Source: Chitinophagaceae bacterium (lineage in GTDB: Bacteria > Bacteroidota > Bacteroidia > Chitinophagales > Chitinophagaceae). Taken from it: 43,481 nt of DNA. Position 1 is the stretch's first letter; each line of letters begins with the position of its first letter. Where the stretch lies: contig JAHEMN010000012.1 of the NCBI GenBank assembly GCA_024643645.1, forward strand, positions 1 to 43,481. The letters run 5' to 3'. The translations under genes were made by a program, and so were the position numbers. The notes beneath the pieces are model-generated. The model saw only the letters and a list, made by a program, of their open reading frames with translations. It made no database searches and was not told the DNA's origin. Below, piece by piece: positions 1 through 43,481 of this stretch.

Positions 1-491
1 AGCTTGCGTTGAGTTGTGCATTGATCCATCGGCCATCCGTATTATTTCTTGATGAACCTACTACTGGTGTTGATGCAGTTAGCAGGAAAGAATTCTGGGA
101 TATGTTAAAAGGTTTGCGAAAAGAGGGCATCACTATTTTAGTTTCAACACCCTATATGGATGAAGCAAGTATTTGTGATAAAGTCGCATTGATCCAAAAC
201 GGAGAAATACTTTCTATTGATACACCAAAGGGTATAGTAAATAATTTCTCAGGGCCTTTGATGGCAATCAAATCATTAAAAATGCTGCAACTTTTACATG
301 ATCTGGAGAAAAAAGATTATGTGGAAAATGTGTATCCGTTTGGAGAATATCATCATGTAGTGATGAAAGATCAGGCTGGTGTAGCATTACTTCAGCAGTA
401 TGTCAATAATAATAATGATGAACATATAGAATTGAAAAAAGTACAACCTGATATTGAGGATTGTTTTATTGCTTTAATGAAAAATAACTAG
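1..491 (+). CDS. ABC transporter ATP-binding protein, first NBD of a YbhF-like exporter (5' end cut)
   Basis: This is the C-terminal half of an ABC ATPase that powers an ABC-2 type exporter at the inner membrane. The frame is open to the left edge (codons from base 3), so Walker A and the signature motif lie outside the window. Walker B (VLFLDEP) and the D-loop (TGVD) are visible, followed by the YMDEA segment typical of the YbhF/multidrug subgroup. The switch (H-loop) position reads STPYMDEA, with proline where the next gene has histidine (TTHYMDEA), so this NBD is probably catalytically weakened. The last 80 or so residues form the subgroup's C-terminal extension. It ends 5 bp before the second ATPase; in E. 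coli YbhF the two NBDs are one polypeptide, here they are separate genes. An HlyD-like adaptor gene is expected upstream (inference). Confidence 0.9.
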   Translation, partial: LALSCALIHRPSVLFLDEPTTGVDAVSRKEFWDMLKGLRKEGITILVSTPYMDEASICDKVALIQNGEILSIDTPKGIVNNFSGPLMAIKSLKMLQLLHDLEKKDYVENVYPFGEYHHVVMKDQAGVALLQQYVNNNNDEHIELKKVQPDIEDCFIALMKNN

Positions 492-496
492 AGTCC

Positions 497-1246
497 ATGA
501 TGCAGAACGAAAAAGTAATTACTGTAAATAAGCTAACCAAGAAGTTCGGTGACTTCACTGCAGTGGATCATATCAGCTTTGATGTATTTAAAGGAGAAAT
601 ATTCGGATTTCTCGGTGCCAATGGTGCAGGTAAAACAACTGCAATGAGAATGTTGTGCGGATTATTGTTTCCATCTTCAGGAGAAGCAACAGTAGCGGGG
701 TATGATGTATATAAAGAGAATGAGAAAATTAAAAAAAGTATCGGCTACATGAGTCAGAAATTCTCATTATATGAAGATCTTACGGTAAAAGAAAATATGC
801 AGTTTTATGGTGGTATTTATCATATGACTGAAAAATACATTAAAGAAAAGACTGCTACGATCCTTAAACAATTGCACCTGGAAAAGGAAGGAAATTTATT
901 GGTTAAATCATTACCGTTAGGTTGGAAACAGAAACTTGCATTTGCAGTTTCAATATTTCATGAGCCGGGTATTGTTTTTTTAGATGAACCAACCGGTGGA
1001 GTTGATCCTGTTACAAGAAGAGAATTCTGGAATATGATCTATGAGGCCAGTGACAGGGGTACAACCATTTTTGTTACTACTCATTATATGGACGAAGCTG
1101 AATATTGTAACCGGGTAACTATTATGGTAGACGGGCGGATCGATGCATTGGATACACCATCAAATCTCAAAAAAAATTATAATGCTTCTTCTATGGATGA
1201 GGTTTTTTTGATTCTGGCGAGAAAAGCTGTAAGAGCAGCAGATTAA
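497..1246 (+). CDS. ABC transporter ATP-binding protein, second NBD of a YbhF-like exporter
   Basis: This is a complete 249-residue ATPase subunit of the ABC-2 exporter. Walker A is GANGAGKT at residues 40-47, the signature region is LPLGWKQK at 139-146 (a degenerate LSGGQ, usual in this subgroup), Walker B is IVFLDEP at 159-165 with E164 as catalytic base, the D-loop is GGVD at 167-170 and the switch histidine is H196. All catalytic elements are therefore present, unlike in the preceding subunit. Two ATG codons lie together at 497 and 500; either could be used and there is no clear ribosome binding site. It sits 5 bp after the first ATPase and 6 bp before the first permease, so one operon is likely. 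The substrate cannot be read from the sequence; the family exports drugs, dyes and similar compounds. Confidence 0.93.
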   Translation: MMQNEKVITVNKLTKKFGDFTAVDHISFDVFKGEIFGFLGANGAGKTTAMRMLCGLLFPSSGEATVAGYDVYKENEKIKKSIGYMSQKFSLYEDLTVKENMQFYGGIYHMTEKYIKEKTATILKQLHLEKEGNLLVKSLPLGWKQKLAFAVSIFHEPGIVFLDEPTGGVDPVTRREFWNMIYEASDRGTTIFVTTHYMDEAEYCNRVTIMVDGRIDALDTPSNLKKNYNASSMDEVFLILARKAVRAAD

Positions 1247-1252
1247 AAATAT

Positions 1253-2359
1253 ATGAAACAGTTTATAGCATTTATTCGAAAAGAATTTTACCACATCTGG
1301 CGGGATAAGCGAACTATGTTCATATTGCTCGGTATGCCAATTGTTCAGATCATAATATTTGGTTTTGCACTCACTAATGAAGTTAAAAATTCTAAAATAG
1401 CCATTCTGGATAGCTCAAAAGATGAAGCAACAATGTCGCTTTCATCTGAATTGGAAGCAAGCCGATATTTCGAATTGGAAAAAAATCTTGTTACGTATGA
1501 TCAGGTATTAGAAGAGTTTCATAAAGGAAAAATAAAAATGGCTGTAATTTTTCCTCCTTCCTTTTCAGAAGATCTTCAGCACTTTAATAAGGCCCAGATA
1601 CAATTAATAGCTGATGCAGCAGATCCAAATACTGCTAATCAGCTTGTGAATTATGCTACAGCTATCATTAAAGATTATCAAAATAGAATTACCAATAACA
1701 GAAAGCTGCCTTATACTATAGATACTGAATTCAGGATGCTTTATAATCCACAGTTGAAAGGGGCTTTCAATTTCGTACCCGGTGTAATGGCGATGGTGTT
1801 GTTATTGGTTTGTACGATGATGACAGCCATTACAATAGTTAAAGAAAAAGAATTGGGTACGATGGAAATTATTTTGGTTTCTCCGATGCGTCCTCAGTTA
1901 GTAGTATTTGCGAAGGCAATTCCTTATTTATTATTATCTACTATAAATATCGCTTCTATCTTATTACTTAGTGTCTTTGTATTAGAAGTTCCGATAAATG
2001 GCAGTTTATTTTTATTGGTTTTTGAAAGTATATTATTTATTCTGGTGTCTCTTTCTCTGGGATTGTTGATCTCAGCCAGAGCTGAATCGCAACAAACAGC
2101 TATGTTCATTTCATTGATCGCTTTGTTTTTACCTACTGTAATGCTGAGTGGTTTTATGTTTCCGATTGAGAATATGCCATTACCACTCCGGATAATTTCT
2201 AATATCATTCCGGCAAAATGGTATTACCATATTGTAAAATCAGTTATGATAAAAGGAGTGGGGTTAAGTAGTATCTGGAAAGAGACAATAATATTAGGTG
2301 GTATGATGACCTTCTTTTTAACAGTGGCAATAAAAAGATTTAAAATAAGACTGGCATGA
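1253..2359 (+). CDS. ABC-2 type permease, YbhS/YhhJ-like (first of two)
   Basis: This is a 368-residue inner-membrane subunit of the exporter. It has the ABC-2 layout: an N-terminal cytoplasmic RKEFYHIWRDKRT segment, a first membrane helix at about residues 22-42, a soluble periplasmic domain of roughly 130 residues, then five closely spaced helices between about residues 175 and 360. The KEKELGTMEIILVSP loop after the second helix is the characteristic coupling segment of the family. The stop codon overlaps the next start in an ATGA (2356-2359), which implies translational coupling and a heterodimeric channel with the second permease. The family is clear; the substrate is unknown. Confidence 0.92.
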   Translation: MKQFIAFIRKEFYHIWRDKRTMFILLGMPIVQIIIFGFALTNEVKNSKIAILDSSKDEATMSLSSELEASRYFELEKNLVTYDQVLEEFHKGKIKMAVIFPPSFSEDLQHFNKAQIQLIADAADPNTANQLVNYATAIIKDYQNRITNNRKLPYTIDTEFRMLYNPQLKGAFNFVPGVMAMVLLLVCTMMTAITIVKEKELGTMEIILVSPMRPQLVVFAKAIPYLLLSTINIASILLLSVFVLEVPINGSLFLLVFESILFILVSLSLGLLISARAESQQTAMFISLIALFLPTVMLSGFMFPIENMPLPLRIISNIIPAKWYYHIVKSVMIKGVGLSSIWKETIILGGMMTFFLTVAIKRFKIRLA

Positions 2360-3474
2360 AAACTTTAAAATTTTTATTGCGAAAAGAGTTTCGCCAGATA
2401 TTCAGGGATCCGGCAATCATACGTCTGATACTTATAATGCCGGTTATTCAACTGATGGTTTTACCATGGGCAGCAGATTATGAAATAAAGAATATCAAAT
2501 TAGCTGTTGTAGACCAGGATCATTCTGAATATTCCAGAAAATTAATTAATAAGGTTACTTCTTCCGGTTATTTTCTTCTTACAGATTATACATCATCTTA
2601 TGAACATTCACTGGAGAAAGTAGAATTGGATAAAGCAGATCTGATTTTACAGATACCGGCTCATTTTGAAAAGGATATAGTAAAAGAAAATGAAGCAAAA
2701 TTATTTATGGCATTAAATGCCATCAATGGGGTGAATGCAAATCTTGGAAGTGCATATTTGCGAACTATCATTCAGGATTTTAATCGTGAAATTAGAACTG
2801 AGTGGATCCAATTTCCCCGTTTCAGTCCTGAAACACAAATAGAAGTTACTGAATCTAATTGGTTCAATCCATTGATGAATTATAAATATTTTATGGTGCC
2901 GGGTATTTTGGTAATATTATTGACAATGGTTGGTACCAATCTCACTGCTATCAATATTGTAAAAGAAAAAGAAATTGGAACCATTGAGCAGATCAATGTT
3001 ACACCGATAAAGAAACATCATTTTATTTTAGGAAAATTAATACCGTTCTGGTTAATTGGATTGGTTGTACTGACCATTGGATTATTTATATCCAGAGTTG
3101 CTTATGGTATCATACCTGCGGGAAGTTTTTTAACGATATATTTATTTGCTGCAGTTTATTTATTCGCAGTATTGGGATTGGGATTATTGATCTCTACCTA
3201 TTCCGTAAACCAGCAACAGGCTACTTTACTATCCTTTTTTCTGATGATGATCTTTATACTTCTCGGAGGTTTATATACTTCAATTGATAGTATGCCTGAA
3301 TGGGCAAAGTGGATAACCCGATTCAATCCTGTGTCTTATTTTATTGAAGTAATGCGGATGGTTGTTTTAAAAGGGAGTGGTATAGCAGATATTAAAAAAC
3401 ACTTTATGATAATGGGTGGATTTGCTGTTGTTTTAAATACCTGGGCTATCCTTAATTACAGAAAGAGAAGTTGA
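2356..3474 (+). CDS. ABC-2 type permease, YbhR/YhhJ-like (second of two)
   Basis: This is a 372-residue paralogue of the preceding permease with the same architecture: an N-terminal RKEFRQIFRDPA segment, one helix, a large periplasmic domain, then five helices. The coupling loop reads KEKEIGTIEQINVTP. The two permeases differ enough to suggest an obligate heterodimer, matching the two unequal ATPases upstream. The start overlaps the previous stop by four bases. It is the last gene of the operon and converges on glnN, with a shared hairpin between them. The complete system would be adaptor, NBD1, NBD2, TMD1, TMD2, of which all but the adaptor fall in the window. Confidence 0.92.
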   Translation: MKTLKFLLRKEFRQIFRDPAIIRLILIMPVIQLMVLPWAADYEIKNIKLAVVDQDHSEYSRKLINKVTSSGYFLLTDYTSSYEHSLEKVELDKADLILQIPAHFEKDIVKENEAKLFMALNAINGVNANLGSAYLRTIIQDFNREIRTEWIQFPRFSPETQIEVTESNWFNPLMNYKYFMVPGILVILLTMVGTNLTAINIVKEKEIGTIEQINVTPIKKHHFILGKLIPFWLIGLVVLTIGLFISRVAYGIIPAGSFLTIYLFAAVYLFAVLGLGLLISTYSVNQQQATLLSFFLMMIFILLGGLYTSIDSMPEWAKWITRFNPVSYFIEVMRMVVLKGSGIADIKKHFMIMGGFAVVLNTWAILNYRKRS

Positions 3475-3481
3475 TGAAAAT

Positions 3482-3516
3482 AAAAAAAGCTGACAGGGTA
3501 TCAATCCTGCCAGCTT
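3482..3516 (-). terminator. Rho-independent terminator for glnN
   Basis: An inverted repeat pairs AAGCTG (3487-3492) with CAGCTT (3511-3516) and CAGG (3494-3497) with CCTG (3506-3509), with one mismatch and an 8-base loop. On the minus strand it is followed by a run of seven T, so it ends the glnN transcript. On the plus strand there is no T-run, so it is a weaker stop for the exporter operon. Confidence 0.8.
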
Positions 3517-3536
3517 CCATAAATACAAAAGTAATT

Positions 3537-5726
3537 TTATCTTAAAAATAATAACTCTCTGTATTTAGGTAGATACCATTCTTTGTCGTCAACTAATAAT
3601 TCCAGTTTGTCAACATGGTACCGTACCTGGTCAAAAAAGGCATCTTTCACTGTGCTTTGATAGGCGATCGCTTTTTCTCTTGTATCAGTTAATACATTAC
3701 ACTTTTTTCTTGCATCGATCATTTTTTCAACCATATCACTTGCTTTATTGATATGTTCTGATATTTTTTCAAGTATCTGTTTTTGGTTATTGTAAGCTGA
3801 CTCATTTAACCCTGCTTCTTTTAACCCTGCAATATTATTTGCTAACAAAGTCTGGTAACGAATTGCTGCAGGTAAAATATGGCTGGTTGCCAGTTCACCC
3901 ATTATGCGGCTTTCTATCTGTACTTTCTTGATATATTTTTCAAGCTCTATTTCATGTCTTGCTTCCAATTCACTGTGAGAATAGATATTGTTAGACTCAA
4001 ATAAATTCTTTGCTTTGTCTGTTACCATTGCATCCAAAGCAAGAGGTGTAGTTTTTACATTCGGTAATCCTCTTTTCTCTGCTTCCTTTTCCCAAGCCTG
4101 GCTATAACCATCACCTTCAAACAATACTTTTTCACTGTCAACTATATATTGTCGGATAACATGCATGATCGCAATTTCTTTTTTCTCTCCTTTTTCAATT
4201 AATCCATCCACTTCTTTTTTGAATTGCTTTAAGGTGTCAGCCATGATGGTGTTTAATACCGTCATGGGGTTGGCACAGTTGGCTGTAGAGCCTACTGCCC
4301 TGAATTCAAATTTGTTACCGGTAAATGCAAATGGTGATGTTCGGTTACGATCGGTGTTGTCCATTAATAATTCTGGTATGCTGCGATGGATATCTATCTT
4401 CAACATACTTTCGTCTGTTTCATCCATTTTATCAGATACTCTTTCTTTTACATCTTGTAATACTTTAGAAAGATATTGTCCAATAAAAACTGAAATGATA
4501 GCAGGAGGTGCTTCATTTGCTCCAAGTCGATGGTCATTTGGTGCTGAAGCGATAGATGCTCTTAGTATATCAGCATAATCATGTACCGCTTTAATTGTAT
4601 TTACAAAGAAAGTAAGGAACATCAGGTTTGTCTTTGGTGTTTTACCTGGAGCCAGAAGATTTATTCCTGTATCAGTTGCCATACTCCAGTTGTTATGCTT
4701 GCCACTTCCGTTAATACCTGCAAATGGTTTTTCGTGAAGCAATACCCGAAGGTTATGACGGCGGGCAACCCTGTCCATTACATCCATTAGTAATGAATTA
4801 TGATCTACTGCTAAACTTACCTCTTCAAATATCGGGGCACACTCAAATTGTGAAGGGGCAACCTCATTATGCCTTGTACGAAGAGGGATGCCTAATTTAT
4901 AAGCTTCAGTTTCAAAATCCCGCATGTATGCGTAAGATCTTTCGGGAATAGAACCAAAATAATGATCTTCTAATTGTTGATTTTTTGCTGATGAATGTCC
5001 GTATACCGTTCTTCCTGTCATTACAAGGTCGGGTCTTGCATTGAACATCGCTTCATCAACTACAAAGTATTCCTGTTCCCAGCCTAATGTAACAGTTACT
5101 CTGTTTACATTCTTATCAAAATAATTACAAACGTCAACGGCTGCTTTATTCAAAGCCTCTGTGGCTTTTAATAAAGGTGCTTTAAAGTCTAATGAATGGC
5201 CGGTATAGGATACAAAGATGGTGGGGATACATAATGTTTTGCCATTTCCTATTTCCATAATAAATGGAGGAGAAGATGGATCCCATGCAGTATATCCTCT
5301 TGCCTCAAAAGTTGCTCTTAGTCCTCCACTAGGGAATGAAGATGCATCTGGCTCCTGCTGTACTAAAGCATCACCTTCAAATTGTTCAATTGCTGTTCCA
5401 TCGCTTTTTAACGTAAAGAATGAATCATGCTTTTCAGCAGTTGTACCCGTAAGTGGTTGAAACCAGTGAGTAAAGTGAGTAACACCTTTACTTTCTGCCC
5501 AGGCTCTCATTCCTATTGCAATTTGGTTGGCAACTGCTCTTTCTATTTTTTGACTTGATTTAGTTGAAGATAATAAGCTCTTATATGCTTCATCACTTAA
5601 AAACTCTCTTGCTGTTTGTAGGGTGAAAACATTGCTTCCAAAAACGGTGGTGATCTTTTCAGACCTTTCTACTCTTGCTGCCTCGTTGGTAGCTAAATTT
5701 TTAATTGCATTAAAACGTAGTGACAT
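3537..5726 (-). CDS. glnN: Glutamine synthetase type III (GlnN)
   Basis: The product makes glutamine from glutamate and ammonia with ATP in the cytoplasm. With the ATG at 5726 it is 729 residues, the usual length of GSIII and much longer than GlnA. Family motifs are visible: GWEQEYFVVD (metal-binding glutamates), NGSGKHNNWS (the nucleotide/glutamate loop), GANEAPPAIIS and DRNRTSPFAFTGNKFEFRAVGS-type residues near the active site, followed by the long C-terminal helical domain of GSIII. The frame continues upstream to a TTG at 5774, but MSLRFNAIKNL is the typical family N-terminus and begins at the only ATG, so I chose it. It stands alone, with no GlnB/amt partner in the window. Confidence 0.95.
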   Translation of the reverse strand: MSLRFNAIKNLATNEAARVERSEKITTVFGSNVFTLQTAREFLSDEAYKSLLSSTKSSQKIERAVANQIAIGMRAWAESKGVTHFTHWFQPLTGTTAEKHDSFFTLKSDGTAIEQFEGDALVQQEPDASSFPSGGLRATFEARGYTAWDPSSPPFIMEIGNGKTLCIPTIFVSYTGHSLDFKAPLLKATEALNKAAVDVCNYFDKNVNRVTVTLGWEQEYFVVDEAMFNARPDLVMTGRTVYGHSSAKNQQLEDHYFGSIPERSYAYMRDFETEAYKLGIPLRTRHNEVAPSQFECAPIFEEVSLAVDHNSLLMDVMDRVARRHNLRVLLHEKPFAGINGSGKHNNWSMATDTGINLLAPGKTPKTNLMFLTFFVNTIKAVHDYADILRASIASAPNDHRLGANEAPPAIISVFIGQYLSKVLQDVKERVSDKMDETDESMLKIDIHRSIPELLMDNTDRNRTSPFAFTGNKFEFRAVGSTANCANPMTVLNTIMADTLKQFKKEVDGLIEKGEKKEIAIMHVIRQYIVDSEKVLFEGDGYSQAWEKEAEKRGLPNVKTTPLALDAMVTDKAKNLFESNNIYSHSELEARHEIELEKYIKKVQIESRIMGELATSHILPAAIRYQTLLANNIAGLKEAGLNESAYNNQKQILEKISEHINKASDMVEKMIDARKKCNVLTDTREKAIAYQSTVKDAFFDQVRYHVDKLELLVDDKEWYLPKYRELLFLR

Positions 5727-5860
5727 TGTTTTTAAATTTTCAGCAAAACAATGCAATTCAATAGAAAACTCCAATTATTTTTACGAAATTGATTGAAAAT
5801 GTGGGTAATTAGGGATAAAATATTAATAAATTTAAAGAATGAACAGCTATTGGAGAATTT

Positions 5861-7159
5861 CTATTCAGATTTTATCGTATTATTTTTATTTTTAATATTA
5901 TTTGAAAATACAGCAGAAAGTCTTTTCCAGTCGATCAAAGCTGTCATTGGAACAATTAATAATGGTATCACAACGCTTCTATACCTAACAATAGCTCCGA
6001 TATTATTTACACTGAATCCAATAGCAAGTAATAAAGAGAAAGAGAAAAATAGGCAGAAATAAATAAGATTTTTTGATTCAATTCCATTGGTACGCCATAG
6101 TAGAAATATAACAAATAGAAAAACAAGAACTGTGATTTCTATAGCAGCAGCTAATGAAAGAATATGGTGTACATCGCCAGGATTGGGCCGTAATATTGAT
6201 AAATTAATAGCCTGTGGTGTATTTTTTATAAAACTTATCACATTTGGTTCCAATTCTTTAGTTGGAATTGTGGAATTGCCTCCTTTAATACTTATAAAAT
6301 CTTGTTGTTTGTTAACTACAGCTTGTGGAAGATCCAGTTGCGGACTAATGTATCTTATGGAAAAAAATAAAACAATATAAATTAGGTACAATGAGCTAAA
6401 TATTCCTAACCCAAATTTGGGGTACCTGTTGGCTAACAGCCACGCAAAAACTGCAGGAATTATAATAGCCAGAATAAAATTTCTTAATACCAATAATAAC
6501 AACAAACCAATTAATAAACTTAGAACTCTGCGAATACCAAATTTTTTCTCCTTCGTGCCGAAATATATTGCATATATCACCAGGCTGATGCCGGTAAAGA
6601 TCAACCCTTCTTTATGCAAACCGCTTGTCCAGTACAAAAAAGATGGTACAAGTATTGTTGCTAATAAAACAGAAAGTTTTTTTCCGGGAAATACATCCTT
6701 CATTACTCTGTAAATTGCTATAGGTCCATATAATGTAAGTAAGGAATAGAATATTATATTCACATAATAATGACCGAAACTTAAGATATTAAATACAGAA
6801 AGAATTTTAACGAAAACATTTCCTTTCAGATCATTCCAATATGAATCACTGCCGGCAAAAAATTTATCTACTCCTGTATTATATGGATCTCTGAAAAGAT
6901 TTGTAAAATATTCATGAGGATTATTAAAAAGTAAATGATATTCCTGGATACTATTAAAATGATAACTCCAGGTATCCTGCATTTGTGCCAGTCCACCATA
7001 GTATATACCGATCCACCCATAAAAAATACCAGCCATTACTTTTAATAAAAAAATGCTGATTAACTGAGCTTTACTAAGATCAGTTCGGGTGAAGAATTTT
7101 ATTTTGGTTATCAACCAGGCAAAAATTATCAGCCAGGTTACAAATAAGAGATATTCCAA
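5861..7159 (-). CDS. Multi-pass membrane protein, possible glycan polymerase or glycosyltransferase-like
   Basis: The 432-residue product has about 10-11 hydrophobic helices spread over its length. Between helices 2 and 3 is a soluble loop with QDTWSYHF and a conserved-looking YWTSGLHKEG segment at the end of helix 4. The last helix follows VRYRSVVIPLL. Such charged residues at membrane edges recall EpsG/Wzy polymerases and GT39-like proteins, but no diagnostic motif is present, so the role is inference only. The frame has a stop just upstream (7172-7174) and no ATG before residue 42; keeping the first two helices requires a TTG start at 7159. It lies between glnN and divergent purL, with no evident partner. 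Confidence 0.75.
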   Translation of the reverse strand: MEYLLFVTWLIIFAWLITKIKFFTRTDLSKAQLISIFLLKVMAGIFYGWIGIYYGGLAQMQDTWSYHFNSIQEYHLLFNNPHEYFTNLFRDPYNTGVDKFFAGSDSYWNDLKGNVFVKILSVFNILSFGHYYVNIIFYSLLTLYGPIAIYRVMKDVFPGKKLSVLLATILVPSFLYWTSGLHKEGLIFTGISLVIYAIYFGTKEKKFGIRRVLSLLIGLLLLLVLRNFILAIIIPAVFAWLLANRYPKFGLGIFSSLYLIYIVLFFSIRYISPQLDLPQAVVNKQQDFISIKGGNSTIPTKELEPNVISFIKNTPQAINLSILRPNPGDVHHILSLAAAIEITVLVFLFVIFLLWRTNGIESKNLIYFCLFFSFSLLLAIGFSVNNIGAIVRYRSVVIPLLIVPMTALIDWKRLSAVFSNNIKNKNNTIKSE

Positions 7160-7233
7160 AAGGTGAAGGTTTTATCGGCGCAAAATAGCCAATATTGCCG
7201 TTATTGTCAGCACAAAGTTGACAAGTTCTGCTA

Positions 7234-7261
7234 TTGCAGAAAGTGAGTTCCTTTAAATTTG
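7234..7261 (+). promoter_or_regulatory. Putative purL promoter (Bacteroidota type)
   Basis: TAAATTTG at 7254-7261 matches the TAnnTTTG -7 consensus exactly. A TTG lies at 7234-7236, 17 bases upstream, which is slightly short spacing. It would give a leader of about 55 bases before purL. No PurR-like or riboswitch structure was recognised in the leader. Confidence 0.5.
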
Positions 7262-7323
7262 CAACCTGAACAGATATCATTTTAAATAAAATAACTACAC
7301 TTTTAATTTCTAATTCATAATTA

Positions 7324-9555
7324 ATGGAAGTAACAGTAAAAACCGCACAGCAATTACGATTAACAGAAGAAGAATTTGAACTCATTAAAACGAAATTGGG
7401 AAGAACTCCAAATTTCAACGAATTATGTGCTTTTTCGGGCATGTGGAGTGAACATTGTAGTTATAAAAATTCAATTAAGTGGTTAAAAACCTTACCAAGA
7501 GAAGGTGGAAGAATGCTGGTAAAGGCTGGTGAAGAAAATGCCGGGTTGATGGACATTGGTGATGGGCTTGGTGTAGTTTTTAAAATTGAATCACATAATC
7601 ACCCTTCTGCAATTGAACCGTTTCAGGGAGCAGCTACAGGAGTTGGCGGAATACATAGAGATATTTTTACAATGGGCGCCAGGCCAATTGCTGCTCTTAA
7701 TTCTTTAAGATTTGGAAGACTTGAAGACGATAAAACACAACATTTATTATCGGGAGTAGTACATGGTATTGGACACTATGGAAATTGTTTTGGCGTACCT
7801 ACAGTTGGTGGAGAAATTTATTTCGACCAGTGTTATCATACAAACCCGTTGGTAAATGCCATGAGTGTTGGCATTGTAAAAACAGGAGAAACCGTTTCAG
7901 CAACTGCATTAGGAAAAGGAAACCCAGTAATGTTTGTTGGCAGTGCTACAGGAAAAGATGGAATTGGCGGTGCATCATTTGCATCAGCAGACATTACTGC
8001 TGAAAGTGCACAGGATCTGCCTGCAGTTCAGGTGGGCGATCCATTTCAGGAAAAAAAATTATTAGAAGCATGCCTGGAAGTAATTCAAACTGGTGCGGTT
8101 GTAGGTATGCAGGATATGGGGGCTGCAGGAATTATTTGTTCTACGGCAGAGATGAGTGCAAAAGGTGAAGTAGGAATGCGAATAGATCTTGATAAAGTGC
8201 CTACACGTCAATCCAATATGAAAACCTGGGAATTATTATTGAGCGAAAGCCAGGAAAGAATGTTGTTGGTAGCTGCAAAGGGCAGGGAAGAAGAAGTAAT
8301 GAAAGTATTTACAAAGTGGGATTTACCATGTTCTGTTATCGGTGAAGTAACTGAAGATGGTAATCTTGATTTTTATATGAATGGTGAGTTGGAAGCAACT
8401 CTTCCTGCATATGAATTAGTATTAGGTGGTGGTGCTCCGCAATATGAAAGAGAATATAAAGAGCCTGGATATTTTTCTGAGATAAGAAAATTCAATCCTT
8501 CATCCATTAAAGTTCCTGATAATCTAAAAGCAGTTGCAGAAAAACTGATCCAACTTCCGTCCATTGCTTCTAAGAGATGGATCTATAATCAGTATGATAG
8601 CATGGTGGGTACCAATAATACATCTACAAATGCACCGACTGATGCCCCCATTGTATACATAAAGGGGACAAAAAAAGCATTAGCAGTTACAACAGATTGC
8701 AATAGCCGTTATGTTTATGCCGATCCATATATAGGAACTATGATAGCAGTAAGTGAAGCAGCAAGAAATATTGTTTGCAGTGGCGGCTTACCGTTAGGAG
8801 TTACAAATTGTTTGAATTTTGGAAATCCGTATGATCCTGAAGTTTATTATCAGTTTGTCAATGCGATAAAAGGAATGGGTGAGGCCTGCAGAAAGTTTGA
8901 TACTCCTGTTACCGGGGGTAACGTAAGTTTCTATAATCAAAATCCTGATGGACCTGTTTATCCAACACCTACAATAGGAATGGTTGGTCTTCTCGAAGAT
9001 GTCGGGAATAAAATGACATTAGATTTTAAAGAAGAAGGAGATATAATTTATTTGTTAGGTGAGATCACTAATGATATTAATTCATCTCAATACTTGAGCA
9101 AGCTTTGTGGTGTTGATCAATCACCGGCTCCGCATTTTGATTTGGAAAAAGAAGTTGAATTGCAAAAAAGAATTGCATCATTGATCACTTCAAAATTGAT
9201 TTTATCAGCTCATGATGTTAGTGAAGGTGGATTGTTTACAACACTATGTGAGTGTGGATTCAACAGAGAACTTGGCTTTTCTGTATTAACAAGTGGAGGC
9301 ATTAGAAAAGATGCTTGTCTCTTTGGTGAAGGGCAAAGCCGTGTTGCAGTTACTGTAGCAATGGATAAAGTGAAGGAATTTGAATCATCATTAAAAGATC
9401 TTCCTTTTGAAAAAATTGGTGTTGTAACCAGTGGTGAAATTGTCGTGGATGGTGATTTCTGGGGAACGATCGATTGGTGGAATGAAAAGTATGACACTGC
9501 TATAGAAAATTATTTATCAAAAGAAGAGGCCGGAGCGGCATTAAGTTCGATCTAA
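7324..9555 (+). CDS. purL: Phosphoribosylformylglycinamidine synthase subunit PurL (short form)
   Basis: The product catalyses the fourth step of purine synthesis: FGAR plus glutamine-derived ammonia and ATP to FGAM. At 743 residues it is the small PurL, which needs separate PurQ (glutaminase) and PurS; neither is in the window. Visible motifs are the N-terminal SGMWSEHCSYKNS, the ESHNHPSAIEPFQGAATGVGG nucleotide/metal region and a second half-repeat with GLPLGVTNCLNFGNP and TGGNVSFYNQ, reflecting the duplicated AIRS-like fold. The ATG at 7324 places the LTEEE helix at the expected N-terminus. Its stop overlaps the hldD start in TAATG (9553-9557), so the two are probably co-transcribed although their pathways are unrelated. 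Confidence 0.97.
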   Translation: MEVTVKTAQQLRLTEEEFELIKTKLGRTPNFNELCAFSGMWSEHCSYKNSIKWLKTLPREGGRMLVKAGEENAGLMDIGDGLGVVFKIESHNHPSAIEPFQGAATGVGGIHRDIFTMGARPIAALNSLRFGRLEDDKTQHLLSGVVHGIGHYGNCFGVPTVGGEIYFDQCYHTNPLVNAMSVGIVKTGETVSATALGKGNPVMFVGSATGKDGIGGASFASADITAESAQDLPAVQVGDPFQEKKLLEACLEVIQTGAVVGMQDMGAAGIICSTAEMSAKGEVGMRIDLDKVPTRQSNMKTWELLLSESQERMLLVAAKGREEEVMKVFTKWDLPCSVIGEVTEDGNLDFYMNGELEATLPAYELVLGGGAPQYEREYKEPGYFSEIRKFNPSSIKVPDNLKAVAEKLIQLPSIASKRWIYNQYDSMVGTNNTSTNAPTDAPIVYIKGTKKALAVTTDCNSRYVYADPYIGTMIAVSEAARNIVCSGGLPLGVTNCLNFGNPYDPEVYYQFVNAIKGMGEACRKFDTPVTGGNVSFYNQNPDGPVYPTPTIGMVGLLEDVGNKMTLDFKEEGDIIYLLGEITNDINSSQYLSKLCGVDQSPAPHFDLEKEVELQKRIASLITSKLILSAHDVSEGGLFTTLCECGFNRELGFSVLTSGGIRKDACLFGEGQSRVAVTVAMDKVKEFESSLKDLPFEKIGVVTSGEIVVDGDFWGTIDWWNEKYDTAIENYLSKEEAGAALSSI

Positions 9556-10535
9556 TGGAAAAAGAAAAAAGGATTCTGCTCACCGGAGCAGCTGGATTTA
9601 TTGGAAGCTATCTGCTGGGGTATTTAAATGATCAGGGATATAAAAATATTATCATTGTTGATGATTTCAGCGATGAAGACAAATGGTTCAATTTTGATGA
9701 TAAAGAATTCACTGAAAAAATAGAAAGGGAAATATTATTTGATTGGCTCAAAAAAACTGATCCCGAAATAGATTTCATTTTTCATCTTGGGGCAAGAACA
9801 GACACTACTGAATTTGATTATAGTGTTCATGAAAAACTGAATGTTGATTATTCTAAGATGATATGGAAATATTGTGTTGAAAAAAACATTCCATTGGTCT
9901 ATGCATCATCTGCTGCAACTTATGGAAGCGGGGAATTGGGATATAAAGATGACCATGATGTAGTTGAAAAACTGCAACCTCTCAATCCTTATGGTGTATC
10001 AAAAAATGAATTTGATAAATGGGCTTTAGTTCAATCAGCTCAACCACCATTTTGGACAGGACTTAAATTCTTCAATGTTTATGGACCGAATGAATATCAT
10101 AAAGGCAGAATGGCAAGTATGATATTTCATGGTTATAACCAGGTCAAAAAAACTGGGGAAGTAAAGCTTTTCAAATCTCATATACCGGAGTTTAAAGATG
10201 GTGAGCAGTTACGGGATTTTATTTATGTAAAAGATATTGCTAAGGTTTGTTATTGGTTAATGAAAAATCCTGTTGCATCCGGATTATATAATTTAGGTAC
10301 AGGTAAAGCAAGAAGTTTTAAAGATCTTGTTACTGCTATTTTTGTTACCCTTAATAAAGAGCCTGTCATAAAATATATTGATATGCCGGAAGATATACGG
10401 GACAAGTATCAGTATTTTACAGAAGCTGATATGCAAAAACTCAGGGATGCCGGTTATTATGATTCATTTTATACTCTTGAAGAAGGGGTTGCAGAATATG
10501 TAAAAGATTTTCTGACTAAGAATAAATACTTCTAA
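9555..10535 (+). CDS. hldD: ADP-L-glycero-D-manno-heptose 6-epimerase
   Basis: The product converts ADP-D-glycero-D-manno-heptose to the L-glycero form for lipopolysaccharide inner core. It is a 326-residue extended SDR protein: the NAD(P) motif GAAGFIG at 11-17, the YASSAATYG strand at 116-124 and the catalytic Y146/K150 pair in YGVSK. Family-specific features are DDFSDEDKWFN, HLGARTDTTE and FNVYGPNEYHKGRMAS, which separate HldD from GalE-type epimerases. It begins inside the purL stop (TAATG), indicating coupled translation, and is followed by a strong hairpin. No other heptose genes (hldE, gmhA, gmhB) are nearby. Confidence is high for the family. Confidence 0.94.
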   Translation: MEKEKRILLTGAAGFIGSYLLGYLNDQGYKNIIIVDDFSDEDKWFNFDDKEFTEKIEREILFDWLKKTDPEIDFIFHLGARTDTTEFDYSVHEKLNVDYSKMIWKYCVEKNIPLVYASSAATYGSGELGYKDDHDVVEKLQPLNPYGVSKNEFDKWALVQSAQPPFWTGLKFFNVYGPNEYHKGRMASMIFHGYNQVKKTGEVKLFKSHIPEFKDGEQLRDFIYVKDIAKVCYWLMKNPVASGLYNLGTGKARSFKDLVTAIFVTLNKEPVIKYIDMPEDIRDKYQYFTEADMQKLRDAGYYDSFYTLEEGVAEYVKDFLTKNKYF

Positions 10536-10539
10536 ATGA

Positions 10540-10567
10540 AAAGGGAGCAACTTTCGTTACTCCCTTT
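10540..10567. terminator. Bidirectional hairpin between hldD and the fasciclin gene
   Basis: AAAGGGAG (10540-10547) pairs with CTCCCTTT (10560-10567), and AAC/GTT extends the stem after one mismatch, leaving a TTTC loop. The stem is A-rich on one side and T-rich on the other, so it can act for both convergent genes. Confidence 0.75.
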
Positions 10568-10596
10568 ATTGTTTATTACAACAATGAAAAAGCCGT

Positions 10597-11145
10597 TTAT
10601 TTTGCAGGCATTAATACTGCATCAATTACATGAACAACTCCATTGCTTCCTTCAAGATCAGCAGCCGTTACATTGGCACCATTGATCATCACTTTTCCGT
10701 CTTTTACAGATACGGTCAACTCACCACCTTGCAAGGTCTTTATTTTTTGACCATCAGATAGATCAGCAGCTTTAACAGAACCAGCTACTACATGGTACGT
10801 TAAAATATTTGTCAGATCAGCTTTTTTCTCAGGCATTAATAAACCATCAACTGTTCCGGCAGGCAAAGCTGCAAAAGCAGCATTGGTTGGTGCAAAAATG
10901 GTAAATGGACCAGCACCTTTTAATGTTTCAACAAGTCCTGCAGCAGTTACAGCAGCAACTAAAGTTGTATGATCAGGTGATCCGATTGCAATATCAACAA
11001 CGTCTTTTGGCGCATCCATCTTAGGCTCATCCATTGGTACAGTTGTTGTTTCTTCGGCTGTCTTTTCACCCTCATTGTTACAAGCTACAAAAGTAGCTGA
11101 GCTCAATACTACTGCAGCAAGCAGTGTAAAAAAATTCTTTTTCAT
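10597..11145 (-). CDS. Fasciclin (FAS1) domain lipoprotein
   Basis: This is a 182-residue exported lipoprotein. The N-terminal signal peptide ends in the lipobox FVAC with C22 as the lipidated residue, followed by a low-complexity linker of about 25 residues containing MDEP and MDAP. Residues 48-182 form one FAS1 domain with the H1 box (GPFTIFAPTNAAFAAL), the central LTYHVV segment and the H2 box (NGVVHVIDAVLMP). FAS1 domains mediate cell-surface adhesion; the exact ligand is unknown. It should sit on the outer or inner membrane facing the periplasm or surface. Its leader resembles that of the Cys/His lipoprotein at 12195. It is monocistronic. Confidence 0.92.
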   Translation of the reverse strand: MKKNFFTLLAAVVLSSATFVACNNEGEKTAEETTTVPMDEPKMDAPKDVVDIAIGSPDHTTLVAAVTAAGLVETLKGAGPFTIFAPTNAAFAALPAGTVDGLLMPEKKADLTNILTYHVVAGSVKAADLSDGQKIKTLQGGELTVSVKDGKVMINGANVTAADLEGSNGVVHVIDAVLMPAK

Positions 11146-11312
11146 AATTGTTTTATTTGTTTGGGTTATAACACTAACTGTTGAAAATAGTTCCCAAACA
11201 GTTTAAATAAATCAATAAAAAAAATTCTGTTCAACAGATATCTCACCGTCTGATTTTAATATTAAACAAAACAACATCTGCTTACATACTTATCTTTACC
11301 AAAAGAAAAGAT

Positions 11313-12110
11313 ATGAGTAAAAAAATTGCAATTATTGGTGGAGGAAATCTGGGAGCATCAATTGCAGAAGGATTAATTCAAAGTGAATTCAGCAGACCTG
11401 TTGAACTAACTATTACCCGAAGAAAGCCTTCGGCACTTAGCCTCTTTGCGGAAAGAGGTTGTATGGTTCATAGTGATAATAAAAAAGCAGTTAGAGATAG
11501 TGAAGTGATCATTCTTGCAGTTAAACCATATAATTATGCAGAAATCATTAAAGAAATAAAAACGGTACTCAATCCTAAAAAACATGTTCTCGTTTCAGTT
11601 ATTACAGGTGTTTGGATAGAGCAATTGCAAACTGCAATTGGAAAACCAGTACCGGTAATAAGAGCAATGCCAAATACTGCAATTGCTATTCAACAAAGCA
11701 TGACCTGTCTTGCTCATAACGGAGCTACCTCTTCTCAACTTAGTTTTATCCAGGATCTGTTTGATCAATTGGGAAAAACTGTAATAATAAATGAAAAATT
11801 AATGGATGCAGCAACCGTACTTGGTGCATGTGGAACTGCATATGCAATGCGGTATATCCGGGCAAATATCCAGGGTGGAATTGAAATTGGTTTTGATGCT
11901 GCTACCGCTTCATTAATAGCTGCACAAACTGTAAATGGTGCTGCAGAATTATTATTACAAAAAGGAGCACACCCTGAACAGGAAATTGATAAAGTAACTA
12001 CTCCTATGGGTTGTACCATTGCCGGCTTAAATGAAATGGAACACCAGGGCTTCAGCTCATCATTAATAAGAGGGCTTGTTGCCAGTTATAAAAAGATCGT
12101 AAAAGACTAA
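11313..12110 (+). CDS. proC: Pyrroline-5-carboxylate reductase
   Basis: The product carries out the last step of proline synthesis, the NAD(P)H reduction of 1-pyrroline-5-carboxylate. At 265 residues it has the normal length. The Rossmann motif GGGNLGASIAEGL starts at residue 8; VIRAMPNTAIAI is the conserved substrate-side segment and the C-terminal dimerisation domain includes LGACGTAYAMRY and TTPMGCTIAGLNEME, the P5CR signature (usually TSPGGTT.. in the family, here a variant). It is flanked by two lipoprotein genes and has no other proline gene nearby. A -7-like TATCTTTA lies at 11291-11298 without a clear -33 element. Confidence 0.95.
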   Translation: MSKKIAIIGGGNLGASIAEGLIQSEFSRPVELTITRRKPSALSLFAERGCMVHSDNKKAVRDSEVIILAVKPYNYAEIIKEIKTVLNPKKHVLVSVITGVWIEQLQTAIGKPVPVIRAMPNTAIAIQQSMTCLAHNGATSSQLSFIQDLFDQLGKTVIINEKLMDAATVLGACGTAYAMRYIRANIQGGIEIGFDAATASLIAAQTVNGAAELLLQKGAHPEQEIDKVTTPMGCTIAGLNEMEHQGFSSSLIRGLVASYKKIVKD

Positions 12111-12194
12111 TTTCCAATAGATTACTTTTATGACTATTCAATTTTTATCACCAAATTATTTTTTTTATCTTTCTTGCAAATAAAAAAATATAAT

Positions 12195-12530
12195 ATGAAA
12201 AAATTACTTTCTTCATTGGTGCTGGTAGCAGCACTAAGTTTTGTGGCTTGCAACAATGAAAAAAAGGCAGATACTGCTGAAACTAAAGATGGAACTGAGC
12301 AAATGGATGCCCCAACTGCGCCTGCAGCTATGATGGCTGCTGTAGCTCATGTTTGTACAGATAAATGTACAGAGGGAAATCATATGTATGCTCATAATGA
12401 AGTGGGGCATACTTGTACTGAAGCATGTGGCGCTGCTCATGTTTGTACCGAAAAATGTTCAGAGGGAAATCATATGTATGCTCATGGCGAAGCAGGTCAT
12501 ACCTGTTCAGAAGAGTGTACTCAAATGTAA
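12195..12530 (+). CDS. Small lipoprotein with two tandem Cys/His-rich repeats
   Basis: The 111-residue product starts at the ATG at 12195 (a TTG seven codons upstream would place charged residues ahead of the signal peptide). The signal peptide ends in FVAC, giving a lipidated cysteine. After a linker of about 30 residues come two near-identical 30-residue units, each with the spacing H-x-C-x3-C-x4-H-x3-H-x4-H-x-C-x3-C: four cysteines and four histidines per unit. This strongly suggests metal binding (zinc, copper or nickel; inference) or disulfide-knotted folding in the periplasm. I do not recognise a named family. It follows proC by 84 bp and ends at a strong terminator. Confidence 0.85.
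   Translation: MKKLLSSLVLVAALSFVACNNEKKADTAETKDGTEQMDAPTAPAAMMAAVAHVCTDKCTEGNHMYAHNEVGHTCTEACGAAHVCTEKCSEGNHMYAHGEAGHTCSEECTQM
12345..12524 (+). repeat. Two 90-bp tandem coding repeats
   Basis: Unit 1 spans 12345-12434 and unit 2 spans 12435-12524, each encoding 30 residues. Most bases are identical, including a continuous block around GAGGGAAATCATATGTATGC in both, which points to a recent in-frame duplication. Confidence 0.9.
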
Positions 12531-12552
12531 ATACAGGTTAATAAATTTTAGG

Positions 12553-12582
12553 CCGGAGTTAATAGATCAACTCCGGTTTTTT
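12553..12582 (+). terminator. Rho-independent terminator after the Cys/His lipoprotein
   Basis: A perfect 8-bp stem, CCGGAGTT (12553-12560) with AACTCCGG (12569-12576), an 8-base loop and a run of six T. It overlaps the end of the convergent amidohydrolase gene. Confidence 0.92.
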
Positions 12583-13873
12583 ATTGTTTATATATAATTC
12601 CGTCCTTCATTACAAAAATTACTTTTCCAAATACCTGCAGATCTTTTAAAGGATCGCCAGCCACTGCAACAATATCTGCTAACTTACCTACTTCAATACT
12701 TCCTAACTTATCTTTTTCTCCTAATAATTCAGCAGCATTTATCGTTGCAGATTTTATTGTTTCCATAACCGGCATACCAGCTTCATGCATATAAACAAAT
12801 TCAAGCCAATTCATTCCATGTTTAAATACACCTGCATCTGTACCGAATGCAATCTTAACCCCGGCTTTATACGCTTTGGCCAGTGTTGCTTTTATCTGAG
12901 GTCCAATTTCTAATGCTTTAGGAGTTACCAGGGCCGGGTAATAGCCTGGAATTTTTGCAGAATCAGCCACTGCTGCTCCGGCGGTTAAAGTTGGTACATA
13001 CCAGGTACCGTATTGTTTAAAAAGTGCTATCGCTTCATCATCCATTAGTGTTCCATGTTCAATAGAGTTTACTCCTGCACGGATAGCTCTTTTCATTCCC
13101 TCAGCCCCATGTGCATGTACAGCTACTTTAAAACCATAATCCTTTGCAGTTTCAACAATTGCTTTTACTTCTGCTTCAGTGAATTGAGGATTGCTCGAAC
13201 TTTTTGCAACACTCAATACGCCTCCTGTGGCAGTGATTTTGATCAAATCACTTCCATCTTTGTACCGTTGACGAACTGCCTGCCTGCATTCATCTGGCCC
13301 ATTTGCCACCCCTTCAGCGGGGCCCGGATCTTCCATCAGGTCTTTACGGTAACCATTTGTAGGGTCAGCATGCCCTCCGGTTGTTGCAATAGATTTACCC
13401 GCAGTATAAACTCTCGGCCCTTTTATAATTCCTTTATTGATAGCATTTCTAAGAGAAATATTTACACCAGTACCACCCAGATCCCTTACAGTTGTAAATC
13501 CCGTCATTAAAGTTATTTCAGAAAATTTTACTGACAGGTATGCATAATCTGCCGGATTGAAAGTGAATGTTTCCATATAGCGGTTTGGATTCGTTTCATG
13601 TTCCATATGCACATGCATATCGATCCAACCGGGCATTACGGTTCTTGTCTTCAGGTCAATAATGTTTATTTCTGTTGAAGGGGAAGAAGACCCCTTACTC
13701 GAGAAACCATTTTCAATAGCCACAATCTTATTTTTTTCAACTACAATAGTCATATTTTTCTGCGGCTCATTAGTGATTCCATCTATAAGGGAGCCACACC
13801 ATATATAGGTTTTTTGGGCTTGTAATGTGGAGATAAAAATGAAGCAGCAAATGCTGAATAGTATTCTTTTCAT
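12581..13873 (-). CDS. Secreted amidohydrolase, imidazolonepropionase/prolidase-like
   Basis: The 430-residue product belongs to the metal-dependent amidohydrolase superfamily. Residues 1-19 form a signal peptide ending in LQAQ, so it is exported. The metal-site motifs are in order: HVH in GWIDMHVHMEHE, the lysine region KITATGG, VAVHAHG, SIEHGT and FGTDAG, consistent with a binuclear zinc centre. The overall pattern matches the group annotated as imidazolonepropionase-like or Xaa-Pro dipeptidases, which actually hydrolyse dipeptides or cyclic amides; the substrate cannot be read here. The C-terminus returns to the small beta-domain (GKLADIVAVAGDPL). It stands alone, converging on the small lipoprotein gene. 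Confidence 0.9.
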   Translation of the reverse strand: MKRILFSICCFIFISTLQAQKTYIWCGSLIDGITNEPQKNMTIVVEKNKIVAIENGFSSKGSSSPSTEINIIDLKTRTVMPGWIDMHVHMEHETNPNRYMETFTFNPADYAYLSVKFSEITLMTGFTTVRDLGGTGVNISLRNAINKGIIKGPRVYTAGKSIATTGGHADPTNGYRKDLMEDPGPAEGVANGPDECRQAVRQRYKDGSDLIKITATGGVLSVAKSSSNPQFTEAEVKAIVETAKDYGFKVAVHAHGAEGMKRAIRAGVNSIEHGTLMDDEAIALFKQYGTWYVPTLTAGAAVADSAKIPGYYPALVTPKALEIGPQIKATLAKAYKAGVKIAFGTDAGVFKHGMNWLEFVYMHEAGMPVMETIKSATINAAELLGEKDKLGSIEVGKLADIVAVAGDPLKDLQVFGKVIFVMKDGIIYKQ

Positions 13874-14141
13874 ATTATTAGTTGAGCTACTAATTTATGA
13901 CAAATGAAGATGATTCAACTAAAATAATAATCAGGTATTTAATTCACTGTCAACTGGTTAATATATATGATTTGCAAATCATCTTTTCCACTTCATTTTT
14001 TTAAATCTGTGGATATGAAATTTTAATGACCGGGAATTTTATTATACTTTTACACGACCTCCCGGAGTTATTCTCAAATTCACTTCTGCTGGTCAAGAGG
14101 CTGGTAAATTTCAACAGATCATTTTATAGCAATTAAACTAA

Positions 14142-15809
<1,668 letters not shown>

Positions 15810-15908
15810 TTTATTTCATTATTTCCGGCGCTTTTTATTTATAATCTCCTTGAAATCATTGGATATTATTCAAGTTAGAGAAAGAAATCTAGGGCAATCA
15901 GAAACCGT

Positions 15909-15916
15909 TATCTTTG
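15909..15916 (+). promoter_or_regulatory. Putative yidC promoter -7 element
   Basis: TATCTTTG matches TAnnTTTG exactly and lies 23 bases before the yidC ATG. The expected TTG is absent at -33 (a TTA is nearby), so only the -7 element is supported. Confidence 0.5.
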
Positions 15917-15938
15917 CCCACTCCAAAAAAAATGAAGA

Positions 15939-17786
15939 ATGAAGTTTGACCGCAATACAGTCATTGGTTTTTTAGTATTGGCTATTCTGTTCATCGGCTA
16001 TTTTTATTTCACCAATAAACAACAGGCAGAATTCCGTAAAACTCAGGCTGCAGAATTAACAATAAAACAGGCGAAAGAAGATTCGATTGCACTATTAAAT
16101 AAACCAGCAGAAGATTCAGTTAAAAGAGTAATAGATTCTGTTACTAAAGTTTCTAATGTTGGCAATTTTAAAAAGGCATTGGATACCACTGAGAATTTAG
16201 TGGTTATTCAAAACGAGTTAATGAAGATAACTTTTACCAGCAGAGGTGGTAGAGTTAAGCAAGTTGAGCTTAAAAATTATAAAGAGCATGATAGCAGTTT
16301 GGTAAAACTGGCTTCAAGTGATTTTGATAAAATTGGGTATCGAATAAACACAGGTGGTAATAGTAGCGAAGAAACAGCTAATCTTTCCTTCACTCAAATT
16401 GATAGTACTACCAGAGAAGGTAACCAGGTAATTTCATTTACACTTCAGGCGGAAGATAGTAGCGGTGCTTTTGTTACCCATGAATATGTAATTAAGCCGG
16501 ATGATTACATGATTGATTTCAATGTAAAAATGAAAGGTGCTGAACAATTATTGAATCAGGGAACAATGAATTTATTATGGCAGTATACTGCCGCTCAGCA
16601 AGAGTCTGATATCTCATTTGAAAAGCAAAATACTCAAGTGGGTTATGTAGAAGATGGCAGTTTTGATTATCATACAATAGGTAGAAAAAGCAGTAAGAAT
16701 TTTGATGAGAATATTAACTGGGTAGGTGTAAGACAACGTTTTTTCTTCACCATTTTGGTTGCGAAAGACAATTTTTCTTCTGGTAATATGGAGTGGACCG
16801 TTCCGGATGATTCTACAAAAACGGTTGTACAATCTATTGCTAATATGAAAGTGCCTGTACAAGCCGGTCCCTCAACTGTAATTCCTTTTAGCATTTATTA
16901 TGGTCCATCAGATTATCAGATCCTTAAAAAGTATGATCTCAAATTTGAGAAACTGGTTAATCTTGGCCAGGGCATGTACTCTTTTGTAAGACCAATCAAT
17001 AAGTACATCATCATGCCTATTTTTAATTTTTTAAGAGGCTTGACTGGTAATTTAGGAATTGTAATTGCTTTACTAACGATTTTTATCAGATTACTTACTT
17101 CGCCACTTATATATAAGAGTTATTTGAGTGGTGCTAAGATGAAAGCTCTGAGGCCTGAGATCGCAAAGTTAAAAGAAAAAACAGGTGATGATAAGCAGGC
17201 AATGAGTATGGAGCAAATGAAATTATTCAGAGAGGCAGGAGTAAACCCTTTAGGTGGTTGTATACCTGCATTATTGCAGATTCCTATATTCTTTGCGTTG
17301 TTTAGTTATTTTAATTCTGAAGTAGCATTAAGGGGAGCTGAATTTCTTTGGTCTACTGATCTTTCTGCTTATGATGATCCTATTAAATTTGGTTTTAATA
17401 TACCGCTATTAGGTAGTCATTTAAGTCTTTTTTGTATAACTGCAGTAATAACAAGTTTCCTCATTTCATTATATAGTATGAGCATGACACCGGATCAAAG
17501 TAATCCGGTAATGAAATATATGCCATATATTTTCCCTATTTTTCTACTATTTTTCTTTAACAGACTTCCGGCAGCATTAACCTGGTATTATACAGTTTCC
17601 AATCTGATCACATTGATACTTCAATATATCATTCAGACATATATTATTGATCATGATAAGATTCTTGAAAAAATTGCCCTAAACCGAAAAAAGCCAAAAA
17701 CAAAATCCAAGTGGCAGGAAAGAATGGAACAAATGCAGGAGCAGCAGAAAAAGATGAAGGAAATGCAGCAAAAGAATAAGCGCTGA
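15939..17786 (+). CDS. yidC: Membrane protein insertase YidC
   Basis: The product inserts and folds inner-membrane proteins, alone or with SecYEG. At 615 residues it is the Gram-negative long form: a first helix at about residues 8-24, a large periplasmic beta-domain (about 60-345), then the conserved five-helix Oxa1 core from about residue 350. The core shows RLLTSPLIYKSYLSGAKM, the AGVNPLGGCIPALLQIPIFFALF hairpin segment and the last helices with TWYYTVSNLITLILQY. The C-terminal tail is a highly charged, Gln/Lys/Met-rich helix that may contact ribosomes (inference). An ATG at 15932 in another frame opens only a five-codon reading frame across the start. A strong terminator follows. Confidence 0.96.
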   Translation: MKFDRNTVIGFLVLAILFIGYFYFTNKQQAEFRKTQAAELTIKQAKEDSIALLNKPAEDSVKRVIDSVTKVSNVGNFKKALDTTENLVVIQNELMKITFTSRGGRVKQVELKNYKEHDSSLVKLASSDFDKIGYRINTGGNSSEETANLSFTQIDSTTREGNQVISFTLQAEDSSGAFVTHEYVIKPDDYMIDFNVKMKGAEQLLNQGTMNLLWQYTAAQQESDISFEKQNTQVGYVEDGSFDYHTIGRKSSKNFDENINWVGVRQRFFFTILVAKDNFSSGNMEWTVPDDSTKTVVQSIANMKVPVQAGPSTVIPFSIYYGPSDYQILKKYDLKFEKLVNLGQGMYSFVRPINKYIIMPIFNFLRGLTGNLGIVIALLTIFIRLLTSPLIYKSYLSGAKMKALRPEIAKLKEKTGDDKQAMSMEQMKLFREAGVNPLGGCIPALLQIPIFFALFSYFNSEVALRGAEFLWSTDLSAYDDPIKFGFNIPLLGSHLSLFCITAVITSFLISLYSMSMTPDQSNPVMKYMPYIFPIFLLFFFNRLPAALTWYYTVSNLITLILQYIIQTYIIDHDKILEKIALNRKKPKTKSKWQERMEQMQEQQKKMKEMQQKNKR

Positions 17787-17810
17787 TTTCTGTTAAAATA
17801 TTGATAATAG

Positions 17811-17844
17811 AAACCGGGATTAGCCTTTGGCAACCCGGTTTTTT
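17811..17844 (+). terminator. Rho-independent terminator after yidC
   Basis: AACCGGG (17812-17818) pairs with CCCGGTT (17834-17840); the loop contains a smaller GCC/GGC hairpin. The right arm runs into T4. Confidence 0.88.
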
Positions 17845-17907
17845 ATTTTAAGCAACTTAATGATTAATTTGGCACGTCTTTTAGATATATAAATTAGATA
17901 TAGAAAA

Positions 17908-18570
17908 ATGAAAAAGCTTATTTACATATTTTTTGGAGTTTCAGCATTATTGATTTCAGTAGATCTTATGGCTCAGAAAAAATTGACTGAAGCTACAATT
18001 TCATACGATATTGTAATAAATACCGGTGATAAAAATCCTCAGGCTGCTGATCTTCTGGATGGGGCAACCAGTGTTGTGTATTTAAAAGGAAATTCAAGCC
18101 GTTCAGAAATGATCAGCTCATTAGGTACACAGGCAACTATTATTGATGGTAAATCAGGCAATGTAACTGTATTGAAAGATTATGGAGAGCAGAAGTATAT
18201 GATTAATATGACTTCAAATGACTGGAAGCAATCAAATAAGAAATATGAGGGTATTACTTTTAAGTATGAAGATGAAACGAAGGTGATACAAGGATATACT
18301 TGTCAGAAAGCGATTGGTGTGTTGGGAGATGGCAGCACATTTACCGTCTATTTTACAAAAGACCTGCTGCCGGTAAATAAAGATTTTCAATATCTCAATA
18401 AAAATCTGCCTGGTTTAGCCATGCAATATGAAGCTTCAATAGGATCATTAATGGTAACGTATACAGTTTCTAGTATCAATTTTAATCCTGTTACCCAAGC
18501 AAAATTTGAATTACCTAAATCAGGTTATAGAGTGATGACGTATGAGGAAAGTAAGGGAGGAAGAGATTAA
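17908..18570 (+). CDS. Exported protein, DUF4412/GLPGLI-like
   Basis: The 220-residue product has a signal peptide of 22 residues ending in LMAQ. The mature part is rich in beta-strands with a TISYDIVIN start, QGYTCQKAIG and a NLPGLAMQYE segment, a layout similar to DUF4412 and to the GLPGLI family of Bacteroidota periplasmic proteins, both related in fold to LolA-type lipid-binding barrels. The role is unknown; the assignment rests on the pattern of strands and one short motif. Its stop codon overlaps that of the convergent gene at 18567. The upstream TTGGCACG (17869-17876) resembles a sigma-54 -24 box but lacks the -12 GC. Confidence 0.75.
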   Translation: MKKLIYIFFGVSALLISVDLMAQKKLTEATISYDIVINTGDKNPQAADLLDGATSVVYLKGNSSRSEMISSLGTQATIIDGKSGNVTVLKDYGEQKYMINMTSNDWKQSNKKYEGITFKYEDETKVIQGYTCQKAIGVLGDGSTFTVYFTKDLLPVNKDFQYLNKNLPGLAMQYEASIGSLMVTYTVSSINFNPVTQAKFELPKSGYRVMTYEESKGGRD

Positions 18571-18938
18571 TTTGATTCGAATTGTCTGTTACCAAGTTCA
18601 ATTTTGACCTTATTCAGAATTACTTTCTTTTTTAGCGGAACGATATATGTAGTATTACCTTTCTCATAGGTAACTACAGTATTTAAATTAATATACTGTC
18701 TGTTTTCCAGTGTATTAAAAACCTGGTTACCACGATAGGTATAACCGGAACGAAGAGAAAAAGAATTTTGAGAATATGTTTTGCCTGATAGCAAAGCAGA
18801 CTTTTTTGTAACAGTAGATTTTTTATTACCATCACCTAAGGCACCAAACGATGCAATAGCAGTAGCCGCTATCAAAACTGTAGCCGCCAGCCTTTTCGTT
18901 GCATTATTTTTAAATATGTTAAACTTGGTGGTGTCCAT
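18567..18938 (-). CDS. Small exported protein of unknown function
   Basis: The 123-residue product starts at the ATG at 18938 (the frame opens at a TTG nine codons earlier, which would add a hydrophobic stretch before the real leader). A basic N-terminus (KNNATKRLAATVLIAATAIASFGALG) gives a signal peptide or single anchor at about residues 18-38. The rest is short strands with many Asn, Lys and Tyr, such as YRGNQVFNTLENRQYINLN, and ends in a KKKVILNKVKIELG segment. No family is recognised. The two genes converge so closely that the stops share a TTAA. Confidence 0.6.
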   Translation of the reverse strand: MDTTKFNIFKNNATKRLAATVLIAATAIASFGALGDGNKKSTVTKKSALLSGKTYSQNSFSLRSGYTYRGNQVFNTLENRQYINLNTVVTYEKGNTTYIVPLKKKVILNKVKIELGNRQFESN

Positions 18939-19197
18939 TATTACAAAAGTAAATACAAATTTCAATATAAAACAAACCGTTTATCCAAAACTTTAATACA
19001 TTATTAACGCTGGAATCCACAAAATGTTACATCTTGAATCAGAAAATTGTTGCTATTTTGCACATATGGGGATAAGAATTTTGCATTATAGCTCATTTTT
19101 TTCTCTTAACTTGTTGTAAATAAACTTTTCAGGGGGCAAAGGGATTTTGCTGTCTGATCCGGCTCTTTAACAGTTTTGCTCACTAAAAGTCCGATTC

Positions 19198-20622
19198 ATG
19201 AAAGAAAACAACCCATTCCGGGAAGATCGGGAACAGCTAAGGGAACTACTAAATCAATATGAAAACTTTAAAAATGGTAGAAACCATTCGTTTATTGAAG
19301 AAGATGCATTTGAAAAAATAATAGATTATTATCAAGAGAAGGAAGACCTGTCCAAGGCAATGGAGGCTGCTGAAATTGGCAGCGAACAATTTCTATATTC
19401 ATCCAGATTACTTATAAAAAAGGCTGATATCCTGCTTGCAACAAGGAAATATCAAGATGCATTGGATATTCTTGAACATGCATCTTTATTAGATGGAGCC
19501 GATATCAATGTATACATCCTCAAAACAGATGCTTATCTCGCATTAGATCAACCTGAAAAAGCGGTGACTTTATTAGAAGAAGCATTATCATTATTTGATG
19601 GAGCGGAAAAAATAGAAATGCTTTTTGAGTTAGCAGATGTGTATGATGATTATGAAGATTTCGATAAAGTTTTTGATTGTCTGAAAGTTATTCTTGAAGA
19701 CGAACCTAATAATGAGGAAGCTTTATATAAAATATGTTTCTGGACAGATTTTACCGGTAGAAATGAAGAAAGTATCCGCCTGCACCAGGCAATAATCGAT
19801 GAGTACCCTTATAACGAACTGGCATGGTTTAATCTTGGAGCAGCCTACCAGGGATTGAAGCTATATGAAAAATCTATCGATGCTTATAAGTATGCGATCA
19901 CCATTGAAGAAAAGTTTGATTATGCCTATAGAAATATGGGAGATGCATATATCAGGTTGAGAAAATATAAAGAGGCTATTGAAGTGTTGGAAAAGGTAAA
20001 CGAATTGGCAAAGCCTGAGGATGTAATATTTGAAGCGATCGGACATTGTTATGATCAACTTAAGAATTTTGCACAGGCAAGAATTCAATATAGAAAAGCT
20101 TCTCATTTACGTCAAGATGATAGCAAATTGTTTTATAAGATTGGACTTACATATTTTAATGAAGGACAATGGCAGAGTTGTTTGAAACAATTAGAAACAG
20201 CAATGAAAATTCAACGCCTGCAACCCGAATTCAATTTGTTGGCAGGGGAGTGTAAAATGAAACTTGGTTTGTATAAAGATGCAGTTCAATACTTTTCCAA
20301 TGTTGTTCGTATTCGCCCAAAAAATATATCAGGATGGGAGGCATTGATTCGCTGTCTCTATAGTGCTGAATATTTTGAAGAAGCATTGGATCAGTCACAA
20401 GCTGCTTTAAAAGCAACAAATGGAAAAACTTTGTTTCTTTTTTATAAAGCATCTGTATTACTTGCACTAAATAAAACAAAAGAGGCAATACTGCAATTAG
20501 AAGAAGCAATGCAAAAAGCGCCAAAATTGTTAAAGAAATTTGTAGAGCTTAATCCCTCAATTTTACAAAATCAGCAAGTGGTTGATGTAATAGCCCGTTC
20601 AAAAAGAAACAGGCCTATCTGA
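19198..20622 (+). CDS. Tetratricopeptide repeat protein
   Basis: The 474-residue product is almost wholly helical TPR. Canonical units are visible, for example YNELAWFNLGAAYQGLKLYEKSIDAYKYAI, then FDYAYRNMGDAYIRLRKYKEAIEVLEKV, then SKLFYKIGLTYFNEGQWQSCLKQLETAM, with W/L-G/Y-A-P positions kept; about ten units fit. There is no signal peptide or membrane segment, so it should be a cytoplasmic scaffold or adaptor. The partner is unknown. It stands between the small exported protein and comA, with about 260 bp of leader upstream in which I see only weak promoter-like sequence. TPR proteins of this type are common in the phylum. Confidence 0.9.
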   Translation: MKENNPFREDREQLRELLNQYENFKNGRNHSFIEEDAFEKIIDYYQEKEDLSKAMEAAEIGSEQFLYSSRLLIKKADILLATRKYQDALDILEHASLLDGADINVYILKTDAYLALDQPEKAVTLLEEALSLFDGAEKIEMLFELADVYDDYEDFDKVFDCLKVILEDEPNNEEALYKICFWTDFTGRNEESIRLHQAIIDEYPYNELAWFNLGAAYQGLKLYEKSIDAYKYAITIEEKFDYAYRNMGDAYIRLRKYKEAIEVLEKVNELAKPEDVIFEAIGHCYDQLKNFAQARIQYRKASHLRQDDSKLFYKIGLTYFNEGQWQSCLKQLETAMKIQRLQPEFNLLAGECKMKLGLYKDAVQYFSNVVRIRPKNISGWEALIRCLYSAEYFEEALDQSQAALKATNGKTLFLFYKASVLLALNKTKEAILQLEEAMQKAPKLLKKFVELNPSILQNQQVVDVIARSKRNRPI

Positions 20623-20677
20623 TTTCCAGTGTTTATGTAATGCCCTCAAGATCAGCTTTACTCTGCTGATTCTTCCC

Positions 20678-20685
20678 TATTTTTG
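20678..20685 (+). promoter_or_regulatory. Putative comA promoter -7 element
   Basis: TATTTTTG fits TAnnTTTG exactly, 41 bases before the comA start. No convincing TTG lies 19-20 bases upstream. A 6-bp hairpin (20651-20670) sits where the -33 element would be. Confidence 0.45.
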
Positions 20686-20726
20686 CCCTCATCCAAAAGG
20701 ATAATTTTAGAATTAAATTAAAGAAT

Positions 20727-21500
20727 ATGAATTATAAATTGTCTCAGATTCCAGATAGGACAAAAAAGCCAAGAAAATCAGGATTAACAATGGTAATGGA
20801 TAAAGGATTAAGTGTGCAAGAAGCGAAAAATTTTTTAAGTGCATCCCATCCGCATGTAGATATAATAAAATTAGGATTTGGTACTTCTTTTGTAACACCT
20901 AACCTGGAAGAGAAACTTGAAGTGTATCGTTCCTACGATATTCCAATTTATTTTGGAGGTACTTTGTTTGAAGCTTTTTTGATAAGAAACCAGTTTGATG
21001 ATTATATTGATGTGTGCAAGAAATTTGGAATTAGTTATATGGAAGTAAGTGATGGTTCTATTACAATTCCTCATGCTGAAAAGTGCGGCTATATTGAAAA
21101 ACTAACCAAACATGGAACTGTATTAAGTGAGGTTGGTAGTAAAGATGCTGCTCACATAATTCCCCCTTACAAATGGATTGAATTAATGAGAGCAGAATTA
21201 GATGCTGGGTCTACTTATGTTATCGCAGAAGCAAGAGAAGCCGGAAATGTTGGTATCTATCGTGGAAGCGGAGAGGTAAGAGAAGGATTAGTTCAGGAGA
21301 TCCTTACACAGATACCTGCAGAGAGTATTATATGGGAGGCACCTCAAAAAGCACAACAATTGTATTTTATCGAATTGGTTGGTTGTAATGTAAACCTTGG
21401 TAATATTGCTCCTTCTGAAGTAATTCCATTGGAAACTATGCGAATTGGTTTGAGAGGAGATACATTCAACTTATATCTTGATAAAAAAGAAAATGCTTGA
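20727..21500 (+). CDS. comA: Phosphosulfolactate synthase, ComA family
   Basis: The family adds sulfite to phosphoenolpyruvate, giving (2R)-phospho-3-sulfolactate, the first step of coenzyme M synthesis in methanogens. The 257-residue product has the expected TIM-barrel length and family segments: GLTMVMDKGL, DIIKLGFGTS, PIYFGGTLFE, ISYMEVSDGSI, TVLSEVGSKD, VIAEAREAGN and WEAPQKAQQ. These acidic and lysine positions line the barrel mouth in the family. This organism would not make coenzyme M; Bacteroidota carry such homologues and could use the product toward sulfonates such as cysteate for sulfonolipids (inference). The aroE start lies inside its 3' end, so the pair is co-translated. Confidence 0.85.
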   Translation: MNYKLSQIPDRTKKPRKSGLTMVMDKGLSVQEAKNFLSASHPHVDIIKLGFGTSFVTPNLEEKLEVYRSYDIPIYFGGTLFEAFLIRNQFDDYIDVCKKFGISYMEVSDGSITIPHAEKCGYIEKLTKHGTVLSEVGSKDAAHIIPPYKWIELMRAELDAGSTYVIAEAREAGNVGIYRGSGEVREGLVQEILTQIPAESIIWEAPQKAQQLYFIELVGCNVNLGNIAPSEVIPLETMRIGLRGDTFNLYLDKKENA

Positions 21501-22269
21501 TCGCATTAACATTCCATTGGTGAGTAAGGATACAAAGCTTTTTGGATTGATCGGGTATCCGCTTTCTCATTCATTTTCAAAACAATATTTTGAAGCAAAA
21601 TTTGAAAGGGAAGGATTGAAAGATTATCAGTTTGAGAATTTTCCTATTCGATCCATCAGCGAACTAAGCGATATACTTCAGCAATATAATTCTCTATTAA
21701 AAGGAATAGCAGTTACCATTCCTTATAAACAACAGGTATTAGATTATATTGATTCAACAACAGCGATCCCTGCTGAATTAGCAGCTTGTAATTGTATTAA
21801 AATTTCCGATGGCAAGCTATTAGGGTATAATACTGATTGGATCGGATTTGAAAAAAGCTTTACACCTATATTGCAAACATATCATAAAAAAGCCCTGGTG
21901 TTAGGCACTGGTGGAGCAGCTAAGGCTGTTTGTTATGTACTGAAAAGACTTAACATCAGTTATACATTAGTTAGCAGAAAGAATCAAAATGATCATTCAG
22001 TTTCATATAATGATCTTACTGAAAGAATAATTAAAGAGCATACTATAATAATAAATACAACACCAAAAGGGATGTATCCTGACATTGATGAATACCCTTT
22101 GATTCCTTACGAAAACATTACTTCAGCTCATTATTTATATGACCTTGTTTATAACCCAATAAAATCCCGATTTTTAAAAAAAGGAGAGGAAAGAGGGGCT
22201 GTTATTAAAAATGGTGCAGATATGTTGTTACTTCAAGCGGAGGAAAACTGGAAGATCTGGAATAGCTGA
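21493..22269 (+). CDS. aroE: Shikimate dehydrogenase
   Basis: The product reduces 3-dehydroshikimate to shikimate with NADPH. Using the ATG at 21493 it is 258 residues; this start overlaps comA by eight bases, and an upstream TTG (21478) is less likely. The substrate domain has FGLIGYPLSHSFSKQYF and AVTIPYKQQVLDYID with the catalytic lysine; AACNCIKISDGKLLGYNTDWIGFE is the conserved middle. The NADP domain has GTGGAAKAVCYVL and the C-terminal NGADMLLLQAEENWKIW. It is shorter than E. coli AroE by a few residues only. It converges on the thioesterase gene with 5 bp between stops. Confidence 0.95.
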   Translation: MLDRINIPLVSKDTKLFGLIGYPLSHSFSKQYFEAKFEREGLKDYQFENFPIRSISELSDILQQYNSLLKGIAVTIPYKQQVLDYIDSTTAIPAELAACNCIKISDGKLLGYNTDWIGFEKSFTPILQTYHKKALVLGTGGAAKAVCYVLKRLNISYTLVSRKNQNDHSVSYNDLTERIIKEHTIIINTTPKGMYPDIDEYPLIPYENITSAHYLYDLVYNPIKSRFLKKGEERGAVIKNGADMLLLQAEENWKIWNS

Positions 22270-22274
22270 TCTCT

Positions 22275-22703
22275 TCAGGTTATTTTTTTTAATGCTTCTT
22301 CAGGAATAGATACAATTTTTTTCGTTGAATAGTCATAACAGATCATTGCGGTTTTGGCAATCGCTGCAATCTTATTTGTATCGCTATTTTCTTTCTCCAG
22401 TTTATAGATCAGATCAAATCCGATCTTTGAGATCTCACTTGCAGAAACATGAGTCTTAATTATATCTCCATAAAAGAGTTCACTTTTAAATTCGATGGCT
22501 ACATCAGCCATGATCATTCCAGAACCACCAAAATTCATTTCAGTATAACCTAAACTTTTTAGAAACTGCATTCTTGCCTCATGAATAATGGTCAGAATTG
22601 TATCATTACCTACATGGCCACCATAATTGATATCTGTTATTCGAACAGGAATAGAACATTCAAATGGAAATGTAGCTGGTAAGTTTATTTTAACTCTTGC
22701 CAT
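22275..22703 (-). CDS. Acyl-CoA thioesterase, YbgC/4HBT hotdog family
   Basis: The 142-residue product is a single hotdog domain. RITDINYGGHVGNDTIL corresponds to the active-site D-x-x-G-H-V/x-N region of 4-hydroxybenzoyl-CoA thioesterase-like enzymes, followed by the long hotdog helix (IHEARMQFLKSLG) and strands containing IEFKSELFYGD. The product should hydrolyse short or medium acyl-CoA thioesters in the cytoplasm; the specific substrate is unknown. It is the last gene of the minus-strand run that includes the sigma and anti-sigma genes, 30 bp after the latter, and may be read with them. Confidence 0.88.
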   Translation of the reverse strand: MARVKINLPATFPFECSIPVRITDINYGGHVGNDTILTIIHEARMQFLKSLGYTEMNFGGSGMIMADVAIEFKSELFYGDIIKTHVSASEISKIGFDLIYKLEKENSDTNKIAAIAKTAMICYDYSTKKIVSIPEEALKKIT

Positions 22704-22733
22704 TATTTACGTTTCAAATAAAATTAGCGAAAC

Positions 22734-23657
22734 TTAATTATCCTGTAAGGAATTAACAAGATTTAGGATCTCTATAAAATTACCCGAAGAATAAGGTGAT
22801 TTCGGATTCGCCATCTTTTGCTGCCATTCTTTAAGTTGCTCAAGGCATTCCTGATCTTGTTCTGCTCCGGCTACGCAACCAACAATATCACTTAGTTTTT
22901 TAGAGATGCGAATAATATTTCCGTCCGGTGTCATTAAAGTGAAATAACGATCAGTAAGATCTTGCTTCGAGATTTTTGGTTGCCAATTATCCAATCCTCT
23001 TATACCAGGTTCATTTGAATCGGGAGTGAAGTAAAAACCTGCAGCGTTTTTTATTTTACTTTTCGCTGTGGTTATATCAAGCTTCGCATAAGTTTTTTTA
23101 CTTGCTTCTAATGCAGCATCATTACGGGCCTCTTCAAGTGCCGCAGTAATATCATCAATTGCAATAGAACCATTTGATATTAATTCTGATTGATTTGAAG
23201 GATCACTTTCTGGTTTTACGAGAGATTCGATCTGATCCTGTTTTACAATACTGGTATTATCAGATTTGTTGCTGAATAATTGAATACTTCCCCATGTTAT
23301 AAATCCAACAATAGATGCTGCAACTGCATAACGAAGTATCGGAGAGAATTTTCTATGGACAGGAGCAATTATCTCTTTATCTGCATCAAGATCAGCCGTT
23401 ATTTTCTGCCATGCGTTTGCAGGAGGGGAAATTTCCAGACCAGCTAATTTCGCAGCATAATCATCTACCATCAGAGATTCATCCAGTGCAATTGAAATAT
23501 TTTGCCAGGTATTTGCACCCGGTAAAACTTCCATATTCTTTAGGGCAGCAGGGAATTTATGGTCAATTGCAGAATCATCTAATTCAACAACAATTTTTTC
23601 CCATACACCTTTGGGTGGATCAACTTCGTAATAATATAATTTATTTTTTTCGCTCAA
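22734..23657 (-). CDS. Putative anti-sigma factor with N-terminal repeats and one membrane helix
   Basis: The 307-residue product lies 50 bp downstream of an ECF sigma gene, the usual place for an anti-sigma factor. It has one membrane helix at about residues 110-128 (YAVAASIVGFITWGSIQLF). The cytoplasmic N-terminus lacks the HxxxCxxC zinc site of classical anti-sigma domains; instead it has three units of about 35-40 residues, each with a PP/PG-x-x-x-W-x-x-I core (PPKGVWEKI, PGANTWQNI, PPANAWQKI). The outer part is about 170 residues with two cysteines. The frame has a stop upstream and no ATG until about residue 42, so a TTG start is required. The function is inferred from context. Confidence 0.72.
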   Translation of the reverse strand: MSEKNKLYYYEVDPPKGVWEKIVVELDDSAIDHKFPAALKNMEVLPGANTWQNISIALDESLMVDDYAAKLAGLEISPPANAWQKITADLDADKEIIAPVHRKFSPILRYAVAASIVGFITWGSIQLFSNKSDNTSIVKQDQIESLVKPESDPSNQSELISNGSIAIDDITAALEEARNDAALEASKKTYAKLDITTAKSKIKNAAGFYFTPDSNEPGIRGLDNWQPKISKQDLTDRYFTLMTPDGNIIRISKKLSDIVGCVAGAEQDQECLEQLKEWQQKMANPKSPYSSGNFIEILNLVNSLQDN

Positions 23658-23707
23658 AACGTAATCTTATTCAATTTGATAGGATACTTTTCATTCCTAA
23701 AGAGTTC

Positions 23708-24289
23708 TTACTTTGTTTTTGCTCCTCTGTGTTTATCAATAAAAGTTCTTACTTTATCCTGCAGTATTACTTTTGCTCTTGAAAGCTGCGATTTACTCGT
23801 CCCTTCACTGATACCAAGAATATCTCCGATCTCTTTATGTGTATATCCTTCCACAACATACATATTGAAAACTGTTCGATAACCCGGCGAAAGTTCCTGA
23901 ACCAGTTCTAAAATATCTTTTTCAGCCAGCTCATCTAATACTGATGTATATTTTCCTTCAATCGTATTCTCTTCTTTTTCGGTTACAGGCATTAAGTATT
24001 TTCTTCTGCGAAAATGTTCAATAGCTGTATTTACAAAAATTCGCCTTACCCAACCTTCAAAGGAACCTTCACTTCTAAAAGTGTCCATTTTTTTAAAGAT
24101 CTTAATGAATCCTTCCTGTAATATGTCTTCCGCTTCAGCAGCATTTGAGGCATATCGCAGGCAGACTGCATACATTTTCGGGGCAAACCTTGAATACAGT
24201 ATCTCCTGCATTCTTCGATTGCCTTCAATGCATCCTTCAATAAGGTCGCTTTCGGGAATATTTTGGTTGCGTTCTGGTATCAAAATCAA
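23708..24289 (-). CDS. RNA polymerase ECF-type sigma factor
   Basis: The 193-residue product has the two-domain ECF pattern. Region 2 runs from about residue 30 to 95 (MYAVCLRYASNAAEAEDILQEGFIKIF, then FEGWVRRIFVNTAIEHFRRRK), and region 4 from about 130 to 180 with the helix-turn-helix GYTHKEIGDILGISEGTSKSQLSRAK. It should direct transcription in response to the adjacent membrane-bound regulator. The frame is closed upstream (stop at 24305-24307) and the first ATG is at residue 27 within region 2, so the start must be TTG at 24289 or 24283. It begins 8 bp after the rdgB stop. The regulon is not visible. Confidence 0.93.
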   Translation of the reverse strand: MILIPERNQNIPESDLIEGCIEGNRRMQEILYSRFAPKMYAVCLRYASNAAEAEDILQEGFIKIFKKMDTFRSEGSFEGWVRRIFVNTAIEHFRRRKYLMPVTEKEENTIEGKYTSVLDELAEKDILELVQELSPGYRTVFNMYVVEGYTHKEIGDILGISEGTSKSQLSRAKVILQDKVRTFIDKHRGAKTK

Positions 24290-24297
24290 TAGTTTAT

Positions 24298-24873
24298 TTA
24301 TAGTTTATTCAAAAATGCTACCAATTTGTCAGTTGCCTTTCTTCGGTGGCTAAAAATGCTCTTTTCTGAAATATTCATTTCCGCAAATGTTTTATCAGAT
24401 CCATCAGGAATAAAGACAGGGTCATATCCAAATCCATGACTTCCTTTTCTTTCTTCTAATATTTTACCCTTACAAATTCCCTCAAATTTAGTTTCCTCGC
24501 CTTTAATAATCAATGATATGATTGTTCTGAATTGAGCTGTTCTATCCTGTTTTTCTGCCAAATTAATCAAAAGCTTATCAATATTAGCATCAAATAACCT
24601 GTTATTGCCGGCATACCTGGCACTTTTTACACCTGGTTCTCCATTTAATGCATTTACTTCTAAGCCTGTGTCTTCACTAAAACAGTCAGTATTTGTCATT
24701 TCATAAATAGTCTTTGCTTTTATGGAAGCATTTTCTTCAAGTGTATCAAATGGTTCTGCTATGTCAATGTCAATACCGGCTTCCTTCAAACTAACTATTT
24801 GAAAGGTTTTGTCTAAAACATTATTTATCTCATCAACTTTATGTTGATTATTCGTTGCAAAAATCAGTTTCAA
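24298..24873 (-). CDS. rdgB: Non-canonical purine NTP pyrophosphatase (RdgB/HAM1)
   Basis: The product hydrolyses XTP/ITP/dITP to the monophosphate, keeping deaminated purines out of nucleic acids. At 191 residues it has the family length. Key segments are FATNNQHKVDEI at the N-terminus, EDTGLEVNALNGEPGVKSARYAG, and SHGFGYDPVFIPDGSDKTFAEM with SHRRKA near the end. The motif begins at residue 6, and the only upstream option is a stop (24877-24879), so the start is TTG at 24873. It is the second gene of the five-gene minus-strand run. Confidence 0.95.
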   Translation of the reverse strand: MKLIFATNNQHKVDEINNVLDKTFQIVSLKEAGIDIDIAEPFDTLEENASIKAKTIYEMTNTDCFSEDTGLEVNALNGEPGVKSARYAGNNRLFDANIDKLLINLAEKQDRTAQFRTIISLIIKGEETKFEGICKGKILEERKGSHGFGYDPVFIPDGSDKTFAEMNISEKSIFSHRRKATDKLVAFLNKL

Positions 24874-24944
24874 TTTTTACTTATTTAGATATTATTTGTG
24901 AATTAAGAAATTTATACATTTAAATAGAACTAACATCTTTAATA

Positions 24945-25490
24945 CTATAAATTAAAAAGCCTTTTCAAGCTAACCCATAATTTACTTTTTTCTACTTTGT
25001 TATTTTCAAGATCTTTTAAAGATGGGGAATAAAGAAATGAGTTGTTCGCAAAAGATTGTATCTGGTAAAAGGGGAAACTCATTGGAAGATCGAATTCAGA
25101 TGGTTCAACATCAAATAATAAAACAATTTTTGAAGAAAAGAATTTTGTTAATTCTTTATAAGAGGCATTCGGATAATTATTTTTATTGATAATAACAACA
25201 TCAGCTAAACTAAGATTACAGGCACTGAGAATACCTGTTAAAAATGTAAGTTCATTGTCAGGCAAGTGTACTGCTTCCTCAGAATGAACCATTACCAGGA
25301 TTTTTTTATTATTATTTCCTAATGATTTAGAAAAATTATTTTGAGTTTCTTCAGCTATTGATGACAAATCATTTATTATCTCCTTTTCTTTAATTTTTTT
25401 ATGTCTTTCAATTGATCTATCAACGACAAGAGAAGAATGATACAGCTCTTCTATAACTATGGATGGTAATTCTATTTTATTTATTCCCAT
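24945..25490 (-). CDS. Conserved-looking protein of unknown function
   Basis: The 181-residue product has no signal peptide or membrane helix. A helical, charged N-terminus (residues 1-55) is followed by an alpha/beta domain: KKILVMVHSEEA, a long helix with NELTFLTGILSACNLSLADVVIIN, KIVLLFDVEP, then FPFYQIQSFANNSFLYSPSLKDLE and a C-terminal KLWVSLKRLFNL helix. This strand-helix order resembles the uracil-DNA-glycosylase-like fold also found in the psi subunit of DNA polymerase III, but the similarity is weak and by eye only. It heads the minus-strand run, 71 bp before rdgB, and is divergent from ilvE. Confidence 0.7.
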   Translation of the reverse strand: MGINKIELPSIVIEELYHSSLVVDRSIERHKKIKEKEIINDLSSIAEETQNNFSKSLGNNNKKILVMVHSEEAVHLPDNELTFLTGILSACNLSLADVVIINKNNYPNASYKELTKFFSSKIVLLFDVEPSEFDLPMSFPFYQIQSFANNSFLYSPSLKDLENNKVEKSKLWVSLKRLFNL

Positions 25491-25566
25491 GGTAAACCGT
25501 ATATTTTTTAATACAAATGGGTGTTAGTTTTTTTTCGTTTCTTTGACCAGACAAAAATAAACTTTT

Positions 25567-26631
25567 ATGATTGCAGCTATGGACATTTTAATAACAAAAG
25601 CAGAGCAGAGTAAGTTAAAAGATTTAAATCTTGAAAATCTTTCATTTGGAAAATATTTTACAGATCATATGCTTGAAGCAGATTATGTAAATGGGGAATG
25701 GAAGAATATTGAAATAAAACCATATCAGCCACTATTGTTAAGCCCGGCTACCGCTGCATTGCATTATGGCCAGGCGATATTTGAAGGTATTAAAGCTTAC
25801 AAGGATAAAGAGGGGAATGCATTTATTTTTAGGCCTCAGGATAATTATAAGCGGTTTAATATTTCTGCTGAAAGAATGCAAATGCCTTCTGTACCCGAAG
25901 AGTTATTTATGGAAGGAATGAGGAAACTGGTTGAATTAGATAAAAACTGGATTCCTTCAAAAGAAGACCATTCTTTATACATCCGTCCATTTATGTTTTC
26001 TTCAGATGAATTGATCGGCGTCCGCCCTTCGGATTCATATAAATTTATGATCATCCTTAGTCCGACAGGTCCTTATTACAGTGCACCAATGAGAATTTAT
26101 GTAGAAGAAAATTATGTGAGGGCAGTGCCCGGTGGTGTAGGATATGCCAAAGCAGCAGGAAATTATGGTGCAGCCATGTATGCTACTGCTGAAGCAAAGA
26201 AAAAAGGGTATGACCAGGTTTTATGGACAGATGCTTTTGAACATAAATATGTGCAGGAGTGTGGTACAATGAATGTGTTTTTTATCATTGGAAATTCTGC
26301 TATCACACCTTCAATGGATCAAGGGACTATTCTTAATGGTGTAACAAGGCAAAGTACCATTACTCTTCTGGAAGAAATGGGTTTTACAATTGAGGAAAGA
26401 TTATTAAGTATTGATGATATTATATCCGCCTATAAGGCAAATTTGTTATATGAAGTTTTCGGAACGGGAACAGCAGCTACGATCTCTATGATAAAAGAGT
26501 TGCGGTATAAGGATTTTGTTATGCAGTTTGATGTAGATAACTGGAAAACAGCACCAACCTTAAAAAAATGGTTGACTGATATACGGGAAAAAAGGAGAGA
26601 AGACAAGTATGGCTGGATGAAGAAAGTTTAA
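25567..26631 (+). CDS. ilvE: Branched-chain amino acid aminotransferase
   Basis: The product transfers amino groups between glutamate and the keto acids of leucine, isoleucine and valine, with PLP. It is 354 residues, class IV fold, of the longer type shared with eukaryotic BCATs. Features are LHYGQAIFEGIKAY, YIRPFMFSSDELIGV, the PLP lysine K195 in GYAKAAGNYGAA, QECGTMNVFF and GVTRQSTITLLEEMG. Two starts are possible, 25567 and 25579 (residue 5); neither has a clear ribosome binding site. A strong terminator follows, and no other ilv or leu gene is in the window. Confidence 0.95.
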   Translation: MIAAMDILITKAEQSKLKDLNLENLSFGKYFTDHMLEADYVNGEWKNIEIKPYQPLLLSPATAALHYGQAIFEGIKAYKDKEGNAFIFRPQDNYKRFNISAERMQMPSVPEELFMEGMRKLVELDKNWIPSKEDHSLYIRPFMFSSDELIGVRPSDSYKFMIILSPTGPYYSAPMRIYVEENYVRAVPGGVGYAKAAGNYGAAMYATAEAKKKGYDQVLWTDAFEHKYVQECGTMNVFFIIGNSAITPSMDQGTILNGVTRQSTITLLEEMGFTIEERLLSIDDIISAYKANLLYEVFGTGTAATISMIKELRYKDFVMQFDVDNWKTAPTLKKWLTDIREKRREDKYGWMKKV

Positions 26632-26652
26632 ATGAAAAAATCATTATTTTAG

Positions 26653-26679
26653 AGGATTGCCAAAAGCAATCCTTTTTTT
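26653..26679 (+). terminator. Rho-independent terminator after ilvE
   Basis: AGGATTGC (26653-26660) pairs with GCAATCCT (26666-26673) around a CAAAA loop, followed by six T. Confidence 0.92.
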
Positions 26680-26756
26680 ATTTCGATCGAATCCTGTCTA
26701 AAATTCAATTTCCGGGTTTTTACTTTTTTATTTCATTTGATTAAATGTGAAATTGA

Positions 26757-28994
26757 ATGTTTATCAGAAATAAATTTTTCATTGTTGTTTTTGTACTGTT
26801 TATTCAATTAAATGCATTTGGACAGTATACGCCTGTCACTGTTACCGGTTTTAACGAAGATGTTATAGCTGAAGGTGGCCCATCATCATTATCAACAACT
26901 TCAAATTATGTGGATGCGGCTACATCCAATAAGGTGATGTACAGTAATGCATTCAGAACATTTGCCGGAATTTCAGGCGGCGGTTTACCAGATAACGGTG
27001 TAATTACAAATGGTGGAATGACCTTTCAGTTAGCTGCTTACACAAATAATAATGCTTTATTTGTTTTTAGAAATCAAACTGGCAGTCTCGATCTGGCAGC
27101 ACCAACATCATTTGCCAAATTAAGGATACTCTGTTTTGCTACAGAAGCCAATGTTTCACCGGCAACAGCTCTTCTGAATATCTCTTTAACTTTTACAGAT
27201 GGTACTACTGTACCTTATATAAATAATTATGCATTGGCAGATTGGTTTAATGGCACAAGCAATGTAGTTATTACAGGATACGGCAGGTGTAGTAGAGTTG
27301 CATCTGCTCCATGGGGTGCTGAAGGTTTTCCATCTAATCCCAATATGTACTATGTAGAAATAACGCTGGCCTGTGCAGATATTCAGAAACAATTACAACG
27401 AATCACATTTTCGAACGTAACAACTGCAGGTTCGAATGCTCCTTTTCCAAATGAAGTTATCCTCGCCGTTTCTGGAGTTCCTTATTCACAATCAGTACTA
27501 CCTACAATTGTACCATGTGATTGTTCAGGTCCGAACGGTAGCATTTCATTGAATATTACAGGTAGTTCCTCTCCTTATACTTATTCATGGAATACAACAC
27601 CGATACAAACAAGTTCAACCGCTACAAACCTTGCGCCTGGAAATTATTCCTGCACAATTACTGATGCTAGTGGGTGTACTACAATTTATAATGGCACTGT
27701 ACCTTTAAATAATAATGCCGTGATGAATGCAATGGCAAATCCTGCAGCAGTTTGTCCGAATGCATCCGTGCAATTAACTGCGAATGTTACTACAGGTAGC
27801 CTATCTACGTATACCTGGACGCCGGGGAATTTATCAGGTCAGGTTGTATCAATTTCTCCGGCAATTACAACAACATATACTGTTAATGCTTCAAATAGTT
27901 TAGGATGTACTGCTACCTCACAGGTAACAGTAACTGTAAACGCAATTCCTGCTGAACCGGTAGTTAATAATGTAACAATCTGCTCTGGCACAACAGCAAC
28001 TTTACAAATTCAATCCCCACAAACAGGATTTACATATAATTGGTATGATGCTTTATCGGGTGGAATTTTATTAACTACTGGGATCACATACACAACTCCG
28101 GTACTTACTTCTTCCGCTACCTATTACGTGGATGCAGTTAATGCAAGTAATTGCAGTAGTGTAACCAGAACTCCGGTTAATGTAACAGTAACAAATTTAC
28201 CATCTGCTCCGGCTGCAAATAATGTGACTATTTGTTCGGGAACAAATGCAACACTTTCGGTCATTAATCCACAAACAGGGTATACTTATAATTGGTATAA
28301 TGTAATGACAGGGGGAACAATTCTGGCAAGCGGAAATACATATACTGTAAATAATGTAAGCTCCAACGCTACATATTATGTAAATGCAGTTACTCCGGGT
28401 GGGTGTATCAGTTCAACAAGAACTCCCGTCACTATAAATTTATTAGTGGCATTAGCTCAACCGGATGTTATGTTGACAAATACAACATTTACTTCATTGT
28501 CCTTTGCATGGACTTCTGTACCTGGTGCAATCGGTTATGAAGTTACAATTGATGGAGGAGCTACTTTTCAGATGCCAAGTTCTGGTTCCACTGGCACATC
28601 ACATACCATTTCCGGATTAACGGGAAATCAAACAATTGTATTTCAGGTAAGGGCTTTGGGTCAACAAGCTTGTGAAAATAGTGCTTTGTCAGTAGCTGTA
28701 TCCGGTACTACATTAAGTACCAAAGAGATATTCGTTCCAAATGTTTTTACACCTAATGGAGATGGAAAGAATGATATTTTGTATGTATATGGAAATTATA
28801 TAGCATCTATCAAATTTTTGATATTCAATCAATGGGGAGAATTAATATTTCAGTCTGATAATATTAATACTGGCTGGAATGGCATGTATAAAGGACGAAT
28901 GCAACCTATGGGTGTTTATGTATATGCACTAAAGGTGGTATTGCAAGATGGTACTGTAATTAATAAAAAAGGCTCTATTAATTTAATAAAGTAA
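26757..28994 (+). CDS. Type IX secretion cargo with gliding-motility C-terminal domain (type B sorting)
   Basis: The 745-residue product has a signal peptide ending in NAFGQ. The first 240 residues form a beta-rich domain I do not recognise. Next come short Ig-like/SprB-type segments (SISLNITGSSSPYTYSWN; VQLTANVTTGSLSTYTW), then two related Ig-like units from residues 398 and 482, an FN3-like domain at about 565-650 and finally the CHU_C domain at 657-745, opening with VFVPNVFTPNGDGKND-type residues (here IFVPNVFTPNGDGKND) and ending in a short KGSINLIK tail. The C-terminal domain is the type B signal for the type IX system, so the protein should be secreted and held at the surface. Its stop overlaps the next start in TAATG. 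Confidence 0.92.
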   Translation: MFIRNKFFIVVFVLFIQLNAFGQYTPVTVTGFNEDVIAEGGPSSLSTTSNYVDAATSNKVMYSNAFRTFAGISGGGLPDNGVITNGGMTFQLAAYTNNNALFVFRNQTGSLDLAAPTSFAKLRILCFATEANVSPATALLNISLTFTDGTTVPYINNYALADWFNGTSNVVITGYGRCSRVASAPWGAEGFPSNPNMYYVEITLACADIQKQLQRITFSNVTTAGSNAPFPNEVILAVSGVPYSQSVLPTIVPCDCSGPNGSISLNITGSSSPYTYSWNTTPIQTSSTATNLAPGNYSCTITDASGCTTIYNGTVPLNNNAVMNAMANPAAVCPNASVQLTANVTTGSLSTYTWTPGNLSGQVVSISPAITTTYTVNASNSLGCTATSQVTVTVNAIPAEPVVNNVTICSGTTATLQIQSPQTGFTYNWYDALSGGILLTTGITYTTPVLTSSATYYVDAVNASNCSSVTRTPVNVTVTNLPSAPAANNVTICSGTNATLSVINPQTGYTYNWYNVMTGGTILASGNTYTVNNVSSNATYYVNAVTPGGCISSTRTPVTINLLVALAQPDVMLTNTTFTSLSFAWTSVPGAIGYEVTIDGGATFQMPSSGSTGTSHTISGLTGNQTIVFQVRALGQQACENSALSVAVSGTTLSTKEIFVPNVFTPNGDGKNDILYVYGNYIASIKFLIFNQWGELIFQSDNINTGWNGMYKGRMQPMGVYVYALKVVLQDGTVINKKGSINLIK
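27948..28451 (+). repeat. Two tandem Ig-like coding units of 252 bp
   Basis: Units begin at 27948 and 28200. Each encodes about 84 residues with NNVTICSGT, PQTGxTYNWY, SATYYV and RTPV in the same order; the DNA is similar but clearly diverged, so this is an old domain duplication. Confidence 0.8.
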
Positions 28995-29995
28995 TGGTAA
29001 GGCGAATAATTTTCTTTTTTGTTTTCATTCTAATTGCTTTAAATAAAATTTTGGCTCAGGTAGATCCTCATTTCTCTCAATTCTATGCATACCCGTTATG
29101 GCTTAATCCCGGAATGACCGGAGTAATGGATGGTGAATTCAGGGTAACGGGCATTTACCGAAATCAATGGAATAATGTAATGATGCCATTTTCAACAGCG
29201 GGACTTTCCATGGATATGGCAACAGAAAAGAATTTAAATTTTGGAATAAATGTTTTAAGCCAATCAGCAGGCGATGCGGGATATCAATATTTAAATGCAT
29301 ATGCCAGTGTTGCATACAGTGGTATCCGTTTTGGAAAGGATAAAGAACAACAGGTGACTTTTGGAGTACAGGCAGGATTATTAAGCAGAAAATTCGATCA
29401 GAGTAAATTTGAATTTGGCGATCAATGGAATCCAATTACCGGTTATAATCCGGGAGCTATAACTGCTGATGTATTTACAAAAACTTCTTCATCAGTATTT
29501 GATATAGGCGCAGGGATTTCCTATTTTGACGCAGGGGCTGATAAAAAAGCAAACTTATTTGCCGGAATTGCTGCCTTTCATTTAAACCAACCACAAGATC
29601 CTTTTGTTAGTAATGGGGTAGATGCAGCTTTACCGATTCGATATGCTATGCATGCCGGTGTTAGAATAGCTTTATCTGAGATGGCAAGTGTTACACCCAA
29701 TTTATTATATATGAGGCAGGGAAATGCAGAAGAAAAGATGATTGGATTAAGCGGACAGTATAATATTACTGATAATACAGATATTTTATTAGGGGTGAAT
29801 TACCGGTTTAAGGACGCCATTGCACCTTTGGTTGGGGTCGTTTATCAGAATTTTATTCTTGGTTTGAGCTATGATGTAAATACTTCTGAACTGGGAAAAG
29901 CAGTTACCGGCACTAATAGCTTTGAAATATCGTTTACATATAAAAGCAGAAAGAGCGGAAAATCACTGCGTTATCTCTCTTGTCCTATTTTATAA
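28994..29995 (+). CDS. PorP/SprF family type IX secretion outer-membrane protein
   Basis: The 333-residue product has a signal peptide ending in ILAQ and the family opening VDPHFSQFYAYPLWLNPGMTG. The rest is a predicted beta-barrel with alternating strands (VTFGVQAGLLSRKF, FDIGAGISYF, ANLFAGIAAFHLNQP, ATPNLLYMRQG-type strand, DILLGVNYRF) and a C-terminal strand SFEISFTYKSR. PorP/SprF proteins are partners of the type B cargo encoded next to them, and each cargo usually has its own. The one-base overlap with the cargo gene supports this pairing. In the family the protein helps anchor or export the cargo through the outer membrane. Confidence 0.93.
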   Translation: MVRRIIFFFVFILIALNKILAQVDPHFSQFYAYPLWLNPGMTGVMDGEFRVTGIYRNQWNNVMMPFSTAGLSMDMATEKNLNFGINVLSQSAGDAGYQYLNAYASVAYSGIRFGKDKEQQVTFGVQAGLLSRKFDQSKFEFGDQWNPITGYNPGAITADVFTKTSSSVFDIGAGISYFDAGADKKANLFAGIAAFHLNQPQDPFVSNGVDAALPIRYAMHAGVRIALSEMASVTPNLLYMRQGNAEEKMIGLSGQYNITDNTDILLGVNYRFKDAIAPLVGVVYQNFILGLSYDVNTSELGKAVTGTNSFEISFTYKSRKSGKSLRYLSCPIL

Positions 29996-30065
29996 GGCCT
30001 TTTTTTCGATAAATTTCTGGATTCAGAATTTTCAGTATTAATTCTTAAAAAGACTTCTTAATTTT

Positions 30066-30096
30066 TTGGAGAATAAGTCTGCTCCCGTTACCTTTG
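30066..30096 (+). promoter_or_regulatory. rpsL-rpsG promoter
   Basis: TTG at 30066-30068 and TACCTTTG at 30089-30096 fit the Bacteroidota consensus with a 20-base spacer. The transcript would begin about 20 bases before the rpsL ATG, a short leader. Confidence 0.75.
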
Positions 30097-30120
30097 CCCT
30101 CCCAAAAATAAGGGTCAAGA

Positions 30121-30501
30121 ATGCCTACAATACAACAATTAGTACGAAAAGGAAGACAAATTATCAGAGCCAAGAGTAAATCAAGGGCTTTGGACCAGTG
30201 TCCACAGCGTCGTGGTGTATGTACAAGAGTATATACAACTACGCCTAAAAAGCCAAACTCTGCGTTGCGTAAAGTAGCAAAGGTTCGTTTAACTAATAAA
30301 GTTGAAGTTATTGCCTATATACCTGGAGAAGGACATAATTTGCAAGAGCACTCAATCGTTTTGATTCGTGGTGGAAGAGTAAAAGATTTACCAGGTGTTC
30401 GTTACCATATTGTTCGTGGTTCTTTAGATACTGCTGGTGTAAAAGACCGTAAACAAAGCCGTTCTAAATACGGAACAAAGAAAGAAAAAGCAAAAAAATA
30501 A
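30121..30501 (+). CDS. rpsL: 30S ribosomal protein S12
   Basis: The 126-residue product is a core protein of the 30S decoding centre. Conserved blocks are [36 protein letters not shown] (the PKKPNSA loop where streptomycin-resistance changes occur; the wild-type lysine is present), [16 protein letters not shown] and [17 protein letters not shown]. The C-terminus is basic and lysine-rich, as usual. It is 27 bp upstream of rpsG and likely shares its transcript. Confidence 0.98.
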
Positions 30502-30528
30502 TTTTAATAAGTAACTCAAGAATAAGTC

Positions 30529-30996
30529 ATGCGTAAAGCACAAGCCAAGAAACTCCCTTTAGCTCCAGACCCAAAGTTTAATGATAAACTGGTTACACGT
30601 TTTGTGAATAACCTGATGTGGGAAGGTAAAAAAAGCGGAGCTTATAGTATTTTTTATGATGCACTGGACAAAGTAACCAAGCAAACCAATGAAGATGGTT
30701 ATGAAGTTTGGAAAAGAGCTTTGGCAAATGTTACTCCTGGTGTTGAAGTACGTAGCCGTCGTATTGGTGGTGCTACTTTTCAAATCCCTGCAGAAGTACG
30801 TCAGGATAGAAAAGTTTCCCTGAGTATAAAGTGGTTGATACGTTACAGCCGTGATAGAAACGGACGTAGCATGTCTGATAAATTAGCTGGAGAGATCGTA
30901 GCTGCATCTAAAGGTGAGGGAGCTGCATTTAAAAAGAAAGAAGATACCCATCGTATGGCAGAAGCTAATAAAGCCTTTGCTCACTTCAGGATCTAA
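30529..30996 (+). CDS. rpsG: 30S ribosomal protein S7
   Basis: The 155-residue product binds the 3' domain of 16S rRNA and starts assembly of the 30S head. Conserved segments are [47 protein letters not shown] and the C-terminal [15 protein letters not shown]. It follows rpsL and is itself followed by a strong terminator; fusA and rpsJ, which usually come next in the str operon, are absent. Confidence 0.98.
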
Positions 30997-31017
30997 AAGA
31001 TTTAAATAAATATTTTT

Positions 31018-31050
31018 AAAAACCATTTCGATAATAGAAATGGTTTTTTT
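31018..31050. terminator. Bidirectional terminator after rpsG
   Basis: AACCATTTC (31021-31029) pairs with GAAATGGTT (31037-31045), with flanking A3 and T5 extending the stem, and a 7-base loop. A-rich and T-rich flanks make it usable for the convergent channel gene too. Confidence 0.92.
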
Positions 31051-31061
31051 GTTTGTAATAA

Positions 31062-31889
31062 TTATAATTCTTTACCACAATATTTACAATGAATAGCATC
31101 ATCATCATGTTTGTCTTTACCACAGCCTCTGCAAGCACGGATACCTCTTTTTGATTTCATTGTATTCGACATTTCAACGGTTACTATTCCGGTTGGAACA
31201 GCTATGATACCGTACCCCAATAACATAATAACAATTGAAATAAACTGACCGATCATTGTTTGAGGAGTAATATCACCGTATCCCACAGTTGTAAGTGTAA
31301 CGATTGCCCAATAAATACTTTTAGGAATACTGGTAAAACCGTTTTCTTCACCTTCAATTAAATACATAAGTGAACCGAGAATAGTAACTAATGTAAGCAC
31401 TACAAATATAAAAATTGTAATTTTTCTACGGCTTGCTTTTAATGCCTGTGCTAATAATTTACTTTCACTAACATATTGCATTAATTTTAAAACACGGAAT
31501 ACCCTGAGTATTCTTAATAGCCGGATAACAACTAAAAAATGACCGCCAGCGTAAATAAGGCTTATATAAGTTGGAAGTATTGCAAGAAGATCTACAATTC
31601 CATAAAAACTGATTGCATATAATTTTGGCTTTGTAACCGAAATCAGCCGAAGAAAATATTCAATAGTAAATAAAATAGTAAAAAACCATTCTGTAATATA
31701 TAACAGGTCGCCGTATTTATCTTTTAATGAATGGACACTATCTATCATTACTGCTATAACACTTAAGATGATACAAATGATAAGTATGAGATCGAACCAC
31801 TTACCCATAGGTGTATCTGCCTCAAATATTATTTCATGAAGCTTTCGTTGCCAGGGAGAAAGTTTTTTTTCTGGTTTTAATTCAGTCAT
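31062..31889 (-). CDS. Voltage-gated-type potassium channel with C-terminal zinc ribbon
   Basis: The 275-residue inner-membrane product has six helices. S1 is at about 34-51, S4 carries R123, R126, R129 and R132 at three-residue steps, and the pore loop holds the selectivity filter TVGYGD at 201-206 before S6. This is the Kv/KvAP layout, so it should be a K+-selective tetramer. The final 25 residues hold a zinc-ribbon pattern, C253-x2-C256 and C268-x2-C271, after a basic segment; this may bind a metal or another protein at the cytoplasmic end (inference). It is convergent with rpsG and downstream of icd on the same strand, separated from it by a terminator. Confidence 0.94.
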   Translation of the reverse strand: MTELKPEKKLSPWQRKLHEIIFEADTPMGKWFDLILIICIILSVIAVMIDSVHSLKDKYGDLLYITEWFFTILFTIEYFLRLISVTKPKLYAISFYGIVDLLAILPTYISLIYAGGHFLVVIRLLRILRVFRVLKLMQYVSESKLLAQALKASRRKITIFIFVVLTLVTILGSLMYLIEGEENGFTSIPKSIYWAIVTLTTVGYGDITPQTMIGQFISIVIMLLGYGIIAVPTGIVTVEMSNTMKSKRGIRACRGCGKDKHDDDAIHCKYCGKEL

Positions 31890-31954
31890 TAATTTAAAAT
31901 GAGAAAGTTGAATTATTTTATAAATAAATATACGAAGCGGAAGTTTAACGAAAT

Positions 31955-31988
31955 AAAAAGCGCCTTATCTGAAAGAGACAAGGCGCTT
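31955..31988 (-). terminator. Rho-independent terminator after icd
   Basis: AAGCGCCTT (31958-31966) pairs perfectly with AAGGCGCTT (31980-31988) around a 13-base loop. On the minus strand the hairpin is followed by a T-rich run, so it ends icd before the channel gene. Confidence 0.88.
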
Positions 31989-32008
31989 AATTTGCAAAGA
32001 TGATTTGA

Positions 32009-33241
32009 TTACTTTAATTTTTTCTTCAAGTTCTCATCTATTGCGGATAGAAATTCTTCAGTGTATAAAAAATGTTCACCATGTTTTACTTTACTGCCAT
32101 GAATACAAACTGCAAGATCTTTTGTCATTTTACCTTCCTCAACAGTTTCAATACAAACAGTTTCTAAAGCATTACAAAAGTCAATCAATGCCTGATTATC
32201 ATCCAATTTACCTCTGAAGGCAAGCCCTCTTGTCCAGGCAAAAATGGATGCAATTGGATTAGTGCTGGTTGGTTTACCTGCCTGGTGATCACGGTAATGC
32301 CTTGTTACGGTACCATGTGCTGCTTCAGCTTCCATTGTATTACCGTCGGGGGTTATTAAAACCGAAGTCATCAGACCAAGCGAACCGAATCCCTGCGCAA
32401 CCGTATCACTTTGCACATCACCATCATAATTTTTACATGCCCATACAAAATTGCCATTCCATTTTAGTGCACTGGCAACCATATCATCAATTAAACGATG
32501 TTCATATACTATACCTGCAGCTTCAAAATCCTTTTTAAATTCTTTTTGATATATATCTTCAAATATATCCTTGAACCTGCCATCGTATTTTTTAAGGATC
32601 GTATTTTTTGTAGAGAGGTATAAAGGCCATTGTTTGCTTAAAGCCATATTAAAACAACTTCTGGCAAAACCCATTATACTTTCATCCGTATTATACATGC
32701 TCATAGCCACACCATCTCCTTTAAAGTTGTATACTTCAAAGGTTTGAACATCGCCACCCCCTTCTGGAGTAAAGGTCATAGTAAGCTTGCCTTTTCCTTT
32801 GATAACTGTATCCGTAGCCCGGTACTGGTCACCAAATGCATGACGGCCAACAATGATTGGAGCAGTCCAATTGGTAACTAATCTTGGTACATTACTTATT
32901 ACAATAGGTTCACGGAAAACAGTACCATCAAGTATGTTCCTGATAGTTCCATTCGGGCTCTTCCACATTTGTTTCAGGTTAAATTCTATTACCCTTGCTT
33001 CGTCAGGAGTAATTGTAGCACATTTTATGCCTACTCCATGCTCTTTTATTGCATTAGCTGCATCTATTGTTATTTGATCGTCTGTATTATCTCTGGATTC
33101 AATTCCTAGGTCAAAATATTTAATATCTACATTAATGTATGGTAGAATTAGTTTGTCTTTGATAAACTTCCAAATAATTCGGGTCATTTCGTCACCGTCC
33201 AGTTCTACAACAGGATTGGCTACTTCAATTTTTTTCGACAT
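32009..33241 (-). CDS. icd: NADP-dependent isocitrate dehydrogenase (eukaryote-like subfamily)
   Basis: The product oxidises isocitrate to 2-oxoglutarate and CO2 with NADP in the TCA cycle. At 410 residues it belongs to the homodimeric subfamily that includes eukaryotic cytosolic and mitochondrial enzymes rather than the E. coli type. Signature segments are [49 protein letters not shown] (isocitrate-binding), [27 protein letters not shown] and the NADP region [23 protein letters not shown]-type residues. It is a monocistronic gene with its own promoter and terminator. Confidence 0.97.
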
Positions 33242-33292
33242 AAGCGATTTGATTTTTTCTTTGAGTATGTGTTAGTTATCTTATTAAGGGTG

Positions 33293-33323
33293 CAAACTTA
33301 CAATATTATTAAACGTAACACAG
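33293..33323 (-). promoter_or_regulatory. icd promoter
   Basis: On the minus strand TAAGTTTG (33300 to 33293) matches TAnnTTTG exactly. The -33 position, 20 bases upstream, is CTG (33323-33321) instead of TTG. The leader would be about 45 bases. Confidence 0.6.
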
Positions 33324-33374
33324 GTCATATGTTTTAATTCCTAAAATGTATAAATTCCTTTTTTTTTAAGGGAA

Positions 33375-33388
33375 TTGATTTAAATCAA
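33375..33388. promoter_or_regulatory. FNR/Crp-type operator, perfect palindrome
   Basis: TTGATTTAAATCAA is a perfect 14-bp palindrome and equals the FNR consensus TTGATnnnnATCAA. It ends 34 bases before the ATG of the Crp/Fnr-family gene and just upstream of a -7-like TACCTTTT (33401-33408), so it could control that gene. This is the only copy I found in the window. Confidence 0.6.
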
Positions 33389-33422
33389 GACAAAATGTTG
33401 TACCTTTTAGGTGATTGCCATC

Positions 33423-34028
33423 ATGGAAAACATAGAATTATTTAAGCAGTTTTTAGACAAATTTGTAAAACTGACAGACGAAGAATTTGATCAGTTGTTG
33501 AAACCTATAATCAAAATAAAAGAATACGGGAAAAAAGAAAATCTTATTAATGCCGGCGAAATTGAAAACAATTTCAATTTTATATTAAAAGGTCTTATTC
33601 GTAAATATTTCAAAAAAGGGAACCACGAAATAATTACCCAAATTTCAAATGAAGGCCAGCTTATACATTGCCAGGAATCTTTCCATAGTCGTAAACCAAC
33701 TGAATATTTTGTAGAGACGATAGAGGCGAGTACGGTATTAACAATTACCCATGAAGATCTGGAAAATGCCTTTACCAGTTCTAAAAAAATGGAACATCTG
33801 GGCCGAATTATAATTACATTTACTATGATTTTAAACGACCGTTGGCAATTGCAAATGGTGAAAATGACACCCCGTGAAAGATTTTTGAATTTTGTTACAA
33901 AAAATCCTGAATTACTACAAAGAGTTCCCCAGAAATACCTGGCTTCTTACCTCCATATCAAACCAGAAACGTTTAGCCGATTTAAACATCTGCTAAAAAA
34001 TCATGTGAAAAAAGAAAAGATTAATTAA
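33423..34028 (+). CDS. Crp/Fnr family transcriptional regulator
   Basis: The 201-residue product starts at the ATG at 33423; a GTG four codons earlier lies too close to the likely promoter. Residues 1-120 form a cyclic-nucleotide-binding-type beta-roll (FILKGLIRKYFKKGNHEIITQIS, then FVETIEASTVLTI), and residues 150-195 a winged helix with the recognition region RVPQKYLASYLHIKPETFSRF. There is a single cysteine (IHCQES), so it is not an iron-sulfur oxygen sensor of the FNR type, and the phosphate-binding cassette for cAMP is not evident. A perfect FNR-type palindrome in its own leader suggests autoregulation or control by a relative. It ends 9 bp from the convergent mntH. Confidence 0.9.
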   Translation: MENIELFKQFLDKFVKLTDEEFDQLLKPIIKIKEYGKKENLINAGEIENNFNFILKGLIRKYFKKGNHEIITQISNEGQLIHCQESFHSRKPTEYFVETIEASTVLTITHEDLENAFTSSKKMEHLGRIIITFTMILNDRWQLQMVKMTPRERFLNFVTKNPELLQRVPQKYLASYLHIKPETFSRFKHLLKNHVKKEKIN

Positions 34029-34037
34029 TTACATAAA

Positions 34038-35921
34038 CTATAAACTAACTACTAACACCGGAATATTTATTTCATGTCTTACAGCATCAATCGTTTGCCC
34101 AAATAACAGATCTCGAATTCCGCTATGACCATGGGCGCCTATAACAAGCATATCTGCATCATTTTCATTTATTATCCTTACTATCTCTTTCGCCCTGTAA
34201 TTAAACCCTAATACTCCTGTTGCTTCTATCCCTTTTTCTTTTAATTGTTGTACATAAAAATTTAACTGCTCATTATCCTTTCTTGTTTCGAGGTCGTCTG
34301 TTTCTTTTTCCATTAGTCGTGATGCAGCACTCTCAACAACATGTATCAATAAATAAGAAGAATTTTTATTGCCTTGTCCCAAAGCATATGAGATCAGCTT
34401 GCTGTCATTATTACTGAAGTCCAACGCAATGGCAATTTTTTTATAATCCGGAACAGCCATGTCACTCAGATCAGTTGCATCAGCATGTACTAATGATGCT
34501 TTTTTCTTTGTTTTATTTAATAAAGGATAGATCAGTGCTATAATTAATAATACCAAAAAGGAAATGGCCGCTATAATAATTACTGCTTTCCAAAACAGGC
34601 TGTCAGAGGTAGCAAAAAAAGATGATATCTCTTCCCATACCAGGCGAATATTTAAATAAACTAAAACTATTGTAATTATTGAAGCAAGAAAAATTATAAA
34701 TGGTTTGATAACAAATTTTCCCATCGTTTTTTTATCACTTGTAAAATGAATTAAAGGAATAATTGCAAAACCCAATTGCAGGCTGAGAATGACCTGGCTG
34801 AAAATTAACAGATCATCAATATTTTCTTCGCCATTGATCAAAATAACAATAACCGCAGGAACAATTGCAATTAACCTGGTCATTAAACGTCGCATCCATG
34901 GTGCAATACGAAGATTCAAATACCCTTCCATTACAATTTGTCCGGCCAGTGTACCTGTAATTGTAGAACTTTGGCCTGCCGCTATCAAAGCTACAGCAAA
35001 TAATATTGGAGCCAGTTCAGATCCTAACATTGGAGCCAGTAATTCATGAGCTTGTTTGATCTCTCCAACATCTGTTCGGCCAGTGTTAAAAAATACAGCT
35101 GCCGCTAAAACCAGAATTGCAGCATTTACAAAAAAGGCAAGATTCAGCGCAATGGCACTATCAATGAAATTTAATTTCAGCGCTTTTTTAATACCTGCAT
35201 CATCCCTTTTTATCTTTCTGGTTTGTACTAATGCTGAATGTAAATAAAGGTTATGTGGCATTACTGTGGCACCAATGATACCAATTGCAATATATAATGC
35301 AGTATTGTTTGGAATTGATGGTACAAATCCTTTTACTACTTCACCCATATCAGGTTTTGCTAAAATGATCTCTATCAAAAAGGAAATTCCAATTATAGCG
35401 ATAAGGGCAATTATGAAAGCTTCCATCTTTCGCATACCAAGCCGCTGTAGTAATAAAAATAAGAAGGTATCCAGCACCGTTATTAAAACGCCCCACAATA
35501 ATGGCATGCCTGTCAACAATTGAATACCTATTGCCATACCAAGGATTTCTGCAAGATCAGTAGCTGCAATTGCAATCTCAGCCAATCCGTATAATGCATA
35601 ATTAATATATCGGGGATATGTTTCCCTGTTTGCCTGCGCCAGGTCTCTTCCTCTTACTATTCCTAAACGGGCAGATAAACTTTGAAGTAATAAAGCCATC
35701 AGGTTACTCATCAGTAATACCCAGATAAGCTTATAGCCAAATTGGCTTCCACCGGCTAGATCGGTAGCCCAGTTTCCCGGATCCATATATCCAACACTAA
35801 CCAGGTAGGCAGGTCCAAAAAAGGAAAGTATTTTTCTAAATCCTTTTCTTTTTGTGCTGGTAGTATCTACACTCTGATGTACTTCACTGAGTGAAGCATA
35901 ATTATCTTTTTTATTTGGCAT
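34038..35921 (-). CDS. mntH: Nramp divalent metal transporter fused to a universal stress domain
   Basis: The 627-residue product has two parts. Residues 30-470 are an Nramp transporter with at least 11 helices: the DPGN metal motif at 47-50 and MPHN at 221-224 are both intact, so Mn(II)/Fe(II) uptake driven by protons is expected. Residues 492-627 are a UspA domain with strands KKIAIALDF and SYLLIHVVE and the G-x2-G nucleotide site at 595-601 (GAHGHSG), G608 being the next conserved glycine. A basic linker joins them. The start codon lies inside the end of mntR (11-base overlap), so the two are co-translated. The Usp part may sense ATP or stress and adjust transport (inference). Confidence 0.94.
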   Translation of the reverse strand: MPNKKDNYASLSEVHQSVDTTSTKRKGFRKILSFFGPAYLVSVGYMDPGNWATDLAGGSQFGYKLIWVLLMSNLMALLLQSLSARLGIVRGRDLAQANRETYPRYINYALYGLAEIAIAATDLAEILGMAIGIQLLTGMPLLWGVLITVLDTFLFLLLQRLGMRKMEAFIIALIAIIGISFLIEIILAKPDMGEVVKGFVPSIPNNTALYIAIGIIGATVMPHNLYLHSALVQTRKIKRDDAGIKKALKLNFIDSAIALNLAFFVNAAILVLAAAVFFNTGRTDVGEIKQAHELLAPMLGSELAPILFAVALIAAGQSSTITGTLAGQIVMEGYLNLRIAPWMRRLMTRLIAIVPAVIVILINGEENIDDLLIFSQVILSLQLGFAIIPLIHFTSDKKTMGKFVIKPFIIFLASIITIVLVYLNIRLVWEEISSFFATSDSLFWKAVIIIAAISFLVLLIIALIYPLLNKTKKKASLVHADATDLSDMAVPDYKKIAIALDFSNNDSKLISYALGQGNKNSSYLLIHVVESAASRLMEKETDDLETRKDNEQLNFYVQQLKEKGIEATGVLGFNYRAKEIVRIINENDADMLVIGAHGHSGIRDLLFGQTIDAVRHEINIPVLVVSL

Positions 35922-36576
35922 GGTCTACAAATATATTTTTCGCTAATTGTTCACTGATCGTAAATGCAGCTTGTCGTCCGATCTTTATTTCCATTGAATT
36001 ATCAAATTCAAATTTTTTATTTACTTCTATTTTCGTTCCAATGGTGATATTTCTGTGTTCAAGCAGTTCAAGTATTTCGCTGGATTGATCACTTATACTT
36101 GCAACAGTACCTGCGGTGTGTAAAGGCAACTCAGTGATATTAATTTTTTTACTTACCTCAATTTTTCCGTTTACATCAGGGATTGGATCTCCATGTGGGT
36201 CCACCCGGGGAAATCCGAGAAATTCATCTAACCTGTCAATTAATTTTTTATTACTAACATGTTCCAATTCTTCAGCAACTTCATGTACTTCATCCCAACT
36301 GAATTTTAATTTTTGTGCCAGAAAGAATTCCCATAGTCTGTGTCTTCTGATAATAGTAAGTGCAACTTTAGTACCATAGGCATTTAATCGAAACCCACGA
36401 TATGGTTGATAATTAAGAAGTTTTTTTGCCTTTAGCTTCTTCATCATGTCTGTGATGGAAGCTGGTTTTGTGTTTAATTCTTTAGCAAGTTCGTTGGTTG
36501 AAACTGTACCATCCGTTTTTTGTAAATGATAAATGGCCTTTAAATAGTTTTCCTCGCTAATAGAATAATTCAGCAT
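35911..36576 (-). CDS. mntR: DtxR/MntR-family metal-dependent regulator
   Basis: The 221-residue product represses metal-uptake genes when loaded with Mn(II) or Fe(II). The N-terminal winged helix is residues 5-60 (SEENYLKAIYHL, then STNELAKELNTKPASITDMMKKL). The dimerisation and metal-binding region follows (RRHRLWEFFLAQKLKFSWDEVHEVAEELEHV), with histidine and glutamate positions conserved. The C-terminus is an SH3-like FeoA domain (residues 150-215) with ITELPLHTAGTVASIS, so it is the long DtxR/IdeR/SirR form rather than the short B. subtilis MntR. It overlaps the transporter it probably controls, and its promoter carries a matching palindrome. Confidence 0.92.
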   Translation of the reverse strand: MLNYSISEENYLKAIYHLQKTDGTVSTNELAKELNTKPASITDMMKKLKAKKLLNYQPYRGFRLNAYGTKVALTIIRRHRLWEFFLAQKLKFSWDEVHEVAEELEHVSNKKLIDRLDEFLGFPRVDPHGDPIPDVNGKIEVSKKINITELPLHTAGTVASISDQSSEILELLEHRNITIGTKIEVNKKFEFDNSMEIKIGRQAAFTISEQLAKNIFVDHAK

Positions 36577-36589
36577 GGCTAAAAATAAA

Positions 36590-36605
36590 TTTAGGCAAAC
36601 CTAAA
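36590..36605. promoter_or_regulatory. DtxR/MntR-type operator
   Basis: TTTAGG (36590-36595), CAAA, CCTAAA (36600-36605): a perfect 6-bp inverted repeat of the TTAGG/CCTAA type bound by DtxR-family regulators. It lies 13 bases upstream of mntR and covers its -7 promoter element. It also lies about 75 bases from the divergent lipoprotein gene. Confidence 0.8.
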
Positions 36606-36626
36606 AATTATATTCAATATTTCAAA
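36596..36626 (-). promoter_or_regulatory. mntR-mntH promoter
   Basis: On the minus strand TTTG (36626-36623), 19 bases, then TAGGTTTG (36603-36596): an exact match to the Bacteroidota consensus in sequence and spacing. The -7 element lies within the operator, so a bound regulator would block it directly. Confidence 0.8.
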
Positions 36627-36679
36627 ATCTTATAGATAAGTATTTTTGAAATCCCTATTTTCGGGATATAATCAATGCG

Positions 36680-37642
36680 ATGAAGGGCTTTACAAAGTAT
36701 TTAATTCTTTTAGTAGCAATAATTTGCCAGGTTGGATGCAAGCAAAAAAAGCAAATCAGTTTGAAAGGTGAAGACCCAGTTGTCATTAATGAATTTATTG
36801 ATTTTTTCCCATCGTTGGATTTACCCGTTCAATTTTCTGATACGATATTTTCCAAATTAAAAAATGAAAATGATTCATTGTTGATCAGTAATAAAGTATT
36901 CACCCAATTTGTACCTGATTCTGTTTTAAGTAAAGTATATGGAAAAAATACAAAGCCAAAGATCTATGTACTTGGAAAAGTAATAGTACCAAAAGCAGAG
37001 ACTTACCTGTTTGTAAAAACGTTGAATAATAATAAAAGCGCTGTGTTCATACTTGCATTTGACAAGCAACAGCAATACATTTCTTCATTAGATGCACTCA
37101 TTACTGATAAGCAAGCTGCTACCGATCAATCTGTAATAATGGACAGAAGGTATACCATCACTAAGAAAGTATTACTGAAAAATTCTGATGGCTCATTGAG
37201 TGAGGGAAACGATGTTTATGTTTTGAATAACGATTCCAAAAGCTTTCTTTTAATTATGACTGAGGCTTTGGATGACAAGGTCACTGAGCTAATAAACCCA
37301 ATTGATACATTGCTTTCAAAAGGTAAATATGCAGGTGATTATAGCAAAGACAAAATGAACCTTGTTTCAATACGAGACAGTAGAAAGGAAGGGAAGATCA
37401 GTTTTTTTATTCATTTTGAATATAATAATGGTGACTGTACCGGTGAATTAAAAGGCGAAGCAACAATGAAAACAACAAACACTGCAGTATACCAGGTAGA
37501 TGGAGATCCCTGCCGTTTAAGTTTCATATTTTCTACATCTTCTGTAACATTAAAGGAACTGGAGGGATGTGGATCCAGAAGGGCATTAAATTGTTCTTTT
37601 GATGGAAATTTTAAAAAAAGGAAAGCCATTAAAATGAAATAA
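36680..37642 (+). CDS. Lipoprotein of unknown function
   Basis: The 320-residue product has a signal peptide and the lipobox QVGC (C21). The first part of the mature protein (about 25-130) has many short strands and charged turns, and the C-terminal 70 residues contain three cysteines in CTGELKGEAT, DPCRLSF and LEGCGSRR, possibly disulfide-bonded. No family is recognised. It is divergent from mntR and its promoter region shares the metal-regulator palindrome, so metal-responsive expression is possible. A -7-like TATTTTTG is at 36641-36648 with no clear -33. The next gene, the GT35-like protein, starts 120 bp downstream. Confidence 0.8.
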   Translation: MKGFTKYLILLVAIICQVGCKQKKQISLKGEDPVVINEFIDFFPSLDLPVQFSDTIFSKLKNENDSLLISNKVFTQFVPDSVLSKVYGKNTKPKIYVLGKVIVPKAETYLFVKTLNNNKSAVFILAFDKQQQYISSLDALITDKQAATDQSVIMDRRYTITKKVLLKNSDGSLSEGNDVYVLNNDSKSFLLIMTEALDDKVTELINPIDTLLSKGKYAGDYSKDKMNLVSIRDSRKEGKISFFIHFEYNNGDCTGELKGEATMKTTNTAVYQVDGDPCRLSFIFSTSSVTLKELEGCGSRRALNCSFDGNFKKRKAIKMK

Positions 37643-37708
37643 ATGATATTTTATTTAATTGGAACCATAAGATTTGCGCTGAATAATAAATGATAACCAA
37701 CCGAGTTT

Positions 37709-37737
37709 TTGAGGTAATTATAAATCCATTATCTTGC
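37709..37737 (+). promoter_or_regulatory. Putative promoter of the GT35-like gene
   Basis: TTG at 37709-37711 and TATCTTGC at 37730-37737 with an 18-base spacer. The -7 element departs from TAnnTTTG at its end, so this is a moderate match. Confidence 0.42.
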
Positions 37738-37761
37738 GGCTTCGTGTAAAACGAACACATT

Positions 37762-39417
37762 ATGAATTTTACAAAATTTTCAGTTCCCTATCAAGTTGAA
37801 GAGAGTTATAAAAAAAGAGTAGCGTATTTTTCAATGGAATTTGCCACTCACCAGCCCTTAAAAATATATAGTGGTGGATTAGGTTTTTTAGCAGGTTCAC
37901 ACTTACGTAGTGCATACGAGTTAAAGCAAAATCTTATTGGTATTGGCATATTATGGAAGTACGGTTATTACGATCAGGAGCGAAACCAGGATCAGACCTT
38001 AGATGTAACCTGGAATGAAAAACAGTATAGTTTTCTGGAAGATACGGGGATCAAGTTTCAGATAAATATCCATGAACATCCTGTTTGGGTAAAAGTATAT
38101 TACCTAAATCCTGAAACATTCAAGACAGCACCGCTGTTTTTATTATCTACAGATGTACAAGAGAATGATTATGTATCTCAAACCATCACTCACAGATTGT
38201 ATGATGCCAATGTTGCAACTAAAGTGGCACAGTTCATTTTATTAGGTGTTGGTGGTGCAAAACTGATAGATTTGCTAGGTTTTAACCCGGAGTTATATCA
38301 TTTAAATGAAGCACACGGTTTATCAGCTGCATTTTATCTATATAAGAAATTTAATAATAATATTGAAGAAGTTAGAAAACGTTTAGTTTTTACTACTCAT
38401 ACCCCTGAGGAAGCTGGGAATGAAAAGCATGACATATTTCTTTGTCATAAAATGAGTTATTTCTGCGGTCTTACAGTGGATGAAGTGAAACAACTTACAC
38501 GGATGCCCGAAAATCAGTTCAACCATTCTTTAGCTGCTTTACGATTCGCACATCTTGCAAACGGAGTATCTCAGTTACATGGTAAAGTCTCCAGAAGTAT
38601 GTGGAGTAAGTATACTGATATCTGTGAGATCATTTCAATTACAAATGCACAGAACTGGAAATACTGGGCAGATAAACAATTGTATAAGTTCAAAGAGGCT
38701 GGAGATGATTATGGTATTGATGATCGTAAAAAATATTTGAAGAAGAGAGCTTTTGAAATAGTGGCTGATCAAACAGGTAAAATTTTCAATCCGGATGTAT
38801 TTACGATAGTATGGGCAAGGCGTTTTGCAGGATATAAAAGAGCCGGGCTAATAACAACGGCAGAAGAAAGATTTGCAAAACTAATTAGCAATACAAAATA
38901 TCCGGTACAAATAATATGGGCAGGAAAACCTTATCCTGTTGATCATCCTGCTATAAGCGAGTTCAATCAATTGGTGCATCTTAGTAAGCAGTATAAAAAT
39001 GTTGCAGTGTTGATCGGTTATGAACTGACCTTATCTAAAAGAATGAAACAGGCTGCAGATTGCTGGTTGAATAATCCAAGAGTACCCAGAGAGGCATCCG
39101 GAACCAGTGGTATGACAGCATCTATGAATGGGGCAGTTAATTTTTCTACTGATGATGGATGGATACCGGAATTTATCAATCATGGTCATAATGGATTTGT
39201 AGTGCCAATAACAGACTATGAGAATATGGCGGTACATGAGCAGGATGAATACGATCTGAATAAACTTTATGAGATCCTGGAAAATGAAATATTGCCATTA
39301 TACTATGATAATTATTCAACCTGGCGTCAAATCATGAAAAATGGAATGTCGGATGTTCGCTTCCAGTTTGACAGTAACAGGATGGCGCATGAATATTATA
39401 CGTTATTGTATAAGTAA
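37762..39417 (+). CDS. Short-form alpha-glucan phosphorylase-like protein (GT35) lacking the PLP lysine
   Basis: At 551 residues this is the short (AgpA/MalP-like) form of glucan phosphorylase, which normally releases glucose 1-phosphate from alpha-1,4-glucans using PLP. Family segments are kept: YFSMEFATHQPLKIYSGGLGFLAG (residues 22-45), HLNEAHG (180-186), TTHTPEEAG (211-219), WARRFAGYKR (351-360), IWAGKPYPVD (385-394) and EASGTSGM (444-451). But the residue after that methionine, which is the PLP-bound lysine in the family (SGMKA), is T452 (codon ACA at 39115-39117). The ENY/EDY before the CWLNNPR block is IGY. It therefore may be a non-phosphorolytic enzyme or a binding protein. A strong terminator follows. 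Confidence 0.88.
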   Translation: MNFTKFSVPYQVEESYKKRVAYFSMEFATHQPLKIYSGGLGFLAGSHLRSAYELKQNLIGIGILWKYGYYDQERNQDQTLDVTWNEKQYSFLEDTGIKFQINIHEHPVWVKVYYLNPETFKTAPLFLLSTDVQENDYVSQTITHRLYDANVATKVAQFILLGVGGAKLIDLLGFNPELYHLNEAHGLSAAFYLYKKFNNNIEEVRKRLVFTTHTPEEAGNEKHDIFLCHKMSYFCGLTVDEVKQLTRMPENQFNHSLAALRFAHLANGVSQLHGKVSRSMWSKYTDICEIISITNAQNWKYWADKQLYKFKEAGDDYGIDDRKKYLKKRAFEIVADQTGKIFNPDVFTIVWARRFAGYKRAGLITTAEERFAKLISNTKYPVQIIWAGKPYPVDHPAISEFNQLVHLSKQYKNVAVLIGYELTLSKRMKQAADCWLNNPRVPREASGTSGMTASMNGAVNFSTDDGWIPEFINHGHNGFVVPITDYENMAVHEQDEYDLNKLYEILENEILPLYYDNYSTWRQIMKNGMSDVRFQFDSNRMAHEYYTLLYK

Positions 39418-39441
39418 GAATATTTGTTTGGGAAATAGTTT

Positions 39442-39474
39442 TAAAGCCTCTGTACTTTACAGAGGCTTTATTAT
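39442..39474 (+). terminator. Rho-independent terminator after the GT35-like gene
   Basis: AAAGCCTCTGTA (39443-39454) pairs perfectly with TACAGAGGCTTT (39458-39469) around a CTT loop; one further T/A pair extends it. The stem is 13 bp. Confidence 0.92.
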
Positions 39475-39673
39475 TATCGAGATCATTCCAGAATTAGACC
39501 CGGCACAATGACCGACATAAAAAGCATGTTTTATTTTGCGGATTTATTATTTCTGACCTTGTTGATCTTTCAAAATTAAATGTTACGCCTTCGCTGTTTG
39601 TTGTGTGCAGGTAGAAAGCAGCGCAAAAACACCAGCGACAGGAAGTTTAGGAAACTCTTATCTTAGTTCTTTA
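39475..39673. other. Intergenic stretch with no recognised gene
   Basis: About 200 bases between the terminator and the ispH stop hold no open frame with coding character, although the middle part (39585-39650) has higher GC than its surroundings. CGCTGTTT and AAAGCAGCG there can form an imperfect hairpin. I found no tRNA, riboswitch or known RNA pattern; a small RNA or a decayed element cannot be excluded. Confidence 0.4.
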
Positions 39674-40894
39674 TCATTGAAATTGTAAAATCAAATCTTC
39701 TATTGAATTCTTTGTTGGATAATAACTGACTAGTTTAGTTATTATTCCTTCTACTAAGGCATCCGGACAGGATGCCCCGCTTGTCAATAATATTTTTACC
39801 GGATCCTTTTCAGGAAGAAAGTTATTTGTTACTAAATCCTCTTTAGTATGAAAATTATGATGGAGGATCTTATTTTCTGACAAAATATTTCCTTCATTAT
39901 TTATGAAAAAAGTAGGAAGTTTTTCTTCGCAAAGTTCTACTAAATGTGAGGTGTTGGAAGAGTTGTACCCACCTACAACAATGGCAAGATCAGCTTGAGT
40001 TTCGAGCATTCCTGAAACGGCAGTTTGATTATCATTGGTTGCATAACAAAGGGTATCTCTTGTATCTGCAAAATGATCAGCAGGATCATCGGAAGTATAT
40101 TTCTCAATCATAACTTGTTTCAGAAAATTGGCGATCTCTTGTGTATCACTTGCCAGCATTGTTGTTTGATTTACCACTCCGATCTTAACCAGATCTTTTT
40201 CAACATCAAATCCTTCAGAATATTGGTCTTTGAATTCTGAATAGAAATCATTTTTGCTTTTTTCTCCGGTAATATATTTTGCTAATTCCTTTGCTTCAGA
40301 AATATCTTTTACAATTACTGATGGAGCATTTTTAGCGGCATGAGAAAAAGTTGCTCTCGTTTCTTCATGTTTAGGTTTTCCGTGAATAATGATCGTATAA
40401 TTTTCTTTTGCAATTACTTCACTACGGTTCCACACTTTTTCTACAAAGGGGCAGGTAGTATCATAGTTTTCAGTTTGAATACCTATTTGACGAAGCTTCT
40501 CTTCAATTAATAATGTTGTTCCAAAGGCAGGTATCAAAACAATATCTTCTTTTGTAATTGTTTCAAAGGGTATCAACTGTTTGCCATAGGTATCTTGTAA
40601 AAATTGGATACCATGGGCTTCAAGATCTGCATTGACCTGGGGATTATGAATCATTTCACTCAAAAGGAAGATCCTTTTTCCGGGGTTTTCATCCACTGTT
40701 CTGAATGCAATTTCAATAGCATTTTCAACACCATAGCAAAAGCCGAAATGACGGGCCAGAAAAATCTGAATAGGTCCAAAATCCAAAAGGGCAGGAGAAT
40801 AATCCTTTTTCATTTTGTCGGACTCTTTCCTTTTCTTTTTGATTGCGGAAATCAATGGGCTCCTGTAAATTATAGGCACATCAAAACTCTTCAT
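39674..40894 (-). CDS. ispH: 4-hydroxy-3-methylbut-2-enyl diphosphate reductase
   Basis: The product makes IPP and DMAPP in the last step of the MEP isoprenoid pathway, using a [4Fe-4S] cluster. The three cluster cysteines are C53 (HFGFCYGV), C148 (DTTCPFVEKVW) and C283 (DTLCYATNDNQ). At 406 residues it is about 90 longer than E. coli IspH: it has an N-terminal extension of about 40 residues (FDVPIIYRSPLISAIKKKRK) and an insertion at about 200-235. This long form is what I would expect in Bacteroidota, so I keep the ATG at 40894 rather than the internal M28. A -7 element lies immediately upstream. Confidence 0.94.
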   Translation of the reverse strand: MKSFDVPIIYRSPLISAIKKKRKESDKMKKDYSPALLDFGPIQIFLARHFGFCYGVENAIEIAFRTVDENPGKRIFLLSEMIHNPQVNADLEAHGIQFLQDTYGKQLIPFETITKEDIVLIPAFGTTLLIEEKLRQIGIQTENYDTTCPFVEKVWNRSEVIAKENYTIIIHGKPKHEETRATFSHAAKNAPSVIVKDISEAKELAKYITGEKSKNDFYSEFKDQYSEGFDVEKDLVKIGVVNQTTMLASDTQEIANFLKQVMIEKYTSDDPADHFADTRDTLCYATNDNQTAVSGMLETQADLAIVVGGYNSSNTSHLVELCEEKLPTFFINNEGNILSENKILHHNFHTKEDLVTNNFLPEKDPVKILLTSGASCPDALVEGIITKLVSYYPTKNSIEDLILQFQ

Positions 40895-40899
40895 ATTTG

Positions 40900-40907
40900 C
40901 AAAGTTA
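40900..40907 (-). promoter_or_regulatory. ispH promoter -7 element
   Basis: TAACTTTG on the minus strand matches TAnnTTTG exactly and ends only five bases before the ATG at 40894. With the usual distance to the transcription start the mRNA would be leaderless. No TTG is found at the normal -33 position. Confidence 0.5.
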
Positions 40908-40984
40908 ATACTACAACAGGTGAATGTAGTAACAACAGCGTTTTACTTCAAAAGTTCTTATTATCTTCCGACAAAGTATTAACG

Positions 40985-42376
40985 ATGCGATTTCCTTTCC
41001 TTGCCATTTTTTCTTTTTTTATACTATTTGCTTCATGCAAGCTCATGAAAAAAGAAGAAGAAAAAATTGTAAAAAACAATAATAGCAGTATGATCAATAG
41101 ATTTATTCCGGTAGAGTGGGCACATAACACCAATATTTACGAAGTGAACCTTAGGCAATATACTGATGAAGGGACATTTGTTGCCTTTGCACAAAATTTA
41201 TCCCGGTTAAAGGAAATGGGTATAAAGACTCTTTGGTTCATGCCAATAACACCGATCTCTCAAAAAAACAAAAAGGGTTCATTAGGAAGTTATTATGCCT
41301 GTTCTGATTATACATCTGTAAATCCTGAATTTGGAACCTTAGAAGATTTTAAAAATCTTGTAAAGAAGGCTCATGAAATGGGTTTTAAAGTAATTCTTGA
41401 CTGGGTAGCAAATCATACTGGCTGGGATCATAAATGGACGACAGCACACCCTGATTATTATTTAATGGATACTGCCACAAAAGATTTTAAAATGGCGAGT
41501 GGTATGGAGGATATCATTGAGCTGGATTTTAAAAACCCTGCTATGAGAAGAGAGATGATCGAAGCAATGCAATTCTGGGTAAAGGAAACTGATATTGATG
41601 GATTTCGTTGTGATCTTGCTTTTTGGGTAGAATTGGATTTTTGGAAAGAAGCAAGAAAAGAATTAGACGTTACTAAACCACTTCTTTGGTTAGGTGAATT
41701 TGATGAATTGGAAAGACCAGAGTATGGTGATGCTTTTGATGCCAGCTATACCTGGACATGGATGCATAAGACAAAAGAATTTTATGAAAAGCAACTGCCA
41801 TTGGATTCATTATTGACTGTATTAAAGAAATATGATGACCTGGGAGATAGTACTATGAGGGCCTGGTTTACTACCAATCATGATGAGAACAGCTGGAATG
41901 GTACAGAGTACGAAAAATATGGGGATATGGCGAAGGCATTAGCTGTGTTTAGTTGCACATGGAATGGTATTCCACTTTTATATTCAGGTCAGGAATTGCC
42001 TAACCTTAAGCGAATAGAGTTTTTTGATAAAGATCCTATTAAATGGAAGGGTAAAAATGAATTGGAGGGATTTTATAAAACTTTATTACAGCTGCATAGT
42101 GATAATCCGGCATTAAGAAGTGGAGATGCAACGGTTCAGACATTTCGGATTAAAACCAGTGAACCTGAAAATGTATTTGCATTCTTAAGGAAAAAAGGAG
42201 AACGGGAAGTATTAGTGCTGCTTAATCTATCTTCTCAAAATGAATTGCAATTTGATCTGCTTGATGCTATAGTTTCTGGAATTTTTAAAAATATATTTTC
42301 CGGTGTTAGTAATGATTTTACAAAAGAAAAGAGTGTACAAATGAAAGCCTGGGATTATTTAGTGTTTGAAAAATAA
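40985..42376 (+). CDS. Alpha-amylase family lipoprotein (GH13)
   Basis: Starting at the ATG at 40985 the product is 463 residues; the frame is open further upstream but overlaps ispH and lacks coding character there. A signal peptide with lipobox LFASC (C18) anchors it as a lipoprotein. The GH13 barrel has DWVANHTG (139-146), GFRCD with nucleophile D210, GEFDE with acid/base E238 and TTNHDEN with D300, so the catalytic triad is intact. A C-terminal beta-domain follows from about residue 380. It should cut alpha-glucans outside the cytoplasm. ispH is divergent on the other side of a 90-bp gap; the GT35-like gene is the nearest other glucan gene. Confidence 0.92.
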   Translation: MRFPFLAIFSFFILFASCKLMKKEEEKIVKNNNSSMINRFIPVEWAHNTNIYEVNLRQYTDEGTFVAFAQNLSRLKEMGIKTLWFMPITPISQKNKKGSLGSYYACSDYTSVNPEFGTLEDFKNLVKKAHEMGFKVILDWVANHTGWDHKWTTAHPDYYLMDTATKDFKMASGMEDIIELDFKNPAMRREMIEAMQFWVKETDIDGFRCDLAFWVELDFWKEARKELDVTKPLLWLGEFDELERPEYGDAFDASYTWTWMHKTKEFYEKQLPLDSLLTVLKKYDDLGDSTMRAWFTTNHDENSWNGTEYEKYGDMAKALAVFSCTWNGIPLLYSGQELPNLKRIEFFDKDPIKWKGKNELEGFYKTLLQLHSDNPALRSGDATVQTFRIKTSEPENVFAFLRKKGEREVLVLLNLSSQNELQFDLLDAIVSGIFKNIFSGVSNDFTKEKSVQMKAWDYLVFEK

Positions 42377-42391
42377 TTATCTCCTGATACC

Positions 42392-42429
42392 AAAAAAAAG
42401 CACCGGCTAATTTATATAGCCGGCGCTTT
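42392..42429. terminator. Bidirectional terminator between the amylase and htrA genes
   Basis: AAAGC (42397-42401) with GCTTT (42425-42429) and CCGGCTA (42403-42409) with TAGCCGG (42417-42423), one A/C mismatch between. A run of A before the stem supplies the T-run on the minus strand for the htrA gene. Confidence 0.85.
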
Positions 42430-42455
42430 CTTTATTTAATACTATAATTCTTTTA

Positions 42456-43481
42456 TTAATTATTCAAATTCAAAGGATACCTGTAAATACCCATGTAACC
42501 AGGGTAAACACCTTCAAGTTGTATTGTTTCACCTTGTAAATTATTTATAGCTTCTTTTAGTTCTTCAATACTGGTAATATCCATACCATTTACTGTGGTA
42601 ATGATAAAACCTGATTCCATCTTTGTTTTACTGAAAGCACCACCAGTGTTTATCTTTTTTACCAATACACCACCATCAATATTATTTTTAAGGGCGGCTT
42701 TTTCACTCACAGTTTCTAATTCTGCACCTAATCTCTCTTCGATATTATTCGTCTTACCTAAGGCCTCATAAGTGCCTGTTTTAGCGGTAAGTGTTGCTGC
42801 AGTAGTATATTCTTTACCATTTCTTTTATAGGTGATATTTATTTTATCACCGGCATTATAAGAGGAAACTGTAGCCTGTAATTCTGTCCAGGAAAAAATA
42901 GGCACATCATTGATCTTAGTAATGATATCACCGCTTTTCAATCCTATATCATTCGCTGCACCATCTTTTGCAACTTCTCCGATATGTGCACCATCACCGG
43001 CATCAAATTTTTCCCGGTTTACAGATACTCCCAGGTAAGGTCTCTTAACGTCACCAAATTTGATAAGGTCATTAACAATTTTCTTTACCAGGTTTACCGG
43101 AATTGCAAATGAATAACCTGCATAGGTACCGGTTGGGGCATAAATCGCTGAGTTGATACCTACCAATTGTCCACTTGTAGTTATTAATGCGCCACCACTG
43201 TTTCCCTGGTTTACAGCAGCATCCGTTTGAATAAAGGATTCAATTGGGGTTTCACTCTGCCGGCGGTTAATACCAATATTCCGTCCTTTAGCACTTACAA
43301 TTCCTGCTGTTACAGTTGTTTCTAAAGTTAGCGGATAGCCTATTGCTAATACCCATTGACCTAATTTAACTTCATCGGAATTGCCATAAAGTAAAAATGG
43401 AAATCCTGTGCCATCTACTTTTAGCACTGCGATATCACTACTTGGGTCACGGCCAATAACTCTTGCTTTAAATTCTTTTTT
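42456..43481 (-). CDS. HtrA/DegQ-type periplasmic serine protease (5' end cut)
   Basis: The frame runs to the right edge of the window, so the N-terminus (signal peptide and catalytic histidine) is missing. Visible are DPSSDIAVLKV with the catalytic aspartate, the region TAGIVSAKGR, and the active-site GNSGGAL with the catalytic serine. Two PDZ domains follow: one containing RPYLGVSV through the SGDIITKIND segment, and a second, weaker one with GVLVKKI and SGFIITTVNG. The enzyme would degrade or refold misfolded envelope proteins. A GTG at 43427 within the frame is not the true start. Confidence 0.93.
   Translation of the reverse strand, partial: KKEFKARVIGRDPSSDIAVLKVDGTGFPFLLYGNSDEVKLGQWVLAIGYPLTLETTVTAGIVSAKGRNIGINRRQSETPIESFIQTDAAVNQGNSGGALITTSGQLVGINSAIYAPTGTYAGYSFAIPVNLVKKIVNDLIKFGDVKRPYLGVSVNREKFDAGDGAHIGEVAKDGAANDIGLKSGDIITKINDVPIFSWTELQATVSSYNAGDKINITYKRNGKEYTTAATLTAKTGTYEALGKTNNIEERLGAELETVSEKAALKNNIDGGVLVKKINTGGAFSKTKMESGFIITTVNGMDITSIEELKEAINNLQGETIQLEGVYPGYMGIYRYPLNLNN

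Follow-up and report, generated by a model that had tools for sequence, protein, structure and literature searches.

In GlgP enzymes the lysine that carries pyridoxal 5′-phosphate (PLP) has been called invariant and activity has been called absolutely PLP dependent, and it is the 5′-phosphate of PLP, not the Schiff base, that is described as taking part in catalysis (PMC2837607). One review has all phosphorylases carrying PLP and names a single archaeal exception (PMC12267944), the glycogen phosphorylase of Methanococcus maripaludis, which is stated to need no PLP (Gonzalez-Ordenes et al. 2024, cited in PMC12267944). In potato Pho1, glucose is described as contacted by Asn561, Arg647, Tyr651, Glu754, Ala755, Ser756 and Gly757, and PLP is carried on Lys762 (PMC11465516). 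Short-form alpha-glucan phosphorylases include the Segatella copri glycogen phosphorylase (PDB 9l6i) and the plasmid glgP products of Indioceanicola and Criblamydia, the latter two being approximately 560 amino acids long. The proteins described here, short GT35 homologues without the PLP lysine that we call T-type, resemble these short-form enzymes in predicted fold, in sugar-site residues, in the EASGTSG motif and partly in gene neighbors, but they differ in having T, S or A for K and in changes at positions 350, 351, 390, 391, 419 and 421. The M. maripaludis enzyme, reported to be active without PLP, is archaeal, and it was compared by description only. No description of a lysine-less GT35 clade in Bacteroidota was recognized among the listed titles and abstract openings, which came from open-licence PMC papers only.

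The gene under study lies in the window, by which we mean the whole stretch of DNA that was analyzed (43,481 nucleotides), and was identified by profile searches and predicted structure.

37762..39417, + strand: short GT35/TIGR02094 homologue without the PLP lysine (T-type), 551 amino acids
39091..39117, + strand: EASGTSGM followed by T452, the PLP-lysine motif with Thr for Lys; codon ACA at 39115-39117

Translation of positions 39040-39190 gave ...CWLNNPRVPREASGTSGMTASMNGAVNFSTDDGW..., in which residue 452 is Thr; the first-pass annotation had described this substitution and placed it correctly. The window protein scored 433.3 bits against TIGR02094, above the cut-off of 191.7, and 55.6 bits against PF00343, for which the cut-off is 27. 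By these profile scores the protein is a member of the GT35 sequence family. An AF2 model built with 39 sequences reached a pLDDT of 86 and a pTM of 0.85, and its best PDB match was S. copri glycogen phosphorylase 9l6i, with a TM of 0.87 by model length and 28% identity. A GT35 fold is predicted for the window protein, the model being weakest at loops (pLDDT below 50 at 29-41 and 441-446). Because T452 occupies the place of the invariant Schiff-base lysine that marks PLP-dependent alpha-glucan phosphorylases (EC 2.4.1.1), the window protein was not classed as one of these enzymes. The window assembly (3.4 Mb, 245 contigs) holds a second GT35 copy (G000:C58:7603-9231) that is 57% identical and has Ala at the position equivalent to 452, and searches with TIGR02094 and PF00343 returned these two lysine-less copies and no lysine-bearing GT35 protein from an assembly that is 94.5% complete.

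Residue 452 was compared across relatives, of which the 80 GTDB loci and the 42 carrier loci below were picked by similarity. Among the best 80 of 584 GTDB relatives, which were mostly Chitinophagaceae and other Bacteroidota and included three Algoriphagus, position 452 was T in 78 and S in 2; 6 of these 80 loci are also among the other loci counted. A draw of 394 genomes from the phylum gave some match in 279 and a match of the 53 to 100% identical kind in 42, hereafter the carriers, with T in 40 and S in 2 (42 loci, one per genome). A search of 38 relatives gave a match in 27 and supplied loci L003 to L027, of which 24 of 25 had Thr and the other, L022, ends before the motif; the count excludes two fragments (L028 and L029) and a canonical GlgP (L030). 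Both plasmid copies, from Pontibacter and Runella, also had Thr. More distant relatives, here K-type, consisted of 10 proteins of the same phylum and 12 of 29 plasmid matches (28 to 33% identity), and all 22 had Lys, 21 of 21 in the alignment plus a Tsukamurella protein that the motif pattern did not catch and in which Lys was read separately. The substitution is therefore not an isolated oddity, the clade members examined having Thr, Ser or Ala and the more distant relatives Lys. Moreover, the codon varied among ACA, ACG and ACT in eight compared sequences (six distinct) and always encoded Thr. An error at 39116, which the first-pass annotation had raised as a way in which its observation could fail, is excluded by the Thr of relatives together with the synonymous codon variation.

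A few observations concern the distribution of the genes. Three T-type loci labelled Sphingomonadales or Beijerinckiaceae (L118, L121 and L160) carry a gene 76 to 85% identical to the Chitinophagaceae one and probably represent mislabelled or mixed metagenome-assembled genomes (MAGs). One scan of viral contigs found no viral carrier of a T-type gene. One contig (G185:C64) carries two K-type short GT35 genes, L089 and L091, approximately 20 kb apart.

Because it was the motif that decided which rows of our alignment tables counted as T-type and which as K-type, with L022 and an N-terminal piece of L020 left out, the T, S or A that replaces K in 73/73 rows lacking K is no proof of a split between the types, and the split is given by the tree. 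When 53 rows were placed in a midpoint-rooted tree (quick search without bootstrap, motif column kept), a single branch with SH-aLRT 100 separated 32 T-types from all 21 K rows; the T-types were 30 chosen by hand for spread from 71 alignment rows plus the two plasmid copies. The T-type clade stood on a long stem separate from the short-form K-type phosphorylases. One loss of the lysine would be the simple reading of this topology, not a rooted proof. T-type proteins form one old Bacteroidota clade of short GT35 proteins, which appears to replace the ordinary alpha-glucan phosphorylase since its loss of the PLP lysine.

The window gene was also compared with eight sequences (six distinct), comprising five distinct same-genus loci and L110, from a Chitinophagaceae MAG; L008 was dropped as it had no 551-codon frame. 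Synonymous differences far exceeded amino acid changes, with pS between 0.67 and 0.86 and pN between 0.05 and 0.09, and a dN/dS of 0.03 was obtained from the sole pair with unsaturated dS, all other pairs being saturated. We conclude that purifying selection acts on the window gene. A decayed gene was rejected for the window copy on the excess of synonymous changes, and the earlier view that the gene is not decayed holds for a full-length frame of 551 codons with a predicted GT35 fold. Apparent losses were seen in two other same-genus genomes, one with just two short gene fragments (L028, G003:C1:319994-320160) and one with an in-frame stop inside the gene (L020, G011).

Six further segments of the window gene contain residues shared with K-type proteins, residues that are replaced, or both.

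37873..37884, + strand: glycine loop G38-G39-L40-G41, conserved in T-type and K-type
38398..38421, + strand: H213 to N220, with the His kept; E216 (67/71) and N220 (72/73) where K-type proteins mostly have Val and His
38644..38667, + strand: N295 to W302, both 73/73; A296 (65/73) and N298 (57/73) where K-type proteins have Gly and His
38803..38841, + strand: T348-R360 plus one residue before; R354, Y358 and K359 kept, V350 and W351 changed
38920..38940, + strand: A387-G388-K389-P390-Y391-P392; P390 and Y391 where K-type proteins have Ala/Ser and His
39013..39024, + strand: I418-G419-Y420-E421; Y420 in 72/73, G419 and E421 where K-type proteins have N/D and D/N

Equivalents of the potato Pho1 contacts were assigned from an alignment with canonical GlgP (L030) and from equal spacing. 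The glucose contacts correspond to N295, R354, Y358, E444, A445, S446 and G447 of the window protein, and Lys762 corresponds to T452; among 73 T-type rows each of the seven contact residues was retained in 72 or 73. K359 and W302 were present in 73/73 T-type rows, H213 in 72/73 and R353 in 69/73, and we take R353, R354 and K359 to be the phosphate-holding residues, after glycogen phosphorylase structures. T-type proteins thus have the sugar-site residues of an alpha-glucan phosphorylase, and these persist even in relatives just 53% identical to the window protein.

The residues beside the missing lysine have changed. Position 350 is V in T-type proteins, Gly in K-type proteins (10/10 of the same phylum) and Ala in two K-type plasmid rows; the Phe of K-type proteins at 351 is W in 68/73 T-type rows; A or S at 390 is P, and H391 is Y in 71/73 T-type rows. 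At position 419, Gly was found in 70/71 T-type rows and Asn or Asp in 10/10 K-type rows, and at 421 Glu was found in 73/73 T-type rows and D or N in K-type rows. The first-pass annotation had remarked on IGY ahead of the CWLNNPR block, and I418-G419-Y420 is indeed there, the Gly being a feature of the clade. Judging from their nearness to motif residues, the changed residues 350, 351, 390, 391, 419 and 421 would touch the cofactor, and as they changed together, PLP may no longer fit.

To place the gene in the context of glycogen metabolism, 42 carriers were compared with 20 non-carriers that were the nearest kin and not a random draw, 95 more being left out. Canonical GlgP (TIGR02093, E 1e-20) was found in 0 of these 62 genomes. 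No lysine-bearing GT35 relative was found in the 42 carriers, in some of which only three candidates were scored, and five of the 42 had two T-type matches. T-type and canonical GlgP do occur together in one genome outside the 62 (G024, L023 and L030). GlgC was present in 30/42 carriers and 11/20 non-carriers, a difference not significant alone (p 0.25); GT3 was present in 9/42 and 0/20 (p 0.047), GlgE in 9/42 and 2/20, and GlgB above cut-off in 36/42 and 13/20. At least one of GlgC, GT3 and GlgE was found in 39/42 carriers compared with 12/20 non-carriers (Fisher p 0.003, uncorrected for kinship). Two genomes, G167 and G171, have GT5 proteins over 500 amino acids long without GlgC; G167 was counted by its GlgE, and adding G171 would raise the non-carriers to 13/20. 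As at least 11 of the 20 non-carriers have GlgC and no GT35 match, a phosphorylase is not obligatory.

An alpha-glucan route through GlgC (30) or GT3 (9) was present in 39/42 carriers, and in the window genome one contig (C112) encodes GlgC and GlgB together with a 494-residue GT5 protein. The idea that T-type proteins supply a synthase where alpha-glucan synthesis is absent was thus rejected in 39/42 carriers. The other three (G113, G148 and G231, all of one genus code, g41) lack that route, being without GlgC, GT3, GlgE or GlgB above cut-off, and their signs of GT5 amount to one protein of half length and one match at 65 bits, with nothing further. A GT5 match of some kind occurred in 62/62 genomes, in many of them as a short frame like one on contig C112 (L039, G000:C112:6006-6686), which with its equivalents is approximately 270 amino acids long and matches the N-domain of GT5 glycogen synthase alone. 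One review notes that a GlgA-GT5 fragment is conserved in Bacteroidetes.

Gene neighborhoods were compared across 109 partly overlapping loci, 108 of them with the gene recognized and one (L086) K-type. Around the window gene the following features were considered.

36680..37642, + strand: lipoprotein-like protein without a Pfam or NCBIfam match, upstream neighbor; family in 58/109 loci
40988..42376, + strand: GH13 alpha-amylase with a lipoprotein-like N terminus, linked alpha-glucan gene; family in 18/109 loci
34041-35921, − strand: Nramp-type metal transporter with a universal-stress (Usp) domain at its C terminus, a fusion protein; family in 56/109 loci
35914-36576: DtxR-type regulator beside the Nramp-Usp gene

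The lipoprotein-like family lay at −1 on the same strand as the GT35 gene in 51 cases. A conserved operon that would name the substrate was sought and rejected, the frequent neighbors of the window gene being the lipoprotein, the Nramp-Usp transporter and the DtxR-like regulator. We conclude that the neighbors of the window gene are not informative apart from the GH13 amylase family.

Catabolic neighbors were found in other T-type subclades, not at the window gene. A phosphoketolase gene adjoined the T-type gene or lay one gene away in 3/109 loci (L079 to L081, family code f18), together with Usp-like genes, and L081 also had acetate kinase; the NCBIfam assignments of phosphoketolase and AckA come from L081 alone, and phosphoketolase in L079 and L080 was assigned by clustering. 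The second copy in the window genome sits between Usp and Hsp20 genes, that Usp being identified by Pfam and other Usp-like genes by clustering. On the Pontibacter plasmid, type II GAPDH and DUF1622 genes directly precede the T-type gene, whereas the Runella plasmid has neither. A gene of the pyridoxamine 5′-phosphate oxidase family (L209:8639-9079) follows the Runella T-type glgP by approximately 30 bases, from which no link to PLP is implied. For comparison, phosphoketolase, type II GAPDH or DUF1622 was found in 5/12 K-type plasmid regions (Criblamydia, Indioceanicola, Pseudorhizobium, Methylophaga and Chroococcidiopsis) and was absent from 7/12, within flanks of 3 to 7 kb.

Given an intact sugar site, the catabolic neighbors that some subclades have and the failure to find a lysine-bearing relative in the 42 carriers, we prefer the reading that T-type proteins are active alpha-glucan phosphorylases working without lysine-linked PLP, to which, arguing from sequence, we assign a probability of just under one half (about 0.48). 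Because the 5′-phosphate of PLP and not the Schiff base is catalytic, phosphorolysis could survive when only the lysine is lost, and the M. maripaludis enzyme, as reported, provides a precedent for a phosphorylase that needs no PLP. Using inorganic phosphate, the protein would cleave the terminal glucose from glycogen or maltodextrin and release it as glucose 1-phosphate. The acid/base work of the PLP 5′-phosphate would then be done either by PLP held non-covalently or by another phosphate group in the space bounded by the glycine loops, R354 and K359; that group could be a further phosphate ion or belong to a phosphorylated metabolite. If so, glycogen breakdown in carriers may not depend on covalent attachment of the B6 cofactor, and T-type proteins could explain glycogen turnover in genomes that have a synthesis route and no lysine-bearing phosphorylase. 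The wider proposition, that in this clade glycogen phosphorylase permanently discarded PLP through lysine loss and pocket remodelling to give either a cofactor-free phosphorylase or an NDP-sugar transferase, stands at even odds. A bacterial clade without the PLP lysine is a natural experiment on the purpose of the cofactor. Moreover, T-type genes are annotated as ordinary glgP, and both the automatic annotation and the assumed need for vitamin B6 may mislead in many Bacteroidota.

The first-pass annotation had suggested a phosphate-independent glycosyltransferase. The wording “phosphate-independent” finds no support, since the retained sugar site with R354 and K359, the absence of a lysine-bearing relative from the 42 carriers and the glgP-like neighbors of some members point to a phosphorylase-like role. 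The glycosyltransferase part survives as the main rival to phosphorolysis, in the form of a reversion to an NDP-sugar enzyme in which a sugar nucleotide would occupy the former phosphate site as in GT4 and GT5, either extending an alpha-glucan or making another glucoside. GT4, GT5 and GT35 share the GT-B fold, and T-type proteins have a weak profile similarity to the retaining GT4 and GT5 transferases, glycogen synthase among them. In single-sequence Pfam scans at E 0.05, PF08323 (GT5) matched 10/17 T-types and 2/22 K-types (Fisher p 0.001), and PF00534 (GT4) matched 9/17 and 0/22 (Fisher p 0.0001), p values that are optimistic as the rows are related. The best PF08323 match among T-types had an E value of 8.9e-07, and TIGR02095 (glycogen synthase) matched at E 1e-6 or better in 2/2 T-types (46.0 and 43.4 bits) and 1/5 K-types (L086, 40.8 bits), a difference that favors the transferase. 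The window protein itself stays below the Pfam cut-offs (18.9 versus 22.7 bits for PF08323 and 18.7 versus 26.4 bits for PF00534), while L070 lies just above the former at 22.9 bits and at least one other T-type must do so by its E value; the match to TIGR02094 is far stronger, at 433 bits. We read these matches as a probable drift toward the GT4/GT5 pattern, which does not in itself show use of NDP-sugars. The coordinated change beside the cofactor site and the three g41 carriers without GlgC, GT3, GlgE or GlgB above cut-off are consistent with a transferase, but GlgC or GT3 is already present in 39/42 carriers and the neighbors, where informative, are catabolic. Furthermore, EX7E-type NDP-sugar enzymes have a ribose-binding Glu at the position equivalent to 452, and T-type proteins have T, S or A there and so lack the second Glu of the motif, although E444 is present. 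We regard reversion to an NDP-sugar transferase as the less likely reading, at rather better than one chance in four.

A second suggestion was that the protein is a glucan-binding regulator, and a pseudoenzyme that binds glucan or phosphate without catalysis could accommodate the absence of the lysine that is said to be invariant in GlgP (PMC2837607). The clade accepts T, S or A at position 452, which argues that this position itself is not catalytic and would also suit such a protein. That the sugar-site residues persist in sequences just 53% identical to the window protein, however, disfavors a regulator, as does the failure to find a lysine-bearing partner in the 42 carriers, and we consider a pseudoenzyme improbable. 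Least probable is a continued covalent attachment of PLP to a different lysine close by, such as K429 or K323, since both lie outside the cofactor motif, within which no replacement lysine stands, although each of the two is Lys in 73/73 T-type rows and in 0/21 K-type rows.
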